Source: Verrucomicrobiota bacterium (GTDB lineage: Bacteria; Verrucomicrobiota; Verrucomicrobiia; Limisphaerales; J093). From it: 64,000 nucleotides of DNA. This document shows positions 1 to 64,000 of this stretch, piece after piece; positions within the stretch are counted from its first letter, which is position 1; each line of letters begins with the position of its first letter. Location: NCBI GenBank assembly GCA_022710935.1, contig JAKLFY010000019.1, positions 1 to 64,000 of the forward strand. Reading direction: 5' to 3'. Below the pieces are notes generated by a model. That model made no database searches, was not told the DNA's origin, and was given only the letters and a program-made list of their open reading frames with translations. The position numbers were made by a program, and so were the translations under genes.

Positions 1-160
1 TATCCTACTCATATATATGCGCAGGATACCCAATCCCCACAGGGAAGCAAGCAAAAACGAAAATGCGCCTGATTCCGAAAATGCTCTAAGCGGTTGGACC
101 GCGCCAAATTGGAATCAGAACACCCCCCACCTTGCGGAATTGCTGATGGCGTCGTCTCGG

Positions 161-188
161 TCAAGGGGTCGGTCCCGGAATTCAGGAA
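161..188. repeat. Left inverted repeat of the RAYT transposase
   Basis: This 28-bp stretch matches the reverse complement of 1250-1277 at 23 of 28 positions. The core reads GGGGTCGGTCCCGGAA here and GGGGTCAGTCCCGGAA in the other arm. It includes the transposase stop codon. Such flanks are typical for REP-associated tyrosine transposases. Confidence 0.75.
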
Positions 189-1201
189 CATTCGGACTCG
201 AGTCGCCTCCGCCACCCCAGCATCTGCCGATCGTTCGCCCGCCTCACCGTCGCCACCGCCTGCGTCACCCGCGATTCGTCCCCCATCCGCAGACGCCGAC
301 TCACCCAAGCCCGCGACACAACCGTCCGCTTGCGCAGCCACCACGCCAACACCTGTTTCTCCTTGGCCCCCTTAACCAGTCCAGCCAGGTCAGTCTCCTT
401 GAGCTCCATCACAGCCAATCCCCGCGCCAGCAGCGCCCCCGCCGCCGCTTCGTCGTGCGCCTGACGCGCCTCACCTGCATGCGACTGCCGCGCTTTCCCG
501 GCAACGGCCTTTTCCAGCCACTTCGCCAACCGCTGCCTGAAACCCGTCCCTCCCAGGCACCACCCACGCCGCACTCGCCTCCATTCCTCCTCCAACACCT
601 CCCGACTTCGCCGCCGCCCCAGTTCGAGCACGCGTCCCTCCATGTACGCTTCGTACCCCTGCCGTCCATGCGCGTCGTCCGCCCCCATCCCCACGCTGCC
701 CAGCACGCGCCTGACCTCGAGCCACGGCGGACGCCCCGCACGCCCGCGCACGTAGCCCGGGTAACTGCTCCACCGATACCCGCTCAGCGCCTCCTCCCCG
801 ATCCGAACCAGGCCGGCCCGTGCCGGGTTCAGGTGAATGTACGTGCTCACCACCTGGAAATACTCATCCGCACTCCCGTCCACGATGAGCGCCTTGTACC
901 GCCCCTGAAACAAATGGCCGAACACGTCGTTGCGCGCGTTGTATCGCTGGGTGTAGGTTCCCTGCAGCCACTTCATCCCCGCCACCAGGTTGCCTTCCGG
1001 CGTCTCCACCAGAAGGTGATAGTGGTTGGGCATCAGCACATAGGCATGAATCCGCCACCCCGTCTTTTCGCAACCCTCAGCCACCGTCCCCAAAAACAGC
1101 TTCCGATCCCGATCCCCCTGGAAAATGAGACCGCCCTGATTCCCCCGGCTCATCACATGGTAGACCGCGCCCGGATACTCGATTCGCAACTTGCGCGCCA
1201 T
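182..1201 (-). CDS. REP-associated tyrosine transposase (RAYT, Y1_Tnp/HUH family)
   Basis: This is a single-strand DNA transposase of the Y1/HUH group, thought to act on REP-type palindromes. The N-terminal 110 residues carry the family pattern: YHVMSRGN near 14-21, the metal-binding HYH at 60-62 (MPNHYHLLV), a Tyr-containing helix (YTQRYN, Tyr83/Tyr87) and GHLFQGRYK at 95-103, followed by YIHLNPARAG. The C-terminal 200 residues are an Arg/Ala-rich extension with a probable helix-turn-helix, as in longer RAYTs. I start at MARKLR (339 aa) because the family begins there; an upstream in-frame ATG at 1246 adds 15 unlikely residues. The gene is solitary and lies between imperfect inverted repeats, one of which overlaps its stop codon. 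It appears intact. Function is assigned from motifs and family knowledge; activity is not shown. Confidence 0.93.
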   Translation of the reverse strand: MARKLRIEYPGAVYHVMSRGNQGGLIFQGDRDRKLFLGTVAEGCEKTGWRIHAYVLMPNHYHLLVETPEGNLVAGMKWLQGTYTQRYNARNDVFGHLFQGRYKALIVDGSADEYFQVVSTYIHLNPARAGLVRIGEEALSGYRWSSYPGYVRGRAGRPPWLEVRRVLGSVGMGADDAHGRQGYEAYMEGRVLELGRRRSREVLEEEWRRVRRGWCLGGTGFRQRLAKWLEKAVAGKARQSHAGEARQAHDEAAAGALLARGLAVMELKETDLAGLVKGAKEKQVLAWWLRKRTVVSRAWVSRRLRMGDESRVTQAVATVRRANDRQMLGWRRRLESECS

Positions 1202-1249
1202 AGCGCGCCAGCCCCTACGCCCGCCGGGAGGGTGCGTCAAGAACAAAGA

Positions 1250-1277
1250 TTCCTGTTTTCCGGGACTGACCCCTTTT
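1250..1277. repeat. Right inverted repeat of the RAYT transposase
   Basis: This is the partner of the repeat at 161-188 and contains CCGGGACTGACCCC. A second TGACCCCTTTTTGAC follows directly at 1279-1293, so the right end carries a short direct repetition of the core. The pair delimits a unit of about 1.1 kb around the transposase gene. Confidence 0.75.
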
Positions 1278-1330
1278 CTGACCCCTTTTTGACTTGAAAA
1301 GTCGGTTCACCTCAACTAAGCCCTTTGTCC

Positions 1331-2008
1331 ATGACGACTGAACCCATCAAATTGGAGGATGCGGTCGAGTTCGCCGAGAACCCGGAGCCCCGGTGTCCGT
1401 GCGTGTTGCTCCTCGACACCTCGGGGTCGATGCGGGGCGAGCCGATTGCGGCCTTGAGCGCGGGCTTGAAAGCCTTCAAAGACGACCTGATCAAAGATCC
1501 GCTTGCCTCGCGGCGGGTCGAGTTGGCCGTGGTCACATTCGACAGCGACGTCAAGGTGGTGCAGGACTTCGTCACGGTGGATCAATTTGTGCCGCCAGAA
1601 CTCGCCGCGCAGGGCCAGACGTTCATGGGCAGCGCCATCCACAAGGCGCTCGATATGATCCAGGCGCGCAAGGCGAAATATCGCGCCAACGGCGTGGCCT
1701 ATTACCGTCCCTGGGTCTTCATGATCACCGACGGCGAACCCCAGGGCGAACCGGACAGCGTCGTCCAGCAGGCCTCGCAGCGCCTCAAGAGCGATGAGGC
1801 CAATAAGCGGGTCGCCTTCTTCGCGGTCGGCGTCGAGAACGCGAACATGAGCAAACTGGCCGAGTTGGTTGTGCGGGCGCCGGTCAAGCTCATCGGCCTC
1901 AATTTCGTCGAGATGTTCGTCTGGCTTTCGCGCAGCATGGAGAAGGTCGCTCAATCGCAGACAGACGAACAGGTGGCGCTGCCGCCCCCCGGCTGGGGGA
2001 CGGTGTGA
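1331..2008 (+). CDS. vWA domain protein, TerY-like (TerY-P triad)
   Basis: This cytoplasmic von Willebrand factor A domain protein (225 aa) has an intact metal-ion-dependent adhesion site: DTSGS at 29-33, Thr97 in QGQTFMGSA and Asp134 in MITDGEPQG. The whole protein is one vWA domain with no signal peptide or membrane segment, as in TerY. The PP2C gene at 2401 and the kinase gene at 3330 follow on the same strand. vWA, PP2C and kinase in this order is the TerY-P triad described from comparative genomics of Ter-type stress systems, in which the vWA protein is presumed to be a phosphorylated scaffold. I start at the ATG; a TTG two codons earlier is possible. No clear ribosome binding site is visible. 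The family call is firm; the triad's role is inferred. Confidence 0.9.
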   Translation: MTTEPIKLEDAVEFAENPEPRCPCVLLLDTSGSMRGEPIAALSAGLKAFKDDLIKDPLASRRVELAVVTFDSDVKVVQDFVTVDQFVPPELAAQGQTFMGSAIHKALDMIQARKAKYRANGVAYYRPWVFMITDGEPQGEPDSVVQQASQRLKSDEANKRVAFFAVGVENANMSKLAELVVRAPVKLIGLNFVEMFVWLSRSMEKVAQSQTDEQVALPPPGWGTV

Positions 2009-2400
2009 GGGGGAAGTGCAAAGTGCGGCCAAGTGTGAGGCGTGATGCGCACGGGGGCCATGAACCGGAAACGTCCAACGTCCAACTCTCAACTCTCAAC
2101 TAGCCTGCATTTCTCACCACTTTTTGCCACCGCGAAGCCGGAGTTCACAAGAGAAGTCAGCATGCAGGCTAGGAAAGCAAAACCGCGCCCGAGTGGAGAG
2201 CGGGAATCGGGCAACAGAGTGTCGCCGCACTCGCGAGGTTTCGCAAACGCTCCGAACCTCGTTTTTCCCTGTGCGGACGCGGTTTTGCCACAGCCCGGAT
2301 TTCTTTGTCATCTTCCCGGTCGTAAGAAATCCGGGCTAGATGGTTCATGGGATGAGGATGCGGATGTTGCGGACGGCGGATCGTGACTGGTTGAAGAGGA
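2009..2400. other. Intergenic region rich in nested inverted repeats
   Basis: This 392-bp gap between the vWA and PP2C genes has no credible gene. It begins with a heptamer-phased repeat (2039-2100). Then come an 11-bp inverted repeat CTAGCCTGCAT / ATGCAGGCTAG (2100-2110 and 2162-2172), an 11-bp pair GCAAAACCGCG / CGCGGTTTTGC around 2177-2288, and a 14-bp hairpin AGCCCGGATTTCTT / AAGAAATCCGGGCT around 2295-2338. The arrangement suggests remnants of a mobile or structured element. It also separates two genes that are presumably co-regulated. Confidence 0.6.
2039..2100 (-). repeat. Heptamer-phased dispersed repeat, copy 1
   Basis: Read on the minus strand this holds two GTTGAGA units and two GTTGGAC units, followed by a tail GTTTCCGGTTCATGG and then GTGCGCATCA. 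The same layout, unit plus tail, is found at 38572-38637 on the plus strand with four GTTGAGA units. Seven-base periodicity plus a conserved non-repetitive tail argues for one dispersed family and not chance simple sequence. Confidence 0.7.
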
Positions 2401-3192
2401 ATGAAAGTCGATCTCGAGCGACCCGGCCATGTTGTGTCCTGGCGCGTGGTCGCCGCGTCGGTGCGCGGGACCAGCCACATCAAGTCCGATCTGCCCTGCC
2501 AGGATGCGTTGCGCTGGCAGACAGCGCGCGGCGGGTGGCTGCTTGCGGCCCTGGCGGACGGCGCGGGGTCTGCCGCTCTGGCAGAAGTCGGGGCAGGCAT
2601 TGCCGCCGACCGGGGCATCGAGGCATTGAAGGCGCAGGTCAAATCCAAGTCGCACGCGGCTGCCGACGAAGAATGGCGTGCCGGCCTGGTGGCGGCGCTC
2701 ACAAGCGCGCGCGCGGCCGTTCTCGCCGCTGCCCAGGAACGCAAGGTCGAGGCGCGTGAACTGGCCAGCACCCTCACACTGCTGGCGGTTTCGCCCGGGA
2801 TCGCGGTCGCGGCGCAGATTGGGGATGGCGCCGCGCTGGCTTCCGCGCCCTCCGAGGCCTTGGCGTGCCTCACCAGACCCATGGTGGCCGAGTACCTGAA
2901 CGAGACCACGTTCCTCATATCCGACACCGCGCTCGAATCGGCGCAGACCGTTGTGCGGCGTGGGGCCTGGCGGCGTGCGGGTCTGCTGTGCGATGGTCTG
3001 CAACTGCTCGCGTTGCGCCTGCCGGAGGGGACGCCGCACGCGCGTTTCTTCGATCCGCTCTTTGGTTTTGTCGATCGGGCGGCGAATCTGACGGCTGCCA
3101 GCGGGGAGTTGAGCGCGTTTCTGCAATCGCAGCGCATCACCGAGCGCACGGATGACGATCTCAGCCTGCTGCTGGCGGCTTATGGCGATTAG
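2401..3192 (+). CDS. PP2C-type protein phosphatase (TerY-P triad)
   Basis: This is a metal-dependent Ser/Thr phosphatase of the PP2C superfamily (263 aa), predicted to remove phosphates added by the kinase encoded downstream. Metal-binding acidic motifs occur in family order: CQDA (Asp35), LADGAGS (Asp53-Gly54), QIGDGAAL (Gly141-Asp142-Gly143) and TDDDLSLLL near 250-258. The N-terminal QDAL and ADGAGS forms are typical of the compact PP2C members paired with TerY-like vWA proteins. The start is supported by a purine-rich GAAGAGGA just upstream. No membrane segment is present, so it should act in the cytoplasm. A 71-bp inverted-repeat element starts at the last base of the stop codon, separating this gene from the kinase. 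Confidence 0.88.
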   Translation: MKVDLERPGHVVSWRVVAASVRGTSHIKSDLPCQDALRWQTARGGWLLAALADGAGSAALAEVGAGIAADRGIEALKAQVKSKSHAAADEEWRAGLVAALTSARAAVLAAAQERKVEARELASTLTLLAVSPGIAVAAQIGDGAALASAPSEALACLTRPMVAEYLNETTFLISDTALESAQTVVRRGAWRRAGLLCDGLQLLALRLPEGTPHARFFDPLFGFVDRAANLTAASGELSAFLQSQRITERTDDDLSLLLAAYGD

Positions 3193-3262
3193 AATCCTTG
3201 ACCCGTTCAACGCAGCTCAGAAACTTGACTTGTCTACAACACATTTCATCGGTCAAGGATTC
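3192..3262. repeat. 71-bp inverted-repeat element, copy 1
   Basis: The termini are a perfect 12-bp inverted repeat (GAATCCTTGACC / GGTCAAGGATTC). The same 71-bp sequence recurs at 37120-37190 with 63 of 71 identical positions and identical termini, and a partial copy lies at 58359-58399. The size and termini fit a small palindromic, non-autonomous element. It sits between the PP2C and kinase genes. Confidence 0.85.
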
Positions 3263-3329
3263 CAGCCCGGTTGCGGTTCCTCGCGAAGCGTGTGAAATAA
3301 CCGGGCGAGCCGCTGCCTGATTCCGACCC

Positions 3330-4805
3330 GTGCGATTTCAGCGCGCATCCAACGGCGAGATCGTGACCCTGGCGGAGAATCACCGCCTGGGAGCGGGAGG
3401 CGAGGCGCGCATTTACGCGGTGCCGGGAGAACCGCGGCTGGTCGCGAAGATCTGGCACAAGCCAACGCCCGAGCGCAGCCGCAAGCTGCGCGTGATGCTG
3501 TGCAATCCGCCCATGGATCCCATGGCGCCGCAGCAGCACGCTTCGATTGCCTGGCCGATCGATGTGTTGAGCGCGCCTGGCCGGTCGCAGGCGCTGGCGG
3601 GGTTCATCATGCCGCGTGTCGAGAACATGCGGCCCGTGGGGGAGTTCAGCAGTCCGAAAGTCCGCCGGGCCCGTTGTCCGCTGTTCAACTACGCATACCT
3701 GTATCGGACGGCGCGCAACCTGGCCACGGCGGTGCGGGCCCTGCACGAGCGCGGCTACGTGATCGGCGATCTCAACGAATCGAACGTCCTGGTGGCTGAG
3801 ACGGCCCTGGTGACCATTGTCGACACCGACTCGTTCCAGGTTTGGGACGCGGAGGCGGGTGTGATGTACCGCTGCCGGGTGGGCAAGCCCGAGTACACCC
3901 CGCCGGAACTGCAGGGCAAGAGTTTTGCCCAGGTCGACCGCGAGGCCGCCCATGATCGGTTCGGTTTGGGCGTTTTGATTTTCCAGTTGTTGATGGAGGG
4001 GACACACCCGTTCGCGGGCGTCTACCGCGGGCGGGGCGAACCGCCGTTGCTCGAACAGCGGATTGCGGCGGGCCACTTCCCGTACGCGCGCGAGGCGCAT
4101 CTGCCTTACGCGCCCAAACCCACCGCGCCGCCCTTCGACACGCTCGCGCCCGGTCTGCGCGACTTGTGTCTGCGGTGTTTCCAGGATGGCCATTTTCGCC
4201 CCAGCCTCCGGCCCGAACCCCAGAGCTGGCAGTACGTCATCGAGGAAGCGGAGTCGCACCTCGTCACGTGCCAGTGGAACTCCCAGCACGTCTTTGGCGA
4301 TCACCTCGAACAGTGTCCGTGGTGTGAACGGGCCAAACAGCTTGCCGGACGCGATCCGTTCCCCTCGATCGAGGGAGTGAAACGGGGAGAGCACCGCGCG
4401 CCGCCCCCGCGGGCCCGGGAGCGCGGCGCGACGCGCCGAGGCCAACGCCGCTCGCCGTCCTGGCCGGCGGGCATGCCGAATGTCCCCAAACCCCCGCCCA
4501 TCCCGCCTTCCGCGCCCCGCGCGCGAACATCGAGACGCCGTCCGCGTCCGCTGCTTGGCGACTGGAACGATTGGGCGTGGGTGGCCCTGACCTCGAGCGC
4601 TTTGGCCGCGGGCGCCGCGGCCTCGTTTCAATGGCAGGCCAACCCGCTGACATTCCTCTGCGGCATCTTCGCCCTCTTGACGGGCATTCTCGGTGAAGCC
4701 AAGGCCCGCAGCGCCGAACTGGATGGACGGGGCAAGTGGATCGCGCGCACTGGGCTGACGCTCGGCACAGTGGCGTTGGTCTGGTGCCTAAGGGCCACGG
4801 TGTGA
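3330..4805 (+). CDS. Membrane-anchored Ser/Thr kinase with zinc ribbon (TerY-P triad)
   Basis: This is a Hanks-type kinase-like protein (491 aa). Visible elements are a glycine-rich loop LGAGGEARIY (20-29), Lys40 in LVAKIW, a catalytic-loop equivalent VIGDLNESNVLV with Asp147 and Asn152, VDTDSFQ at 164-170 in place of DFG, and the TPPELQG segment at 190-196. Asp165 or Asp167 would bind metal. Residues 314-332 (C314, H320, H325, and the CPWC pair C329/C332) look like a zinc ribbon. A basic, Pro-rich linker follows, then three hydrophobic stretches between about 415 and 491, so the kinase is probably membrane bound with its catalytic domain in the cytoplasm. The DTDSFQ and GDLNxxN forms match kinases of TerY-P triads. 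GTG is the only sensible start. It closes the vWA-PP2C-kinase set. Confidence 0.88.
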   Translation: MRFQRASNGEIVTLAENHRLGAGGEARIYAVPGEPRLVAKIWHKPTPERSRKLRVMLCNPPMDPMAPQQHASIAWPIDVLSAPGRSQALAGFIMPRVENMRPVGEFSSPKVRRARCPLFNYAYLYRTARNLATAVRALHERGYVIGDLNESNVLVAETALVTIVDTDSFQVWDAEAGVMYRCRVGKPEYTPPELQGKSFAQVDREAAHDRFGLGVLIFQLLMEGTHPFAGVYRGRGEPPLLEQRIAAGHFPYAREAHLPYAPKPTAPPFDTLAPGLRDLCLRCFQDGHFRPSLRPEPQSWQYVIEEAESHLVTCQWNSQHVFGDHLEQCPWCERAKQLAGRDPFPSIEGVKRGEHRAPPPRARERGATRRGQRRSPSWPAGMPNVPKPPPIPPSAPRARTSRRRPRPLLGDWNDWAWVALTSSALAAGAAASFQWQANPLTFLCGIFALLTGILGEAKARSAELDGRGKWIARTGLTLGTVALVWCLRATV

Positions 4806-4867
4806 GGCACCTCGAACCAACCGGTTCATGCAAAGGATAGTCTCCGGGTCATCCCAGAAGTTTGGCC

Positions 4868-5344
4868 TCATCCGGGAGGTTCCAGATCGTGGAAATCGAC
4901 CTCGAGGTCGGTCGCCCCCACCCGCAGGATCGCCACGCTGCGGGGCGTGTCGAATCGCCGCTTGCCCGCGGAGCCCGGATTGAGGAACAGCGTGTCGCCA
5001 ATCCGCTCGCAGAACGGTTTGTGGGTGTGTCCGAAGACCACGACATCCGGTTGCACCCGGTCGATTTGACGCCGCAGGGGATCCGCCAGCCGGCGCGGCT
5101 CGACCACGTGATGCACGAGGAACCTGCGTCCGAACAGCTCGATCACCTCGGTCTCGCGGAACGAGAGGCCGGAGTCGACATTTCCGATCACCGCCGTCAC
5201 CGGGGCGATCGCTTCGAGTTCCATGATGATCCACGGCAAACCGATGTCTCCGCCGTGCAGGATGTGATCGACGCCGGCAAAGAGAGACTTGACCTGGGGA
5301 TCCAGGAAGTTGTGTGTGTCCGAGATGATGCCGAGCCGGGCCAT
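4868..5344 (-). CDS. Metallophosphoesterase, YfcE/MJ0936-type
   Basis: This is a small calcineurin-like phosphodiesterase (158 aa). It carries the full dimetal motif set in order: SDTH (8-11), GGDIG (about 31-35), GNVD (about 54-57), HH near 78 and GHTH near 105. Length and motif spacing match the YfcE/MJ0936 family, which cleaves phosphodiesters in vitro; the physiological substrate is generally unknown. The start ATG shares a base with the stop of the upstream membrane-protein gene (TAATG), so the two are likely translationally coupled. It has no signal peptide and should be cytoplasmic. Confidence 0.9.
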   Translation of the reverse strand: MARLGIISDTHNFLDPQVKSLFAGVDHILHGGDIGLPWIIMELEAIAPVTAVIGNVDSGLSFRETEVIELFGRRFLVHHVVEPRRLADPLRRQIDRVQPDVVVFGHTHKPFCERIGDTLFLNPGSAGKRRFDTPRSVAILRVGATDLEVDFHDLEPPG

Positions 5345-6030
5345 TACGCTTTGGCTTCGCCGGGCTCAGGGGCCTCCTCGGGCTCCTCGGACGGTTCCTC
5401 TTCCTCTTCGGGCTTGGGCTCGACCGCCTCACCGAGCTTCATGGCGCCGGCAAAGAGGCCTGCGAAGAGCCCGCCGCTGAGCAGCGTGTTGCGGAAGAAC
5501 TCCCACGTGTGCGGCCATCCGGGCGTGCCGACAGTCAGGGACTGGATCCAGCCGGCGAGATTCTTGGCATAGGCGGGGTCGTGCAGCCAGGAGACGGTGT
5601 TCGAGACAATGTAGAACAGAATGGCCCCCAGAATCCCTCCCCCGAACAACGTCAGCCACGACGAGCGCCGGTTGAATTGGCGCCCAAGCCAGACGATGCC
5701 GGCATACGCGGCGTAGTTGCCCAACATCTCCAATTGCAGCGGGGCCGCGCCGTAATGGAGGTTCAGCAACACATCGGTGACCAGCACGGTGCCCAGCGGC
5801 AGCACCCACGCCATCCAGCCGGAGAAATAGACGGCCGCGCAGAACAACAGCCCGTAGACGGGACTGAAGTTCGGCGGCAACAGCCCGGGAATCCGGGTCA
5901 GGGCCAGAACCGCCAGTAACACCAAAGGCAAGCCGTGCTTCGCTTTCACACTGCGCCAGCATACGGACCAGCCGCCAGATGACAAGCCCGATGCTGGCAG
6001 TCCGGTCGAGTCCACTGAATCGACACGCAT
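5344..6030 (-). CDS. DUF6580-like integral membrane protein
   Basis: This is a small integral membrane protein (up to 228 aa) with about five hydrophobic segments, ending in an acidic Glu/Pro tail rich in EEEEPSEEPEE. The segment TRIPGLLPPNFSPVYGLLFCAAVYF and the NLHYG region resemble DUF6580 proteins, which are annotated as putative transport proteins of unknown substrate. The N-terminal 27 residues look unlike a membrane-protein start; a GTG at 5949 (before KAKHGLP) is a plausible alternative. It overlaps the phosphodiesterase start by one base, suggesting a two-gene operon. The role is unknown, and the family call rests on recalled pattern only. Confidence 0.7.
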   Translation of the reverse strand: MRVDSVDSTGLPASGLSSGGWSVCWRSVKAKHGLPLVLLAVLALTRIPGLLPPNFSPVYGLLFCAAVYFSGWMAWVLPLGTVLVTDVLLNLHYGAAPLQLEMLGNYAAYAGIVWLGRQFNRRSSWLTLFGGGILGAILFYIVSNTVSWLHDPAYAKNLAGWIQSLTVGTPGWPHTWEFFRNTLLSGGLFAGLFAGAMKLGEAVEPKPEEEEEPSEEPEEAPEPGEAKA

Positions 6031-6073
6031 GGGCCGCCCGGAACGCTTGCAGTCAAGATGCCAGCGCGCGCGA

Positions 6074-6112
6074 AGCGCCCCGGACCGCCGGCTTGTAGCC
6101 GGCCTAACGCAC
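6074..6112 (+). repeat. REP-like palindrome, copy 1
   Basis: The core GCCGGCTTGTAGCCGGC forms a short hairpin, preceded by GCGCCCCGGACC and followed by CTAACGC. The same arrangement occurs at 30886-30930 and, inverted, at 49405-49450. It lies between convergent or parallel genes, as usual for REP sequences. Confidence 0.7.
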
Positions 6113-6155
6113 CGCGCCTTGGCACGGGGCCTCGAACTTCGCCAAATGCCTCAGG

Positions 6156-7610
6156 CTACAACGTCCACCCCTCGCGATAGGCGCGGCGAAGCAGCTTGTT
6201 TGCGGACGCATCGTTGGTGATCCGCAGGTTGGGGCCGTCGTAGAGGAGTTCCTTCTGCACCCGCACCGCCACATTGCCCAACAAGCAGACCTCGGTCACC
6301 GGCCCCGCGTGATCGACGAAATTCGAGCCGGGCGGCGGGCCGCCGCGGATTCCCGCAACCCACTCGTGATAGTGGCCGGGAGAGCGGGGCAGCGTCTTGG
6401 GCGGCATGCGGTATGTGTCCATGCGCGAATCGGGCAGCAGGCGTTGCCCCATGAGCTTGCCCTGATCGCCAATGTAAATCGTGTCCTCGATGCCATCGTC
6501 CGGATCGAGTTCGGGCGGGCGCGGCGGTTTCAATCCGCCGTCGGACCATGTCAGCACCACGGGCGGCATGGCGCCGCGCGCGGGGAACTCGAAGCGGACG
6601 ATTTCGCCGAGCGGGTAGGTTTCGCTGGAGAGCTTGGTGGCGCTGGCCTCGACGCTGACGGGGTGTCCGAGCTTGAGGGCCTTGAACACCGTGGACAACT
6701 TGTGCGCGCCCAGATCCCCCAGCAGCCCCGTGCCGAAATCGATCCAGTTGCGCCAGGTCCACGGATGATACGCCGGATGAAATGGACGGTGCGGCGCCGG
6801 ACCGAGCCACAGATCCCAGTCGAGTCCCTCCGGCACCGGCGGCGTCTCCGGCGGACGTCCGTCCCAGGTGGGCCAGGTCCAGAAACGCGCCCCTGACCAC
6901 ACATGCACCTCGCGCACGGCGCCGATGGCGCCGTCGGCAATGATCTCCTGCACGACGCGCGCGCCTTCCTCGGCCTGGCCGTGATTGCCCATTTGCGTGA
7001 CCACGCCCGCCTGGAGCGCGGCTTCGGCGACCTGGCGGGCCTCGTGAACCGAGTACGTCAGAGGCTTCTCACAGTAGACATGCTTGCGGCGTTTCAAGGC
7101 CGCCATCGCGATCACGGCATGGGTGTGGTCCGGGGTGGCGATCATCACCGCGTCCACGTCCTCCTTCTCGAGCAATTCCCTGTAATCCACGTACGCCGTA
7201 CAACCCCGATACTGGCCCGAGCCCCGTTGCGCCGCGTAGCCCGACTCGACCGCGCGCCGCGCCGGTTCCCGTCCGCATGGCCGTTCCTCCCTCCCTTGCG
7301 ACCAGTTCCAGGAAAGATACCGATTGCTCTCGCGCTCGACGTCGCAGACAGCCACCACCTGGATCTCGGGGAACTTCTGCAGCGCAGCCAGATTCTGCAT
7401 CCCCTGGCCGCCCGTGCCGATGCCGGCCAGAGTGATCTTGTCGCTCGGGGCGATTTGGCCCGCACCGCCCAGAACGTGTCGCGGCGCGAGGGTCAGCCCG
7501 GTGACGGCGGCGGCGGAAAGACGCAGGAACTGGCGCCGGTCGGGTGCGGGGCAGGAGGGTTCAGGGGGAATCGGCCTGTTGGATCGAGGCAAACGGCGGA
7601 CGGAATTCAT
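6156..7610 (-). CDS. Tat-exported Gfo/Idh/MocA family oxidoreductase
   Basis: This is an NAD(P)-dependent sugar-type oxidoreductase (484 aa). The N-terminus carries a twin-arginine signal DRRQFLRLSAAAVTGL near 25-40, so the folded protein is likely exported with cofactor bound. A Rossmann GIGTGGQG motif follows near 64-71, then the family CEKPL motif in HVYCEKPLTY, which holds the catalytic-loop Lys. The C-terminal half has the WDLWLGPAP and GDLGAHKL segments seen in Planctomycetes/Verrucomicrobia secreted members. Substrate cannot be read from sequence. The upstream CocE/NonD hydrolase gene on the same strand ends 50 bp away, so they may be co-transcribed. Two more members of this superfamily lie in the window. 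Confidence 0.9.
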   Translation of the reverse strand: MNSVRRLPRSNRPIPPEPSCPAPDRRQFLRLSAAAVTGLTLAPRHVLGGAGQIAPSDKITLAGIGTGGQGMQNLAALQKFPEIQVVAVCDVERESNRYLSWNWSQGREERPCGREPARRAVESGYAAQRGSGQYRGCTAYVDYRELLEKEDVDAVMIATPDHTHAVIAMAALKRRKHVYCEKPLTYSVHEARQVAEAALQAGVVTQMGNHGQAEEGARVVQEIIADGAIGAVREVHVWSGARFWTWPTWDGRPPETPPVPEGLDWDLWLGPAPHRPFHPAYHPWTWRNWIDFGTGLLGDLGAHKLSTVFKALKLGHPVSVEASATKLSSETYPLGEIVRFEFPARGAMPPVVLTWSDGGLKPPRPPELDPDDGIEDTIYIGDQGKLMGQRLLPDSRMDTYRMPPKTLPRSPGHYHEWVAGIRGGPPPGSNFVDHAGPVTEVCLLGNVAVRVQKELLYDGPNLRITNDASANKLLRRAYREGWTL

Positions 7611-7660
7611 GGGTCAGACCATCTGGCGATTCATCGGCATTTGCCAAGAAGATTCGCGGC

Positions 7661-9307
7661 TCAATTCGAGACCACCGGCAGAATAATGCAGGTCGGATGC
7701 CGGGCCTCGACGAAGACAGTGTTCTGGGCCGCCTGCCGGCGCGCGCTCGTCCGGAACGGCTCGCCCGTGTTGGGATTGGGATCGAAGCCGGGGGCGCTGC
7801 TCGAGGTGAGATGAAGCCGGACGCGATGGCCTCGATTGAAGACGATGCTCGTCGAGCCAAGATCGATTGCGAAGGGATAATGCCGGCCAGGCTTGAGCAG
7901 CTTCTCGCGAGCGAACGACTTCCGAAACCGCGCCCGCAACTGCCCTTCACAGACGTTCATTGACCGGCCGTCGGGGTAGACATCACAGAGCCGGGCGAAG
8001 AAGTCGGTGTCCGGGGCGTCACTCGATGCCCAAAGCTTGACCCGCACGCGCCCGGTGACCTCGATGGGCGTGTCGAGCGGCTCGGTCGAGAACACCAAAA
8101 CATCGTCGCGGCTCTCGATCGGACGCTGATCTTTGGGCCCGGCCGGGATCGTGAGCTGCGGTCCGCCCAAAGTGGGCACCGGCTGAGCCGGGTCGTACCG
8201 GTAGGAGAGCCAGGCGGACGGGGCCGTCGGCACGCTTCGGGACAGAGTCCGATCCGCCGCGCAATAGAAAGGGGTCGGTTTCGAGGGCACGGGCGGCCAG
8301 CCATCGGCCTGGCGCCAGACATTGCCGGGAGCCTGCGGGTCGTCCGCATCGCCCATGACGTAGTAGACCACGGCAGGCTGCTCGGGGATGCCATTGGAAA
8401 CGCCTTTCAACGTCGAATCGAACCAGCGCCACGCATCGTGAAAATCGGTCGGCGGCGTCTTGCCATTGGGAAACTCAAGATCGCCGGCCTTGTCCTGGAA
8501 CACCCCGTGCGTCCAGGGGCCCATGACGAGCCTCTGCCGCCCTTTGGCTCGGGGCCCGCCCCGCTCCTGGCAGCCCACAAACGCGTCGATCGAGCCCTGC
8601 GCAAAGATGTCAAACCAGCCGCCAATGTGGACCCCGGATGCATTCGCCTTCCCATAGCGACGATCCAACTGCCGCGCGCGCCAGTATCTGTCCAGACGCG
8701 GATGGCTGGTCCAAAGGGTCAGGGCGTCCGGACTGAACTTCGAGATGCGCAGCCAGTCCTCGATCATCGCTTTCTTGAACACGCCGCCCGGGTAGACGCA
8801 GTCGCGATAGAGGTTGGGCGCGCCCACCGTGATGTGTTGCGATGTGATGCGCGAAGACCCGGCACCGGCCAGCAGCAACTGCGTGATCCCCACGGCCGAA
8901 CCGCCGTATGTGCCGATCTTGCCGTTGCACCACCGCTGACTCGACAGCCAGGCGGCGGTGTCAAAACCGTCCGCCGCCCCGTCCCAGCCGTCCGTCTCAA
9001 ATGGCAGATTCGGCCCTTCGGACCCGAACCGCCCGCGCGTGTCCTGGACCACGATGGCGTAACCGCGACGCGCCCCCTCGGCGCCAATGTTGCCGACATT
9101 CTCCTTGTTGTACGGCGTGCGGATCAGGATGGCGGGAAACGGGCCTTCGCCCTCGGGCAGGAAAACGTCCGTTGCCAGGCGGACGCCGTCGCGCATGGGC
9201 AGATCGAGCGTCTGCTTCGGCGGCGGCGCGGCCTCGATCCGAAGGACCCACACAGCGCAGAGCGCGAGCCGGCGCAGACCAACCGCGGAGGTGCGAGGAA
9301 AGTTCAT
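7661..9307 (-). CDS. Secreted CocE/NonD family hydrolase
   Basis: This is an alpha/beta hydrolase of the CocE/NonD (X-Pro dipeptidyl-peptidase S15-like) family, acting on esters or amides. A Sec-type signal peptide spans roughly the first 28 residues from MNFPRTS. The catalytic core begins with MRDGVRLATDVFLP, then IRTPYNK and QDTRGRFGSEG. The nucleophile elbow is GTYGGSAVG, with Ser in the expected position, and GPWTHG near the middle supplies a conserved His region. A jelly-roll C-terminal domain typical of the family (GRVRVKLWASSDAPDTDF) follows. I chose the second ATG because the signal peptide starts there; an upstream ATG at 9334 adds nine residues. It is likely co-transcribed with the downstream oxidoreductase gene. 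The natural substrate is unknown. Confidence 0.9.
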   Translation of the reverse strand: MNFPRTSAVGLRRLALCAVWVLRIEAAPPPKQTLDLPMRDGVRLATDVFLPEGEGPFPAILIRTPYNKENVGNIGAEGARRGYAIVVQDTRGRFGSEGPNLPFETDGWDGAADGFDTAAWLSSQRWCNGKIGTYGGSAVGITQLLLAGAGSSRITSQHITVGAPNLYRDCVYPGGVFKKAMIEDWLRISKFSPDALTLWTSHPRLDRYWRARQLDRRYGKANASGVHIGGWFDIFAQGSIDAFVGCQERGGPRAKGRQRLVMGPWTHGVFQDKAGDLEFPNGKTPPTDFHDAWRWFDSTLKGVSNGIPEQPAVVYYVMGDADDPQAPGNVWRQADGWPPVPSKPTPFYCAADRTLSRSVPTAPSAWLSYRYDPAQPVPTLGGPQLTIPAGPKDQRPIESRDDVLVFSTEPLDTPIEVTGRVRVKLWASSDAPDTDFFARLCDVYPDGRSMNVCEGQLRARFRKSFAREKLLKPGRHYPFAIDLGSTSIVFNRGHRVRLHLTSSSAPGFDPNPNTGEPFRTSARRQAAQNTVFVEARHPTCIILPVVSN

Positions 9308-9438
9308 GTGCGAACCATGCCAGCCGGATCGCATTGAGGCAATGGGGTCACATCTTCATATTTGACATTGCATCGGAATGAAACTTGATCGAGCGCACGG
9401 AGCATGGTAGTTTCGCAGCAATTCCCAAGGGTCCACCT

Positions 9439-10266
9439 ATGAAAACCAACATGCGAAGAGGCGCCGCTTTCACCCTCATCGAGCTGCTCGTGGTCATCGC
9501 CATCATCGCGATCCTCGCGTCCCTGCTGCTCCCTGCATTGGGCAAGGCCAAACTCAAGGCCCAGGGCGTCCAGTGCATGAGCAACCACAAACAACTGGCT
9601 CTCGCGTGGCGATTGTACTCCGATGACAACGGGGATGTTCTGCTCTTCGCGAGTCAAGGCAGCGACACGAAGACGCACCCGTACGCGTGGCTGGTTGAAG
9701 ACGGATCGGTTCCCTACGGCTGCAGCGTGCGTGCCATTACGAACAGCCCGCTCTGGCAATACGCAGGCTGCGCGCTCGAACTCTTCAGGTGCCCGGCCTA
9801 CAGTGCCCGCCTGTACGCCAATGGCCGCTGGTACCCGCGGGTCCGCAGCATGAGCATGAACTTGTACCTGGGCGGCTTCGGCGGCTCGACCGTCGGCACT
9901 GCCTGGGGGCAGGCCCGCGTGTTCCTCCGCTTCTCGGATCTCGTCGACCCGGGACCGGCCGGGACTTTTGTCTTCCTCGACCAGCGTGAGGACAGCATCA
10001 ACTGGGGCAACTTCGCCGCCGACATGACGGGCTATCCCGACAAGCCGGCCCAGCGGCAATTCAACCAGGACATTCCCGGCAGCTACCATCATCGCGCCGG
10101 CGGCTTTTCGTTTGCCGACGGCCACTCGGAGATTCACCGCTGGCTCGATCCACGCACGATGCCGCGCCTGCAGCGTCCGCCGGTCGGCTTCGGGGTCATC
10201 CCCTCCCCGCACAATCCCGACATCTTCTGGCTCCAGGAGCACTCGACACGCCTGGTGACGCGATAA
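9439..10266 (+). CDS. Pseudopilin-like prepilin-type cleavage/methylation protein
   Basis: This is a secreted or surface protein (275 aa) with a class III (type IV pilin-like) signal: a short basic leader ending in Ala-Phe and then [19 protein letters not shown], with Glu at position +5. PilD-type peptidase would cut before the Phe. The body ends with the [19 protein letters not shown] segment, an H-X9-DG-type motif shared with the proteins at 49676 and 56127. Such proteins are strongly expanded in Verrucomicrobia, Lentisphaerae and Planctomycetes, and their role is unknown. The start is the ATG before KTNMRR; an earlier in-frame ATG at 9385 gives an unusually long leader. Confidence 0.88.
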
Positions 10267-10329
10267 CGGGCCGGTGTTCCGTCCTGAATCGGTGAGGGGT
10301 TCCACAAAGACTCGAGGCGGACCACCAAT

Positions 10330-10472
10330 ACGGGTCAGTTCCCGATTTTATCATATGCTTCGCCGGCTCCTTTACGGCTGGCGATGCTGCGCGTGGCGGA
10401 CTTACCCCGCGGTCCCACCCACACGACTGTGCGCCTGTCCTGAGAACATGAGAATATCAAGAACTGACCCGT
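10330..10472. repeat. 143-bp element with 27-bp inverted ends, RAYT-flank-like
   Basis: The left arm at 10330-10356 and the right arm at 10446-10472 are imperfect inverted repeats: ACGGGTCAGTTC is perfect in both, followed by a less exact extension GAT..T.TCAT. The core GGGTCAGTTCC resembles the GGGGTCAGTCCC flanks of the transposase at 182-1201. The 90 bp between the arms hold no gene. I read it as a small non-autonomous derivative of a RAYT-type unit. Confidence 0.6.
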
Positions 10473-10519
10473 TTACGTTTACGGATCGGGTTCAACGCGG
10501 AGCGTGTGATCGATCCAGG

Positions 10520-10930
10520 CTACGGCTTGGATGCGGGCGGCGGCAGGCTTTGTCCGTCCACTTCGGATGGGGTGACTCGTTCGAGAATGATGCCAAAGGG
10601 CGTGTGGACCTCGACCCTCAATCGAAACTGGCTCTCGTCTTCGATCGGAGCCAGATCGACAAACACGCGGATGTCGCGCGCCTCGAGCCGGTTCACGATC
10701 TCGGGGGCCCCGCTGACCTGCACGTCCACCGTGCTGGGATCCACCCGCACGGCACGCCGATCCTCCGCGCTGGTCATGATTGTGATCGGGAGTTGGCGGA
10801 GGACGCGCGACCCTCTGGGCTGATTGCGCGAGGGAGTCCCCGACTTGAGCGTCATCCAGACCACGGTCGCGGAGACAAGAGCGATCACCTTCCACCGCAA
10901 GTTGTGGGTCAGGATGCGGGGCAGGCGCAT
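10520..10930 (-). CDS. YbbR-like (CdaR-type) membrane-anchored protein
   Basis: This short protein (136 aa) has an N-terminal signal anchor (LRWKVIALVSATVVWMTL) and a single YbbR-like beta domain, recognisable by VDVQVSGAPEIVNRLEA and the VFVDLAPI strand. CdaR proteins with several YbbR repeats modulate the diadenylate cyclase CdaA in Firmicutes. Here the gene follows cdaA at a 4-bp distance, so a regulatory partnership is likely, though only one repeat is present. The start at MRLPRIL is chosen because it gives the membrane anchor directly; upstream in-frame sequence is antisense-like and overlaps cdaA. Confidence 0.82.
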   Translation of the reverse strand: MRLPRILTHNLRWKVIALVSATVVWMTLKSGTPSRNQPRGSRVLRQLPITIMTSAEDRRAVRVDPSTVDVQVSGAPEIVNRLEARDIRVFVDLAPIEDESQFRLRVEVHTPFGIILERVTPSEVDGQSLPPPASKP

Positions 10931-10934
10931 ACAA

Positions 10935-11774
10935 TCAGTCCGATTTCGCCCGGGCGGGTCCGACGACGCCGGCGGCGGGCTCACGGGTAACGAGCGCGCG
11001 CATCCACTCCCCCACGGTGCGCGAGCGGGGGACCCGCACCAGGACTGAGGTGAGGAAAGACCGCAGCTCCTCGAATGTGACTCCGCGGACCAACTGTCCC
11101 CTGTAGGCGTAGGACACGGCCCCGGTCTCCTCGGAGACCACGACAACGACGGCGTCCGTCTCCTCCGACAGCCCGATGGCCGCGCGGTGCCGCGTGCCGA
11201 ACGATTTGCTGAGGTCCTGCCGCTGTGTGAGGGGGAAGATGCACGCGGCGTTCATGATGCGGTTGCCGCGCAGGATGACCCCGCCGTCGTGGATCGCGTT
11301 GTTGGGGAAGAAGATCGTTTCGAGCATCTCGGGCGTGACCTCGGCATCGACGACGATTCCCGACTCGACGACTTCCTGGAGCTGGATCGATTGTTCGATG
11401 GCGAGCAGCATGCCGATCCGCACGTCCGCCAGCCGCTCCGCTGTCTTGATGATGACCTCGATGTTCTCCCGCTGCTCGCGGGTGCTGGCGAAGAAAGAGA
11501 GGCTGCCGAGTTCGGCGAGCATGCGGCGCAGCTCAGGCTGAAAAATGACGATCACGGCCACGGCGAAGAACGCGAAGAAGTTGCCCAGAAGACCGCGGAA
11601 GACCTCGAGTTTGAGCGCCTGCGCAAGCACCGTCAGAACCATGAGCACAAGAAGGAACCCGGTCACCACCGGAGCGCCGCGGGTCCCGCGCACCAGCATG
11701 ACGGCGTAGTAGATGCCGATCGCGAGAATGAGGATCTCGACGAACGCCCGCCAATCATGTGGGAACCAATCCAT
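10935..11774 (-). CDS. cdaA: Diadenylate cyclase CdaA
   Basis: This enzyme (279 aa) makes cyclic di-AMP from two ATP. Three N-terminal membrane helices (about residues 10-30, 36-52 and 62-78) precede a DAC domain containing NNAIHDGGVIL (DGG at 163-165) and GTRHRAAIGLSE (RHR at 195-197), the two signature motifs of diadenylate cyclases. Length and topology match CdaA. The start codon directly follows the folP stop (TGAATG), and the YbbR-like gene follows 4 bp after its own stop, giving a tight folP-cdaA-ybbR unit. Unlike Firmicutes, glmM is not adjacent. c-di-AMP usually governs potassium/osmolyte balance and wall homeostasis. Confidence 0.96.
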   Translation of the reverse strand: MDWFPHDWRAFVEILILAIGIYYAVMLVRGTRGAPVVTGFLLVLMVLTVLAQALKLEVFRGLLGNFFAFFAVAVIVIFQPELRRMLAELGSLSFFASTREQRENIEVIIKTAERLADVRIGMLLAIEQSIQLQEVVESGIVVDAEVTPEMLETIFFPNNAIHDGGVILRGNRIMNAACIFPLTQRQDLSKSFGTRHRAAIGLSEETDAVVVVVSEETGAVSYAYRGQLVRGVTFEELRSFLTSVLVRVPRSRTVGEWMRALVTREPAAGVVGPARAKSD

Positions 11775-12635
11775 TCAAAGTCCTGGGCACGCAGCCGTTG
11801 CCGCCCGGGCGCGCAGAGCCTCGATCACACGCAGGGCCTGACACGTGGCCGCCACGTCATGTGTCCGAAACACTTGCACGCCGGCATTCGCCGCCCACGC
11901 CGTGCAGGCGAGCGCCCCCGGCAATCGAGCGTCCAAGTCCGCCCCCAACAAACGACCGAGAAAGGACTTGCGGGAAACGCCGAGCAACAATGGTCGGTGC
12001 AAGCCTTTATAGGATTCCAGGCCGGCGAGCAAATCCAAATTATGGGCCAGATCCTTCCCGAACCCGATTCCGACGTCCAACGCGACCTGGTCGGGCCCGA
12101 CACCGCACTGGGCCAAACGGGCCAGGCGGTCTGTGAAGAACTCGCCCACTTCACGGACGACGTCGTTGTACGAGGGGTTCTGCTGCATGGTGGCGGGTGT
12201 TCCCTGCATGTGCATGCAGACGTATCCGGCCTGCGCGTCGGCCACCACTCGCCAGAGGGCGTCATCGGTCCGCCTCGCCTCGACGTCGTTGACCAGGCTC
12301 GCCCCGGCAGCCAGAGCGGCCCGCGCGACGCCGGTTTTGCGCGTGTCGACGGACACCGGCACCGGCACCTGGCGGGCCAGCTCCTCGATTACGGGCAAGA
12401 CGCGCCGCAGCTCCTCCGCCTCGGGCACGGGGGTCGCGTTGGGACGCGTCGATTCCCCGCCGACATCCAGGAGATCGGCGCCCTCAGCCACCAGTTCCCG
12501 GGCATGCGCAATGGCAGCCTCCGGATCGAAGTACCGCCCTCCGTCCGAGAAGGAGTCCGGAGTGACGTTCACTATGCCCATCACGAGCGCTGGGCGTGGG
12601 AAGAGAAACTCGAATCGGCGGCAGGACCAACGCAT
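11775..12635 (-). CDS. folP: Dihydropteroate synthase
   Basis: The enzyme condenses p-aminobenzoate with 6-hydroxymethyl-dihydropterin pyrophosphate in folate synthesis. At 286 aa it has the two Prosite-type signatures: MGIVNVTPDSFSDGG (about 19-33) and GADLLDVGGESTRPN (about 52-66). It also has SVDTRK, INDV-like LVNDV and GFGKDLAHNL with the LLLGVSRKSFLG region. All key loops are intact. It is the first gene of the folP-cdaA-YbbR unit, with its stop directly abutting the cdaA ATG. Confidence 0.96.
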   Translation of the reverse strand: MRWSCRRFEFLFPRPALVMGIVNVTPDSFSDGGRYFDPEAAIAHARELVAEGADLLDVGGESTRPNATPVPEAEELRRVLPVIEELARQVPVPVSVDTRKTGVARAALAAGASLVNDVEARRTDDALWRVVADAQAGYVCMHMQGTPATMQQNPSYNDVVREVGEFFTDRLARLAQCGVGPDQVALDVGIGFGKDLAHNLDLLAGLESYKGLHRPLLLGVSRKSFLGRLLGADLDARLPGALACTAWAANAGVQVFRTHDVAATCQALRVIEALRARAATAACPGL

Positions 12636-12706
12636 AGCATGAGAGCTGAGTCCTTCGCTGCATACGTCCGCTGACCCCGTGTTCGGGGCGTTCAGGATTC
12701 AAGCGC

Positions 12707-13816
12707 TCAGTTCATTCGCATGGGCATGATCACGTAAAGAAACGGCCCGTTCACCTTGACGACCCCCGGGCTCAACTCGTCGCTCAGTTCCAGGAAGACT
12801 TCGTCATTATCCAGCGCCTTCAATGCATCGAGGAGGAAGCCTGGATTGAAGGCGACAGCAAGATCGGGGCCCTTGTAATTGATGGCGAGCGTCTCGCGCG
12901 CCTCTCCGATCTCGGGCGTATTGGCGGTGATGGCCAGGGTGTTGCGGGTGAAGGAGAGCTTGACCGAATTGGACTTCTCGCTGGTCATGAGCTCGGCACG
13001 CCGCAACGCCTGGACGAGCTCCTCGCGCACCAGTGGGATGCGTTCCTTGGATTCCCGGGGAATGACCTGTTGGTAATTTGGATACGTCCCCTCGACGAGC
13101 TTTGAAATGGCGAGGATGTTGAGGAGGCCCTCGCCGCGCATGTCGAAGGCGACCTGATTGTCGCCGACGCTGATTTCGACGTCGCCTTTATCCTGAAGCA
13201 GCCGGCTCAGTTCGGCCACTGTCTTTGTCGGCACGATGAACTCGGTCTGGTTCTCAGCGGCGATGTCCACCTCCTCGTCCGTCAGCGCGAGCCGGCGGCC
13301 GTCCGTGGCGACCAGAGTCACCTTATGCTCGCGGAGGCTGACAAACAAGCCGTTGAGCACATAACGCGCCTCGTCATTCGAGACGGCAAAGGCGGTGCGT
13401 CGCAGCATGCCTTTGACCTTCTCCTGAGGCAGCGCGACCCGCTTGCTGTCGGCAAAGGCCGGACGGGGCGGAAAATCCTCCGCCGGGAGCCCATGGATTT
13501 TGAAGAACGAGGCCCCGGACGTAAGGCTGCAGACGTTCTTCTCGTCGACGTCGAGTTCGATTTCCGGAGTGCCCAGTTCACGCACGATGCTGAAAAGACG
13601 GCGGACGGGCAATGTCGTGGCACCAACCTTCTCGACCTTGGCTTCGACACTGCAGGCGATCGACACGTCGAGGTCCGTGGCTGTCAGAGCAAGGCGCCCT
13701 TGTTCGGCCTGGAGGAGAACGTTCGACAGAATGGGCAGGGTCGTCCGGCTCCCGACCACATTCTGCACCGCCTGAAGGCCATTGATGAGCTGCTCTCTGG
13801 CGATTGTGAGTTTCAT
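12707..13816 (-). CDS. dnaN: DNA polymerase III sliding clamp (beta subunit)
   Basis: The beta clamp (369 aa) encircles DNA as a dimer and tethers DNA polymerase III and other partners. The start MKLTIAREQLINGLQAVQNVVGSRTTLPILSNVLL matches the family N-terminus, and the end reads VKVNGPFLYVIMPMRMN, the conserved MPMR C-terminus that lines the peptide-binding cleft. All three clamp domains are present and length is normal. It stands alone, without dnaA or recF beside it, and is followed by folP on the same strand after 71 bp. A DnaA-box-like site lies 52 bp upstream of the start codon. Confidence 0.97.
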   Translation of the reverse strand: MKLTIAREQLINGLQAVQNVVGSRTTLPILSNVLLQAEQGRLALTATDLDVSIACSVEAKVEKVGATTLPVRRLFSIVRELGTPEIELDVDEKNVCSLTSGASFFKIHGLPAEDFPPRPAFADSKRVALPQEKVKGMLRRTAFAVSNDEARYVLNGLFVSLREHKVTLVATDGRRLALTDEEVDIAAENQTEFIVPTKTVAELSRLLQDKGDVEISVGDNQVAFDMRGEGLLNILAISKLVEGTYPNYQQVIPRESKERIPLVREELVQALRRAELMTSEKSNSVKLSFTRNTLAITANTPEIGEARETLAINYKGPDLAVAFNPGFLLDALKALDNDEVFLELSDELSPGVVKVNGPFLYVIMPMRMN

Positions 13817-13867
13817 GGGCGCATAGGATGATGCTGCAAACGGTCAAAAAAGACTCTTATTATGGTG

Positions 13868-13876
13868 TGTGAATAA
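13868..13876 (-). promoter_or_regulatory. DnaA-box-like sequence upstream of dnaN
   Basis: TGTGAATAA on the plus strand is TTATTCACA on the minus strand, a perfect match to the TTATNCACA consensus. A second near-match TTGTTCACA lies at 14000-14008. One perfect box could be chance, but its place in the dnaN upstream region makes autoregulation by DnaA plausible. Two boxes are too few to call an origin. Confidence 0.4.
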
Positions 13877-14018
13877 TTGAAACAGTTCACGCTGTCAAGG
13901 TCACGGCAAGGAGTTGCGTTGCCTGGCCGTTGCGAACAGCCCGACGCCGACCCCCGAACAACACCGCCTCGATCGAGTTGCCAGCCTCTTATCGGTCGGT
14001 TGTTCACAGTCCATTCGC

Positions 14019-15401
14019 TCACTTGTTTTCCGGCTCGCGCCTCAGCGGGGCATCCGGGCCCAAGCCGTACTGCGCGATCTTGTTATAGAGCGTCTGTCGG
14101 CCGATGCCCAGGCGCTTGGCCGTGGCGAGCTTGTTTCCCTGGGTTTCTCTCAAGACGCGCGCGATCGTGTCGCGCTCGACCGCCTCGAGCGGAGTCAGGG
14201 CGGCATGGCTTTGGGCGCCCGCCGCCGAATGACCGGCTGCTATGACGGACAGATCGGTCGGCTGAATCATTGCTCCTTCACACAGCAGGACGGCCCGTTG
14301 GATCTCGTTCTCGAGCTCGCGGACATTGCCTGGCCACGCGTGCTGGCGCAGAGAATCGATGGCAGCGGGCGAGAAGTCGGTCACGGGACGCGCCGCCTGC
14401 GACGCGAAGCGGCGGAGGAAGGCCTGTGCCAGAGGCACGATATCCTCGCGGCGCTCCCGCAATGGCGGCAACTCGATCCGCACCGCCGCGACGCGATAGT
14501 AGAGATCTTCGCGCAGCTTGCGCTCCTCGAGCAGTGTTGGCAGGGGGCGATTGGTTGCCGCGACAATCCGGCAGTCGGTCGCATAGGCCGCCCGGCCTCC
14601 GACGGGCCGGACGCGCTTCTCCTGCAACACACGGAGCAGTTTGGCTTGCGTGTCGAGCGGCATCTCGCTGATTTCATCGAGGAAGAGCGATCCGCCCTCC
14701 GCCTGGCGGAAGAGCCCTTCGCGGTCGGAGACCGCGCCGGTGTAGGCTCCCTTCACGGCGCCAAACAGCTCACTTTCGATCAACTCGCGCGGCAATGCGG
14801 CGCAGTTGACCTTGACGAGCGGGCCCGAGCTGCGATGGCTCAGCGCATGGATAAGATCGGCGATCACTTCCTTGCCGGTTCCGCTCTCGCCGCACAGGAG
14901 AACGGCGGCGTCACTGGGCGCAACGCGCTCGACCAGGCGCAGCACCTGTTGCATCGCCGGGCTGCGAAAGATCGGGGAAGCGCCACCGCCGAGGGTGGAC
15001 AGGGCATCGCGGAGGGCGTGTGTCTGGGCGAGGAGTTGCGTGTGCTCGGCTGCACGCTGGATGAGCAAGCGCAACGCGGGCACATCCACCGGCTTGCCGA
15101 CGAAGTGGAAGGCGCCGAGCTTCGTTGCCTCGACAGCGGCGTCGAAGGTGCCATAGCCGGTCAGGACGATCACTTCCGAGCGCGGCCAGCGGCGCTTGAC
15201 CTGCGGGAGCAGCGCGATGCCATCCCCGTCAGGCAACTGCCAATCCAGGATAATCACATCCGGAGCGGGGGACTCCGGCAGGCGAAACAGGCTGGCGGCA
15301 TCAAGCGCGACGCTTGGCTCGTGGCCCGCTTCCGACAGAACCGCCTGCAGCATTTGGCAGACAGCCTGATCGTCATCGACCACGAGGACACGTGTCTTCA
15401 T
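14019..15401 (-). CDS. NtrC-family sigma-54 response regulator
   Basis: This transcription activator (460 aa) has three domains. A receiver carries phosphoacceptor Asp53 (IILDWQLPDGDG) and Lys103. A sigma-54 AAA+ domain follows, with Walker A GESGTGKE at 171-178, Walker B SLFLDEI near 238-244 and the R-finger region LREDLYYRV. A C-terminal Fis-type helix-turn-helix reads NKLATAKRLGIGRQTLYNKI. The sigma-54 contact loop reads GAYTGA (218-223), not GAFTGA, a conservative change found in some active regulators. No sensor kinase is adjacent, so its partner is encoded elsewhere. Its ATG overlaps the stop of the small upstream gene (TGATG), implying translational coupling. The alternative GTG start is one codon upstream. 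Confidence 0.94.
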   Translation of the reverse strand: MKTRVLVVDDDQAVCQMLQAVLSEAGHEPSVALDAASLFRLPESPAPDVIILDWQLPDGDGIALLPQVKRRWPRSEVIVLTGYGTFDAAVEATKLGAFHFVGKPVDVPALRLLIQRAAEHTQLLAQTHALRDALSTLGGGASPIFRSPAMQQVLRLVERVAPSDAAVLLCGESGTGKEVIADLIHALSHRSSGPLVKVNCAALPRELIESELFGAVKGAYTGAVSDREGLFRQAEGGSLFLDEISEMPLDTQAKLLRVLQEKRVRPVGGRAAYATDCRIVAATNRPLPTLLEERKLREDLYYRVAAVRIELPPLRERREDIVPLAQAFLRRFASQAARPVTDFSPAAIDSLRQHAWPGNVRELENEIQRAVLLCEGAMIQPTDLSVIAAGHSAAGAQSHAALTPLEAVERDTIARVLRETQGNKLATAKRLGIGRQTLYNKIAQYGLGPDAPLRREPENK

Positions 15402-15727
15402 CACTCCCAGGACACCGCCGGGAACAGCTCGCGGATGCGCTGCCGGATCCTCTCCACTTCAGCCATCGGCATGCGGCGGCGCGGCATGCGGCGCTCGACG
15501 GCCTCGAGCAACTGGAGCCAATCCGCCAAGGGTGGATTGGGGACTGGGCGCCAGTCCTCGTAGCGTCGATGGCGTTCGAAGAAGCGCCACGTGCCGCCCA
15601 CGCGATGGGCATAAACCTGCCAGTGCTCGCCCTGCTCGTCGACGCGGCGCCATCCGATTTCCGTTTTGGCTGACACAAGTTGCTTTTGCCGGATGTCCCG
15701 ACTCGAAGCGCCAAGTCGCGGCGCCAT
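15401..15727 (-). CDS. Small basic Trp-rich protein of unknown function, coupled to the response regulator
   Basis: I do not recognise this protein (108 aa at most). It is rich in Trp and Arg, with EIGWRRVDEQGEHWQVYAHR in the middle, suggesting a compact beta fold, and then a helical, strongly basic tail (ERRMPRRRMPM). Its stop overlaps the ATG of the sigma-54 regulator gene, and its start lies 18 bp after ispF, so it belongs to an ispF-orf-regulator run. A GTG before SAKTEIGW would give about 91 aa and is an equally plausible start. The coupling makes it a candidate accessory factor of the regulator, but this is only inferred from position. Confidence 0.6.
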   Translation of the reverse strand: MAPRLGASSRDIRQKQLVSAKTEIGWRRVDEQGEHWQVYAHRVGGTWRFFERHRRYEDWRPVPNPPLADWLQLLEAVERRMPRRRMPMAEVERIRQRIRELFPAVSWE

Positions 15728-15745
15728 CCCGGGATCTCGCTCGGG

Positions 15746-16225
15746 TTACTGGGGGAGCTCGAGGCTGACCACAGCCAGGGCAGCGATGCCTTCGTCGCGT
15801 CCCAGGAAGCCAAGCCCCTCATTGGTGGTCGCTTTGATCGAGAGGCGACCCGGATGGAGCTCGAGGACGTGCGAGATGTTCGATTTCATGGCGTGCAGAT
15901 GAGGCGCCAGCATCGGCTGCTCGGCGACAACCGTCGAATCGATATTGACGATCCGGCCCCCACGCAGATTGACCAGGCGGGCCGCTTCGTGCAGGAAAAC
16001 CTTGCTGGGTGCGTTATGCCAGCGCGGGTCGGTATTCGGAAAGAGCTGGCCGATATCCCCCTCGCCCAGGGCCCCGAAGATGGCGTCACAAATGGCATGG
16101 AGCAGGACGTCGGCGTCCGAGTGTCCCTCGAGCCCCTTGTTGTGATGCAGATCAACACCGCCCAGTATGAGCTTCCGTCCCTCGACCAGGCGGTGCACAT
16201 CATAGCCGATCCCCACGTGGTTCAT
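15746..16225 (-). CDS. ispF: 2-C-methyl-D-erythritol 2,4-cyclodiphosphate synthase
   Basis: IspF (159 aa) catalyses the cyclisation step of the non-mevalonate (MEP) isoprenoid pathway. The start MNHVGIGYDVHRLVEG contains the zinc-ligand DVH, and GLEGHSDADVLLHAICDA is the second family signature with His and Asp ligands. Further conserved parts are the GDIGQLFPNTDPRW loop, IDSTVVAEQPML and KATTNEGLGFLGRDEGIAA, which end the protein as expected. I start at the ATG that gives the family N-terminus; an upstream in-frame ATG at 16345 runs into the neighbouring GH116 gene. Confidence 0.96.
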   Translation of the reverse strand: MNHVGIGYDVHRLVEGRKLILGGVDLHHNKGLEGHSDADVLLHAICDAIFGALGEGDIGQLFPNTDPRWHNAPSKVFLHEAARLVNLRGGRIVNIDSTVVAEQPMLAPHLHAMKSNISHVLELHPGRLSIKATTNEGLGFLGRDEGIAALAVVSLELPQ

Positions 16226-16307
16226 GGCGGCATTATAGACGGATCCCCCCGCGATTGTAAACCAGGAGAAACGCGGGAGAAACGCAGGACTGGACGCCGG
16301 TCGGCGC

Positions 16308-19300
16308 TCAGGCGAATTCCACGACCAAGCTCTGCCCGGCTTCAATCACGATGTCCTGATCGAAGCGAAGCTGGGCGTGTCCGCTGGCGGCGGCAAACTG
16401 GCACGGGACGTCGCGGCCGCCGACGCGGACCGTGGTGTCCGCGGGCGCCGCCCCGGGCCGCAGAGCGACCTCGATCTGTCTGATGGCCAGCCGTCCCCAG
16501 CGCACATTCAGCTCGTCGCGCTGCCGCCCCTCTTCGATGGTCTGCGCAAAGCTGCCCCAGCCCTCCGGCCCAGTGAAGAGACACTGGATTCGCTCCGGAC
16601 GGTACCGGGGTTCGAGACGCAGCGCCCGGGCCGGGCCGTCATACGTCCAGCCCGAGAGCGCCAGCAGCAGCGACCAGGACGACATCGCGCGGGCGTAATG
16701 GCCGCCGCACTCGATTTCGTTCCACGGGTTGCGCATGATCGGCCGGCGCGGGACGCCGTCGTACCGCTCGCGGGCGCCCTTGACGATGGCGAGGCCTTCG
16801 GTGAGGAGCCCTTCGTAGATCATGTGGGCGGCGACCTGGTACTCGATGCCGGTCCAGACTTCGTCCGAGTAGAGCATGACGTGGCCGGGGCGTCCGCCTT
16901 TTGGCCATGTGCAGATGATGAGGCCCTTGTCGTTGTCACCCGCAAAGGCGCGCGGCGCGTGTGTCCAGCCGGTGAGATCCGCTTTCCAGTTGTACTTGAA
17001 GACCGCCTCGAGCGCCGAGACAACCTTGTCCCGCGGGAACAGGTAACCCAAGCCGAGCTGGTGCGCCCACCATTGGCCGATGAGCTGGTCGCTCATGCAG
17101 CCGGGGCCGACCTCGCCGGGCATCTGCTCGTAGCCGGGCAGGTGTTGGCGGAAGTACTCGCCGTCCCAGCAGAGCTCGATCAGCCTGGCTTGACCCCGCT
17201 CGAAAAGCGCGTGGAAGCGGTCGGCACTGGCGGTGTCGCCGACGCGGCGCGCCCATTCCTCGCCGGCGCGCAACGCCGCCAGGTAATAGCCGCTGATGAA
17301 CGTGGTGACGCCGTGCAGCGCTTCGTCGTAGGTGTTCCACTGATCGTCTTCGAGATAGCCGGACGGCGCGCCCCCGTGGGACTTGGCGTCGCGCTCGATG
17401 AGGTAATCGACCGCTCGGCGGACGTGGGGCCAGTAGTCCTGGAAGAACGATCCGTCGGGAGTGTTCAGGGCTTCGCGATAGGCCTTAAGGATGCAGCTCG
17501 CATGGCCGTCGGCGAAGGGCTGTTCGCCGGTCGGGCGGGGCGGGGACGGGACGTCGGTGCGATTGTTGACGCCGCCGTCCTTGCGCTGCTGGTGTTTGAA
17601 ATCGATGCGGCGCATCTCGCGTTCGAGATCGGGGAACAGCCGCGCGAGGGTTTGTTCGTAGCCCCAGACGTGGGTGCAGGTCGGCTGGCAACAGCCGTTC
17701 GAGCCTTCCCAGCCGTAGATGTCGCCGTTGGCGATGCGGAACACGACGCCGATATGCCGGAGGATGGCGGCGTTTGCGGTCAGGCAGTCCAGGAGCCACG
17801 CCGGCAGCGTGCTCTCGTAGAGGGTGCGTCGGAACAGGTCGGTTTGGGCGCGCCACGCGGCCAGGCTGGCCGACGCCTCCTTCAGAACGGCGCGCGCGTC
17901 GGGCCAGCGGGTGGCGTAGTGACACCCCATCCAGACCCCCTGGGCGTTGTACTTGTTCGGGTAATGCCAGGCCAGGAGGAACGGCACATCGAGGCGCGCG
18001 TTGGGCGCGACGGTCACGCTGGTGGCCACGGCGCCGGTGGTTGTTCGCCCCGCGGGCGTGGGTGCGCTGGGGGCTGCGTGGGTGTCCGACGGCCAGCGTC
18101 CATCCTTGGCGAAGGTGTTCCAGGCCTCAGCCCAATCGCCGATCGCGGGCGCGGTTGTCACCTCGCCTTCGAGCGCGGCAAGCGCCATCGAGCCGAATCC
18201 GGGCGCCTGGATCGATTGACCGCGCAGCGGTTTGTACCTGGCTCCGGCCAGTTCACAGAGGGTGGCGTATGCGCCCTGCCGGGCCGACACGGTCCCGGCA
18301 GCGTTCGGGCGCAGGACCGGACCCGATGCAAGAACGACACGCCCCTTCCCGAGCGGGCGCTCGTAGAGATTGAGTCCGGCCGCCGTGGCCTGGGACTGGG
18401 CGCCCTCGCGCAGGGTGACCCCGGCGAACCCGAGGGTGTTGGGATCCCCGGGCGCGCGGTCCGCGACCGCCCGGACCTCGGTGCAGCGGATGGGCAGGAG
18501 TTCCTCGAGCAAGGCCAGGGTGGCGCGATTGGCCGGATGATCCGAGAACTCGATCTGATCCACATTCACGTGGCCCCAGCCGCCGGTGGCCTCGTCGACA
18601 ATCTCGAGCTGGGCCGACTTGCCCGCGTGCTCGCTCACGTCCCACGACGCCGGTTCGAGGCGCTCGTTGTCTTTGCCCGAAGCCCGCCGCACGACCTGGC
18701 CGTCGATGACCAGGCGCAGTTGGGTGTCGGCGTGGGACCCGCCCCCGATGAGGAAGCGGATGAAGCGGCGTTCGATGGCGAACGCGCGGCTTGTCGCCTT
18801 GCCTCGCGTGCCGTCGCCGTCGAGATACGTGTTGACCAGGCCGCGTCCCAAAAAACCCGAGACGCGCTGTTGATTGGGCAGCGTGCCGCCCGCGGGCTTT
18901 GTTCCGAACGCCGTCCCGCCGAGTGTCCATTGGTCGTAGCCGTGCTCGAAGTCCTCGAAGAGGATGTCGGGGCGGCCCGAGGTGGGGCTCAGCGATTGCC
19001 CCCCTGTGGCGGTTGCATACTGGGCCACCAGCGGCAGCGTGGCGCCCGCAAAGACAAGCGTCGCTCCCTCCTGCACGGCGTCGCGCGCGGCCCGGAGTTG
19101 CGCGGCGGGGAAGTCGGCGGCGGGCTCCTCGATCCAGACGACCCTCGATTCGGGCGCATCCGATGCCGCCGCCTTGGCCAGGCCTTCGAGCGGTTCGACG
19201 CGCAGGTTGTCCGGGCGATCGGGCGGCGGGTTCTTCAGGGCCGCGAGGTTCGAGCTGATGAACAGCCGGACCGGACGGTCCAGCGTCGCCGCTTCACCCG

Positions 19301-20081
19301 GCTGAGCCTGGAAGAAGAGCCCTTTGGCGGCGCCTTCGGCGCATGGTTCGTTGATGTTGCCGCCGAAGTTGGAATGCCGGTCGCCGTCGATCGGGTCGAT
19401 GGCATCGTAGCCGACAGGGTTCTGGAGGAAAGAGGCGAGCGACACCGTCTGCGTCTGGGCGGAGCGGTTGGTGATGCGGAAGATCAGGGCGGCCACCGGA
19501 ACGGATGAGAGGGCGGCGTCGAGGGGCGCAAAGGGGCTGAACGCCTCGAGTTCGAGTTCGACCGGCAGGTCGGGCTCGATGTAGCGGAGCCGGGCGACGG
19601 GATACTCGACCGCCATCTCGACGCGCGGCACGCGCGGGGCCGCGGGTCCTCCGGCGGTCTGGAGCAGCCGGGCCACCCCGCCGACACGCACGGCGAAATG
19701 GAAGGGAACGAGCCCGTCGCGCAGGGTGTTGAACAACTGCCACATGGTGAATTGGCCGTCCGAGCCGATCTCGATGTTCCCGGTGCCGATCCCGCCCAGG
19801 TGCATCCGCGCATCGGTGTGGACGGCGGAGCGGTAGACCGCTCCGGACGCCGGCGCGGTGAGGGCGCGGGTCCAGGCCTCGAGTTCGGCCGCCGACAGCG
19901 GCGCGCGCAGCCAGGCCGGCGCGGTCAGGAGGCCTGCCGCCCCGGCCGCCGTGCGCCCGAGGAACGTCCGGCGATTGACGGGATCGAATGCCGGGGCACA
20001 GGATCCGGAGCATTGGCATCGGCGCCTGTGTTGAGGAGCGCCCTCGGAAAGGTCGGGGCGGGATTCGGGGGATGGTTTCAT
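16308..20081 (-). CDS. Giant Tat-exported GH116-family glycoside hydrolase with inserted domain
   Basis: This is a very long secreted enzyme (1257 aa; GH116 proteins are usually 750-950). The N-terminus holds a twin-arginine signal NRRTFLGRTAAGAAGLLTAP near 36-55. A GBA2-like N-terminal beta domain follows (GGIGTGNIEIGSDGQF). Between about 350 and 540 lies an insertion containing LFEDFEHGYDQW, RFLIGGGSHADTQLR and EIVDEATGGWGHVNVDQ, a module otherwise seen beside GH32-type enzymes in this phylum. The C-terminal (alpha/alpha)6 barrel has GSNGCCQPTCTHVWGYEQ, the YLEDDQWNTYDEALHG segment and NPWNEIECGGHYARAM. GH116 enzymes cleave beta-glucosides, beta-xylosides or N-acetylglucosaminides; specificity cannot be told here. 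Confidence 0.88.
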   Translation of the reverse strand: MKPSPESRPDLSEGAPQHRRRCQCSGSCAPAFDPVNRRTFLGRTAAGAAGLLTAPAWLRAPLSAAELEAWTRALTAPASGAVYRSAVHTDARMHLGGIGTGNIEIGSDGQFTMWQLFNTLRDGLVPFHFAVRVGGVARLLQTAGGPAAPRVPRVEMAVEYPVARLRYIEPDLPVELELEAFSPFAPLDAALSSVPVAALIFRITNRSAQTQTVSLASFLQNPVGYDAIDPIDGDRHSNFGGNINEPCAEGAAKGLFFQAQPGEAATLDRPVRLFISSNLAALKNPPPDRPDNLRVEPLEGLAKAAASDAPESRVVWIEEPAADFPAAQLRAARDAVQEGATLVFAGATLPLVAQYATATGGQSLSPTSGRPDILFEDFEHGYDQWTLGGTAFGTKPAGGTLPNQQRVSGFLGRGLVNTYLDGDGTRGKATSRAFAIERRFIRFLIGGGSHADTQLRLVIDGQVVRRASGKDNERLEPASWDVSEHAGKSAQLEIVDEATGGWGHVNVDQIEFSDHPANRATLALLEELLPIRCTEVRAVADRAPGDPNTLGFAGVTLREGAQSQATAAGLNLYERPLGKGRVVLASGPVLRPNAAGTVSARQGAYATLCELAGARYKPLRGQSIQAPGFGSMALAALEGEVTTAPAIGDWAEAWNTFAKDGRWPSDTHAAPSAPTPAGRTTTGAVATSVTVAPNARLDVPFLLAWHYPNKYNAQGVWMGCHYATRWPDARAVLKEASASLAAWRAQTDLFRRTLYESTLPAWLLDCLTANAAILRHIGVVFRIANGDIYGWEGSNGCCQPTCTHVWGYEQTLARLFPDLEREMRRIDFKHQQRKDGGVNNRTDVPSPPRPTGEQPFADGHASCILKAYREALNTPDGSFFQDYWPHVRRAVDYLIERDAKSHGGAPSGYLEDDQWNTYDEALHGVTTFISGYYLAALRAGEEWARRVGDTASADRFHALFERGQARLIELCWDGEYFRQHLPGYEQMPGEVGPGCMSDQLIGQWWAHQLGLGYLFPRDKVVSALEAVFKYNWKADLTGWTHAPRAFAGDNDKGLIICTWPKGGRPGHVMLYSDEVWTGIEYQVAAHMIYEGLLTEGLAIVKGARERYDGVPRRPIMRNPWNEIECGGHYARAMSSWSLLLALSGWTYDGPARALRLEPRYRPERIQCLFTGPEGWGSFAQTIEEGRQRDELNVRWGRLAIRQIEVALRPGAAPADTTVRVGGRDVPCQFAAASGHAQLRFDQDIVIEAGQSLVVEFA

Positions 20082-20174
20082 GATTGTGATGTGCCGTTAT
20101 TCTAAAGGATCGGCCCCCGGCGTCAAACCGGCTCTCCGGCGCAGCCGGCAATTCTCGTTTCTCGTCGCGTCCAG

Positions 20175-20305
20175 TGCATCTGGAGGTTGTCGGTGGGAAT
20201 CGAGTTTGCGCCGCGTGGGGGCACGCGGCCTACACCGGGAGTCTCCATCCGGTGCAGGCCCGGTGCCCTCACCGGGCGACAGAACACCGACAACAACCAG
20301 ATGCA
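20175..20305 (+). repeat. ~131-bp inverted-repeat element, copy 1
   Basis: The ends are TGCATCTGGAGGTTGTCGGT and ACCGACAACAACCAGATGCA, imperfect inverted repeats of 20 bp. Two internal hairpins (GCCGCGTGGGGGCACGCGGC and GGCCCGGTGCCCTCACCGGG) follow. Other copies are at 43095-43226 (inverted), 45994-46125 and 61251-61567, with a fragment at 33543-33606. No coding capacity is seen, so it resembles a MITE or a large REP-type element. It lies in the 370-bp gap between the GH116 gene and the next oxidoreductase gene, which otherwise shows nothing. Confidence 0.85.
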
Positions 20306-20451
20306 CCGCGTCGAGTCTGCCGCGCCGCGAGGCTTGACCCTGATGATCGCCCGTCTCACCATGTCGGCGCAACGGGCCGCCGCGAAACCAACCACGGTAG
20401 AGAGACGAGTCGACCAGACGTCGCGAGGGCAGCCCTGAGCGGAGACGAATC

Positions 20452-21732
20452 ATGAGTGCAATCGACAATCAAATGAACAGGCGGCGGTTTCTCAAACGAA
20501 CATTCCCGGTCGGCGCCATGCTGTTGGCCCCCCAAATCGTGGCTCCATCGGTCCTGGGCAAGGGCGGGGGCGTCGCCCCCAGCGAGCGCGTGGTGCTGGG
20601 CGGCATCGGGATTGGCGGACGCGGCTCCTACGTCCTGGGCTGCTTCCTGCAGGAACCGGATGTGCGTTTCGTGGCGATCGCCGAGGTGAAGGCCCAGCGG
20701 CGCCAGGCGGTGAAGCAGATGGCCGACACCCGGTACGGCAACACCGATTGCGCCACCTATCGCGATCTGAGGGAATTGCTGGCCCGGAGCGACATCGACG
20801 CGGTCCTGATCGCCACGGGTCCCAACTGGCACGCCGCGGCCTCGATGCTGGCGGCGCGGGCCGGCAAGGACGTGTACTGCGAGAAGCCGTGTGCCAAGAC
20901 AATCATGGACAGCCTCGCCCTGGCGGACACGTTCCGGCGGACGGGCCGCGTGTTTCAGGCGGGCACCCAACGGCGGAGCCTGCCGAATTTCGCGTATGCA
21001 GTGGACCTGGCCCGGCGCGGCAGGCTGGGCAAGCTCAAGACCGTCCACGCGCACCCTGCCGGACTCGAGACGAAGATGAGCGGGTGGCTTCCGGCGGAGA
21101 CCGAACCTCCCAAGGAAGAGGTCGATTGGGATTTGTACCTGGGGCCTGCGGCATGGCGGCCCTTTAATCGCCGGCTCCTCGACGGCTTCAACTTCGAGAA
21201 GGGCGGCGGGATGGTCGGCGGCGGCTGTCTCGAGTGGGGTTCGCACTGCGTTGACCTCTGCCAATGGGCCAACGACACCGACGACACGGCTCCGATCGAG
21301 TACGAGCGCAAGGGCGACCGGCTCCACGCCCGCTATGCCAACGGGGTCGAGTTGGTGGTCCGCAACGACGGCTGGCTGCCGCTGGGATCCTGCCCGGTCC
21401 GTTTCGAGGGCGAAACCGGCTGGGTGGAGACGGGCGACAACGGCGATCTGGTGGCCAGCGACGACGCCCTGCTGGCCGGCAAAGGGGTCCGGATCTCGGG
21501 CTACCCGGCCGATTTCCACGTGCGCAACTTCCTCGATTGCGTCAAGACGCGCGGTCAACCCCGCGCCAACGCCGATGTGGCCTGCTGGTCGCACATCACA
21601 TGCAACGCCGCCAACATCGCGCTTTTCCTGGATCGGAAGGTCCAATACGACCCCAAGAAGAACGAGTTCATCAACGACGAGGAGGCCAACCGGCTGCGCG
21701 GGGAGGCGTGGCGCGAACCGTGGCAAGCCTGA
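20452..21732 (+). CDS. Tat-exported Gfo/Idh/MocA family oxidoreductase
   Basis: This predicted periplasmic NAD(P)-dependent oxidoreductase (426 aa) has a twin-arginine signal NRRRFLKRTFPVGAMLLAP at about 7-25. The dinucleotide-binding motif GIGIGGRGSY (about 46-55) and the catalytic DVYCEKPCAK segment (near 140-149) identify the superfamily. The C-terminal part carries DWDLYLGPA and GGGCLEWGSHCVDLCQWA, the alternate substrate-domain signature of Planctomycetes/Verrucomicrobia members. The HEAT-repeat gene starts 44 bp downstream on the same strand, suggesting co-expression. Substrate is unknown. Together with DUF1080 it could belong to an exported keto-sugar pathway, an inference from phylum-wide association only. 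Confidence 0.92.
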   Translation: MSAIDNQMNRRRFLKRTFPVGAMLLAPQIVAPSVLGKGGGVAPSERVVLGGIGIGGRGSYVLGCFLQEPDVRFVAIAEVKAQRRQAVKQMADTRYGNTDCATYRDLRELLARSDIDAVLIATGPNWHAAASMLAARAGKDVYCEKPCAKTIMDSLALADTFRRTGRVFQAGTQRRSLPNFAYAVDLARRGRLGKLKTVHAHPAGLETKMSGWLPAETEPPKEEVDWDLYLGPAAWRPFNRRLLDGFNFEKGGGMVGGGCLEWGSHCVDLCQWANDTDDTAPIEYERKGDRLHARYANGVELVVRNDGWLPLGSCPVRFEGETGWVETGDNGDLVASDDALLAGKGVRISGYPADFHVRNFLDCVKTRGQPRANADVACWSHITCNAANIALFLDRKVQYDPKKNEFINDEEANRLRGEAWREPWQA

Positions 21733-21776
21733 AACAACGCCCCAACCGCGAATCGACAATGCCATTTCACAAGACT

Positions 21777-23753
21777 ATGAAACACTACATCTCCCGAGTC
21801 GGGCAGCTCGTCAGCCTCGCCTTGTTTACGGCCAGCGCCGTCGCCCTTGGCCCGGCGCGCGCGGCCATGTTGGACCTCGATGCGCCTGCCGCCGAGCGCC
21901 AGCAGAAGCTCATCGCGCTGATCAAGTCCGACGCGCAGCCTGCCGAGAAGGCGCTCGCCCTCAAGCAGTTGGCCATTTGCGGCACCGCCGACGCCGTCCC
22001 GGCCCTGGCGGGCTTTCTCGGAAGCGAGGAATTCTCGACCTGGGCCCGGATCGCCCTCGAGGTCATTCCAGGCCCGGCGCCCGATGAAGCCTTGCGCGCC
22101 GCTCTGACCACCGTCCAGGGCCGGCCCCTGATCGGCGTCATCAGCTCGATCGGCGTCCGGCGCGATCCCAAGTCCGCCTATCCCCTCATCACCAAACTGA
22201 GACACCCCGACGCCCAGGTCGTGTCGGCAGCCGCCATCGCCTTGGGACATATTGGCGGCGACTCCGCGGCCCGGGCCCTCGAAATCGCCCTGGCCGAGAC
22301 CAGCGGCGCCACGCGCTCGGCCATCGCCGAAGGCTGCATCCTATGCGCCGAACGGTGGCGGGCCGAGGGGCAGGCGGCCAAGGCCATGGCGCTCTATGAC
22401 ACGGTGCGCAAGGCGGATGTGCCGCAACAGCGCGTGGCCGAGGCAACGCGCGGCGCGATTCTGGCCCGCGGTTCGGACGGCACGGCGCTTTTGCTCGAAC
22501 AACTGCGATCGCCCGACAAAGCCGTCTACAGCATCGCCCTGCGCGCCGCACGCGAACTGCCGGGAACGCAGGTCACCGAAGCCCTGGCATCCGCTGTGAA
22601 ACAGCTCGCTCCGGACAGGCAGTGGCGAGTGCTGCTCGCGCTGGCCGATCGCCGCGACGATGCCGTGCTGCCGGCGGTCAAAGCGTTCGCCAAGGACGGC
22701 CCCGCCGAACTGCGAGTGACCGCCCTGAACGTGCTCGAACACGTCGGCGACACATCGTGCATCCCGCTGCTCATCGACGCGGCGACCGTCGACGACCGGG
22801 CCGTGACCCAAGCCGCCAAAGCCTCCCTGGCCAGCCTCCACACCGGGAATGTCGATGCCGAGCTGCTGCGCCTCCTGCCGCAGGCCGCAGGCAAACAACG
22901 CCAAGTTCTGGTCGAGACGGCGTCCGCCCGGCGCATCGAGTCGGCGATCCCGGCCGTTTTGCGCTATGCCGCCGACGCCGATGCGGGTCTGCGCAAGGCG
23001 GCGTTCGAGGCGCTCGCCACTCTGGGCGGCCCGAAGGAAATGGGCGCCGTCGTTGACTTGCTCAAGTCGGCGACTCCGCAGGACCGCGACGCCCTCGAGC
23101 AAGCGCTGCTGGCGATCAGCGGACGGAGCGGGGCGGCCTTGGCGCCGACGCTCATGCCCCTGGCCGGCCACAGCGACCCCTCGCTCCGGGCCGTGGGCCT
23201 GCATGCCCTCGCGGCCGTCGGCGGTCCCGAAGCCCTGGCGGCGGTGAGAGAGGCTGTTGACGACCAGGAGCCATCCGTGCAGGACGACGCGGTGCGGACC
23301 CTGTCGACGTGGCCGAACAACTGGCCCGACGACAACGGTATTGCCGAGCCGTTGTTGGCGCTGGCGAAGTCGGGACGCAAACCGATGCACCAGGTGCTCG
23401 GGCTCCGCGGCTATCTCCAATACCTCCAGGGGACTAAGAACCTCGGGAATGACGAGAAGCTGGCGAAGGTGAGGGAGGCGATGCCGTTGATGAAATCGCC
23501 TGACCAGAAACAACTGGCCGCCGCCGTGCTCGGGGCCATCCCGGCGCCGGGAGCGATGGAGATGCTGGTGGGGTTCGCGGGCGATGCGGACACGGCCGAG
23601 GCGGCCTGCTCCGCGTTAACCGCCCTGGCGGTGAAGGACGCCCCCGAGTTCACCAAGGACCAGCGCCGCAAGGCCTTGCAGACCGTTCTCGAAAAGTCCA
23701 AGAACGACGGCACGCGCAAGCGCGCCGGTGAAGCGCTGAAGAAGATCCAGTAG
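21777..23753 (+). CDS. Exported HEAT-repeat protein
   Basis: A Sec signal (about residues 1-30, LVSLALFTASAVALGPARAA) precedes about 620 residues of tandem alpha-helical HEAT/armadillo-like repeats. They are visible from recurring patterns such as DAQVVSAAAIALGHIGGDSA, DAGLRKAAFEALATLGGPKE and DPSLRAVGLHALAAVGGPEAL. Such solenoids act as binding scaffolds; no catalytic domain is seen. It lies 44 bp after the oxidoreductase gene and ends at a strong palindromic terminator, so the two likely form an operon. I use the second ATG because it starts the signal peptide cleanly; an ATG six codons upstream (21759) is possible. Confidence 0.85.
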   Translation: MKHYISRVGQLVSLALFTASAVALGPARAAMLDLDAPAAERQQKLIALIKSDAQPAEKALALKQLAICGTADAVPALAGFLGSEEFSTWARIALEVIPGPAPDEALRAALTTVQGRPLIGVISSIGVRRDPKSAYPLITKLRHPDAQVVSAAAIALGHIGGDSAARALEIALAETSGATRSAIAEGCILCAERWRAEGQAAKAMALYDTVRKADVPQQRVAEATRGAILARGSDGTALLLEQLRSPDKAVYSIALRAARELPGTQVTEALASAVKQLAPDRQWRVLLALADRRDDAVLPAVKAFAKDGPAELRVTALNVLEHVGDTSCIPLLIDAATVDDRAVTQAAKASLASLHTGNVDAELLRLLPQAAGKQRQVLVETASARRIESAIPAVLRYAADADAGLRKAAFEALATLGGPKEMGAVVDLLKSATPQDRDALEQALLAISGRSGAALAPTLMPLAGHSDPSLRAVGLHALAAVGGPEALAAVREAVDDQEPSVQDDAVRTLSTWPNNWPDDNGIAEPLLALAKSGRKPMHQVLGLRGYLQYLQGTKNLGNDEKLAKVREAMPLMKSPDQKQLAAAVLGAIPAPGAMEMLVGFAGDADTAEAACSALTALAVKDAPEFTKDQRRKALQTVLEKSKNDGTRKRAGEALKKIQ

Positions 23754-23779
23754 ACAGCGCCAGACCTCCGACTGATGAA

Positions 23780-23818
23780 CCGATTCGATGTCACGATCGT
23801 GACATCGAATCGGTTTTT
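23780..23818 (+). terminator. Rho-independent terminator with perfect 34-bp palindrome
   Basis: The 34 bases at 23780-23813 are a perfect palindrome centred on GATC, followed by TTTTT and CTTTC. It begins 26 bp after the HEAT-repeat stop codon and separates that gene from the convergent RRM gene. The T-run is on the plus-strand side only, so it best serves the HEAT gene. Confidence 0.85.
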
Positions 23819-23871
23819 CTTTCTGTTTCTGGCGCCAGCCCGCCGTTCGAGCGGGCGGGGAAGGAAGCCGA

Positions 23872-24177
23872 TCAGGCCTCCATTTGGCTCTCGCCGCGGC
23901 GCGGCGACCGCTCGGGCCGCTCTTCGCGCGGCCGGGCGATGTTCACAGTCAGTTGGCGGCCCTGAAACTCCTTGTCGTGAAAGAGCTCGACGGCCTTGTT
24001 GGCCTCTTCCGCGGTCGAGAACTCGACGAATGCGAAGCCGCGTGACTTGCCGGTGTACTTATCCAGCATCAGGTTGCAGGAGGTGACCACACCGGCCTGC
24101 CCGAAATAGTCTTGCAGGTCGTTTTCGAGAGTATGATAGGAGAGGTTACCGACGAACAGTCTGCTCGCGTTGCTCAT
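23872..24177 (-). CDS. RRM-domain RNA-binding protein
   Basis: This small single-RRM protein (101 aa) resembles bacterial/cyanobacterial Rbp proteins, which bind RNA and are often cold-induced. RNP2 is LFVGNL near 8-13 and RNP1 is KSRGFAFVEF near 44-53, with aromatic residues in the expected places. The last 20 residues form a charged tail (PREERPERSPRRGESQMEA). The start is MSNASRLFVGNL; an upstream in-frame ATG at 24240 would add 21 residues not seen in the family. The long upstream region to acuC could hold a regulated leader, but I see no defined element. Confidence 0.93.
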   Translation of the reverse strand: MSNASRLFVGNLSYHTLENDLQDYFGQAGVVTSCNLMLDKYTGKSRGFAFVEFSTAEEANKAVELFHDKEFQGRQLTVNIARPREERPERSPRRGESQMEA

Positions 24178-24558
24178 AATGGCTATAAACCGCTCAAAGA
24201 AAACAGGGGGGACTGCACTCGCAGGATCACCGAAGCCCACTTGGATTGTATGCGGACATCTGTCACACCGACACGACTAATTCTTTGCGCAAGGCGCACC
24301 GTAGCAAAACCAAACAGGCCGTCAACCAGAGAATCGCAACTCAAAAAAGGTTGAGTAATTGGCAAAAAGGGTGAAGCCCGCCCCAATCGCCACTTCTTAC
24401 CGTTCATCCATGCCACTGTCGATCCGGGTTTCTCACCAGTGGACCGCTGTGCGCCATCGCAGCTCCGGCGTGTCTTCAGCCGACTGCGAGGAGGTGCTCC
24501 GTTTGCCTTTGGCCCGCGCGCAATCGCAACCGCCGGGGCTGAGGTCCCAGCCGCCCCG
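24178..24558. other. Divergent intergenic region between the RRM gene and acuC
   Basis: This 381-bp gap separates divergent genes, so it should contain both promoters. I see no convincing -35/-10 pair, riboswitch or repeat. Its GC content falls locally around 24280-24370 (for example CAACTCAAAAAAGGTTGAG, a 6-bp hairpin around an A-run), which is compatible with promoter function. Confidence 0.4.
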
Positions 24559-25764
24559 ATGAGCCCTATGCACGACCGGAGGGTGGCCTTCCTTTATTCG
24601 CCCGAGATCGAAGGCCTGGCCTATCCGCCGGACTGCCCCTTCAAGACCCAACGCGCCGGGCTCACCCGCCAGCGCCTGCTCTCCTTCGGCCTGCTGGGGG
24701 GGAGCGACTGCGTCGAGGTCCCGACGCGCCCGGCGACGCGCCCCGAACTCGAGGCCTTTCACGACCCTGCCTATCTGGATCAGCTCGAGCGGGCGGCGGG
24801 AGGCGACCTGACGGTCGAGGGGCTCCACATGGGGCTGGGCGGACCCGACACGCCGGTGTTTCGGGACCTGTTCGAGTACGGGCGCTGGGCTTGCGGGGCC
24901 GGGCTCGACGCGGCGGATCTTTTGATTGCCGGCAAGGCGACCGTCGCCTTCAACCTCCTCGGGGGGTTCCACCATGCCATGCCCGCCCGGGCGGGCGGGT
25001 TCTGCTATCTCAACGACGTCGTCCTCGCCTGCGAACGCCTGGCCGCATCCGGTCGGCGTGTGGTGTATCTGGACCTGGACGCCCACCATGGCGACGGGGT
25101 GCAGGAGGCCTTTTATCGGCGCCGCGACGTTCTCACGCTCTCGATCCACGAGAGCGGGCGCACGCTCTATCCGTGGGGCGGCTTCGAGTCGGAGATCGGC
25201 GAAGGACCCGGCCTGGGCTACAACGTGAATGTGCCTTTGCCTGCCGGGACGTACGACGAGGCCTTTCTGGGCGCCTTCCAAGCGGTGGCTGTCCCCCTTC
25301 TGGGCGCCTGCAATCCCGATGTCATTGTGCTCGAACTGGGCATGGACATTCTGGCTGGCGATCCGCTCACGCACCTTCAGATGACCAACAACGTGGTTGT
25401 GGATGTGGTCGAGCAGCTCATGAAGTGCGACCGCCCGGTGCTCGTGGCGGGCGGCGGCGGATACCACGTCGAGAACACCGTGCGAGGCTGGGCGTTGGCG
25501 TGGCGGACGTTTTGCGGTGAAGGAGATGAGGACGTCTGCAGCCTGGGGCTGGGAGGGGTGATGCTCGGCAGCAGCGAGTGGGCGGGTGGCCTGCGGGACC
25601 GGGCGCTGGTTGTGACCCAGGAGCAGCGTCAGGCGGTTGAACCCGAGCTGCGGGGCGCCATCGACAGACTTGCTCAAACCGTGTTCCCGCACCATGGTTT
25701 GCGCATTCCATCCGGTCCGGGCCGCGGCCCGGCCCGGGACGGCCAACACGAGCGACCGGTTTAG
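24559..25764 (+). CDS. acuC: AcuC-like histone deacetylase family protein
   Basis: This zinc-dependent Lys deacetylase (401 aa) is of the class I HDAC fold. Active-site residues are all visible: His138-His139 in GGFHHAMP, zinc ligands Asp174 and His176 in DLDAHHGDG, Asp263 in GMDILAGDPL and Tyr302 in GGGGYHVENT. In Bacillus, AcuC removes the acetyl group from acetyl-CoA synthetase and reactivates it. Here acs starts 42 bp downstream, so the enzyme-target pair is likely in one transcript. The C-terminal 60 residues are a less conserved extension. I start at the ATG before SPMHDRR; an earlier in-frame ATG at 24439 lies in low-complexity Arg/Ala-rich sequence. Confidence 0.92.
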   Translation: MSPMHDRRVAFLYSPEIEGLAYPPDCPFKTQRAGLTRQRLLSFGLLGGSDCVEVPTRPATRPELEAFHDPAYLDQLERAAGGDLTVEGLHMGLGGPDTPVFRDLFEYGRWACGAGLDAADLLIAGKATVAFNLLGGFHHAMPARAGGFCYLNDVVLACERLAASGRRVVYLDLDAHHGDGVQEAFYRRRDVLTLSIHESGRTLYPWGGFESEIGEGPGLGYNVNVPLPAGTYDEAFLGAFQAVAVPLLGACNPDVIVLELGMDILAGDPLTHLQMTNNVVVDVVEQLMKCDRPVLVAGGGGYHVENTVRGWALAWRTFCGEGDEDVCSLGLGGVMLGSSEWAGGLRDRALVVTQEQRQAVEPELRGAIDRLAQTVFPHHGLRIPSGPGRGPARDGQHERPV

Positions 25765-25806
25765 CAAATACGGACCATTGAACCAGGAAAGGAAAGAAAG
25801 AAAGAC

Positions 25807-27786
<1,980 letters not shown>

Positions 27787-27928
27787 ATGTCCCGGCGCGG
27801 CCCCAGTGCCGCTGTCTGTTTCGTGCCGCCGGGGTCCGGTGCCCCGGCGGCGCGATCCGCCCTTCCAACCTTCGCCCAGGAACCGTGGCGCTTTCGTTTC
27901 AGCCAACACTCAACTCAGCCCATACCCT

Positions 27929-29185
27929 ATGCCAACTGAATCCAATGCCCCCCCTGCGCCCGTTGCGCATCGCGGTTGGACGGTCACATTCGCCGGACTC
28001 GGAATCAACCTTGCGCTCGGCGTGCTCTACACGTGGAGCATGTTCAAAGGCGCCATCGAGAAGGAGTTTGGCTGGAAAGGGGACCAGCTCAACGATCCGT
28101 ACGCGCTCTGTTGCCTGGCGTTTGCCTTCACCATGATCCTGGCAGGCCGCTGCCAGGACAAGTTCGGCCCGCGGTTGACGGCCTCGATCGGCGGACTGCT
28201 CGTCGGGGCGGGCATGGTGCTGATCGCCACCACGACCAGCTACGCGATTTGGCTCCTCGGGTTCGGCCTGCTGGTCGGCATCGGCATCGGCTTTGGCTAT
28301 TCCTCGGCCACTCCGCCTGCCCTCAAGTGGTTTCCTCCATCGAAGACCGGTTTGATTGCCGGCCTGGTCGTGGCAGGCTTTGGCCTGGCACCCGTCTACC
28401 TCGCACCCACGTCCCAATACCTGCTCGCCCATTTCGGCCTGCAGAAGTCGATGCTCATCTTCGGGATCGCCTTTGTGATCCTCGTTTGCGCCTTGGCGCA
28501 ATTGCTGGTGAATCCGCCCCCGGGCTATGTGGCCGGGGCCACGCCGGCGGGAGCCGGACCGGCGGCGCCCAAGCCCATTGCCGCGAGCGCGACGCCGGGC
28601 GAGATGCTGCGCCAGCCGCTGTTCTACCTGCTCTGGATCATCTACTTCATCGGCGCCGGCGCCGGCCTCATGGTCATCAGCAGCATCGGCGGCATGGCCA
28701 AGACGAGCATGGGCCACCTCGCATTCATCGCCGTGGCGGTCATGGCCATCGGCAACGCCGGCGGGCGCATCCTGGCCGGGATGCTCTCGGACAAGATCGG
28801 GCGCCGCGGGACACTGTTCCTGGTGTTGCTGTTTCAAGCTGTCCTGATGTTTGCGGCAATTCCAGTGACTGGCGCTCAGAGCATGGCCGCAGTCGTGGTC
28901 GTTGTCGTGGCAGCGTTGATCGGGGCGAACTATGGCGCCAACCTGGCGCTGTTCCCGTCCTACTGCAAAGATCTCTGGGGCCTGAAGAGCTTCGGGATCA
29001 ACTACGGTCTGCTGTTCACGGCGTGGGGTCTGGGCGGATTCGCCCTGAGCGCTTTGGCCCAGCGCCTGGTCGCGGCGAGCCAGGGGAGCTACCGATCCTC
29101 GTTCATCACGGCCGGCGTGCTGCTGCTCATCGGGGCCGGGCTGACGTTCCTGATCAAACCGCCGCAGCCCAAGGCCTCCGCCTGA
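27929..29185 (+). CDS. OFA-family MFS transporter (oxalate/formate antiporter-like)
   Basis: This is a 12-helix major facilitator protein (418 aa) in the inner membrane. The N-terminal helix GLGINLALGVLYTWSMFKGAI and the segment GIGIGFGYSSATPPALKWFPPSKTGLIAGLVVAGFGLAP fit the OFA branch, which moves small carboxylates such as oxalate, formate or lactate. A central loop rich in Ala/Pro separates the two six-helix halves. It starts 142 bp after acs, so a monocarboxylate, perhaps acetate, is a reasonable guess for the substrate; the sequence does not prove it. The ATG before PTESNAPP gives the family length. Confidence 0.87.
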   Translation: MPTESNAPPAPVAHRGWTVTFAGLGINLALGVLYTWSMFKGAIEKEFGWKGDQLNDPYALCCLAFAFTMILAGRCQDKFGPRLTASIGGLLVGAGMVLIATTTSYAIWLLGFGLLVGIGIGFGYSSATPPALKWFPPSKTGLIAGLVVAGFGLAPVYLAPTSQYLLAHFGLQKSMLIFGIAFVILVCALAQLLVNPPPGYVAGATPAGAGPAAPKPIAASATPGEMLRQPLFYLLWIIYFIGAGAGLMVISSIGGMAKTSMGHLAFIAVAVMAIGNAGGRILAGMLSDKIGRRGTLFLVLLFQAVLMFAAIPVTGAQSMAAVVVVVVAALIGANYGANLALFPSYCKDLWGLKSFGINYGLLFTAWGLGGFALSALAQRLVAASQGSYRSSFITAGVLLLIGAGLTFLIKPPQPKASA

Positions 29186-29385
29186 GCGTGCCGTGACATG
29201 TGCGTGCATTGCCCGTGAATCTCCCACTCCGAGAACCGAGCTTTCGCGGAGGTCCGGTCCCGCGGCTGCGCCTACGGGTCAACCTCAGGCTGGCCGGGAT
29301 GCGGAGATCCGACAGAGATGCTTGGGCGCGGGCGTTCTCGATGACGCGAAGCGTTTCGAGTGCGGCGCTTCAGCACCGCTTTGTC

Positions 29386-30753
29386 ATGAAAACCGACATG
29401 AAATCTGAAATCCAAAATCTGAAATCTGAAATCCACACCAACCGCTGTCTCTTGTCATGCGCGCTGGTGGCTCTGTCCCTGGCGACGCTACCCGCTGGCG
29501 CCTGGGAGGTGGCGACCAATCTGACCGTGAAGGCGGAGTTGAGCGCCAAAGAGGCTTACGACAGCAATGTCTATCTCCAGGACCACGAACCGGACACCGA
29601 CGCCGTGCCTCGGGCGGTGCGGCCGGACCAGGAGTCGTTCGTCACCTCGGTGACGCCGAAACTCTCGCTCGATTGGAAGCCGTGCACGGCCTTCTCCGCG
29701 GCGGTCAGCTACGCGCCGGAAGTGACATTCTACCACGCCGAGTCGTCGGAGGATTACGTGGCCCACCGGGGCGCGATCAACCTGCGGGGCGAGGTCGGGG
29801 ATGTGCCCTGGGAGATGCCGCACAGCATCACCTTCATCGACGGCAATCGCCAAGGGCTCTACTACGGCGTGTCGAGCCTGCCTGGGCGACTGGATGGCGT
29901 GCCGGCGATTGGCGGCATTCCCGTGCGCGATCGGCGCGAACAGTTCGTGTACCGGGGCGGGTTCAAGGCCACCTGGTCGCTCGGCGCCTTCTTCGTCCGC
30001 CCGGTCCTCGCCGCGTACGTGCACGATTTTCAGACCAAACAGAAGCCGAACGGCAGACTCCTGCCCGACGGCGCGCCCAATCCCGATTGGGGTTATGAGA
30101 ATTACGTGGACCGGAGCGCATTGAACTATGGGCTGGATGTGGGCTGGTCGGTCCATGCGCGGACGAAGCTGTATGCCGGCTATCGTTATGGCAACGAGTT
30201 CGAGGGGACGATGGTTGGCAGTCCCTACCGCTACGATGCTCAGGTGCATCGGCCGCTGGTCGGGATCGAGGGCAAGCCCGTTTCGTGGCTCACGGCGGAT
30301 GTCAGCATCGGCCCGGACATTCACAACACAACATCCCGGCACGATCCGGCGTTCGATCCCGATTACACGGCCCTCTGGGCGGATGCCGTGCTCACGCTGA
30401 CGCCGACGGCGAAGGACAGCATCGCGCTGATCTGGAGGCAGAACACGCAGCCCGCCTTCTCGAGCCCGTCGGTCTACGAGGATACCGTGTACGAAGGCAC
30501 GGTGCGCCATCGCTTCGATGATCAATGGTCTGTGGGCGGCGGGTTCCGCGCCTACCTCGGGGATTGGCACGATCCGGTCATCCGCCGCGACTGGATCTTC
30601 ACGCCTAGCGCGTCGGTGACCTACAGGCACGACGCCCATCTCAGCGCCGAGGTGAGCTACAGTTACGATTGGGTGGACAGCCGCGTGCCAGACACCAAAG
30701 GCCGCGAGTTCACCCGACACCTCGCCTGGCTGGCGGTGAAGTACGCTTTTTAA
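29386..30753 (+). CDS. Outer-membrane beta-barrel protein
   Basis: After a signal peptide (LLSCALVALSLATLPAGA, cleaved before WEVATNL) come about 420 residues with alternating amphipathic strands, frequent Tyr/Trp and a C-terminal phenylalanine (LAVKYAF), the hallmark recognised by the BAM machinery. Strand-like repeats include KLYAGYRYGNEFEG and SAEVSYSYDWVDS. No enzymatic motif is visible; it may be a porin or an exopolysaccharide-type barrel. The start region codes MKTDMKSEIQNLKSEIH from a 7-bp repeated DNA unit (GAAATCT/GAAATCC), so the true start might be the second ATG (29398) or a later one. It appears monocistronic. Confidence 0.8.
   Translation: MKTDMKSEIQNLKSEIHTNRCLLSCALVALSLATLPAGAWEVATNLTVKAELSAKEAYDSNVYLQDHEPDTDAVPRAVRPDQESFVTSVTPKLSLDWKPCTAFSAAVSYAPEVTFYHAESSEDYVAHRGAINLRGEVGDVPWEMPHSITFIDGNRQGLYYGVSSLPGRLDGVPAIGGIPVRDRREQFVYRGGFKATWSLGAFFVRPVLAAYVHDFQTKQKPNGRLLPDGAPNPDWGYENYVDRSALNYGLDVGWSVHARTKLYAGYRYGNEFEGTMVGSPYRYDAQVHRPLVGIEGKPVSWLTADVSIGPDIHNTTSRHDPAFDPDYTALWADAVLTLTPTAKDSIALIWRQNTQPAFSSPSVYEDTVYEGTVRHRFDDQWSVGGGFRAYLGDWHDPVIRRDWIFTPSASVTYRHDAHLSAEVSYSYDWVDSRVPDTKGREFTRHLAWLAVKYAF
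29398..29434 (+). repeat. GAAATCT heptanucleotide repeat at a gene start
   Basis: Five seven-base units (GAAATCT, GAAATCC, AAAATCT, GAAATCT, GAAATCC) lie in tandem and code for KSEIQNLKSEIH just before the signal peptide. Copy-number change by one unit would shift the frame, and by three would keep it. The unit length matches that of the GTTGAGA family elsewhere in the window. Confidence 0.7.
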
Positions 30754-30885
30754 GCGCCAGAGCCTCACCCCGGGAGAGGTGCACAGGCTTCCGGCCTCCG
30801 CCAAGAAAGCACCTTAGCTGGGAAGCCGCGGAAACGAGATCAAGCAGGTCGCCCATGCGCACGCGGGCGTCGAGGTTGCGAAGCG

Positions 30886-30930
30886 TTCCGGAGCGCCGGC
30901 TTGCAGCCGGCTTAACGCGCGCGACGTGCC
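30886..30930 (+). repeat. REP-like palindrome, copy 2
   Basis: GGAGCGCCGGCTTGCAGCCGG followed by CTTAACGCGCGCGACG contains the hairpin GCCGGCTTGCAGCCGGC. It is nearly identical to the reverse complement of 49405-49450. It lies in the 233-bp gap between the barrel protein gene and the GHL15-like gene. Confidence 0.75.
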
Positions 30931-30986
30931 CAGCGATGTTCACGGGGCCAATGGGCTCTTTAATGACAAGCCCGGTCATTCTCCCT

Positions 30987-32399
30987 ATGCGAATTGAACC
31001 GCTCAATGTCGCGGTCTTCATGATCGTGGCCGCGGCCCTCCACTCGAGTGCACGCTCGGCGTTTCCTTCGGACGCGGACACCAGCCCTGCGCGCGCGCCG
31101 AGCGCCGTTCACATCCAGGAATCCAACGCGACCGCGCCGGGCTGGCGGCTGCCTCCGACCCGCCCGGTGACACGGGTCAATCCCCGCCTGGTGAATTACT
31201 TTCACATGGACCTCGCCGAGGGCCGGGTGGATCACAAGGAACGGCGCCTGGCCCAGTGGAATGTCGTCATCCTCAACCACGACATTGTCCTCAAAGAAAA
31301 GCTGTCACTCACCCGTATGCGTCGGACCAATCCGCGCATCAAGCTCCTGGCCTGGATCCCGCTCCAGGGCCCAAACGACGGGATGTCCAAAGGCGTGCCT
31401 GCCCCGGGGGACGCGGACTGGTATGCGCGGCGAGCCGATGGGACGTATCTGGCGCCCCACTGGGGCGGGCATCTGATGGATGTCTGCATCCAGGGCCGGG
31501 CCTGGCTCAGGCACGTGCTGCGGTATGTCCGACGCCACTGTCTCGGACCCGGTGGTTACGACGGTCTGATGTTGGACTGTCTCTGGGCGGCGGAACCTAC
31601 AGGACACGACGCCAACAGCGACGGGGTCCACGATGCGCGCGACACCGCGGCCTGGCGGGAGAGCATGCTGTTCCTGCTCCGGCAGCTTCGGGCCGAGTTC
31701 CCCGACGCCATCCTCGTGGGCAATGGCGGCCTTCCCTGGCCGGCGGATTGTCCCTACTACGAGTATGCCAACGGCTGCATGCACGAGAACGCGCTTGGGG
31801 ATCAGTTCGGCGGCACGGAATGGCTCGTCCTTTGGAATGCCTGCCAGACCGCCCTTTCCAGAATCTCGAACCGGCCCGCCTGTCATTTGATCCAGGGCGA
31901 CATCCGGGCGGATCGACGGACCCAGGCCGCGGCTGCGCGCCAGCGCGCGCTGACACCGAACGATTGCCGTCGATTCCGGCTCGGTCTTGCGACGGCGCTG
32001 CTGGTCGACGGCGCGTATTTCGGTTTCGACCGCGGCGACTGTCTTCACGGCCAGCTCTGGTGGTTCGACCAATACGACCTCGACCTGGGGGCGCCGCTCG
32101 GCGCATGTGTCGAGGGGCGGGTTGGCCCCGGCACCTTTGCGCGCGACTTCGAACGCGGCCTGGTTGTGGTCAACCCGACACAGACGCCCGTCTCGATCGC
32201 GGACACTCTTGATTCTTCGCGGGGGATTGGCGGTGCGAAGGGGTCCGCGTTCATCGTGCCGCCGCGCGACGCTCGGATCCTGCCAGCGGGCCCGCGGAAG
32301 CCCGCAGCCTCCCCTCGGCGCTCGTTGCGTCCTGGCGAGAGAGACAGAGACTCGCATTCTATTGGCAGAGGCAGCCGTCAGGCCAGAACAGTCGCGTGA
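30987..32399 (+). CDS. Secreted glycoside-hydrolase-like (GHL15-type) protein
   Basis: This exported protein (470 aa) has a probable signal peptide (LNVAVFMIVAAALHSSARSAF) and a predicted TIM-barrel body: NPRLVNYFHMDLAEGRVDHK, NPRIKLLAWIPLQ, YDGLMLDCLW and DAILVGNGG. These resemble putative glycosyl hydrolase families such as GHL15. The Asp in GLMLDC could be catalytic by analogy; activity is unproven. The Arg-rich C-terminal tail is poorly conserved. The start is uncertain: I use the ATG before RIEPLNV, with another at 30963. Its stop overlaps the ATG of the TerB-like fragment (TGATG). Confidence 0.7.
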   Translation: MRIEPLNVAVFMIVAAALHSSARSAFPSDADTSPARAPSAVHIQESNATAPGWRLPPTRPVTRVNPRLVNYFHMDLAEGRVDHKERRLAQWNVVILNHDIVLKEKLSLTRMRRTNPRIKLLAWIPLQGPNDGMSKGVPAPGDADWYARRADGTYLAPHWGGHLMDVCIQGRAWLRHVLRYVRRHCLGPGGYDGLMLDCLWAAEPTGHDANSDGVHDARDTAAWRESMLFLLRQLRAEFPDAILVGNGGLPWPADCPYYEYANGCMHENALGDQFGGTEWLVLWNACQTALSRISNRPACHLIQGDIRADRRTQAAAARQRALTPNDCRRFRLGLATALLVDGAYFGFDRGDCLHGQLWWFDQYDLDLGAPLGACVEGRVGPGTFARDFERGLVVVNPTQTPVSIADTLDSSRGIGGAKGSAFIVPPRDARILPAGPRKPAASPRRSLRPGERDRDSHSIGRGSRQARTVA

Positions 32400-32653
32400 T
32401 GACTGCACCGACCAAGCCCGAGCAAGAAAGCCTCTTGACGCTGGCCCTCATGGCCGCGTTCGCCGACGGAGGCAAGAGCGAGAGTGAGCGCGCCGCGTTC
32501 CAACTCAAGGAGCTGTTCTCCTCGCTCACCGACCAAGCCCGTTCGTTGCATGAACGGTACGCCGGCGAGATTCGGCAACGCGCGTCGACTCTCAATCCAG
32601 GGCAACTGCTGGGGTTGGTGCGCGGGAATCCGGGCGGCGAGCTTCCGATCTGA
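32399..32653 (+). pseudogene. TerB-like/DUF533-type N-terminal fragment
   Basis: This is a short reading frame (84 aa) whose first 60 residues, EQESLLTLALMAAFADGGKSESERAAF in two adjoining parts, resemble the N-terminus of TerB-like domains that usually continue for at least 100 more residues. After residue 65 the sequence becomes unrelated and stops. The ATG overlaps the stop of the preceding gene. I read it as a truncated remnant, though a genuine mini-protein is possible. It lies about 28 kb from the TerY-P genes, so no functional link is claimed. Confidence 0.5.
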
Positions 32654-32714
32654 ACGTGCGTGTTACTCAACGCGGCCCAAAGCGCCCAGGCCCTCGGCGC
32701 GATGATCGGACTGA

Positions 32715-33497
32715 TCATTGCGCCGCCGAGCCGCGGGAGGTTGTGTCCGGTGAAACGGGGCTCCGGGCGGGCAGTTCGCGCAGCTTGAGGTTGCGGAACC
32801 AGACTTCGCCGCCATGATCCTGAAGGAGGATGTGGCCTTCGAGTTTGGTGCCGAACCCCTCGATATCCTTGAACTTGCTGGCGGCCACGGCCTCGAGGAC
32901 CCGCGGCGATCCCAGTTCGTATTCGAGTGTCTTGAGCCCGTTCAACCAGTGCTGGACATTCGAGCCCTGGACCACAATGCGGGAGTGATTGAACTGGCCG
33001 GGCGAACGCGGTTCCTGCCAGGCCGTGGGTCCCAGAATGTCGTAGAATCCAGCCGTCTGCTGTTTGTTGCCCGGTTGGGCAAAACCGTACGCCTTGTCTT
33101 CAATGATCTGGTATTCGTGGCCGATGGGGCCCGCGCGCCGCTCGGTGATGAAGTACTTGACTCCGCTATTGGCCCTGGGACTCAGCCGCCACTCGAACGA
33201 GAACTCGAAGTCGTTGAAAGTCCGGTCGGTGATGATATCGCCGCCGCCGCCTCGGCGCTCGTGCTTCAGACAGCCGTCTTCGATGACCCACCCTTTGTCG
33301 GGGAACGCCGGTTTCTTGAACCCGCGCCAGCCGCTCGTGCTCACGCCGTCGAACAGGAGGCGCCAGCCGGCCTCGCGCTCGGCGGGCGTCAACTGGTTGG
33401 CGGGCGGTTCGGACGAGATTCCCGCGAGCGGCTGCGCCTCGAGGGCGACAGAGAGAGCGACGAGGGACACGATCCTTCCAGCGAGGCGATCACGCAT
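32715..33497 (-). CDS. Secreted DUF1080 (3-keto-disaccharide hydrolase-like) protein
   Basis: This exported jelly-roll protein (260 aa) starts with a Sec signal (GRIVSLVALSVALEAQPLA). The DUF1080 pattern is complete: GWRLLFDGVSTSGWRGF, GWVIEDGCLKHE, GGGDIITDRTFNDFEFSFEWR, SGVKYF, HEYQIIED, and GHILLQDHGGEVWFRNLKL at the end. Some DUF1080 proteins hydrolyse or lyse glycosides after C3 oxidation. The secreted Gfo/Idh/MocA oxidoreductases in this window could supply such oxidised sugars, but they are not adjacent. It is convergent with the TerB-like fragment and divergent from fabI. Confidence 0.93.
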   Translation of the reverse strand: MRDRLAGRIVSLVALSVALEAQPLAGISSEPPANQLTPAEREAGWRLLFDGVSTSGWRGFKKPAFPDKGWVIEDGCLKHERRGGGGDIITDRTFNDFEFSFEWRLSPRANSGVKYFITERRAGPIGHEYQIIEDKAYGFAQPGNKQQTAGFYDILGPTAWQEPRSPGQFNHSRIVVQGSNVQHWLNGLKTLEYELGSPRVLEAVAASKFKDIEGFGTKLEGHILLQDHGGEVWFRNLKLRELPARSPVSPDTTSRGSAAQ

Positions 33498-33542
33498 AGC
33501 GCGGCCTGTCTAGCGTGCGCCCGCATGCGGGTCAAGCACGGC

Positions 33543-33606
33543 GCATCGGGTTGTTCTCGGCGTTATTTCGCCCGGTGAGGGCACACCGGGCCTGCGACAC
33601 CGGAGA
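33543..33606 (-). repeat. Truncated copy of the ~131-bp element
   Basis: GCATCGGGTTGTTCTCGGC, then TTTCGCCCGGTGAGGGCACA and CCGGGCCTGCGACACCGG match the distal half of the 131-bp element in inverse orientation. The other terminus is absent. It lies in the divergent gap between the DUF1080 gene and fabI. Confidence 0.6.
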
Positions 33607-33724
33607 ATGCGGCGATGGCAGGCCCGGTCCCCGGCCTCGGCGCTTTCAACGGCCGGCATTTCCGCCCTTGCCAGAGCGGCGGGGCGCGCCTAACGCTATC
33701 GGCTTGAACGACGGAGCCAACAGC

Positions 33725-34495
33725 ATGCGACTGCTCGAAGGAAAGACGGGGATCGTGTTTGGTGTGGCGAACAGGCGTTCGATCGCCTGGGCGATCGCCC
33801 AGGCCTGGGCCCAGGCTGGCGCCACGCTCGCCTTCACCTACCAAGGCGAGCGCCTCAAGGAAAACGTCGAGGAACTCGCCGCCACGTTCGGCGCGGATAC
33901 GCTGATCCTCCCGTGCGACGTCCGGCAGGACGACGAGATCGCGTCGGTGTTTGCCGCGCTCGAAAGCAAGTTCGGCACCTTGCACCTGCTCCTGCATTCG
34001 GTGGCGTTTGCCCCTCGAGACGCGCTCGAAGGCGCGTTCATCGACACGAGTCGGGAGGCCTTTCGCATTGCGCACGACGTCAGCGCCTATTCGCTGGTTG
34101 CCCTGGCCCGCGCGGCCGCTCCCCTGATGACGGAGGGCGGCAGCATTCTTGGATTGAGCTACTACGGCGCCCGAAAGGTCGTGCCCCATTACAACGTCAT
34201 GGGGGTCGCGAAGGCCGCCCTCGAAGCCTCGACCCGCTATCTGGCCTACGATTTGGGCCCCAAACGCATCCGCGTCAACTGCATCAGCGCCGGCCCGGTC
34301 AACACTCTGGCCGCCCGGGGTATCGCGGGCTTCCAGGACATGCTCCGGCATTACGAGCTGAAGGCGCCGCTCAAGCGCAACGTGACCGCCGATGAACTGG
34401 GGGCGACCGGCACATTCCTGGCCAGCGACGGCGCCGCGGCGATCACCGGCCAGGTCCTCTACGTCGATTGCGGCTACCAGATCATGGGGATGTAG
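33725..34495 (+). CDS. fabI: Enoyl-[acyl-carrier-protein] reductase
   Basis: FabI (256 aa) carries out the last reduction of each fatty-acid elongation cycle using NADH. The N-terminal GIVFGVANRRSIAWAIAQ holds the non-classical nucleotide-binding motif of FabI. The catalytic Y-x6-K is Tyr156 and Lys163 (HYNVMGVAK), and LSYYGARKVVPHYN is typical of the family. It ends with GQVLYVDCGYQIMGM. I start at the ATG before RLLEGKTGI, which gives normal length; upstream in-frame sequence is in the intergenic repeat fragment. Confidence 0.96.
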   Translation: MRLLEGKTGIVFGVANRRSIAWAIAQAWAQAGATLAFTYQGERLKENVEELAATFGADTLILPCDVRQDDEIASVFAALESKFGTLHLLLHSVAFAPRDALEGAFIDTSREAFRIAHDVSAYSLVALARAAAPLMTEGGSILGLSYYGARKVVPHYNVMGVAKAALEASTRYLAYDLGPKRIRVNCISAGPVNTLAARGIAGFQDMLRHYELKAPLKRNVTADELGATGTFLASDGAAAITGQVLYVDCGYQIMGM

Positions 34496-34501
34496 CGGGC
34501 C

Positions 34502-37000
34502 TCATTCGTACATCAGGAAGCCGCTGCGCCGCTGTTTGAACGCGGCGAGATCGGCAAGCCAGAGTCGGCGGATGTCCCGGAGCGATTTGCCGGCGCGGAT
34601 CGCCTCGATCGTGGACGGGTGCTGGAGCAGGTTGTCGAACTTCGTGATCGCGAAATCCTGCGGGTAGAGCCGGTGCAGCGTCTGCGCAATCGTGATTCCG
34701 ACGTCGATCACTTCGCAGCGGTCACGGTCCGTCAGGAAGATCTGCACCCCCGCGCACGCCTTGTCCTGGAACACACTGGCGTTGGGCGTGAACCGCACGG
34801 GGACGAACCGCACGCCCGGCAGGTCCGCGCGCGTCAGCTCTTCGGCCAGCTTGAGGTCGTCGATGTACGGGGCGCCGATGATTTCGAACGGCGTGCCCGT
34901 GCCGCGTCCGACTGAGAGGGCTGTGGTTTCGAGCAGGCCGATTCCGGGATACAACGCCGCCTCGGTGAGGCTGCGCATGTTCGGGGACGGATTGGTCCAG
35001 GGAAGGCCGGTTTGATCCAACCACTGGGCGCGCGACCAGCCCTCGACCGGGATGACCGTCAGATCGCAGTTGAACCTGCGCTCGGCATTGAACATCCGGG
35101 CCAGCTCGCCGACCGTCATGCCGTGGCGGACGGGAATGGGATGAAACGCGGTGAAAGTCGAAGAGCCGGTGTGGACCGGGCCGTCGACGGCGATGCCGCC
35201 GATGGGGTTGACGCGGTCGAGGACGAAGAACCTGAGGCTGGCTTTGGCCGCCGCTTCCATACAGAGGCCCATGGTCGAGATGTAGGTGTAGAAACGGCAG
35301 CCGATGTCCTGGATGTCGAACACGAGGGCATCGAGGTCGCGCAACTGTTCGGGCTTGGGTTGCCGGACCTCGCCGTACAGGCTGAAGATCGGCAGCCCGG
35401 TTTGCGTGTCGACGCTGTCGCCCACCTTCTCATCAAGCTGGCCGCGGATGCCGTGTTCGGGGCTGAACAGGACTTTCAGCGAGACGCCCGGCGCGTTTCG
35501 CAGGAGATCGATCGTGGCATTGCGCTGCCGGTCGTGTCCGGTGTGGTTGCTGATGAGCCCCACGCGCAGGCCTTGCAACGGTTTGAATTCCTGCCGGGCG
35601 AGGACATCGACGCCATTGAGCGTCGCGCGATTGGCGCCGTTGTTCGAGGCCATGGCAGCCGGGGCGTTTGTGAATGCCGGGAGGGCGCCGGGAACGTAGA
35701 CGAAGTTGTAGCCGCGCACAGCTTCCGCCGCCAGCGTGCCCAGCTTGCGGCGCAGCGCGGTCACGCTGCCGCCCTCGTCCGGGTGGTTCCGGTTGGACAG
35801 GAAGATGACAAACGTGCGCGAGAAGGGGTCGATCCAGAGGGATGTGCCGGTCCAGCCGGTATGGCCGTAGCTGCCGGCGGGGAACCATGCGCCCCGCGGT
35901 CCGGCGTAGGCCGAATCGAGATCCCAGCCCAGGCCGCGGCGGGCGGTCACGTGGGGCGGCGTCTGCACCGAGGTCATCAGGCGCACCGTATCCGGCCGAA
36001 ACACGCGGACTCCATCGAGTTTGCCCTCGTTCAACATCATGCGACTGTACCGGGCGACATCGGCTGCGGTGGTGAACAGTCCGGCGTGGCCTGCCACGCC
36101 GCCCATCCGCCGCGCGCGCGGGTCGTGCACGACGCCGCGGACCGGCTGGCCATTCTCGATCTCCGTCGGGGCGACGCGCGGCAGCTTGGCCTGCGGCGGA
36201 TTGAACCCGGTGTCTTTCATGCGCAGGGGACCGTAGATCTCGCGCGCCAGAAACTGATCGAGCGGTTGGCCGGTGACGCGGCGCACCACCTCGCCCAGGA
36301 GGATCGGTCCCGTGTCGCTGTAGATGAACTGCTCACCCGGGCGGGTCCGCAACTTCTCGGCGCACGCAAGCTGGATGGCCGCTTCGGTGCCGGTCCAGTC
36401 GGGTTTAAGGCCAACGTCCGGACGCAGCCCCGAGGTGTGGGTCAGGAGTTGGCGGAGAGTGATGGCCTCTTTGCCGTCGCCCTTGAACTCGGGCAGGTAG
36501 TTCGAGACAGGCGCATCGAGTTGCAGCCGGCCCTTTTCCACAAGACGCATGACAGCCGGGGTGCAGGCCATCACCTTCGTCAGCGAAGCAGCGTCGAAGA
36601 TGGTGTCCTCGGTCATCGGTTCGTCCGAAGGGAACACGGCGCGGCGCCCGTAGGCTTTGCGGTAGGCCACGCCGTTGCGTTCGAGCCAAAGCACGCCGCC
36701 CGGACACCGCTTGTCGGCGATCGCCGCTTCAATCGCCGCGTCCATCTCCGCGAGTTTGGACGCGTCGAACGCCGCGGCCAGCTTCGCGGCCGGCGCCTTC
36801 GGCTCGGGCCGGTCGGTGCGGCAGCCGGACGGAATCACCAGGATGAAGGCGCCCAACAGCCCAAGGACAAGGGCGCGGCGGTCGCTGCCTGGCCTGGGAA
36901 TCTCAGGCCAGGACGGGAACACAGGTTTCCGGGCCGTGGGGTTCGGGCTCGATGAGGCGGTGCGAGGCGGCCCGAGTTGGTGAATCCTTTTCATGGGCAT
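34502..37000 (-). CDS. Lipoprotein fusion of serine beta-lactamase-like (AmiE-type) and NamZ (DUF1343) domains
   Basis: This 832-aa protein combines two enzymes. After an unusually long N-terminus a lipobox ends at Cys60 (LVIPSGC). Residues about 78-430 are a beta-lactamase-family serine hydrolase with SLTK (139-142), YSD (227-229) and HTG (380-382). Residues about 460-832 are DUF1343/NamZ, an exo-beta-N-acetylmuramidase, with NHTGHDRQRNATID, LFSPEHGIRGQLDEKVGD, VFDIQDIGCRFYTYI and LDRVNPIGG. In Bacillus subtilis, separate genes encode NamZ and a beta-lactamase-fold exo-amidase AmiE that act in series on peptidoglycan. The fusion would put amidase and muramidase on one membrane-anchored chain for wall recycling. 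Substrate assignment of the first domain is inferred from that pairing. Confidence 0.9.
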   Translation of the reverse strand: MPMKRIHQLGPPRTASSSPNPTARKPVFPSWPEIPRPGSDRRALVLGLLGAFILVIPSGCRTDRPEPKAPAAKLAAAFDASKLAEMDAAIEAAIADKRCPGGVLWLERNGVAYRKAYGRRAVFPSDEPMTEDTIFDAASLTKVMACTPAVMRLVEKGRLQLDAPVSNYLPEFKGDGKEAITLRQLLTHTSGLRPDVGLKPDWTGTEAAIQLACAEKLRTRPGEQFIYSDTGPILLGEVVRRVTGQPLDQFLAREIYGPLRMKDTGFNPPQAKLPRVAPTEIENGQPVRGVVHDPRARRMGGVAGHAGLFTTAADVARYSRMMLNEGKLDGVRVFRPDTVRLMTSVQTPPHVTARRGLGWDLDSAYAGPRGAWFPAGSYGHTGWTGTSLWIDPFSRTFVIFLSNRNHPDEGGSVTALRRKLGTLAAEAVRGYNFVYVPGALPAFTNAPAAMASNNGANRATLNGVDVLARQEFKPLQGLRVGLISNHTGHDRQRNATIDLLRNAPGVSLKVLFSPEHGIRGQLDEKVGDSVDTQTGLPIFSLYGEVRQPKPEQLRDLDALVFDIQDIGCRFYTYISTMGLCMEAAAKASLRFFVLDRVNPIGGIAVDGPVHTGSSTFTAFHPIPVRHGMTVGELARMFNAERRFNCDLTVIPVEGWSRAQWLDQTGLPWTNPSPNMRSLTEAALYPGIGLLETTALSVGRGTGTPFEIIGAPYIDDLKLAEELTRADLPGVRFVPVRFTPNASVFQDKACAGVQIFLTDRDRCEVIDVGITIAQTLHRLYPQDFAITKFDNLLQHPSTIEAIRAGKSLRDIRRLWLADLAAFKQRRSGFLMYE

Positions 37001-37119
37001 AGGCCAGCGAGGCGCCCCTCAGATCAATCCAATCCTGAACCTCATGAAACAGCCCCGCCGCTTTTCTGCTCTCCTCTCCCGAGTGGCTCGGCTGAGCTCG
37101 CCGAAGTCCTCGCTCCGGA

Positions 37120-37190
37120 GAATCCTTGACCCCTTCAAGGCAGCACACAGACTTGACTTGTGTACAACGAATTTCATCGGTCAAGGATTC
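37120..37190. repeat. 71-bp inverted-repeat element, copy 2
   Basis: This is a full copy of the element at 3192-3262, identical at 63 of 71 positions, with perfect 12-bp inverted termini. The central part ACTTGACTTGT.TACAAC is conserved in both copies. It lies upstream of the shortened GH95 gene and downstream of the start of the divergent fusion lipoprotein gene. Confidence 0.88.
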
Positions 37191-37273
37191 TAAGCACGCC
37201 TGCCCTGTGCGCCAAGCGGAGATTGCGCCCGGATGACGGCATGCCCTACGCTGCACGCTCAAAAGCACACTCC

Positions 37274-38563
37274 ATGACCTTCTCTTTTCTCACACCATCG
37301 GGTCGGGCGATTCTTCCGCTGACCGCGTTGATCGCGGCTTGTCAGGTCGGGGGCGCCGACCGCTTGCCGGACGCCAGCCTCAACTTGAGACTGGCCGCCC
37401 CGATCGCGACCTGGGACGAGGCCATTCCGTTGGGCAACGGCCTCATGGGCGGCCTGCTGTGGGGTGAAGCCAACCGGATCCGCCTTTCGCTCGACCGGGG
37501 GGATTTGTGGGACGAGCGGCCTGCGCCGGGGAATCCGCTCGGCACGTTCACCTATGCCTGGTGCAGGGATGTGGGTCAAAGCCTGGCGGCCTTGTTGAAA
37601 CCGGGCGACGAAGGGCGGCTTATCCTGCCGACGTCGAGTTCGCCTGAGATCCACGACAACTCGCAGCGGGCGTGGCTGAAGCCCAACTCGAACTACGACC
37701 TGGCCATTCTGCGCATGCTCTTTTTGAGCCTGAGAGAGATGGCGGGTGCGCTGGGGAAGGAGGGTGAAGCCGAGCGCTGGGGAGGGTTGGCCGAGCGGCT
37801 CGGCGACTTCCATGCCGATCCCGATGGCACGCTGCGCATCAACGTGGATGAGCCCCTGCCCGCGAGTCATCGGCACTTCTCGAATCTGATGAACATCTAC
37901 CCGTTCAACCTCACGACCATCGAGGGCTCCGACCGCGACCGGGCGGTGATCCGCGCGTCCCTCGAACAATACGACCGGCTCGGCACATCGGCCTGGTGCG
38001 GATACAGCTTCTCGTGGATGTCGGCCCTGCGCGCCCGGGTGGGGGATTCGGAAAGCGCGCTGCGGCACCTCGATCTCTTTGTCAAAGCGTTCATCCTGCG
38101 GAACGGGTTCCATGCCAACGGCGATCAGACCAAGAGCGGCTTCAGCACTTTCACCTATCGGCCCTTCACGCTCGAAGGGAACTTCCTCGCCGCCGCCGCC
38201 GTGCACGAGATGCTCTTGCAGAGCTGGAACGCCAGACCGGGCATCGTCGAGTGGGGACCAATCCGAATCTTCCCGGCCACGCCGTGGCGCTGGCATCATG
38301 CCGCATTCGATGACCTGCGCGCCGAGGGTGGACATCGCGTTTCGGCGAAACGGGAGAACAACGCCACCACCTGGTTCCGCGTCGTTGCGGGGCGCGACGG
38401 CGTCCTGCGCATCCGCGACAACTTCGCCGGGTGCACGCCGCGGTGGAATCGGGATGGAGTGTCGAAATCGGGCCGTGACTTCGAGGTAAGCCTGAGGGTG
38501 GGCGAAGCGATCGAGGCGACGCTCGAAAGACCCGCGACCGTGCCGCCGGTCCCTGTCCCGTGA
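37274..38563 (+). pseudogene. GH95 alpha-L-fucosidase with large internal deletion
   Basis: GH95 enzymes are normally about 750-800 aa; this in-frame protein has 429. The N-terminus after a signal peptide is typical (WDEAIPLGNGLMGGLLWGEANRIRLSLDRGDLWDER, reported in parts). Near residue 95-130 it jumps from FTYAW to the late segment LILPTSSSPEIHDN, skipping the region that holds the catalytic asparagines. The C-terminal part keeps GNFLAAAAVHEMLLQSW, but the usual Asp before GN is Glu (TLEGN). I conclude that it is a deletion remnant, possibly expressed but unlikely to act as a normal fucosidase. The reading frame is open throughout, so the deletion kept the frame. Confidence 0.75.
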
Positions 38564-38570
38564 GCCTACC

Positions 38571-38637
<67 letters not shown>

Positions 38638-38715
38638 ACCGTTGAATGTCAACGCTGCCCATGCGGCCCAGCCGGTCATAGGAAGCTGTGACGGCTCGAG
38701 AGCCTTTCGAAGCCG

Positions 38716-38747
38716 AAAAAAAGAGACCGGGCCGAAGCCCGGTCTCT
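38716..38747 (-). terminator. Rho-independent terminator of the 38776-42918 gene
   Basis: Read on the minus strand, the 11-bp stem AGAGACCGGGC / GCCCGGTCTCT with a TTCG loop is followed by a run of T (A-run 38716-38722 on the plus strand). It begins about 28 bp after the stop codon of the large secreted protein. Confidence 0.88.
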
Positions 38748-38775
38748 GCGCGGTTGCGTCAAAACGCAGCGATTC

Positions 38776-41700
38776 TTACTTTTTGATTCGGCCGAACATG
38801 TACGGTACGCCGGCCTCCGGCGTGAACGTGTATGGGCTCGTGGCGGTCACGTCCTGCCACGGTCCGAGAATGCTGGTCGCGGCCTGAAGTGTTCCGCCGT
38901 TGGTCCACGAGATGGTGATCGTGCCGTCGGCGTTCTTGGCGACTGTGATCGTCGGCACGGGCACAGCCGTGGTCGGTGCGACCAGTTGGATTGCGTTGAT
39001 GGGGGCGCGATGCGTGCCACCGTAGCCGTGCGGGCTCGCAGTCGTTGCCTCGACCGTGATCGAGGCGGCATTCTGCCCACTGAGCCCTCGGAACACCATG
39101 TAGTTGCCCACGGCCCACGCGCCCGCGGCGGGTATGGCCTCGACATATGTCGTCGGGTCCATCGGACCTTGGACGTCCACGTAACCCGCCGACGGTCCGG
39201 GCACCAGATTGGTGCCATCGGCCCCGAGGACGCGGTAACCGCCTCCGCGGGCCTCGACGCCGCCCAAAGCATAGACGTAAACGTCGTAGCCTGCCCCATA
39301 CAGATCATCCGGAATTCCGGCGATCTTGACGGTCGTCGTGGACGGAGCACCGGTGTCCAAATAGCCGGTCATCAGGACCTTGTCGGCCCCGGTGAGCGCG
39401 TTGTTTTCTTCGCCCCGGCCTGTCGAGGCCCAGGTGTTGGCCGAGTTCCAGACAACGGTCACTGCCGTGGCTTGCGGGACGCCGTACGCATCCGCCATCA
39501 CCGTACCGCTGCCGGTGGCCAGTCTCAGGTTGTTCCAATTGGCCTGGGCGACGGCCGGCACACCCGCCACGTCCTTCGCGGCCAGGGTCCCACTGTTGCT
39601 GCCGCTGGCCTCGTCCGCACCGAAGTTGAGACCGATGCTGTAGGTTTCCTTGCACGGCTCAGGCTGGGCTGTGCGAGCCTGGTAGGTCTTCAACGCCGCC
39701 GTGTTCTCCAGATCGTTGAGGAGGATCTTCTGGCCTGAAGCGGTCACGCTGAACCACTCGCAGTTGTCGCCGCCACCCCCTTCGAACCACACGCACCGGA
39801 ACGGGTACACACCCGCCTTGGGCACGATGAAGTAGAAGATGATGTCGCTGGCGCCTTTGCCGTAGTCGGCGATCCCAACAGCCGGCGTGAGGTCCGGGAT
39901 CAGCGAAGCCGTCAGCCCGCTGGCCAGAGCCGCCTTAATCTTGTCGCCGTCGGGCTTCGAGATCATGACAGCCGGGATGTCCTGGTACCCGGCGGCGCCG
40001 GCACCCATCTCGATCGGGAAGACACCCTCGGGCCACGTCACCAGATCGGTGGTGCGCGTGTTGACCACGACGACCGCGATGGCACCGGCGTCTTTCGCAT
40101 TCTTGATCTTGGCGGTGAACTCGCAAGTGCCGCGGTCGACCAGGGCGATGTTGCCGGCCAACGCCGCGGCGTTCACGGGCGCGGCACAGCCCTCGGCCGG
40201 ATCCATGTAGACCAGTTTCCCGCTGACGCCGGAGGTGAAGGGCTTGGCCGTTGCCACCGGCGCAACTGCTGTGTGGTAATTGCCCGCAACCGCGGGGTCG
40301 CCGCTGATCATCAGCGAGAGGTTGTATTTGGGCGGGGTGTCGGCCACGGTGACCTTGAAGCCGTCGTCGCTGTTGACGCCCATACCGTAGAACCCGGCGG
40401 TCGGGAACTCGATGTAGGTGATGATCTCCGCCGCGATGTTGTCCGTGTTGTAGGAGGCGTTGCCCAAACCTGGGATGCCCGGGACGAAACCGTCGGGTCT
40501 GCTCGGCGTGCTGCTGGTCTGGAAGCTGCCTTGTTCGGCTTCCCCGAGGTGCGCATTCCAGTTGATCATGTCACACACAAACCAGCCGTCGGCCGCCTCC
40601 GTGAGATCGGCGACATTCGGGCCGATGACGCCGGCCAACTCCTGCTCGGCTCGGTGCACGTAGTTGAGGAGCCCCACCGTACCCAGTTGGTCAACCTGCC
40701 ACACGCGCGCTTTCAGACCCGGCTTGGCCGTGTCGGCCGTTCCAGGCGCCGTCCAGAGGCAGTCGCTCAGCACCGTGTAGGTGGCGACTGTGAACGTCCA
40801 CGCTGTGCTGTATGCCACCGCCGGCGTCGCCTTGTCGCTGAAGTCGATGGTGATGGTCGTGGCAGTCCCCGAGGGCAGCAGGCCGCCCGGAGGTTGGACT
40901 GTGACGGTCGTCTTTCCAGCCGCGGTCGTCACGTTGGCCGGAGTCACAACACCGTTGAGCTTCGCCACGACGGTGGCCTCGTCGACGGTGACTGATCCAT
41001 GGCTGATCACGGCCATGACGGTCGCGTTTCCAGCCACACCCGTCGCACCGCGCAGCGGGGTCAGATCGGACACCCACGGACCGGCGGCCGTGCTCTCGCG
41101 ATAGGCCTTGAGGCCGCCGCCCGCCACGTCGTTGATCAGGGTCTTCACGCCATCCTTGACGCTGAAGAACTCGCAGTTCGCCCCGTTGCCCGGGAGCTCG
41201 CCGGAGCCGTTCTCCCAAATCAGGCGGATCGGGTAGATGCCCGGAGGATCGACCACGATCGTGAAAACCGTGTCCGACGCCCCGCGCCCGCCGTCGAAGG
41301 AACCGAGGATGACGCCGAGCAGATCGCCCGGGGCCCGGCCCGCCGTGACGCGGAATCCGTCGTCGCTGTTGACGCCGAGCTGATACATGCCCGCGGTCGG
41401 GAACTCGATGTAGGTCAGGACCTCTTCAGTCGCGTTGCCGGTGCTGAAGGTGGTGCCGGGGAAGCCGGGGAACATGGTGTCCCCGGTGAAGTTCCCGATA
41501 TTGTTCGGGGCATCCATATTGAAGTTGACGACCCCATCGTGCGTGTAGAAGCCGCCGGTGGCACCGGTCAGATCGGCGATGTTCTCGCCGTACCAGCCGA
41601 GCAACTGTCCTTCGGTCCAGATCAGCGTGTTGGGCTGCGCCGCTTCAGTCTGGTACGGACGGAGCAGGAAGCCCGGCTTGCCGGTGTCGACCGAGGCGGT

Positions 41701-42918
41701 CGGCACCTGGTAGGCGGCCGGGACCCGGGCGTACGCGGCGACCGTCGCCGTGCGCGTGCCCGAGATGGTCCGCCCTGAGTTGTCCTTGAACTCGACATAG
41801 ACGGCGAGATTCGCGCCTGAAGCCAGATAGGTCGGCGAGGCCCACCGAACCGTGGTCGTGGGGCCGTCCTTGCTGAAGGCGAGCGGCGTCGCGGCGGCGC
41901 CATTGACCGTCATGGTCACCGTGTCCTGGTCCACGGTGCTCGTGCCCGCATCCTCGAGCAGAACCGTGACGCTGATGGCGTCGGCCGTGGCGTTGCCGAT
42001 CAAGGGTTTGTCGGCAGGGATCGTGGTCAGGACGATGTTGTCGACGTGCGTGTTCTGATAGGCGTCACCTGTGCGGCCACCGAAAACCAACCGGCCGGCG
42101 CTCGGGTTGAAGTCGATCAGGAGGTTGTCCACGACCGCGCGGCCTTTCCACCACACGGACAGGTGCTTGTCCTCGGTCAACTGGACCTTGAACGGCTGCC
42201 AACAGAGGACCGTCCAGTCGTCGGGCGTGGATGTGCCCTGGGGGCCGGTCTGCAGCGATGTGTTGTCGGCGCAGGCGCCGTTGAGCGTAGGTAGCGACAC
42301 TTGGGCCACGATCTTGTTGTCCACGCGGACGCTCAACCCGATCACGTCAAACAAACCGGCATTGAGATCCAAAGGCCACATCTCGCTGTTGCTCTGCCAG
42401 GCGTCGAAGCCGATGGACAGACCCGTGATCGTGCCTTCTTCGGCCAGGCCAGCCATCGAGCCGCCGACCGATCCGGGCTCATTCACGGTGCCCGACCAAC
42501 CGCCGGCCTGGTAATTCCCGCTGCCGTCTTTGGTGAACGTCGGGTCGCTGGCGCGCGCGTAACTGATGTTGAAGCCGTCCGCCGGGGAGGCGGTGCCATT
42601 GCCCACGCGCAGCATGCACTCGAACGTGAACGCGGCAATCGTCACGCCGTCGTCAATGTCAGGGAATATGATCTTGGCCCACTGACCCGCTGTGGGGCCG
42701 GTGATGGACAGGAACCCGATTGTCGTGCCGTCAGAGCCATAGTCCCAGTTGATCCAGTCCCCACCGCCGTTGCCGCCCCCAAGCAGGGTTAGCGGATAGG
42801 TGACCTGCGTGGGATCCGTGGGGTCGGCGGTGAAATCCCAGGACGCCGAACCCGCCAGCGCCTGGATGGGAACCAAGCCGACAGCGGCACAGATCCCAAT
42901 TAAGTTTCTGATCTTCAT
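38776..42918 (-). CDS. Very large secreted multi-domain protein with PA domain and C-terminal tag
   Basis: This is an exported 1380-aa protein. After a signal peptide (NLIGICAAVGLVPIQALA) comes a lectin/LamG-like beta domain (to about 300). Two similar modules of about 330 residues follow, each with TYIEFPTAG, GVNSDDGFKVT-like and FSVKDG/FSVTASG segments that resemble PA14-type sugar-binding folds. A protease-associated domain is inserted in the second (IALVDRGTCEFTAKIKNAKD). The last 45 residues (ISWTNGGTLQAATSILGPWQ, ending MFGRIKK) match the C-terminus of the protein at 51014-54523, suggesting a common sorting or anchoring tag. No catalytic domain is recognised; adhesion or substrate binding is likely. 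A terminator follows. Confidence 0.8.
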   Translation of the reverse strand: MKIRNLIGICAAVGLVPIQALAGSASWDFTADPTDPTQVTYPLTLLGGGNGGGDWINWDYGSDGTTIGFLSITGPTAGQWAKIIFPDIDDGVTIAAFTFECMLRVGNGTASPADGFNISYARASDPTFTKDGSGNYQAGGWSGTVNEPGSVGGSMAGLAEEGTITGLSIGFDAWQSNSEMWPLDLNAGLFDVIGLSVRVDNKIVAQVSLPTLNGACADNTSLQTGPQGTSTPDDWTVLCWQPFKVQLTEDKHLSVWWKGRAVVDNLLIDFNPSAGRLVFGGRTGDAYQNTHVDNIVLTTIPADKPLIGNATADAISVTVLLEDAGTSTVDQDTVTMTVNGAAATPLAFSKDGPTTTVRWASPTYLASGANLAVYVEFKDNSGRTISGTRTATVAAYARVPAAYQVPTASVDTGKPGFLLRPYQTEAAQPNTLIWTEGQLLGWYGENIADLTGATGGFYTHDGVVNFNMDAPNNIGNFTGDTMFPGFPGTTFSTGNATEEVLTYIEFPTAGMYQLGVNSDDGFRVTAGRAPGDLLGVILGSFDGGRGASDTVFTIVVDPPGIYPIRLIWENGSGELPGNGANCEFFSVKDGVKTLINDVAGGGLKAYRESTAAGPWVSDLTPLRGATGVAGNATVMAVISHGSVTVDEATVVAKLNGVVTPANVTTAAGKTTVTVQPPGGLLPSGTATTITIDFSDKATPAVAYSTAWTFTVATYTVLSDCLWTAPGTADTAKPGLKARVWQVDQLGTVGLLNYVHRAEQELAGVIGPNVADLTEAADGWFVCDMINWNAHLGEAEQGSFQTSSTPSRPDGFVPGIPGLGNASYNTDNIAAEIITYIEFPTAGFYGMGVNSDDGFKVTVADTPPKYNLSLMISGDPAVAGNYHTAVAPVATAKPFTSGVSGKLVYMDPAEGCAAPVNAAALAGNIALVDRGTCEFTAKIKNAKDAGAIAVVVVNTRTTDLVTWPEGVFPIEMGAGAAGYQDIPAVMISKPDGDKIKAALASGLTASLIPDLTPAVGIADYGKGASDIIFYFIVPKAGVYPFRCVWFEGGGGDNCEWFSVTASGQKILLNDLENTAALKTYQARTAQPEPCKETYSIGLNFGADEASGSNSGTLAAKDVAGVPAVAQANWNNLRLATGSGTVMADAYGVPQATAVTVVWNSANTWASTGRGEENNALTGADKVLMTGYLDTGAPSTTTVKIAGIPDDLYGAGYDVYVYALGGVEARGGGYRVLGADGTNLVPGPSAGYVDVQGPMDPTTYVEAIPAAGAWAVGNYMVFRGLSGQNAASITVEATTASPHGYGGTHRAPINAIQLVAPTTAVPVPTITVAKNADGTITISWTNGGTLQAATSILGPWQDVTATSPYTFTPEAGVPYMFGRIKK

Positions 42919-43094
42919 AGGTTGGATTACGTACTACAGACTAACCACTCCGCGAGCCCCCTTCACGCCGCGTCTGCACACGCAGACCCCCTGTGAACGG
43001 ACTTTCTCCGCCGAGTGTTTCTGGTTACGGCATGATCCTCTATTCCTAGCCACGACACCGTCAAGTGTAAACTGCCCCAACAAAACGCGTGCGG

Positions 43095-43226
43095 TGCATC
43101 TGGAGGCTGTCGGGGTTCTGTCGCCCGGTGAGGGCACCGGGCCTACAACGGATGGAGATTGCCGGTGCAGGCCGCGTGCCCCCCACGTAGCGCATACTCG
43201 ATTCCCACCGACAACCTCCCGATGCA
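43095..43226 (-). repeat. ~131-bp inverted-repeat element, copy 2 (inverted)
   Basis: This is an inverted copy of the element at 20175: it starts TGCATCTGGAGGCTGTCGG and ends CCGACAACCTCCCGATGCA, with the internal CGCCCGGTGAGGGCACCGGG hairpin. It occupies much of the 339-bp gap between the large secreted protein gene and the GlnD-like gene, which otherwise shows nothing. Confidence 0.82.
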
Positions 43227-43257
43227 CTGAAACGCGTGGTTGGAATGGAAGCCCTGC

Positions 43258-45894
43258 TCAGAAGTGCTCCGTCACAATCGTGCGCGCCGCGTCGAGTGTG
43301 CGGTGTGGGGGCAGACTCAGGTAAACGGACACGTAGATGCGTCCCCGCACTGCATGGGCCGCAAGGCCGAAGATGTTTCCCTCGAGGTACCGGAAGACCT
43401 TGTAGGTCAACATATAGACAGCACCCTCGGCACCCTCACTTGTCTCGAAGCGCAGTCCGTATTGACCCGGGCGCCATTCCTGGAGGGTTGTCGCTCCGTG
43501 AACACACGGGATTCTGGCCTCATCGCGGTCGCCGATGAAGAGCCGCTGCCGGATGGCATGCTCGATGGCGGTCGCCACGTGCGGCCCGACGGCGTTCTCG
43601 CCCGGTTCGACGTGGAAGAAGTCGAGCGCCAGGCCGTGGTTGGCAGCGGAGAAGAGGTGGGCCTGGCGCAGAGTAACCTGCTGGCGCCAAAGGGCGCCGG
43701 TGATGCAGGCGGCCAGGCCGCGGACGTCGCGCGCCGCGACGCCGAGGATGATCGAAAGACCGTCCCGCAGGATGCTGACCTTGGCGTCCTGGGTGGAAGG
43801 GTATTCGGCCAAGTGGAGCAGGTGTGTGGCGAAGCGGTTGGCGTGGCGCCTGTAGACGCCGGCGTAGAAGTCGGGTCCGAAGTCCTTCAAGACCTTCGCC
43901 TGGTCGGGCGTGAACCCGGCCGTCTCGATCGAGCGCTTCGCGTCGAGGCCGGGGCGATAGTGCGCCATGCATTTCGCGTAGAGCTCGCGCATGTTGAACC
44001 AGGGGGTCGGATCGTCCTGTTCGCACTGCCACTCGGCGCGGTCCGCGCAGGTGAAGACGAAGAGGGCCCGCAGGAGGTCTTCGTTCTCACAGAGCGCAAC
44101 GAACTCCGCCACCTGCCGCTCGTCGTTGATGTCGGCGTCGGCCCGTTCCCTGAGGGCGCGCCAATGCCGGATCAGAAACTCGGTTGCGCGCACCGTCTCG
44201 GCGGTGAAGTCGCAACCGGTGCGGTAGACGCGGTAATAGTCATCCAGAGGAATGCCCGACATGCCGGAGGAGAGCCGCTCGTGCAGGGGGCGCGTGGTGT
44301 CGGCCCGCGCTTCGAGGTCGGCGTGGGTCAACGGAAGCCGCTTGGTCTTCAGCGCCAGTTTGACCGCGGCCAGGCGATCCGGATCGAGGAGCGCGGCCTC
44401 GACATCGATCGAGACGCCATCGAGCGCGCCGGCGCCGCGTTCGGTCGAGATCGCGCGCGCCAGCAGGTCGCGTCCGCGCTGCGCGCATTCTTCGAGGATC
44501 CGGATCTTGCGCCGCTCGATCGCCCCGCGCAGCAGCTTGCCCTCGGCCATCACCCGGGCGTCCAGCGAGGCTTCGAACTTGGCGTAGCCGGGGAACAGCC
44601 GGTCTTCGGCGCCGTCGAACTGCGAGAGAAACGCAAACGACTCGGCAAGACTCCCGCGCGGCTCGTAGAAGAGGGCCGACACCTCCGGCACCGGCACGAG
44701 CCAGTCCCCGATGTCGCGGAACGTCGTTCCGAGCTCGGACGGATCGATCGGCACGCCGTAACGCTGCGAGGCCAGCAGCAGCGAGAGGGCGGCCCGGCTC
44801 TTGTCCCGCGAGGTGCGACACGCGGGAGAGCCCTGGTGGGACAGACCGCCCACGCCGTATACGATCGGGCTGCCCCGTCCGGCGGGCCGCCCTTGCCGGA
44901 GTTCACGCTCGATGACGCTCCTGGTGAACCGCGCCACGCGGCGCCGGGCGGAGATGAGCCGGGCCCGGACCTCATCGGCGAACGCGATGCGGGCGTGTTC
45001 GTCGGCCGCGGGTCCGAGCAGTTCCCCGAACGCATTGAAATCGTCGAATCGGAGCACATCCTCGGGATGATCGCCGCCGGGCGCGCGCCGCCTGGGGGCC
45101 GGCTTTCGGGAGTGGACGAAGCACCGCACGCGCAAAAGGAAATCATAGGCGGCCAGATCGCGCGGGTCTTCGAGCGCGCGATAGACGTCGTGGCTGTGGA
45201 GAAAGCCGCGTCCGGCCAGGGTCCAAATGCCGGCCAGGAACACCCTGAGCGCGTCGTTCTTGATGTCGAAGCGGTCCACCCGATCCCAGGCCAGCGCCGC
45301 CGTCTCGAGCCGTTCCTTCCAGATACCGCGCAGGTGCAGGAAGTGCTCGAACGGGTCGAATGTGGCGCGAATGCGCTCGCGGAACGTGGCTGACAGGCCG
45401 TCGGGATCGTACACCGGCCGGAGATCGAGGAAGGCGTTGAGCTGTTTGCCCGAAAGACGCAGCGCGTCATCGAGATTGAACGGCAACACTTCGCAGCCGA
45501 ATCCGCACCGGTCCCGAAAACTCCGGGTGTGAAGCAGCTCGCGCTGCAGTTCGAGCAGATACGAGTTCCCCTCGATCGCGTCATCGAAGAGGAACGAGAA
45601 ATCCGTGTCCGAGTAGGGAGTCACCTCCTGCCGGCCGGTTCCGCCCAGGGCCACGACCGCAAACGGTTTGTCGTATCCCAGGACCCGATGCCGCTCCGCC
45701 GCCCAATTCGCCATCAGGCCGCTGTAGACCGCTGTTCGCGCCACGGTGATGAGCCGCCCGTTGTCAAGCTGCGGCCCCCGGATCAGCGCGTCGTTCTCCG
45801 CGATCAGCTCCCGGAAGGCCGACAACGGGCCGAGCCGCGCGATGGCGTCCGCGGCGCGTTGATCCAATGCGGCGTGTTCTTCCGGTGTCACCAT
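43258..45894 (-). CDS. GlnD-like nucleotidyltransferase with degenerate HD domain
   Basis: At 878 aa this matches GlnD length. The nucleotidyltransferase motif is intact (ALGGTGRQEVTPYSDTDFS, with Asp96 and Asp98). The central region aligns with the GlnD HD part around LIRHWRALRERADADIND and LFVFTCADRAEW, but I cannot find the HD dipeptide or its flanking His ligands; the equivalent place reads LHERLSSGMSG. ACT-like signatures (LGVAARDVRGLAACITGAL, HGLALDFFHVEPG) close the protein. GlnD proteins add and remove UMP on PII in nitrogen control. Here removal may be lost, or another target served. I start at MVTPEEHAA; an earlier in-frame ATG at 45990 is less likely. Confidence 0.82.
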   Translation of the reverse strand: MVTPEEHAALDQRAADAIARLGPLSAFRELIAENDALIRGPQLDNGRLITVARTAVYSGLMANWAAERHRVLGYDKPFAVVALGGTGRQEVTPYSDTDFSFLFDDAIEGNSYLLELQRELLHTRSFRDRCGFGCEVLPFNLDDALRLSGKQLNAFLDLRPVYDPDGLSATFRERIRATFDPFEHFLHLRGIWKERLETAALAWDRVDRFDIKNDALRVFLAGIWTLAGRGFLHSHDVYRALEDPRDLAAYDFLLRVRCFVHSRKPAPRRRAPGGDHPEDVLRFDDFNAFGELLGPAADEHARIAFADEVRARLISARRRVARFTRSVIERELRQGRPAGRGSPIVYGVGGLSHQGSPACRTSRDKSRAALSLLLASQRYGVPIDPSELGTTFRDIGDWLVPVPEVSALFYEPRGSLAESFAFLSQFDGAEDRLFPGYAKFEASLDARVMAEGKLLRGAIERRKIRILEECAQRGRDLLARAISTERGAGALDGVSIDVEAALLDPDRLAAVKLALKTKRLPLTHADLEARADTTRPLHERLSSGMSGIPLDDYYRVYRTGCDFTAETVRATEFLIRHWRALRERADADINDERQVAEFVALCENEDLLRALFVFTCADRAEWQCEQDDPTPWFNMRELYAKCMAHYRPGLDAKRSIETAGFTPDQAKVLKDFGPDFYAGVYRRHANRFATHLLHLAEYPSTQDAKVSILRDGLSIILGVAARDVRGLAACITGALWRQQVTLRQAHLFSAANHGLALDFFHVEPGENAVGPHVATAIEHAIRQRLFIGDRDEARIPCVHGATTLQEWRPGQYGLRFETSEGAEGAVYMLTYKVFRYLEGNIFGLAAHAVRGRIYVSVYLSLPPHRTLDAARTIVTEHF

Positions 45895-45993
45895 AATCAG
45901 GAATGCGGCATGACTGCCGTTCGACAGACCCCGGCATGCTACGCTCGCCGTCCGACGCGGCAACCAAGATCCTCCGCCCGGCCCGGCCAACCG

Positions 45994-46125
45994 TGCATCT
46001 GGAGGTTGTCGGTGGGAATCGAGTCTGCGCCGCGCGGGGGCACGCGGTCTACACCGGCAATCTCCATCCGCTGTAGGCCCGGTGCCCTCACCGGGCGACA
46101 GAACACCGACAACAACCCGATGCGC
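45994..46125 (+). repeat. ~131-bp inverted-repeat element, copy 3
   Basis: This copy is in the same orientation as 20175 and closely similar (TGCATCTGGAGGTTGTCGGT start, ACCGACAACAACCCGATGCG end). The last base of one terminus has changed. It ends 7 bp from the stop codon of the ABC ATPase gene, so it may form that transcript's 3' end. Confidence 0.85.
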
Positions 46126-46132
46126 CGCACGG

Positions 46133-47275
46133 TCAACCGATGGCCCGTCCGCTCGCCCCGTCGAAATAGCAGGCCCGGTCCAGGTCGAGCCAAACGCTGA
46201 CGGTCTGCCCGGGCCCCAGCGGGCAGTCCGCGCCTGAGCGCGCCGTGAAGCGGATGCCGCCGATCGAGCCGTGCAGGTGCGTCTCAGCGCCCAGACGCTC
46301 GACCGCTTCCGCGCGCGCGTTCACGCGGACGCCATCGGGTCCGCGCGCCAGTCCACCATCGAACACGATCTCCTCCGGACGCAGACCGAGCACGACGGGC
46401 CTGCCCGCATACGCGGAGAGGGCTGCCCGGTGCGCTCGGGCCACGGGCAGCGGCGCGCCCGCCGGCGTGTCCCCTTGGGGGGGCGGGGCGGGACGGAACA
46501 TGACGCCGCTCCCGCCCATCTCGATCGCGCCGGGGAAGAGATTCATGGGGGGCGATCCGATGAATTGGGCGACGAACAGGTTTGCCGGACGACGGTAGAC
46601 ATCGAGCGGTTCGGCTGCCTGTTGGATCGCCCCGTCTTTCATAACCGCCAGGCGCCGGCCCATGGCGATGGCCTCGACCTGATCGTGCGTCACGTACAAG
46701 GTGGTCGTGCCCAGTTGTTCGTGGAGCCGCTTGAGTTCCACGCGCATCCGCAAGCGAAGGCCGGCGTCCAGGTTCGAGAGCGGCTCATCGTACAGGAAGA
46801 CCTTCGGCTGCCGGACCATCGCCCGTCCGACAGCCACCCTCTGGCGCTCGCCTCCGGACAGGGCGTCCGGCATGCGTTCGAGCAATCGGGTCAATTCCAG
46901 GGTTGTGGCTGTCGCCCGCACCCGTCGCTCGATCTCGTCACGAGGGCGCTTCCGGAGGAGCAGCGGGAACGCGAGATTCTCGTAAACCGTCAGATGCGGA
47001 TAGAGGGCGCAGTTCTGAAAGACCATGGCGACGTCGCGGTCCCTGGGTTCAATGGCATTCACGACCCGCCCGTCGATGGCGATTGTGCCCGACGTCGGGT
47101 CCTCGAGCCCGGCCAGCAGGCGCAAGGTGGTGGACTTGCCGCAGCCCGAGGGGCCGGCCAGGACGACGATCTCGCCGTCATGGATCGTCAGGCAGAGATC
47201 CTTCACGGCGCGGACGGCCTCCCCGGAGGGCCTGGGGAAGGTCTTGCTCACGCCTTCGAAGACAACCTGCGCCAT
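46133..47275 (-). CDS. ABC transporter ATPase, MalK/UgpC type, orphan
   Basis: This ATPase subunit (380 aa) has Walker A GPSGCGKST (41-49), Q-loop FQNCALYPH, signature LSGGERQRVA (139-148), Walker B VFLYDEPLSNLD and the His switch YVTHDQ. A C-terminal TOBE/OB domain (from about 230) has VVLGLRPEEIVFDGG, as in carbohydrate importers. Such ATPases often serve several sugar permeases; none is nearby, so it probably energises transporters encoded elsewhere. I start at MAQVVFEGVSKTF, the family start; upstream in-frame ATGs lie in low-conservation sequence. A 131-bp repeat element follows immediately. Confidence 0.93.
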   Translation of the reverse strand: MAQVVFEGVSKTFPRPSGEAVRAVKDLCLTIHDGEIVVLAGPSGCGKSTTLRLLAGLEDPTSGTIAIDGRVVNAIEPRDRDVAMVFQNCALYPHLTVYENLAFPLLLRKRPRDEIERRVRATATTLELTRLLERMPDALSGGERQRVAVGRAMVRQPKVFLYDEPLSNLDAGLRLRMRVELKRLHEQLGTTTLYVTHDQVEAIAMGRRLAVMKDGAIQQAAEPLDVYRRPANLFVAQFIGSPPMNLFPGAIEMGGSGVMFRPAPPPQGDTPAGAPLPVARAHRAALSAYAGRPVVLGLRPEEIVFDGGLARGPDGVRVNARAEAVERLGAETHLHGSIGGIRFTARSGADCPLGPGQTVSVWLDLDRACYFDGASGRAIG

Positions 47276-47653
47276 GCGCATTCGAGTCTCCGGAAGACTT
47301 GCCTCGATGTCGAGTCCGCATGGGTCCGTGTTTCCGAGGACCGTCCTCCGTGCGTTCCCATTCCAAAGCGGTGTTGAAGCACACGCACTCTCCCGCGGCC
47401 GCGGGACTCCGCGCACCCGAACACGCTCGTGCCCGTGGAGCTTCCGTGCAAGGGTTGCACCTTAGCCGGCCTAAGGTTGACGCATATGCGCGGCCGCGGG
47501 ATCGGCCTTCAGGCCTTTGGTTGCGGCTCCGCTGTGCTGAGAAACACGCGGGCTAGCGGCGTGCCTCAGACCATTCTCAACCCTCAACAGCATGAACCAG
47601 CCCCGTTGCTTGTTGGAATTGCCAGTCGGCCGGCGATGTGCCAAACATCGGGC
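47276..47653. other. Divergent intergenic region, short palindromes only
   Basis: This 378-bp region separates divergent genes and should hold both promoters. I see CCTTAGCCGGCCTAAGG, a perfect 17-base palindrome (central C) near 47460, and the sequence CGCGGCCGCGGGA twice (near 47393 and 47490). No gene or recognised regulator site is seen. Confidence 0.45.
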
Positions 47654-49339
47654 ATGCAAATACCCGTCCTGCTTTTCACGCCCTTCCGTCCGTCGGCTCG
47701 AGCCGTCGCGCGCATTGTCGTTTTCCTGGGTCTGCTCGGGCCGGTCTCAGGGGAATTGACGGCCGCCGGGCTCGAAGATCTGGCCAGGCCGCAGAGCGGG
47801 CGCTCGATGCGCGCGACGTCGACGATGCGTCAGGGGGAAGTGCGCCGGGGCGGCGGCGAACGCAAACTGGATCCCAAGGCGGATCCTAAAGGCGACCTCG
47901 AAGAAGCGAGCAATTACGACAACTACCGCGTCCCTCCGGGGGAGACACATGTGCTGCTCGATGCCGAGGGTCCGGGCGTGATCACGCACATCTGGATCAC
48001 GTTCCTCGGTCCGGAGCGCCAGGCCTGGGCGCAGCAAGGATCGGCGAATCATCAGGAGATGCTGCTGAGGATGTACTGGGACGGGCGGGAGCGGCCGGCG
48101 GTCGAGGCGCCTGTCGGCGATTTCTTTGCCAACTGTTTCGGGCTGCGCAGCGAGGTCATCAGCCAGCCCGTGGCCGTCGAGGATGCCGATTCGTACAATT
48201 GTTTCTGGCACATGCCGTTCCGGAAATCGGCCCGGATCGAAATCGTCAACGAAAGCGACAAGCCGATCAGCCTGCTGTACTACAACATCGATTGGATCAA
48301 GAAGGATTCGCTCCCGGATGACACCCCGTATTTCCACGCCCAGTATCGTCAGGAATATCCCGCGCAGAAGGGCAAGGACTATCTGTTGCTCGAAACCGCC
48401 GGCAAGGGCCACTACGTCGGGACCGTGTTGGCGGTGCGGACGCGAAGCCCGGCCTGGTTCGGCGAGGGCGATGAGAAGATCTACATCGACGGCGAGGCCA
48501 AGCCGTCGATCTGGGGCACCGGCACGGAGGATTATTTCCTGTCGGCGTGGGGATTGCGGACCACGAGCACGCCGTATTTCGGCGTGCCGTACTTCGATCA
48601 GTGGGGCATCGTGGGCGGCAAGACAAGCGCCTATCGCTGGCATGTCCACGACCCGATCGTCTTCAACACCGGGATCAAAGTCACCCTCGAACACTTCGGC
48701 TGGATCTCCCCCGACGAGAATCCCGACTTCAAGTCGACAAGCTGGAACGAGCGCGAGGACGATTACGCGAGCGTGGCGTTCTGGTATCAAATCGGCGAAC
48801 CCACCTTTGCCGCGCGCGCCCCGCACGCGCGTGAGCGGCGCCTGCCGAGCCTCGAACGCCTCACCGTTTACGCCCGCGACTTTGCCGACGCCCGGCATCA
48901 CGGCGCCGGCGAGGCGACCCCCCAAAATCTCGATCTGTACGAGGATGCGCACCTGCTGTACCGGGCCACGCAGCCCGAGGGCGCCTGGATCGAGATCCCC
49001 TTCGAGATCGCGAGGAAAGAACCGCTGCGGCTCCTTCTCAACGCAACCAAGTCCTACGACTTCGGACACTACCAGGCCTCGCTCAACGGTGTGAAGCTCG
49101 GCGGGCCAATCGATTTCTACAAGACCGCCCTCGCCAACGAAGAGATCCATCTGCTCGATTTCTGGCCCGAGCCCGGCCGTTACACCCTGCGCCTCGAATG
49201 CGTGGGCAAGAACCCGGTCTCCCAAGGCTACTACCTCGGGCTCGAATCCGTCCGGCTCCGCGAGCGCCGCCCGCGCGTCGTCGACTATGGCCACGACAAG
49301 GACAAAGACTGGCGCAAAGAGCGTCGCTTGTATCAGTGA
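47654..49339 (+). CDS. Secreted DUF2961 (GH172-related) protein
   Basis: This exported protein (561 aa) has a signal peptide (ARIVVFLGLLGPVSG) and the full DUF2961 layout: SNYDNYRVPPGETHVLLDAEGPGVITHIWITF (in two parts), the PVGDFFANCFG segment, FRKSARIEIVNES, DGEAKPSIWGTGTEDYF and YRWHVHDPIVF. DUF2961 was reclassified as GH172, whose members act on fructofuranosyl or D-arabinofuranosyl linkages; E-D in GTEDYF includes likely active-site acid residues. A C-terminal beta domain (HYQASLNGVKLGGPIDFY) completes it. The start is the ATG before QIPVLLF. It stands alone between a divergent ABC ATPase and a pseudopilin gene. Actual specificity cannot be told. Confidence 0.9.
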   Translation: MQIPVLLFTPFRPSARAVARIVVFLGLLGPVSGELTAAGLEDLARPQSGRSMRATSTMRQGEVRRGGGERKLDPKADPKGDLEEASNYDNYRVPPGETHVLLDAEGPGVITHIWITFLGPERQAWAQQGSANHQEMLLRMYWDGRERPAVEAPVGDFFANCFGLRSEVISQPVAVEDADSYNCFWHMPFRKSARIEIVNESDKPISLLYYNIDWIKKDSLPDDTPYFHAQYRQEYPAQKGKDYLLLETAGKGHYVGTVLAVRTRSPAWFGEGDEKIYIDGEAKPSIWGTGTEDYFLSAWGLRTTSTPYFGVPYFDQWGIVGGKTSAYRWHVHDPIVFNTGIKVTLEHFGWISPDENPDFKSTSWNEREDDYASVAFWYQIGEPTFAARAPHARERRLPSLERLTVYARDFADARHHGAGEATPQNLDLYEDAHLLYRATQPEGAWIEIPFEIARKEPLRLLLNATKSYDFGHYQASLNGVKLGGPIDFYKTALANEEIHLLDFWPEPGRYTLRLECVGKNPVSQGYYLGLESVRLRERRPRVVDYGHDKDKDWRKERRLYQ

Positions 49340-49675
49340 GGTTGCCCAGACGCGCCCGCGTTTTCAGTGCCCGGCCAATGGGAACCACTGTCGGACGGAC
49401 CGGGTGTGTCGCGCGCGTTAAGCCGGCTGCAAGCCGGCGCTCCGGGGCGCCCTACGACCTCGCCGCCTGCGTGCGAAGGGGCGCTTTCGCGCGGCTTGAC
49501 ACGCGGCTTGACAATCCGTGACTCGCGGAATAAGCCTCGTACCATCAGATATCCAAGAGAACCACTGCCCCGTAACGCTTCCGCGCCGCGGGGGGATGGC
49601 GTGGATGTCACAGGAATGTCGCTGGTGTCGACCCGCGGCTGGGGGCATCATTGGGGCGGCAGGAGAGGCTGATTT
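49340..49675. other. Gap with one REP, upstream of the pseudopilin operon
   Basis: Apart from the REP-like palindrome at 49405-49450, this 336-bp region shows no gene. The downstream 220 bp should contain the promoter of the pseudopilin-lipoprotein-secreted-protein set; I see no clear consensus promoter. Confidence 0.45.
49405..49450 (-). repeat. REP-like palindrome, copy 3 (inverted)
   Basis: GCGCGCGTTAAGCCGGCTGC followed by AAGCCGGCGCTCCGG is the reverse complement of the 30886 copy with very few changes. It lies 65 bp after the DUF2961 stop codon. Confidence 0.78.
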
Positions 49676-50545
49676 ATGAAGACCAAGTTCCGATCACTTC
49701 ACGGCCGGTCGAAGAGAGTCGATCAGGATGGTTGTGTCCTGCCGGCCTTCGCCCGCGGGAGGGCGTTCACGCTGATCGAGTTGCTGGTGGTCATCGCGGT
49801 CATCGCGATCCTGGCGGGGCTGTTGCTGCCTGCGCTGGCCAAGGCCAAGGAGAAGGGCCGGCAGGCGAAGTGCCAGAGCAACCTCAAGCAGATCTCGATC
49901 GGCACCACCATGTACGCGGACGATTTCAACGACACGTTCTACCACGTCAACGGCGCCATTCCCAACCATGGCCATTGGACCAGGAATCCGCGGACCGATG
50001 TCCAGTTGGCCCCCAACGACAGCGAGGCGTACTGGGGGATCGCGTACATCGGGTACTTCGGGGGAACAAAGGAGATCTTTCGCTGCCCAAGCGCCCGGGT
50101 CGTGGACGAATGGCGCGAGGAGGGCAAGACCTTTCCCGCGGCGTTCTGGCTCAACTCGAGCTACGGCGTCAACGCCTACATCGGCGAAAACCCTTCGCCC
50201 AGCAACCCCGCCTCCCGCACCCCGGGCCCGCGCAAGATCAGTTCGTTCGCCAATCCCTCGAGTACGATCTTCGCCCAGGATGCGGCCGAGCAGCGGATGG
50301 AAGGTCCGGACGACAGCCTGGGGTTGTGGCCTGGGTCGAGCGAGATTCTGACGCAGTGGCGCTACGATCTCGTGCCTTATTACCCGAACCTCAAGATGGA
50401 ACTCGAATGGTACCGGCACAACAAGATCTGCGGCACGCTCTGGGTGCCGGGCAACGTCTCCGGCATCAAGTTCAACAGCTTCAAGATCGGCGTGGATTAC
50501 CGGTGGTACACCGGACAGGATCCCGCCAAACAACCCGGATCCTAG
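49676..50545 (+). CDS. Pseudopilin-like prepilin-type cleavage/methylation protein
   Basis: This 289-aa protein has a long basic leader ending GRA and then [24 protein letters not shown], with the conserved Glu at +5, so it is a prepilin peptidase substrate. The following [19 protein letters not shown] helix is typical. Unlike the copies at 9439 and 56127, it lacks the FADGHSEIH motif near the end, where [18 protein letters not shown] appears instead. The lipoprotein gene begins 6 bp after its stop, followed by a 1169-aa tagged secreted protein. This trio may be one operon that delivers or displays the large protein; that is an inference from spacing. Confidence 0.88.
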
Positions 50546-50551
50546 ACTTCC

Positions 50552-50941
50552 GTGAAAACACAATCTCCTTGGCTTACCCGCAGGTTTTTCCTGGCAACCG
50601 CGCTTCTCCTGCTGGCCGGCCCGATGGGTTGCGGCAGGAATGAAGCGCCATCCCCTGTCGAAGCGGCCCTGATCCCCGCCGTGCTGCGCGAGACGTTCCA
50701 ATCGGCGAAGGAACCTGTGACGGGCCTGGTGACGGGCCTGGTTGACGCCGTCGAGGCCAAGGACTGGCCCAAGGCCTCCGTTGCGGCGCAAGCGCTCTCG
50801 AAGACGACAACTCTCACGGCGAAGCAGCGCGACATGCTGGCCCGCTGCCTCATCACCATCAACACCCAGGTCACGGAAGCGGCCGCGACCGGCAACCAGG
50901 AGGCCGAGGAAGTCCGCCGCATGATCCGCCTGGACAAGTAA
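50552..50941 (+). CDS. Small helical lipoprotein
   Basis: This is a 129-aa protein with a lipoprotein signal: RRFFLATALLLLAGPMGC, lipobox Cys27. The mature part is alpha-helical and Ala-rich (VTGLVTGLVDAVEAKDWPKA), with no recognised domain. It starts at a GTG 6 bp after the pseudopilin gene, so co-translation is likely. The next gene begins 72 bp further. A periplasmic or outer-membrane helper of the adjacent secreted protein is conceivable, but the sequence gives no direct clue to function. Confidence 0.78.
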   Translation: MKTQSPWLTRRFFLATALLLLAGPMGCGRNEAPSPVEAALIPAVLRETFQSAKEPVTGLVTGLVDAVEAKDWPKASVAAQALSKTTTLTAKQRDMLARCLITINTQVTEAAATGNQEAEEVRRMIRLDK

Positions 50942-51013
50942 TCCCCGCACGCCCGGGTCCCTGAGGACCTGGCCGCGATGATCTTTGATGCCAAGCACAA
51001 CACAAACCCAAGG

Positions 51014-54000
51014 ATGAGCCAGACTGTGAGATCAAGAACGCACGTCCACTCCACGCGCCTGATGGCACTGGCGGCCGCAGCCGCTCTTGCCGGAGGCATC
51101 GCCCACGCGGCCGTCTTCGGCCAATGGGACTTCAACAATGGCAACCTGACCGCGACCATCGGCCAGGACCTGGCCTACATGGACGGCGCGGGGGGCGCCA
51201 CCGAGACCCAGACGGTCTTCGAGACCGTCGATCTCGGGGGCCAACCGGCCAAGGTGATGAAGTTCCCGCCCTGCGACTCGACGATGGCGATGGGGTACCT
51301 GATGTACACGCCCACCGAGGGCAACGGGGGCGAAGGGGCCTACCTGCTCAACCAGTGGACGCTGATTCTCGATCTGATGTACCCGACCGAATCGGATCTG
51401 AAGTGGCGGGCGATCTTCGAGTCGGATGACCGCATCACGAGCGACTCCGATTTCTTCATCAACACCAGCAACGGGATTGGCATCAGCGCCATCTACCACG
51501 GGCAGGTCCGGCCCAACGTCTGGCATCGGATCGCGATCGTGATCGACCAGTCGTCCGGCGTGAACACGATCTCGAAGTACATCGACGGCGTGTTGGTCGG
51601 GGTGCAGGCGGCCGGCGGGCTCGAGGGTCGGTGGGCCCCTTCGCCCAACTACTGGGTCCAGTTGTTCAACGACAACGACGGCGATGTGCAGACCGGCTAC
51701 GTCAACAGCATCCAGTTCCACAACTCGGCCCTCACGGCGCAGCAGATCGCCGCGTACGGGGGCGCCACCGCCGAGGGCATCCCCACCACGCCCCCCGCCG
51801 TCTCCTCCTACCTCGAAGGCTGGATCCCATCCGGGCAGTTCGCGACGAAGAACACCGACATCGGTGTGATCATCAACGACGGCGATACGACGATCGCGGA
51901 CGCCAGTATCGTTCTCAAGCTCGATGGCACGGCCGTCGCCAGCCCGCAAATCACCCGCGGCGGCGACCGAATCACAGTGCGCAAGACCGGGCTGCCCGCC
52001 TTCCCCGTTCCCTCGAAGCATGACCTCGAGATCCAGTACACCGACAGCAAGGACGGCGCGCGCACCTTCGCGCACAGCTTCGATGTGGTCGTGTTCTACG
52101 AGAACTTCGATGGCCTGACCCTCGGGCCGAATGTCGATGAGACCACAGCCGGCGACGCGGTCTGGACAAGCCAGCCGCCGACCGGTTGGTCGATCGACAA
52201 CAGCGGCATGCAGGGCGTTGTCGACGACGACAGCGCGGGCGTCAAGGAGTGGGAAGGCTGGAGCTTTGCCAAGAAGGATTGGTGGATCCAAGCCGCCGGG
52301 GACCAGACCCGCTCGCAATTCGTCAATGCCAGCGGCAACGTCGCTGTCGCGGACCCCGACGAATGGGACGACAAGGGCGGTCCCGTGCCCATCCACGGCT
52401 ATTACAATTCGATCATGAAGACCAGTCCGATCGACGTTGCCGGCCTCGCACCCAACACGCTCTTCCTCAATCTGGATTCGAGCTGGCGGCCCGAAGGACG
52501 CGATGACACGGGCCCGGACGGCCTTCAGACCAACGACCAGACCGCGGTGATCGCGGTCTCCTACGACGGCGGAGCCCCGATCGAGCTGCTGCGCTGGACG
52601 TCGATTTCCGGGGACCCGACATTCCATCCGGACAGCCAAAACGAGAATGTCACCCTCGAATTGAAGAATCCCGCCGGCGCCGCCAGCGCCGTCCTCTCCT
52701 TCTCCCTGCTCAACGCCGGCAACGACTGGTGGTGGGCCATCGACAACGTCGTCGTGAATGCCGGCCAGGCGCCGCCGATGATTCTCACCCAGCCGACCGG
52801 CGCCCTGGCCGTCCGCGGCGACATCGCCACGCTCAGCGTCGTCGCCGCCGGCGGCGACCCGAAGACCTACCAGTGGTTCAAACGCGTCGGCGCTGACAGG
52901 TCGCCTGTTTCAGGCGGCACGGCCGCCACCCTGACGTTCGATGCGGTGGCCGATGCCGACGCAGGGTTCTACAGCGTCGAGATCTCGAACAGCGCCGGCC
53001 AAGTCGCCAGCCGCGAGGTCCGGCTGATGGTCATCCCGCCTGTTGGGGCTCTGCTGTTTGTCGAGGACTTCGAGGGTCTGCCGCTTGGACCCAATGTGGA
53101 CGAGGCGCTAGCCAACCCGAACGCCTGGACCCACACGCCGCCCGCCGGTTGGTCGATCGACAATGCCGCCACGCCCGGCATCGGCGACCCCGCCCAGGGT
53201 GTTGTCGAGTGGGAAGGCTGGAGCTTCGCCAATCGCGAATGGTGGGCGACCACGGCGGGCGACCAGCGCCGCGCCGAGTTCACCAAAGGGACCGGAACGG
53301 CGGCCATCGCCGACGGCGACGAATGGGACGACAAGGGCGATCCGGCCGACCTGGGCAAAATGGACACATCGTTGCGAACGCCCGCAATCAGTTTGGCGGG
53401 CATCCTGCCCAACACGGTCGTGCTCCAATTCGACTCGAGCTGGCGCCCCGAGCCCGATCAGAAAGCCAGTGTCAGCGTCGCGTTCGACGGCGGTGCTCCG
53501 ACCGTGGCGCGCCTGTTCCACTCGGACCCGGCCAACGCCGACTACAAGGACGACAACTCGACCAACGACCGTCTGAGCGTGCCGATCAACAACCCCGAAG
53601 GCGCGCAGACGATGGTCATCGTCTTCCGCTACTTCGACGCCGGCAACAACTGGTGGTGGGCCATCGACAACATCAAGGTCACCGGCGGCATTCCGCCGTT
53701 GTTCCATGAGGACTTCGAGGGTCTCACCCTCGGGCCGAGCGTCGAGGAAAGCCAGTTCGGCGAGGCCGTCTGGACCAAGACCCCGCCGGCGGGCTGGACG
53801 ATCGACGACACCGGCGTGCCCGGCGCGGGCGATCCCGCCAACGACGGCATGACCGAATGGGCCGGCTGGAGCTTCGCCTCGCGCGATTGGTGGCCGACTG
53901 TCGACGATCAGCGCCGCAGCGAGTTCACCAGGGGCATCGGGGCTGTGGCCATCGCCGACAGCGACGAATACGACGATGCCGCACACCCGGACGGCACCTA

Positions 54001-54523
54001 CAACACGTACCTCAAGACCCCGGACGTCGATATCGCCGGACGCGAGGCCAATTCGCTGACCCTGCGGTTCGACTCGAGCTGGCGTCCGGAGCCCAACCAG
54101 AAGGCCACCATCACCGCGACCTACGACGGCGGCGCGCCGGTGGAAGTGCTGCGTTTCGAGTCCGTCGAGTCGAGTCCCTACTTCAAGGACGACGCCTCGA
54201 CCAACGACGAACTGGTCGTCCCGCTGAACAACCCGGCCGGGGCGAAGAAGCTGATGCTGACCTTCGGCTACTTCGACGCGGACAACAACTGGTTCTGGGC
54301 CATCGACAACATCGAAATCCTCGGTTACGAGAGCCGTGTGCCCGTCGACATCGCCCTGACGATCCAACGCACCGAGACCGGCGTCAGTATCGACTGGTCC
54401 GGAGACGGGACGCTCGAGAGCGCGCCCGCCGTCAAGGGACCGTGGAATGTCGTGCCGGGCGCGTCGCGTCCCTACGCGACGCCAGCCGCGGGCGCCGCTG
54501 CATTCTACCGCGTCAAGAAGTAG
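51014..54523 (+). CDS. Giant secreted LamG/Ig-like protein with three tandem modules and C-terminal tag
   Basis: This 1169-aa exported protein has a signal peptide (LMALAAAAALAGGIAHA), a LamG/concanavalin-like domain (about 20-240) and then three related modules of about 190 residues at roughly 355-595, 685-890 and 897-1100. Each carries a F.EDFEGL.LGPNV.E entry, a P.GW.ID stretch, WEGWSFA...WW, ADxDEWDD, F/LDSSWRPE and WWAIDNI. An Ig-like domain (VSAG-type, YQWFKRVG, ADAGFYSVEISNSAG) lies between modules 1 and 2. The last 45 residues (VSIDWSGDGTLESAPAVKGP to AFYRVKK) match the tag of the 38776-42918 protein. Acidic repeats suggest calcium binding. It likely adheres to glycans or surfaces; no enzyme motif is seen. 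The start has AAGG 3 bp upstream. Confidence 0.82.
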   Translation: MSQTVRSRTHVHSTRLMALAAAAALAGGIAHAAVFGQWDFNNGNLTATIGQDLAYMDGAGGATETQTVFETVDLGGQPAKVMKFPPCDSTMAMGYLMYTPTEGNGGEGAYLLNQWTLILDLMYPTESDLKWRAIFESDDRITSDSDFFINTSNGIGISAIYHGQVRPNVWHRIAIVIDQSSGVNTISKYIDGVLVGVQAAGGLEGRWAPSPNYWVQLFNDNDGDVQTGYVNSIQFHNSALTAQQIAAYGGATAEGIPTTPPAVSSYLEGWIPSGQFATKNTDIGVIINDGDTTIADASIVLKLDGTAVASPQITRGGDRITVRKTGLPAFPVPSKHDLEIQYTDSKDGARTFAHSFDVVVFYENFDGLTLGPNVDETTAGDAVWTSQPPTGWSIDNSGMQGVVDDDSAGVKEWEGWSFAKKDWWIQAAGDQTRSQFVNASGNVAVADPDEWDDKGGPVPIHGYYNSIMKTSPIDVAGLAPNTLFLNLDSSWRPEGRDDTGPDGLQTNDQTAVIAVSYDGGAPIELLRWTSISGDPTFHPDSQNENVTLELKNPAGAASAVLSFSLLNAGNDWWWAIDNVVVNAGQAPPMILTQPTGALAVRGDIATLSVVAAGGDPKTYQWFKRVGADRSPVSGGTAATLTFDAVADADAGFYSVEISNSAGQVASREVRLMVIPPVGALLFVEDFEGLPLGPNVDEALANPNAWTHTPPAGWSIDNAATPGIGDPAQGVVEWEGWSFANREWWATTAGDQRRAEFTKGTGTAAIADGDEWDDKGDPADLGKMDTSLRTPAISLAGILPNTVVLQFDSSWRPEPDQKASVSVAFDGGAPTVARLFHSDPANADYKDDNSTNDRLSVPINNPEGAQTMVIVFRYFDAGNNWWWAIDNIKVTGGIPPLFHEDFEGLTLGPSVEESQFGEAVWTKTPPAGWTIDDTGVPGAGDPANDGMTEWAGWSFASRDWWPTVDDQRRSEFTRGIGAVAIADSDEYDDAAHPDGTYNTYLKTPDVDIAGREANSLTLRFDSSWRPEPNQKATITATYDGGAPVEVLRFESVESSPYFKDDASTNDELVVPLNNPAGAKKLMLTFGYFDADNNWFWAIDNIEILGYESRVPVDIALTIQRTETGVSIDWSGDGTLESAPAVKGPWNVVPGASRPYATPAAGAAAFYRVKK

Positions 54524-54651
54524 GGCCTTGTCCCAACTCCTCGGCACAGCTCGCCGCGAGGAGCACGAGGGCGAGCGCTGAGGTCAGGATGGTCGTTTCG
54601 GCTGTTCTCTCGAGAACACTCTGGAGAACAGCCGCACCGTCCGCCAACGCA

Positions 54652-55398
54652 TCACCGCGGCATGAGCGCGAACACACCCCAGCCCAGGTATTCACGCGTG
54701 TAAGCGGCGTAGCGCTCGGGTTCCGAGGTCAGTTTGGCCCGAACATCTTTCGCGAACTCGTCGCCGGGATTGGCTTCAAGCCATCGGCGCATGGTGAGCC
54801 ATTTGGCTGCCTCGTATCTGTCCCAGCCGTCTTGGTCAGCCAGGACCATTTCAACGACGTCGTAGCCAAGGTGGCCGAAAGACGCGAGAAGTTCCGGAAG
54901 CATGCAGAAGTCGGCAATTGAATTGGCAAGACACCCCTTGGCAACACCTTCAGTCGTCGGCAGCCGCCGCCAGTAGGGCTCGCCGATGAGGATGATCCCT
55001 CCGGTGCGCAGGCTCCGCGCCAGAAGCTCGATCGTGCCGGCGACTCCGCCGCCGATCCAAGTGGCGCCGACACAGGCTGCCACACTGACCTTCTCGTCAG
55101 AGACGTAGCCGGCAGCATCGCCATGGATGAACCTGACCTGATCGGCGACGCCGAGTTCTACGGCGCGGAGTCTTGCCTGCTCGGTGAACAACTGGCTCAT
55201 GTCGATGCCGGTGCCGATGACGCCGTGATCGCGTGCCCAGGTGCACAGCATTTCCCCCGAACCGCTGCCCAGGTCGAGCACTCGGACCCCGGATTCCAGG
55301 CGCAGGGCTGCGCCGAGAATGGCGAGTTTTTCGGGTGTGATCGGGTTGTGGATGCGGTGAGCGCTTTCAGTGATGTTGAATATACGTGGGATGTCCAT
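54652..55398 (-). CDS. Class I SAM-dependent methyltransferase
   Basis: This 248-aa Rossmann methyltransferase has motif I VLDLGSGSGEML (about 40-51), motif II around GTGIDMSQLF, an acidic segment RFIHGDAAGY near 89-98, and ACVGATWIGGG. The N-terminal helix carries RIHNPITPEKLAILG, as in small-molecule methyltransferases. Substrate is unknown. It stands alone, convergent to the giant protein gene and divergent from thrH. An unusual number of aromatic residues (Tyr/Trp) in the last 60 residues suggests a hydrophobic substrate pocket, but that is only a guess. Confidence 0.88.
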   Translation of the reverse strand: MDIPRIFNITESAHRIHNPITPEKLAILGAALRLESGVRVLDLGSGSGEMLCTWARDHGVIGTGIDMSQLFTEQARLRAVELGVADQVRFIHGDAAGYVSDEKVSVAACVGATWIGGGVAGTIELLARSLRTGGIILIGEPYWRRLPTTEGVAKGCLANSIADFCMLPELLASFGHLGYDVVEMVLADQDGWDRYEAAKWLTMRRWLEANPGDEFAKDVRAKLTSEPERYAAYTREYLGWGVFALMPR

Positions 55399-55497
55399 TG
55401 TGGGTGATTTCCTTGCGAGTGTGAACAGATTCGGCTAGCGCCGAACGGTTGATGGTCTTCTGGACATGGATCGAGGGTCTTGGCATCTTCGCGCCCC

Positions 55498-56106
55498 GTG
55501 AAACAATCCATCGTGGCCCTGGACATGGAAGGCGTGCTGACGCCGGAGATCTGGATCGCCGTGGCCGAGAAGACCGGCATTGACGGACTGCGACTGACCA
55601 CGCGCGACATCCCGGATTACGACGTGCTGATGCGCGGTCGGCTCGATCTGATCGCGAAGCACGGACTCAAGCTGTCGGATCTCGAGGCGGTCATTGCGAC
55701 GCTGCGCCCTCTGGATGGGGCTGTCGAGTTCCTCCGCGACCTGCGCCGTTTCACCCAGGTCGTCATCCTGTCGGACACCTTCGAGCAATTTGCCCAGCCG
55801 CTGCTCAAGCAGCTCGAATGGCCCACTCTGCTCTGCCATCGCCTGGTCGTTGAAAACGATCGGATCGTCGACTACGCGCTGCGCATCCGCGACCAGAAAA
55901 AGGCCGCGGTTGCGGCCCTGCGGAGTCTGAACTATTTCGTCATTGCCGGCGGCGACTCTTACAACGACACCGCGATGCTGCTCGAAGCGGACGCCGGCTT
56001 TCTGTTTCGCGCGCCGGAGAACGTGCGGCGGGCGTTCCCCCATTTCCGCGCGGTCGAGACATACCCGGAGCTGTCCGCCCTGATCCGCCAGGCCGCTCCG
56101 GGGTGA
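55498..56106 (+). CDS. thrH: ThrH-type phosphoserine phosphatase/homoserine phosphotransferase
   Basis: ThrH (202 aa) is a HAD-superfamily enzyme known from Pseudomonas that dephosphorylates phosphoserine and can pass the phosphate to homoserine. HAD motifs are clear: nucleophile ALDMEGVLTPEIW (Asp-Met-Glu, the ThrH variant of DxD), motif II VILSDTFEQF, motif III Lys in RIRDQKKAAV, and GGDSYNDTAML. I start at GTG because the family begins directly with the nucleophile strand; an upstream TTG would add six residues. It lies alone between a methyltransferase gene and a pseudopilin gene. Confidence 0.92.
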   Translation: MKQSIVALDMEGVLTPEIWIAVAEKTGIDGLRLTTRDIPDYDVLMRGRLDLIAKHGLKLSDLEAVIATLRPLDGAVEFLRDLRRFTQVVILSDTFEQFAQPLLKQLEWPTLLCHRLVVENDRIVDYALRIRDQKKAAVAALRSLNYFVIAGGDSYNDTAMLLEADAGFLFRAPENVRRAFPHFRAVETYPELSALIRQAAPG

Positions 56107-56126
56107 AACCTCGTTGAGAATTCCGG

Positions 56127-57008
56127 TTAAGGCGTCCCCCAGACCTTCTCGGTCTTGCGCGGGCTGCGGTAGGAGTACCAATACAGGTCGGGATCGGTCC
56201 TCGGGGTGCCGATGTTGAGCTGATAGGCCCCGTCGCGGGCGTTGATCTTGAGCCGCTTCAGGGTCGGCCCGACCCATTTGTGGATCTCCGAATGCCCATC
56301 GGCAAACGCAAATCCACAGGCGCCGTTGTGGTAGTTCGAGGGGATATCGATGAACTTCGCATCCGCGGGAGGGAAGCAACCGGCGTCGTTGATGCTGTCC
56401 GGATGCTCATCCACGTAGACCCATGTCATTGTCGGGCCTGGATTGTTGAAATCGGACGCCTTCTTCACGTGGTCGTAGATCACGTTGCCGGCATCCCCCT
56501 GCGTCTCCGCGTTGCCATCGCCGACCCAGATGTTGCCTGAGACGCTGCGGACGCGTTCGGACCAGCCCCGGCCTCGCTGGGGCGGCGAGAGGTACTTGTC
56601 GGCGGGGCATTTGTAGATGTTCTTCGCGTTCCCGAAATACGAAGCCAAACAGGCATAGCGAGGATCGAGCAAGTAGATGGTGTTGGTGTTGTCCGAGGCC
56701 GTGGTCCAGTCCAGCCAACCGCTGACCCAGGGCTGATCGGTACCCGGGGTGCTCCCGTGATACGACCTCGGGAGCATGTCGCGGTTGTCGCCCTGGTACA
56801 TGTGATTGGCGAGCATCAACTGCTTGGTGTTGCTCATGCACAGGATCCCTTGGGCCTTCGCTTTGGCCTTCCCGAGCACCGGCAAGAGCATGCTGGCGAG
56901 GATGGCGATGATCGCAATCACCACCAGAAGTTCGATCAGCGTGAAACCACACCGCTCCCTCGTGGGTTGAACGAGGGGAAATCCCGTGTGCGCGCGTGCC
57001 TTTTTCAT
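56127..57008 (-). CDS. Pseudopilin-like prepilin-type cleavage/methylation protein
   Basis: This 293-aa protein has leader MKKARAHTGFPLVQPTRERC, then [20 protein letters not shown] with the prepilin peptidase cut before Phe and Glu at +5. It has the full C-terminal motif [20 protein letters not shown] (a 20-residue H-X-DG type segment). The last 45 residues are family-unlike (NIGTPRTDPDLYWYSYR). Convergent with thrH, it is followed by no obvious partner. It resembles the protein at 9439 more than the one at 49676, because only those two keep FADGHSEIH. Confidence 0.9.
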   Translation of the reverse strand: MKKARAHTGFPLVQPTRERCGFTLIELLVVIAIIAILASMLLPVLGKAKAKAQGILCMSNTKQLMLANHMYQGDNRDMLPRSYHGSTPGTDQPWVSGWLDWTTASDNTNTIYLLDPRYACLASYFGNAKNIYKCPADKYLSPPQRGRGWSERVRSVSGNIWVGDGNAETQGDAGNVIYDHVKKASDFNNPGPTMTWVYVDEHPDSINDAGCFPPADAKFIDIPSNYHNGACGFAFADGHSEIHKWVGPTLKRLKINARDGAYQLNIGTPRTDPDLYWYSYRSPRKTEKVWGTP

Positions 57009-57322
57009 AATCGTCGACGTTCAGTCTGGCGTTGTTACTTATGGTTATGTGCAGATTGTGCCCCGAGACGCCGCGCGCGTCAATGACGGTATTTCGTGCG
57101 CCCAGACTTCCGGCCTGCCAGCCTGCCAGCCCCAGCCCGGCCGCCTCGGGGAACGCCCCGCGCCAATCCTCAGCTTAGCAGCGTCGGGCACAACGAGAAG
57201 TGTGCGTTTAGAAGCACAGCCGGACCTCAGGCGCAGCCGCCTGAACCCCCCCTGATTGGTGCCTGCGCGCGTACGGCGACCAAGGCCGCCGCGCACCGGT
57301 TCGCCGGTCCGGGGAGGGCGGT
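57009..57322. other. Gap between parallel genes, no gene seen
   Basis: This 314-bp region has GC-rich sequence with CCTGCCAGCCTGCCAG as a small tandem repeat at about 57117 and open frames on both strands that look like chance. Near the pseudopilin start, the segment GTTGTTACTTATGGTTATGTG (57032-57052, split here) is locally AT-rich and could hold the promoter. Confidence 0.35.
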
Positions 57323-58300
57323 TCACTGGCCACCGTGCTGGCGCAGCACATCCGCCACGCGGACCGGTCTCCCCCCCTCCCGCTTGCTCTCGTCGGCGGC
57401 TTCCATGAACGCGAACAGCTCGATGGTCTCCTCGGCAGGAACGGGAGCCACACCGGTCTGAAAGAACTTCATCACCTCCCGCACCAGCGGCGCATAGTCC
57501 CCGCCGGGTTTCTGATCCACGACAGCTTTGGTGCCGAACAGGGTGACGCGATACGGGGCGGCGGCTTCGCGGATCCCGATGAGGGTCCCGACCTTGCCGT
57601 CCTTCCAGACGCCTGTGACGACGTCGGTGTCCGGAGTTGCCGTCCGCACAACCGTCTCGCAGCCGGTGCCCAGGACCGCGTAGAGCGCCTCGACCGGGTG
57701 GATCCCATACCAGAACAGATCGGGGTGATGCGGCTCGATGTGGCAGGGACCGGTCGAGACCGCGCCCTTGACCACGCCGACATCCGCCTTCTTGAGTTCC
57801 ACCAGGCCCGGATAATAGCGAAGGGACGAGGAGCTGAAGCAGGGGACCTGGTGTTGTCTGGCGAGGCGATAGATCTCGATGGCATCGCGCAGCGAGCCCG
57901 CAACGGGTTTGTCGATGAACACCGGTTTCCTGGCGCGCAAGACCGGCTTGACCTGTTCGAGGTGCGGACGCCCATCCACGCTTTCGAGCATGACGACATC
58001 CACCTCCGCGCAGAGGGCCTCGATCGAGTCGACGATCTTGACCCCGTACTTCTCCTCGAGCTGCTTGGTGTAGTCTTCGACCCGCGACCAGCTCGATTCG
58101 ATATCGGGGCTGCCGCCCTTGAACGCCGCCACCACCTTGCCGCCCGGCACGTGGCTCGCATGCGTCGTGTCGTTGATCAGGCTGGTGAACGCAATCACGT
58201 GCGAGGTGTCGAGCCCGATCAGCCCGATGCGCAGATCGGCAGCCGCTGCAATTCCAAGCAGGCCCAGGGCGGACAGACAGACGAGGCGGAGCAATTTCAT
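57323..58300 (-). CDS. Sec-exported Gfo/Idh/MocA-like oxidoreductase
   Basis: This 325-aa protein has a Sec signal peptide (LLRLVCLSALGLLGIAAAA) and a Rossmann start LRIGLIGLDTSHV. The usual EKP motif appears as PVFIDKPVAGSLRDA (Asp-Lys-Pro), typical for this branch, with a conserved HPVEALYAVLG later. Unlike the Tat-exported members at 6156 and 20452, it has a Sec signal and is shorter. Substrate is unknown. The GH29 fucosidase gene on the same strand ends 92 bp upstream, so co-expression on fucosylated glycans is possible. The GxGxxG loop is reduced to GLIGLDTSH, so cofactor binding may differ. Confidence 0.85.
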   Translation of the reverse strand: MKLLRLVCLSALGLLGIAAAADLRIGLIGLDTSHVIAFTSLINDTTHASHVPGGKVVAAFKGGSPDIESSWSRVEDYTKQLEEKYGVKIVDSIEALCAEVDVVMLESVDGRPHLEQVKPVLRARKPVFIDKPVAGSLRDAIEIYRLARQHQVPCFSSSSLRYYPGLVELKKADVGVVKGAVSTGPCHIEPHHPDLFWYGIHPVEALYAVLGTGCETVVRTATPDTDVVTGVWKDGKVGTLIGIREAAAPYRVTLFGTKAVVDQKPGGDYAPLVREVMKFFQTGVAPVPAEETIELFAFMEAADESKREGGRPVRVADVLRQHGGQ

Positions 58301-58358
58301 GCTGCCGAGTCTAGCAGGCCGGGGATGGGCCAGGCAATCTCCCTCTGCGCCTGGCTAA

Positions 58359-58399
58359 AATCCTCGACCGGTGAAACGTGTTGTCGACAAGTCAAGGTT
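58359..58399 (-). repeat. 71-bp element, partial copy (inverted)
   Basis: The sequence AATCCTCGACCGGTGAAACG and then TGTTGTCGACAAGTCAAGG matches the reverse complement of the 3192 copy at 36 of 41 positions. The other half is missing. It extends into the last codons of the GH29 gene, so it contributes its stop codon region. Confidence 0.75.
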
Positions 58400-59873
58400 C
58401 GAGGAACAACCCGACCTCGGAGATCGCCGGACAGACGGGCGCCTGGGTGATGCGCAGCCTGACCTTGTCGGTCGTGAGCGGCGCGGTCCGGATCAGGCGG
58501 CGATTCCCGATGCTGGTTCCCCGGGCGAACTCGTGCCATGCGCCGTCGCGCCACACATCGAGCGCGAAGGCCTCGACCCTCTGGCCCAGGGGCAGGAACT
58601 CGCGCAGGCTCACCACGTTCAGCCGGGCTGGCCGCCCAAGATCCAGGACCAGCTCGGGCGTCGCGGCCGCATCGTCGGTCGTCCAGTAGGTATCCCGGTT
58701 GCCATCGGAGACGTTCTCGGCGGCAAACGACCCCTTCCCGGCCCGCGTGCCGCTGGCCGTGAGCTGCGCGCCCCGCGCCAGGTCCGTCGCAAACGTGGCG
58801 TCGAGAATCCGGCGGAATTCACGCAGAGACGCGACATCGTTCTCGTGAATGCGCCCGCGCCTGTCCGGCGGCAGGTTCAGATTCAAGCACGCGCCGCGCC
58901 CGACAGACTTGTAATAGATGTCGAGGAGTTCGGCGTGGGTTTTGACCTTCGAATCTTCGGCGGGATGATAGAACCAGCCGGGGCGTATCGAGACGTCGCA
59001 TTCGCCTGGGAGCCAAGCCGTCCCGGGCCGTTCGCCGCTGTTCAGCCCTTCGCTCGAGCCGCCGGGGTAGCGGTTGGGCTTGGTCATATCGAGCGTTGAC
59101 CAGCACGGATCCCCCGCGATGCCCCGTTCGTTGCCGATCCAGCGGAAGTCCGGTCCGGCGTCGCTGAACATGCAGGCGAAGGGCTGCAGTTCGCGCACGA
59201 TCGCCCAGGTGTTCGGCCAGTCGTAATAGGTGCGATTGTCGATCTGACGCCTCTCCCGCGCGCCTCCGTAGTAGCCGTCGCCCCCGTTGGCGCCATCGAA
59301 CCAGACGGTGAACAGCTCGCCGTATCCGGTGAGCAACTCGCGCAGTTGGTTGCGATAGTAGCCGATGTACTCGGGACGGGCATAGCCGGCGTGGTTGCGG
59401 TCCCAGGGCGAGAGATAGACGCCGAATCTCAGGTTCTGACGGCGGCAGGCCTCGCCGATCTCGCGCACCACGTCCCCGCGTCCCTCCTTCCACGGTGAGT
59501 TCCTGACCGAATGCTCGGTGAACCGGCTGGGCCAGAGGCAGAATCCATCGTGGTGCTTTGCCGTCAGAATCAGCCCCGTCATCCCCGCCTCTCTGGCCGT
59601 CTCCGCAATCTGGTCCGCGTCAAAAGCCGTCGGATTGAACACCCGCGGGCTTTCGTCGCCGTACCCCCATTCCTTGTCGGTGAACGTGTTCACCGTGAAG
59701 TGAAGAAAACCATAAAACTCCATCGCGTGCCAACGCAGTTGACGCTCCGTTGGGACGGGTCCGAACGGGACGGGGGCGTCGGTCGCTTCGGCGCCGTTGA
59801 GGGAGATGCAGCCGGTCGAAGAGAGGAACAGAGCGATCGCGGTGGCCCAGAGAACAAGGTGCCGTTGTTTCAT
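58392..59873 (-). CDS. GH29 alpha-L-fucosidase lipoprotein with C-terminal F5/8-type domain
   Basis: This secreted enzyme (493 aa) has a lipoprotein signal with lipobox LSSTGC (Cys22). The GH29 catalytic barrel includes MEFYGFLHFTVNTFTDKEWG, GLILTAKHHDGFCLWPS, YLSPWDRNH and the nucleophile strand LFTVWFDGANG. A discoidin/F5-8-type module follows (from about 365), with AENVSDGNRDTYWTTDD and LRITQAPVCPAISEVGLF. GH29 enzymes remove alpha-L-fucose from glycans. I start at MKQRHLVLW, which gives the lipobox at the right place. Its 3' end overlaps a 71-bp repeat fragment. The oxidoreductase gene lies downstream on the same strand. Confidence 0.93.
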   Translation of the reverse strand: MKQRHLVLWATAIALFLSSTGCISLNGAEATDAPVPFGPVPTERQLRWHAMEFYGFLHFTVNTFTDKEWGYGDESPRVFNPTAFDADQIAETAREAGMTGLILTAKHHDGFCLWPSRFTEHSVRNSPWKEGRGDVVREIGEACRRQNLRFGVYLSPWDRNHAGYARPEYIGYYRNQLRELLTGYGELFTVWFDGANGGDGYYGGARERRQIDNRTYYDWPNTWAIVRELQPFACMFSDAGPDFRWIGNERGIAGDPCWSTLDMTKPNRYPGGSSEGLNSGERPGTAWLPGECDVSIRPGWFYHPAEDSKVKTHAELLDIYYKSVGRGACLNLNLPPDRRGRIHENDVASLREFRRILDATFATDLARGAQLTASGTRAGKGSFAAENVSDGNRDTYWTTDDAAATPELVLDLGRPARLNVVSLREFLPLGQRVEAFALDVWRDGAWHEFARGTSIGNRRLIRTAPLTTDKVRLRITQAPVCPAISEVGLFLEP

Positions 59874-60081
59874 GGGCGCGCAGTCTAACCGCGGCCCATC
59901 CAGGAGTCGAGTCCAGGCCGGCGAATTGATGATTGAACCCCGGGTTGGGTCTGGACACACTCGATGCGCTGCCGATGAGCATTCGCGAAGACCAGACTAG
60001 GCGGTTGCGGGCACGATTCGGTTACCTCGCTCCGGAGGGGTGGGCGTACGTGCGGACGAAAGAGGCTTGCCGGACACGAGG

Positions 60082-60921
60082 ATGAACCGCGTTGATTTTC
60101 TGCTGAATCTGGCGGGGCTGCTCTTGTGGCTCGAGTGGCGGGCGGTGCGATTGGGCGCGCCACTGGCGGCGGCGGGCTCGATTTCCGCGGTCCTGAAGCA
60201 CGCCAAGCCGCGCGCGGCGCGGCGGTGGCTCTACCTGGCGGCCCTGGTGGCGCTCCTGGGGATTCGGTGTGTCTTCTACTGGCGCGTTGGCTCCAGGCTC
60301 GATTGGGTGCCGTCCCTCGACCTCGGCACCATCACCCTCCCGTTCAACAGCGTTTCCCTCGGGCGCATGGCCCTGTACTCCGTGTTGAGCTTCGGCGTTG
60401 TTCTGGCCGTGTTCCACCTTTGGCTCCTGCTGCTCTCGATGGTGAATCGGCGGGTGCCCGACACCGATCCGTGGCAACGCCTGGTGCGGCAGTACCTTGG
60501 CTGGCTCGAGCCGTGGCCGGTCGCCGTGAAGCTGGCCACCCCGATCTTTCTGGTGGGCGCCCTCTGGTGGTTCGCCCACGCGGAACTCGTGCGCCAGGGG
60601 ATGACGGCGGCCCCCGGCTCCGCGGCGCACCTGGCGCAGCAGAGCATCCTGGTCGGCCTGGGGACGATTCTGGCCTGGAAGTATCTGGTGATCGGCTTGC
60701 TCTTCCTGGGCTTGCTCAATACGTACCTCTATCTGGGCAGTTGGAGCGTCTGGGCCTTTGTTCAGACCACCTCGCGCAACCTTCTCAGGCCTCTTCACCT
60801 GATCCCGTTGCGCCTTGGCCGCATCGACCTGCTCCCGGCGGTCGGGCTGGGATTGGCCTGGCTGGCCTTCGCCTACGCCGAGGCTGGCATCAGCCACCTC
60901 TTCGGCCGGCTCCCGTTATGA
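60082..60921 (+). CDS. Tandem YggT-like membrane protein
   Basis: This polytopic protein (279 aa) has about six membrane helices in two halves. The C-terminal half (WAFVQTTSRNLLRPLHLIPLRLGRIDLLPAVGLGLAWL) resembles the YggT family, where a PLLRPI..IPP.GGIDFSP stretch precedes the last helix. The N-terminal half has a looser equivalent (RRWLYLAALVALLGIRCVFYW). Single YggT proteins are about 90-190 aa. The yggU-like gene overlaps by 4 bp (ATGA), reproducing the well-known yggT-yggU neighbourhood and supporting the call. A role in osmotic or cell-envelope processes has been suggested for YggT, not shown. The start has GAGG 1-2 bp upstream, so spacing is short. Confidence 0.75.
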   Translation: MNRVDFLLNLAGLLLWLEWRAVRLGAPLAAAGSISAVLKHAKPRAARRWLYLAALVALLGIRCVFYWRVGSRLDWVPSLDLGTITLPFNSVSLGRMALYSVLSFGVVLAVFHLWLLLLSMVNRRVPDTDPWQRLVRQYLGWLEPWPVAVKLATPIFLVGALWWFAHAELVRQGMTAAPGSAAHLAQQSILVGLGTILAWKYLVIGLLFLGLLNTYLYLGSWSVWAFVQTTSRNLLRPLHLIPLRLGRIDLLPAVGLGLAWLAFAYAEAGISHLFGRLPL

Positions 60922-61217
60922 CCGGCGACTTCCTCCATCTCCAGGGCGACGAGGTTCTTCTCGCCATCCGGGTGCAGCCCCGGAGCTCGCGCAACGAACT
61001 GGCCGGAGTCATCGGTCCGGAACTCAAGGTCCGGGTCGCTGCCCCGCCGGTCGACGACGCGGCCAACGCGGAAGTGCTCCGCTTCCTGGCCCGGACCCTG
61101 GGCTGCCCCCGCAACCAGCTCCGTTTGGCGCACGGGCGCGCCTCGCGGCACAAACGCGTCGGCATTCGCGGCCTCTCGGTCGACCAGGTGCGTCAGAAGC
61201 TCGGCGCGGTCGGGTGA
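60918..61217 (+). CDS. yggU: YggU/DUF167 family protein
   Basis: This is a small (99 aa) soluble protein of the conserved DUF167 family. The pattern [19 protein letters not shown], then [23 protein letters not shown] and [15 protein letters not shown] is complete, including the Pro-Arg-Ser and the invariant Gly/Ser-Lys region. Its function is not established. It overlaps the yggT-like gene by 4 bp and is followed by the expanded copy of the 131-bp repeat. The start ATG is inside the preceding gene's last codons, as usual for coupled genes. Confidence 0.92.
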
Positions 61218-61250
61218 TCCGGGGCATTTTCGCCGACGCGGGGTGTTCCG

Positions 61251-61567
61251 TGCATCTGGAGGTTGTCGGTGGCAATCGAGTACGCGCCGCGTGGGGGCAC
61301 GCGGCCTGCAACGTCGGTGTCCGCCCCTTTGTCGGCCGGGTCCCCTGACCCGGCGTCTGCGCCGATGTCTCTCCTTGCGCCGCGTGGGGGCACGCGGCCT
61401 GCAACGTCGGTGTCCGCCCCTTTGTCGGCCGGGTCCCCTGACCCGGCGTCTGCGCCGATGTCTCTCCTTGCGCCGCGTGGGGGCACGCGGCCTGCAACGG
61501 CAATCTCCATCTGTTGTAGGCCCGGCGCCCTCACCGGGCGACAGAGTAGCGACAACAACCCGATGCA
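61251..61567 (+). repeat. ~131-bp inverted-repeat element, copy 4, with 93-bp tandem expansion
   Basis: This copy has the standard ends (TGCATCTGGAGGTTGTCGGT at the start, GCGACAACAACCCGATGCA at the end) but is 317 bp long because a 93-bp internal unit is repeated. The unit GCGCCGCGTGGGGGCACGCG... starts at 61284, 61377 and 61470, exactly 93 bp apart. Most of the 463-bp gap between yggU and gltA is this element; the rest shows no gene. Confidence 0.88.
61284..61469 (+). repeat. Two tandem 93-bp units inside element copy 4
   Basis: The unit boundaries are at 61284, 61377 and the start of a partial third at 61470. Each full unit includes CGGCCGGGTCCCCTGACCCG, which forms a hairpin and is absent from the other copies of the element. 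The unit length is a multiple of three, so the frames stay open, which creates a misleading long frame upstream of gltA. Confidence 0.85.
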
Positions 61568-61680
61568 TCGCTGCGTGTCTCGCGCTGCCGTGTTTCGCCG
61601 CTTGCCAAGGCGGCGCTTTGTTTTCAAAATGCGGCTCGAAAGTTGCGCCAATGGGCGCGATTGGAAGCCTGAAAACACCC

Positions 61681-62973
61681 ATGATCACGCCAGCCAAATT
61701 GGAACTCGATGGCCAAGTCTACGAACTGCCCACGCTCAGGGGCACCGAAGGCGAACCCGCGGTGTCGATCGCCGCGCTGCGGGACAAGACCGGGCACATC
61801 ACGCTGGACGACGGATACTCGAATACCGGTTCCTGTCGGAGCGCCATCACGTTCATCGACGGGGAGAAGGGCATTCTCAGGTACCGCGGCATCCCGATCG
61901 AGGAGCTGGCCGAGAAATCCACGTTCGTCGAGACCGCGTATCTTCTGATCTACGGGAATCTCCCGACCCGCGCCCAATTCCGCGCGTTCTCCGGGATGTT
62001 GACCGACAACGAGAATCTCCACGAGGACATGAAGTACCACTTCGAGGGGTTCCCCTCGACGGCGCACCCGATGGCGATCCTCTCGGCGATGATCAACGCC
62101 AGCAGTTGTTTCTATCCGGGGCTCAACGGCCCGCGCAATGCCGATCGATTCGACGTCCATGCGGCGCGGCTCATCTCGCAGGTCCGCACCATTGCGGCCT
62201 TCTCGTACCGGAAATCGCGGGGGCTGCCGATCATCTACCCGAAACGCGCCTACAAGTACACCGCCAACTTCCTGCACATGATGTTCTCGGATCCGTACGA
62301 GGACTACAATCTGCAGCCGGAGATTGTGCGCGCGCTCGATCTGATCTTCCTGCTCCATGCCGACCACGAGCAGAACTGCTCGACGGCCACGGTGCGGATG
62401 GTGGCATCGAGTCAGGCCAACCTGTTTGCCTGCGCGGCGGCGGGCGTCTGCGCGCTCTGGGGGCCGCTGCATGGCGGCGCCAACCAGGCCGTGGTCGAAA
62501 TGCTCCAGGAAATCCACAAGTCCGGCGACGACGGCTCGAAATTCATCGCGGCCGCCAAGGACAAGAACAGCGGGCGGCGCCTGATGGGCTTCGGGCATCG
62601 GCTCTACAAGAACTACGATCCCCGCGCGACGATCATCAGGAAGGCTTGCGACCAAATCCTGAAACGGATCCAGGTCGCCGACCCGCTGCTGGACATCGCC
62701 AAACGGCTCGAAGAGGCAGCCCTCAACGACCCGTACTTCGTCGAGCGGAAGCTGTATCCGAACGTCGACTTCTACAGCGGCATCATCATGCGGGCGGTGG
62801 GGATTCCGCTCGAGATGTTCACCGTGATCTTCGGGATCGGGCGGATGCCGGGTTGGATTGCGAACTTCAAGGAGATCATGGAAGACCCCAAGGGCCGCAT
62901 TTACCGCCCCCGCCAGATTTACGTCGGCTCGGGGCTGCGCCACTACGTCCCCCTCGAGCAGCGGGAGCAGTAG
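61681..62973 (+). CDS. gltA: Citrate synthase
   Basis: The enzyme (430 aa) condenses acetyl-CoA and oxaloacetate at the entry of the TCA cycle. It is the larger, hexameric Gram-negative type, recognisable by the N-terminal beta domain ([20 protein letters not shown]). Active-site motifs are [15 protein letters not shown] (His), [15 protein letters not shown] (His) and [16 protein letters not shown] (Asp), followed by the C-terminal [11 protein letters not shown]. The start is the ATG before ITPAKLEL. Upstream is the 93-bp repeat expansion, which separates the promoter region from yggU. Citrate synthase uses the product of Acs elsewhere in the window. Confidence 0.96.
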
Positions 62974-63000
62974 CCGGGTCCACCTCCTGGCCGATCGGGT

Positions 63001-64000
63001 TCAGGCCCGCTTCGAGGCGGACAGCGCGTCTTTGATGCGCTTGATGTGGCCGCGGCCCATCCCCTTCACCTCGCACCCGAGTTCGAGATACCGCCGGATC
63101 TGGGCGTCGCTCAGGATGCAGAAGCAATCGACGACGGCAAACGGCTTGCCCACCTGACGGAACACGGCGTCGGGATCGAGCTTGAGGTACTGCTGGTGGC
63201 GGACCGCGAAGACGACGGCGTCGACGCCGTTGAGCGCGGCCTTGAGATCGGGCTGGATGCGCAGGTTGACGAGCTGGTCCTGGCGATGGAAGAACCGCTT
63301 GAGGCTGTATCCGGGGTGCGGATAGGTGTCCTGGGCCTCGAGTTCCCACCAGTGCTCGACGTACGGATCGTGGACCTTCACGTCCGCCCCCATCTCGGCA
63401 AGCTTGCGCACCATGACTTCGGAGCCGCTGTAACGCGTGTCCCCGACGTCTTCCCGATACGCCGCCCCCAGGATCAGGACCTCGGCGGCCGCCAGCGGCT
63501 TGCCCATGTTGCGCAAGGCGTCGCGCACCAACTGGGGCGCGTGCAGCGCGCGGGTGTCGTTGATGTTGATGGCGGCCGGGGTGATCTTGAAGATGTTGTC
63601 TTCCCAGCCGAAAATGTGCTTGTAGGCCCACATGCCGAGGCCGCCGTCCTTGGGCAGACAATACCCGCCGATGCCCGGCCCTGGGAAAATCAGGTTCGAA
63701 TGGGTCGGCCGAACCCGGATCGCCTCGATCACCTTTTTCAGGTCGACCCCGTTGCGCTCGGCGAAAACCGACCATTCGTCGAGAAACGCCAGAATGGTCG
63801 CCCGGTAGCTGTTCTCAACGATCTTGGCGGTCTCAGACTCGATCGGCCGGTCCAGAACGGTCAGGGGGAACTTCTCCGTGTTGAGCACGTCCTCGAGGAA
63901 CCGGACCACCCTGTCGCGGGCCTCGTCGTTGATCCCGCTGCACACGCGCCAGAAATCGCGGATGGACGCGACGTAATTGCGTCCCGGCATCACGCGCTCG
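63001..64000 (-). CDS. Nucleotide-sugar dehydrogenase (UDP-glucose/GDP-mannose dehydrogenase family), partial
   Basis: The reading frame runs off the window end without a start, so the N-terminal nucleotide-binding domain is missing here. The visible 330 residues include the central helix domain (ETAKIVENSYRATILAF), the catalytic Cys region GPGIGGYCLPKDGG (Cys present, family form GGSCFPKD), and the C-terminal domain (AEVLILGAAYREDVGDTRYS, KVHDPYVEHW). Family members oxidise UDP-GlcNAc/ManNAc, UDP-glucose or GDP-mannose to uronic acids for surface polysaccharides. Specificity cannot be fixed from this part. It is convergent with gltA, whose stop lies 27 bp away. Confidence 0.92.
   Translation of the reverse strand, partial: ERVMPGRNYVASIRDFWRVCSGINDEARDRVVRFLEDVLNTEKFPLTVLDRPIESETAKIVENSYRATILAFLDEWSVFAERNGVDLKKVIEAIRVRPTHSNLIFPGPGIGGYCLPKDGGLGMWAYKHIFGWEDNIFKITPAAININDTRALHAPQLVRDALRNMGKPLAAAEVLILGAAYREDVGDTRYSGSEVMVRKLAEMGADVKVHDPYVEHWWELEAQDTYPHPGYSLKRFFHRQDQLVNLRIQPDLKAALNGVDAVVFAVRHQQYLKLDPDAVFRQVGKPFAVVDCFCILSDAQIRRYLELGCEVKGMGRGHIKRIKDALSASKRA

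Follow-up and report, generated by a model that had tools for sequence, protein, structure and literature searches.

The window analysed here, a 64,000-nucleotide stretch of a Verrucomicrobiota genome, carries between positions 1331 and 4805 of the (+) strand three intact genes for a vWA protein, a PP2C phosphatase and a Hanks-type kinase. Judged by its sequence, this triad is a distant version of the E. coli YegL–PphC–YegI set, a bacterial on/off phosphorylation switch. An earlier note on this DNA had described consecutive vWA, PP2C and kinase genes with intact motifs on one strand, and Pfam matches and invariant active-site residues bear this description out. The genes are indeed consecutive, but they are well separated, by 392 nt (vWA/PP2C) and 137 nt (PP2C/kinase), the corresponding gaps in a same-genus genome being 14 and 49 nt. 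Comparison with that genome indicated purifying selection on all three genes, with dN/dS of 0.05 for the vWA gene, 0.23 for the PP2C gene, the fastest-evolving of the triad, and 0.10 for the kinase gene.

The first gene (1331–2008, +) encodes a 225-aa vWA-domain protein of YegL type (Pfam VWA, E=3e-14), whose MIDAS, D29-x-S31-x-S33...T97...D134, does not vary in alignments of 11 and 32 rows. The protein is 53% identical to E. coli YegL versus 26–29% to the ter TerY proteins, and has the YegL-type N-terminus 'EFAENPEPRCPCVLLLDTSGSM' in place of the TerY 'MRRLPVY..L.D.S.SM'. The TerY_C domain, present on the plasmid TerY3 (E=7e-52), was not found on the window vWA, and in the vWA tree ter-type TerY forms a separate, starred group (99/96) with the window protein outside it. 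A Foldseek search with the vWA (AF2 model, pLDDT 91.8) returned generic vWA folds, which do not separate subfamilies and do not count against families absent from the listing; the sole PDB sequence match was ArnAB (8s05, E=5e-4). The second gene (2401–3192, +) encodes a 263-aa PP2C-type Ser/Thr phosphatase of PphC (YegK) type (Pfam PP2C_2, E=4e-42), whose acidic residues D35, D53, D142, D198 and D252 are invariant among 19 homologues.

The third gene (3330–4805, +), which starts with GTG, encodes a 491-aa Hanks-type Ser/Thr kinase of YegI type (Pfam Pkinase, E=2e-8). Its kinase domain (aa 1–310; 3330–4259, +), with K40, GDLNESN and DTDSFQ, is followed by the zinc ribbon CQWNSQHVFGDHLEQCPWC (aa 314–332; 4269–4325, +), a Pro/Arg-rich linker of low pLDDT, predicted to be disordered (aa 361–412; 4410–4565, +), and three predicted membrane helices (aa 414–432, 439–460 and 467–490; 4569–4799, +). 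K40, D147, D165, D167, C314, H320, C329, W331 and C332 are invariant in a 31-row alignment, which upholds the Cys/His zinc ribbon that had been noticed from the sequence. The three C-terminal hydrophobic segments reported with it correspond to three helices in the AlphaFold model (mean pLDDT 89), a prediction that also contains a protein-kinase fold and a structured 311–340 segment; Kyte-Doolittle hydropathy alone marks only the middle helix, and the helix region is weakly DUF4190-like at a Pfam E value of 0.004, below cut-off. Structure search with VIA gave Z of about 20 to protein kinases, and the Foldseek/VIA hits were generic kinase folds, a result that is silent on the subfamily and on families missing from the listing. 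The usual Lys of the catalytic loop is replaced in the window kinase (DLNESN), and its kinase activity is therefore presumptive. The kinase falls within a starred Verrucomicrobiota clade of the kinase tree; the deep ter/YegI branching of this tree, which has long branches, was left unused.

The assignment to the E. coli set relies on matches in the same order to yegL-pphC-yegI of strain K-12 (E=6e-65 for the vWA, 5e-34 for the PP2C and 6e-49 for the kinase), with 33–38% identity for the PP2C and the kinase domain. The two loci share gene order, strand and a kinase carrying the zinc ribbon CX5HX8CPWC and hydrophobic segments. They differ in that YegI, of 648 aa, continues after the membrane part with a coiled-coil-like stretch and HhH, whereas no such coiled coil and HhH were found in the window kinase, which ends after its three helices; as this tail is variable in the family, it was not counted as defining. 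In addition, Pfam recognises the motifs of the window kinase but yields no kinase match for YegI. In PMC13232886, the passage citing Rajagopalan et al. 2018, 2020 describes YegI as an inner-membrane kinase that autophosphorylates on Ser and is dephosphorylated by PphC. A membrane-anchored zinc-ribbon kinase is thus normal for this branch and not the unusual feature that it had been taken for, and the literature already contains kinases that have a ZnR or TM helices and lie beside a PP2C and a stand-alone vWA (PMC7159879, PMC11090510). A C-x5-H-x8-10-C-P-W-C ribbon directly follows the kinase domain in YegI and all the other full-length homologues that were examined. The tail, by comparison, is 39–50% identical within the family versus 63–72% for the kinase domain, and the window has a minimal, helices-only version, the tails of relatives being extended by TPR, WD40, FGE-sulfatase or coiled-coil/HhH parts. 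These data suggest that, of the accessory parts of the switch, it is the zinc ribbon and not the tail that is essential.

We consider it probable that the locus is a chromosomal YegL-PphC-YegI-type triad in which a tethered kinase and a PP2C form a reversible switch, with the vWA protein probably serving as adaptor or substrate. The kinase would be cytoplasmic, tethered through its flexible linker by the predicted C-terminal membrane helices, with the conserved zinc ribbon placed right behind the catalytic domain. Once active, it would autophosphorylate on Ser/Thr, and its further substrate would most likely be the vWA protein itself or something that this protein recruits; removal of these phosphates by the PP2C would reset the switch. 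The vWA protein would engage its partner through the Mg-binding MIDAS face, in a complex that forms or releases depending on phosphorylation. A precedent for this role is the archaeal vWA protein ArnB: ArnC phosphorylates it, PP2A takes the phosphate off again, and ArnA/B complexes assemble and dissociate accordingly (PMC7472852). A reversible phosphorylation switch acting on the vWA protein, as the earlier note had proposed, is plausible, the roles of the vWA and of zinc in the triad being ones that we infer.

Conserved adjacency in relatives, which had been anticipated, was found: the vWA–PP2C–kinase order recurs across phyla, and most of 80 triad loci, drawn from seven phyla, keep it on a single strand. 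In the window's family, the vWA is present in 10/14 and the kinase in 12/14 genomes. The vWA gene lies on another contig than PP2C-kinase in two genomes (G003 and G010), and in a third (G004) the region upstream of the kinase yielded no PP2C; strict operon coupling is therefore not required. No vWA match was found in G007 and G013, both incomplete genomes with PP2C-kinase. ORF clustering around the triad loci also gave an apparent cyanobacterial synteny. The best triad match in a phage collection, MT836238 ('Bacteriophage sp.'), was discarded as probably a bacterial contig, with M20 peptidase and NMO neighbours.

Alternatively, the triad might be an anti-phage module that detects infection and answers it through its kinase, in the manner of the TerY-P system of Gao et al. 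2020. YegL-type triads do occur as cargo in phage-like contigs: one lies between terminase and portal (L183/L147), another adjoins terminase and head genes (L185), and two adjoin integrases (L149 and L148). In addition, the kinase domain weakly matches the PADLOC PD-T4-6/mad6/MkoA kinases. However, the PADLOC TerY model matched the window vWA only at E=0.005 (14 bits, compared with 512 bits for L172), and an assignment to Gao-type defence TerY-P by PADLOC was rejected. The same-class defence triad L172/L173 (L173 in G129) shares the vWA-PP2C-kinase order but is otherwise very different: the window kinase and PP2C had no match there at E 1e-4, and defence TerY-P is described with an OB-fold tail where the ZnR would be (PMC11090510). 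Moreover, yegL-pphC matches in 5364/5426 E. coli genomes make the pair core rather than accessory, the triad is frequent in the window's own family, and no defence gene was seen among the scanned downstream flank genes there. A defence function is therefore improbable.

The triad might also be a phosphoswitch responding generally to envelope or growth stress, with the membrane helices as sensor and the vWA recruiting a cytosolic target. Retention of the membrane tether while the tail sequence varies, the exchange of tails for TPR, WD40, FGE or HhH modules and the core status in E. coli are all consistent with this. However, when the ORFs surrounding about 100 loci were clustered, the clusters were mainly those of the triad itself and its antisense shadows, and a conserved neighbouring target gene was not found. 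We regard this alternative as quite improbable.

The locus had originally been named a TerY-P triad. It satisfies the broad definition of TerY-P-like triads, vWA + PP2C + Ser/Thr kinase with a C-terminal ZnR (PMC11090510), but its vWA lies outside the tellurite-type TerY branch. It is very unlikely that the locus is a canonical TerY-P of the tellurite-plasmid kind, in which the triad cooperates with Ter proteins as a switch for metal or xenobiotic stress. The ter-plasmid triad (L062, Klebsiella) has the same gene order and Cys pairs after the kinase domain, the ter and window kinases are weakly alike (23%, E~1e-7), and a DxDS-type motif is common to the window and the TerY-like triad of G049. 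However, the ter triad differs by its TerY_C, its TerD neighbours and a 588-aa PP2C whose ~300-aa N-terminal extension is missing from the window PP2C, and the window vWA is closer in identity to YegL and stands apart from ter-type TerY in the tree. As noted at the outset, no Ter genes accompany the triad: TerD was found in 0/58 genomes (the window's own and 57 relatives), the two control genomes being positive. Actinobacterial GAP1-N2-linked sets resemble the window in their published description, which places a PP2C and a stand-alone vWA beside a kinase that carries a zinc ribbon or TM helices as a fusion (PMC7159879), but are tied to GAP1-N2 GTPase systems; a McrB/CnuB-type GTPase and CnuH/CnuE (CoCoNuT) were not among the downstream genes to 7.6 kb, the contig beginning 1.3 kb upstream.

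The extra intergenic DNA of the window triad consists mostly of dispersed repeats, and palindromic repeats split the operon in this genome and not in the same-genus genome. The vWA/PP2C gap holds a hairpin-rich insertion (2027–2400; z=-2.0), missing in the same-genus genome, with a dispersed palindromic repeat (element 2100–2339; 47 matches scored in the genome, 305 candidates). Two more dispersed repeats (about 3190–3262 and 3264–3306; 40 matches scored) lie between PP2C and kinase. That these repeats broke the operon and left a decaying relic is scarcely credible: insertions sit in both gaps, the first ~13 aa of the PP2C were replaced with loss of the native start, and this gene evolves fastest, but all three reading frames remain open with their active sites preserved, dN/dS is far below 1, and the PP2C retains an in-frame ATG at 2401 behind an AAGAGGA stretch. 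The flanking RAYT-like (Y1_Tnp) transposase (182–1246, -) and YfcE-type metallophosphoesterase (4868–5344, -) are present as first described, but their adjacency to the triad is confined to this genus (the window and one further genome), and a link was rejected on this ground.

A broader proposal, which we hold to be unlikely, is that such triads are one widespread modular, membrane-tethered kinase switch, also carried as cargo by phages or capsid-bearing satellites and acting as a general sensor of infection or envelope damage, the window being its minimal form. The comparison places the same switch in seven phyla or more, where vWA, PP2C, kinase and zinc ribbon make up the constant core and the tail is exchangeable, and supplies concrete residues and deletions for testing in E. 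coli.

The window lies at the start of its contig, in a 7.5-Mb genome. Its triad consists of a vWA gene (1331-2008; Pfam VWA, 3e-14), a PP2C phosphatase gene (2401-3192; PP2C_2, 4e-42) and a protein kinase gene with a GTG start (3330-4805; Pkinase, 2e-8), all on the + strand. The MIDAS residues of the vWA protein, the acidic residues of PP2C and residues K40, D147, D165 and D167 of the kinase were invariant in alignments with homologues. Comparison with the same-genus genome G001 gave dN/dS values of 0.05 (vWA), 0.23 (PP2C) and 0.10 (kinase), indicating that the genes are maintained. The observation of the earlier note, three genes on one strand with intact motifs, is thus confirmed.

The earlier note placed this set in TerY-P, defined as a vWA protein, a PP2C and a kinase with a C-terminal zinc ribbon (PMC11090510). 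Membership among TerY-P-like triads stood, but sequence identity and the vWA tree assign the triad to the YegL–PphC–YegI branch. E. coli K-12 yegL is 53% identical to the window vWA (E 6e-65), pphC 33% identical to PP2C (5e-34) and the kinase part of yegI 33% identical to the kinase (6e-49); global alignments gave 53, 38 and 38%, respectively. A tblastn search of plasmids returned vWA proteins 50–56% identical to that of the window, several annotated yegL and adjoining pphC, and the closest relatives of the triad among named records are Verrucomicrobiota MAGs. In contrast, the TerY vWA proteins of ter plasmids share 26–29% identity with the window vWA and the ter kinase 23% with the window kinase, the ter locus compared encoding TerY1, TerD, TerY2, TerY3 with TerY_C, a 588-aa PP2C and a kinase. 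A vWA tree of 63 rows set the ter-type TerY rows apart as a starred group (99/96), the window falling among YegL-type rows. A kinase tree of 42 rows placed the window within a starred Verrucomicrobiota clade (100/98); the placement of the ter kinases there was left out of the argument because long branches disturb it. Assignment to TerY by profile failed, as the PADLOC TerY model, which describes the defence TerY-P vWA, gave only 14 bits for the window vWA versus 512 bits in a genome of the same class that carries a defence-type triad. The reported lack of Ter genes held, TerD being found in none of the 58 genomes searched, own genome included. These data indicate that the triad is an ordinary member of the YegL–PphC–YegI branch, whose local peculiarities here are the minimal tail and an operon split by repeats. 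G049, a genome of the same order without TerD, carries a TerY-like triad whose PP2C is long (L174, 2205-6144), so both branches are present in the order; around residue 252, an in-frame stop interrupts the kinase of that triad.

An AlphaFold2 model of the kinase, computed from 31 window and locus sequences (mean pLDDT 89.2), bore out the zinc ribbon and three C-terminal segments read earlier. Residues 1-310 adopt a protein kinase fold (VIA-align Z ~20 to RAF kinases, PknB and others), followed by the ribbon within residues 311-340 (C314-x5-H320-x8-C329-x2-C332), a disordered linker (361-412) and three helices (414-432, 439-460 and 467-490). Hydropathy by itself marks only the middle helix, and DUF4190 matches the tail weakly, under the Pfam cut-off. 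A three-pass, N-in topology is predicted from the Arg-rich stretch before helix 1 and the charged loop that joins helices 2 and 3. All full-length homologues have a zinc ribbon near position 313, and in most of them at least one membrane segment follows it. The tail consists of helices only in the window, L067, L130 and L138, of TPR in L074, of WD40 in L115, L122 and Trichormus L026, of an FGE-sulfatase domain in L070 and L101, and of a coiled coil plus HhH in YegI and L141 (the L026 and L141 tails were read from sequence). The kinase–zinc-ribbon core is therefore fixed and the tail exchangeable, the window representing the minimal membrane form; the FGE-sulfatase, TPR and WD40 tails on this common core suggest an exchangeable output or sensor module. 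Neither triad, zinc ribbon nor membrane anchor is new, since earlier literature describes each: actinobacterial kinases with a fused zinc ribbon or TM helices adjoin PP2C and a stand-alone vWA (PMC7159879), and PMC13232886, citing Rajagopalan et al. (2018, 2020), reports that membrane-bound YegI autophosphorylates on Ser and that PphC dephosphorylates it. The title of the cited 2020 paper locates YegI at the inner membrane, without conserved motifs.

The operon is interrupted by repeats. In G001, 14 nt separate the vWA stop from the PP2C start and 49 nt separate PP2C from the kinase; the window gaps are 392 and 137 nt. A first insertion (2027-2400), absent from G001, starts directly after the likely native PP2C GTG and replaces the first residues of PP2C. 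Within this insertion lies a palindromic repeat of modular build (2100-2339), for which 47 matches were scored across the genome; some copies have just the first and last palindromes. Two other dispersed repeats occupy 3190-3306, between PP2C and the kinase; dispersed palindromic modular repeats thus sit between all three genes. The RAYT flank noted earlier does exist, as a RAYT-like Y1 transposase gene (182-1246, - strand), but it neighbours the triad in this genus only.

Adjacency is kept in relatives, as the vWA–PP2C–kinase order on one strand was found at most of 80 loci in a GTDB scan (Verrucomicrobiota, Cyanobacteriota, Armatimonadota, Poribacteria, Chloroflexota, Planctomycetota and Pseudomonadota). 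Among the 14 genomes of family J093, own genome included, 10 have the vWA and 12 the kinase; across a phylum-wide draw, a close vWA occurs patchily (17/289 genomes). Within the family, vWA and PP2C–kinase lie on separate contigs, away from contig ends, in G003 (L043, L044) and G010 (L055, L056), PP2C and kinase of the latter appearing frameshifted, and in G004 no PP2C was detected in the vicinity of the kinase. Of the three triad proteins, the vWA shows the highest conservation in nearly every comparison (for example, 84/53/72% for vWA, PP2C and kinase domain in L048), the near-identical same-genus pair being the sole exception.

Could these triads serve defence? OB-fold TerY-P versions are described as stand-alone defence (PMC11090510), and for mobile relatives of the window triad such a reading draws its chief support from packaging-module and integrase neighbours. 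In IMG/VR 3300045454_000139 (L147/L183, 2574-13780), a D5-type primase precedes a triad placed between terminase and portal genes and followed by a head/protease gene; in 2898954250_000006 (L185, 2128-12582), the triad lies beyond terminase and major-head genes. YegL-type triads at these two loci thus reside within phage or satellite packaging modules, and those of L148 and L149 neighbour integrases. MT836238.1 (L024), a triad-bearing GenBank 'Bacteriophage sp.' record, probably represents bacterial rather than phage sequence; the genes beside its triad are metabolic (M20 peptidase, NMO).

In the best-supported mechanism, the membrane-tethered kinase would autophosphorylate and probably also phosphorylate the vWA adaptor or a client, and PP2C would reset the phosphorylation. 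That the vWA may act as adaptor or kinase substrate is suggested by its conservation and by archaeal ArnB, a vWA protein whose complex is assembled and dissolved through the kinase ArnC and the phosphatase PP2A (PMC7472852); ArnAB is the only PDB sequence match to the window vWA. Matches to yegL–pphC in 5364 of 5426 complete E. coli genomes, together with the frequent occurrence of the triad in the family of the window, speak for a role in housekeeping or stress rather than in accessory defence.
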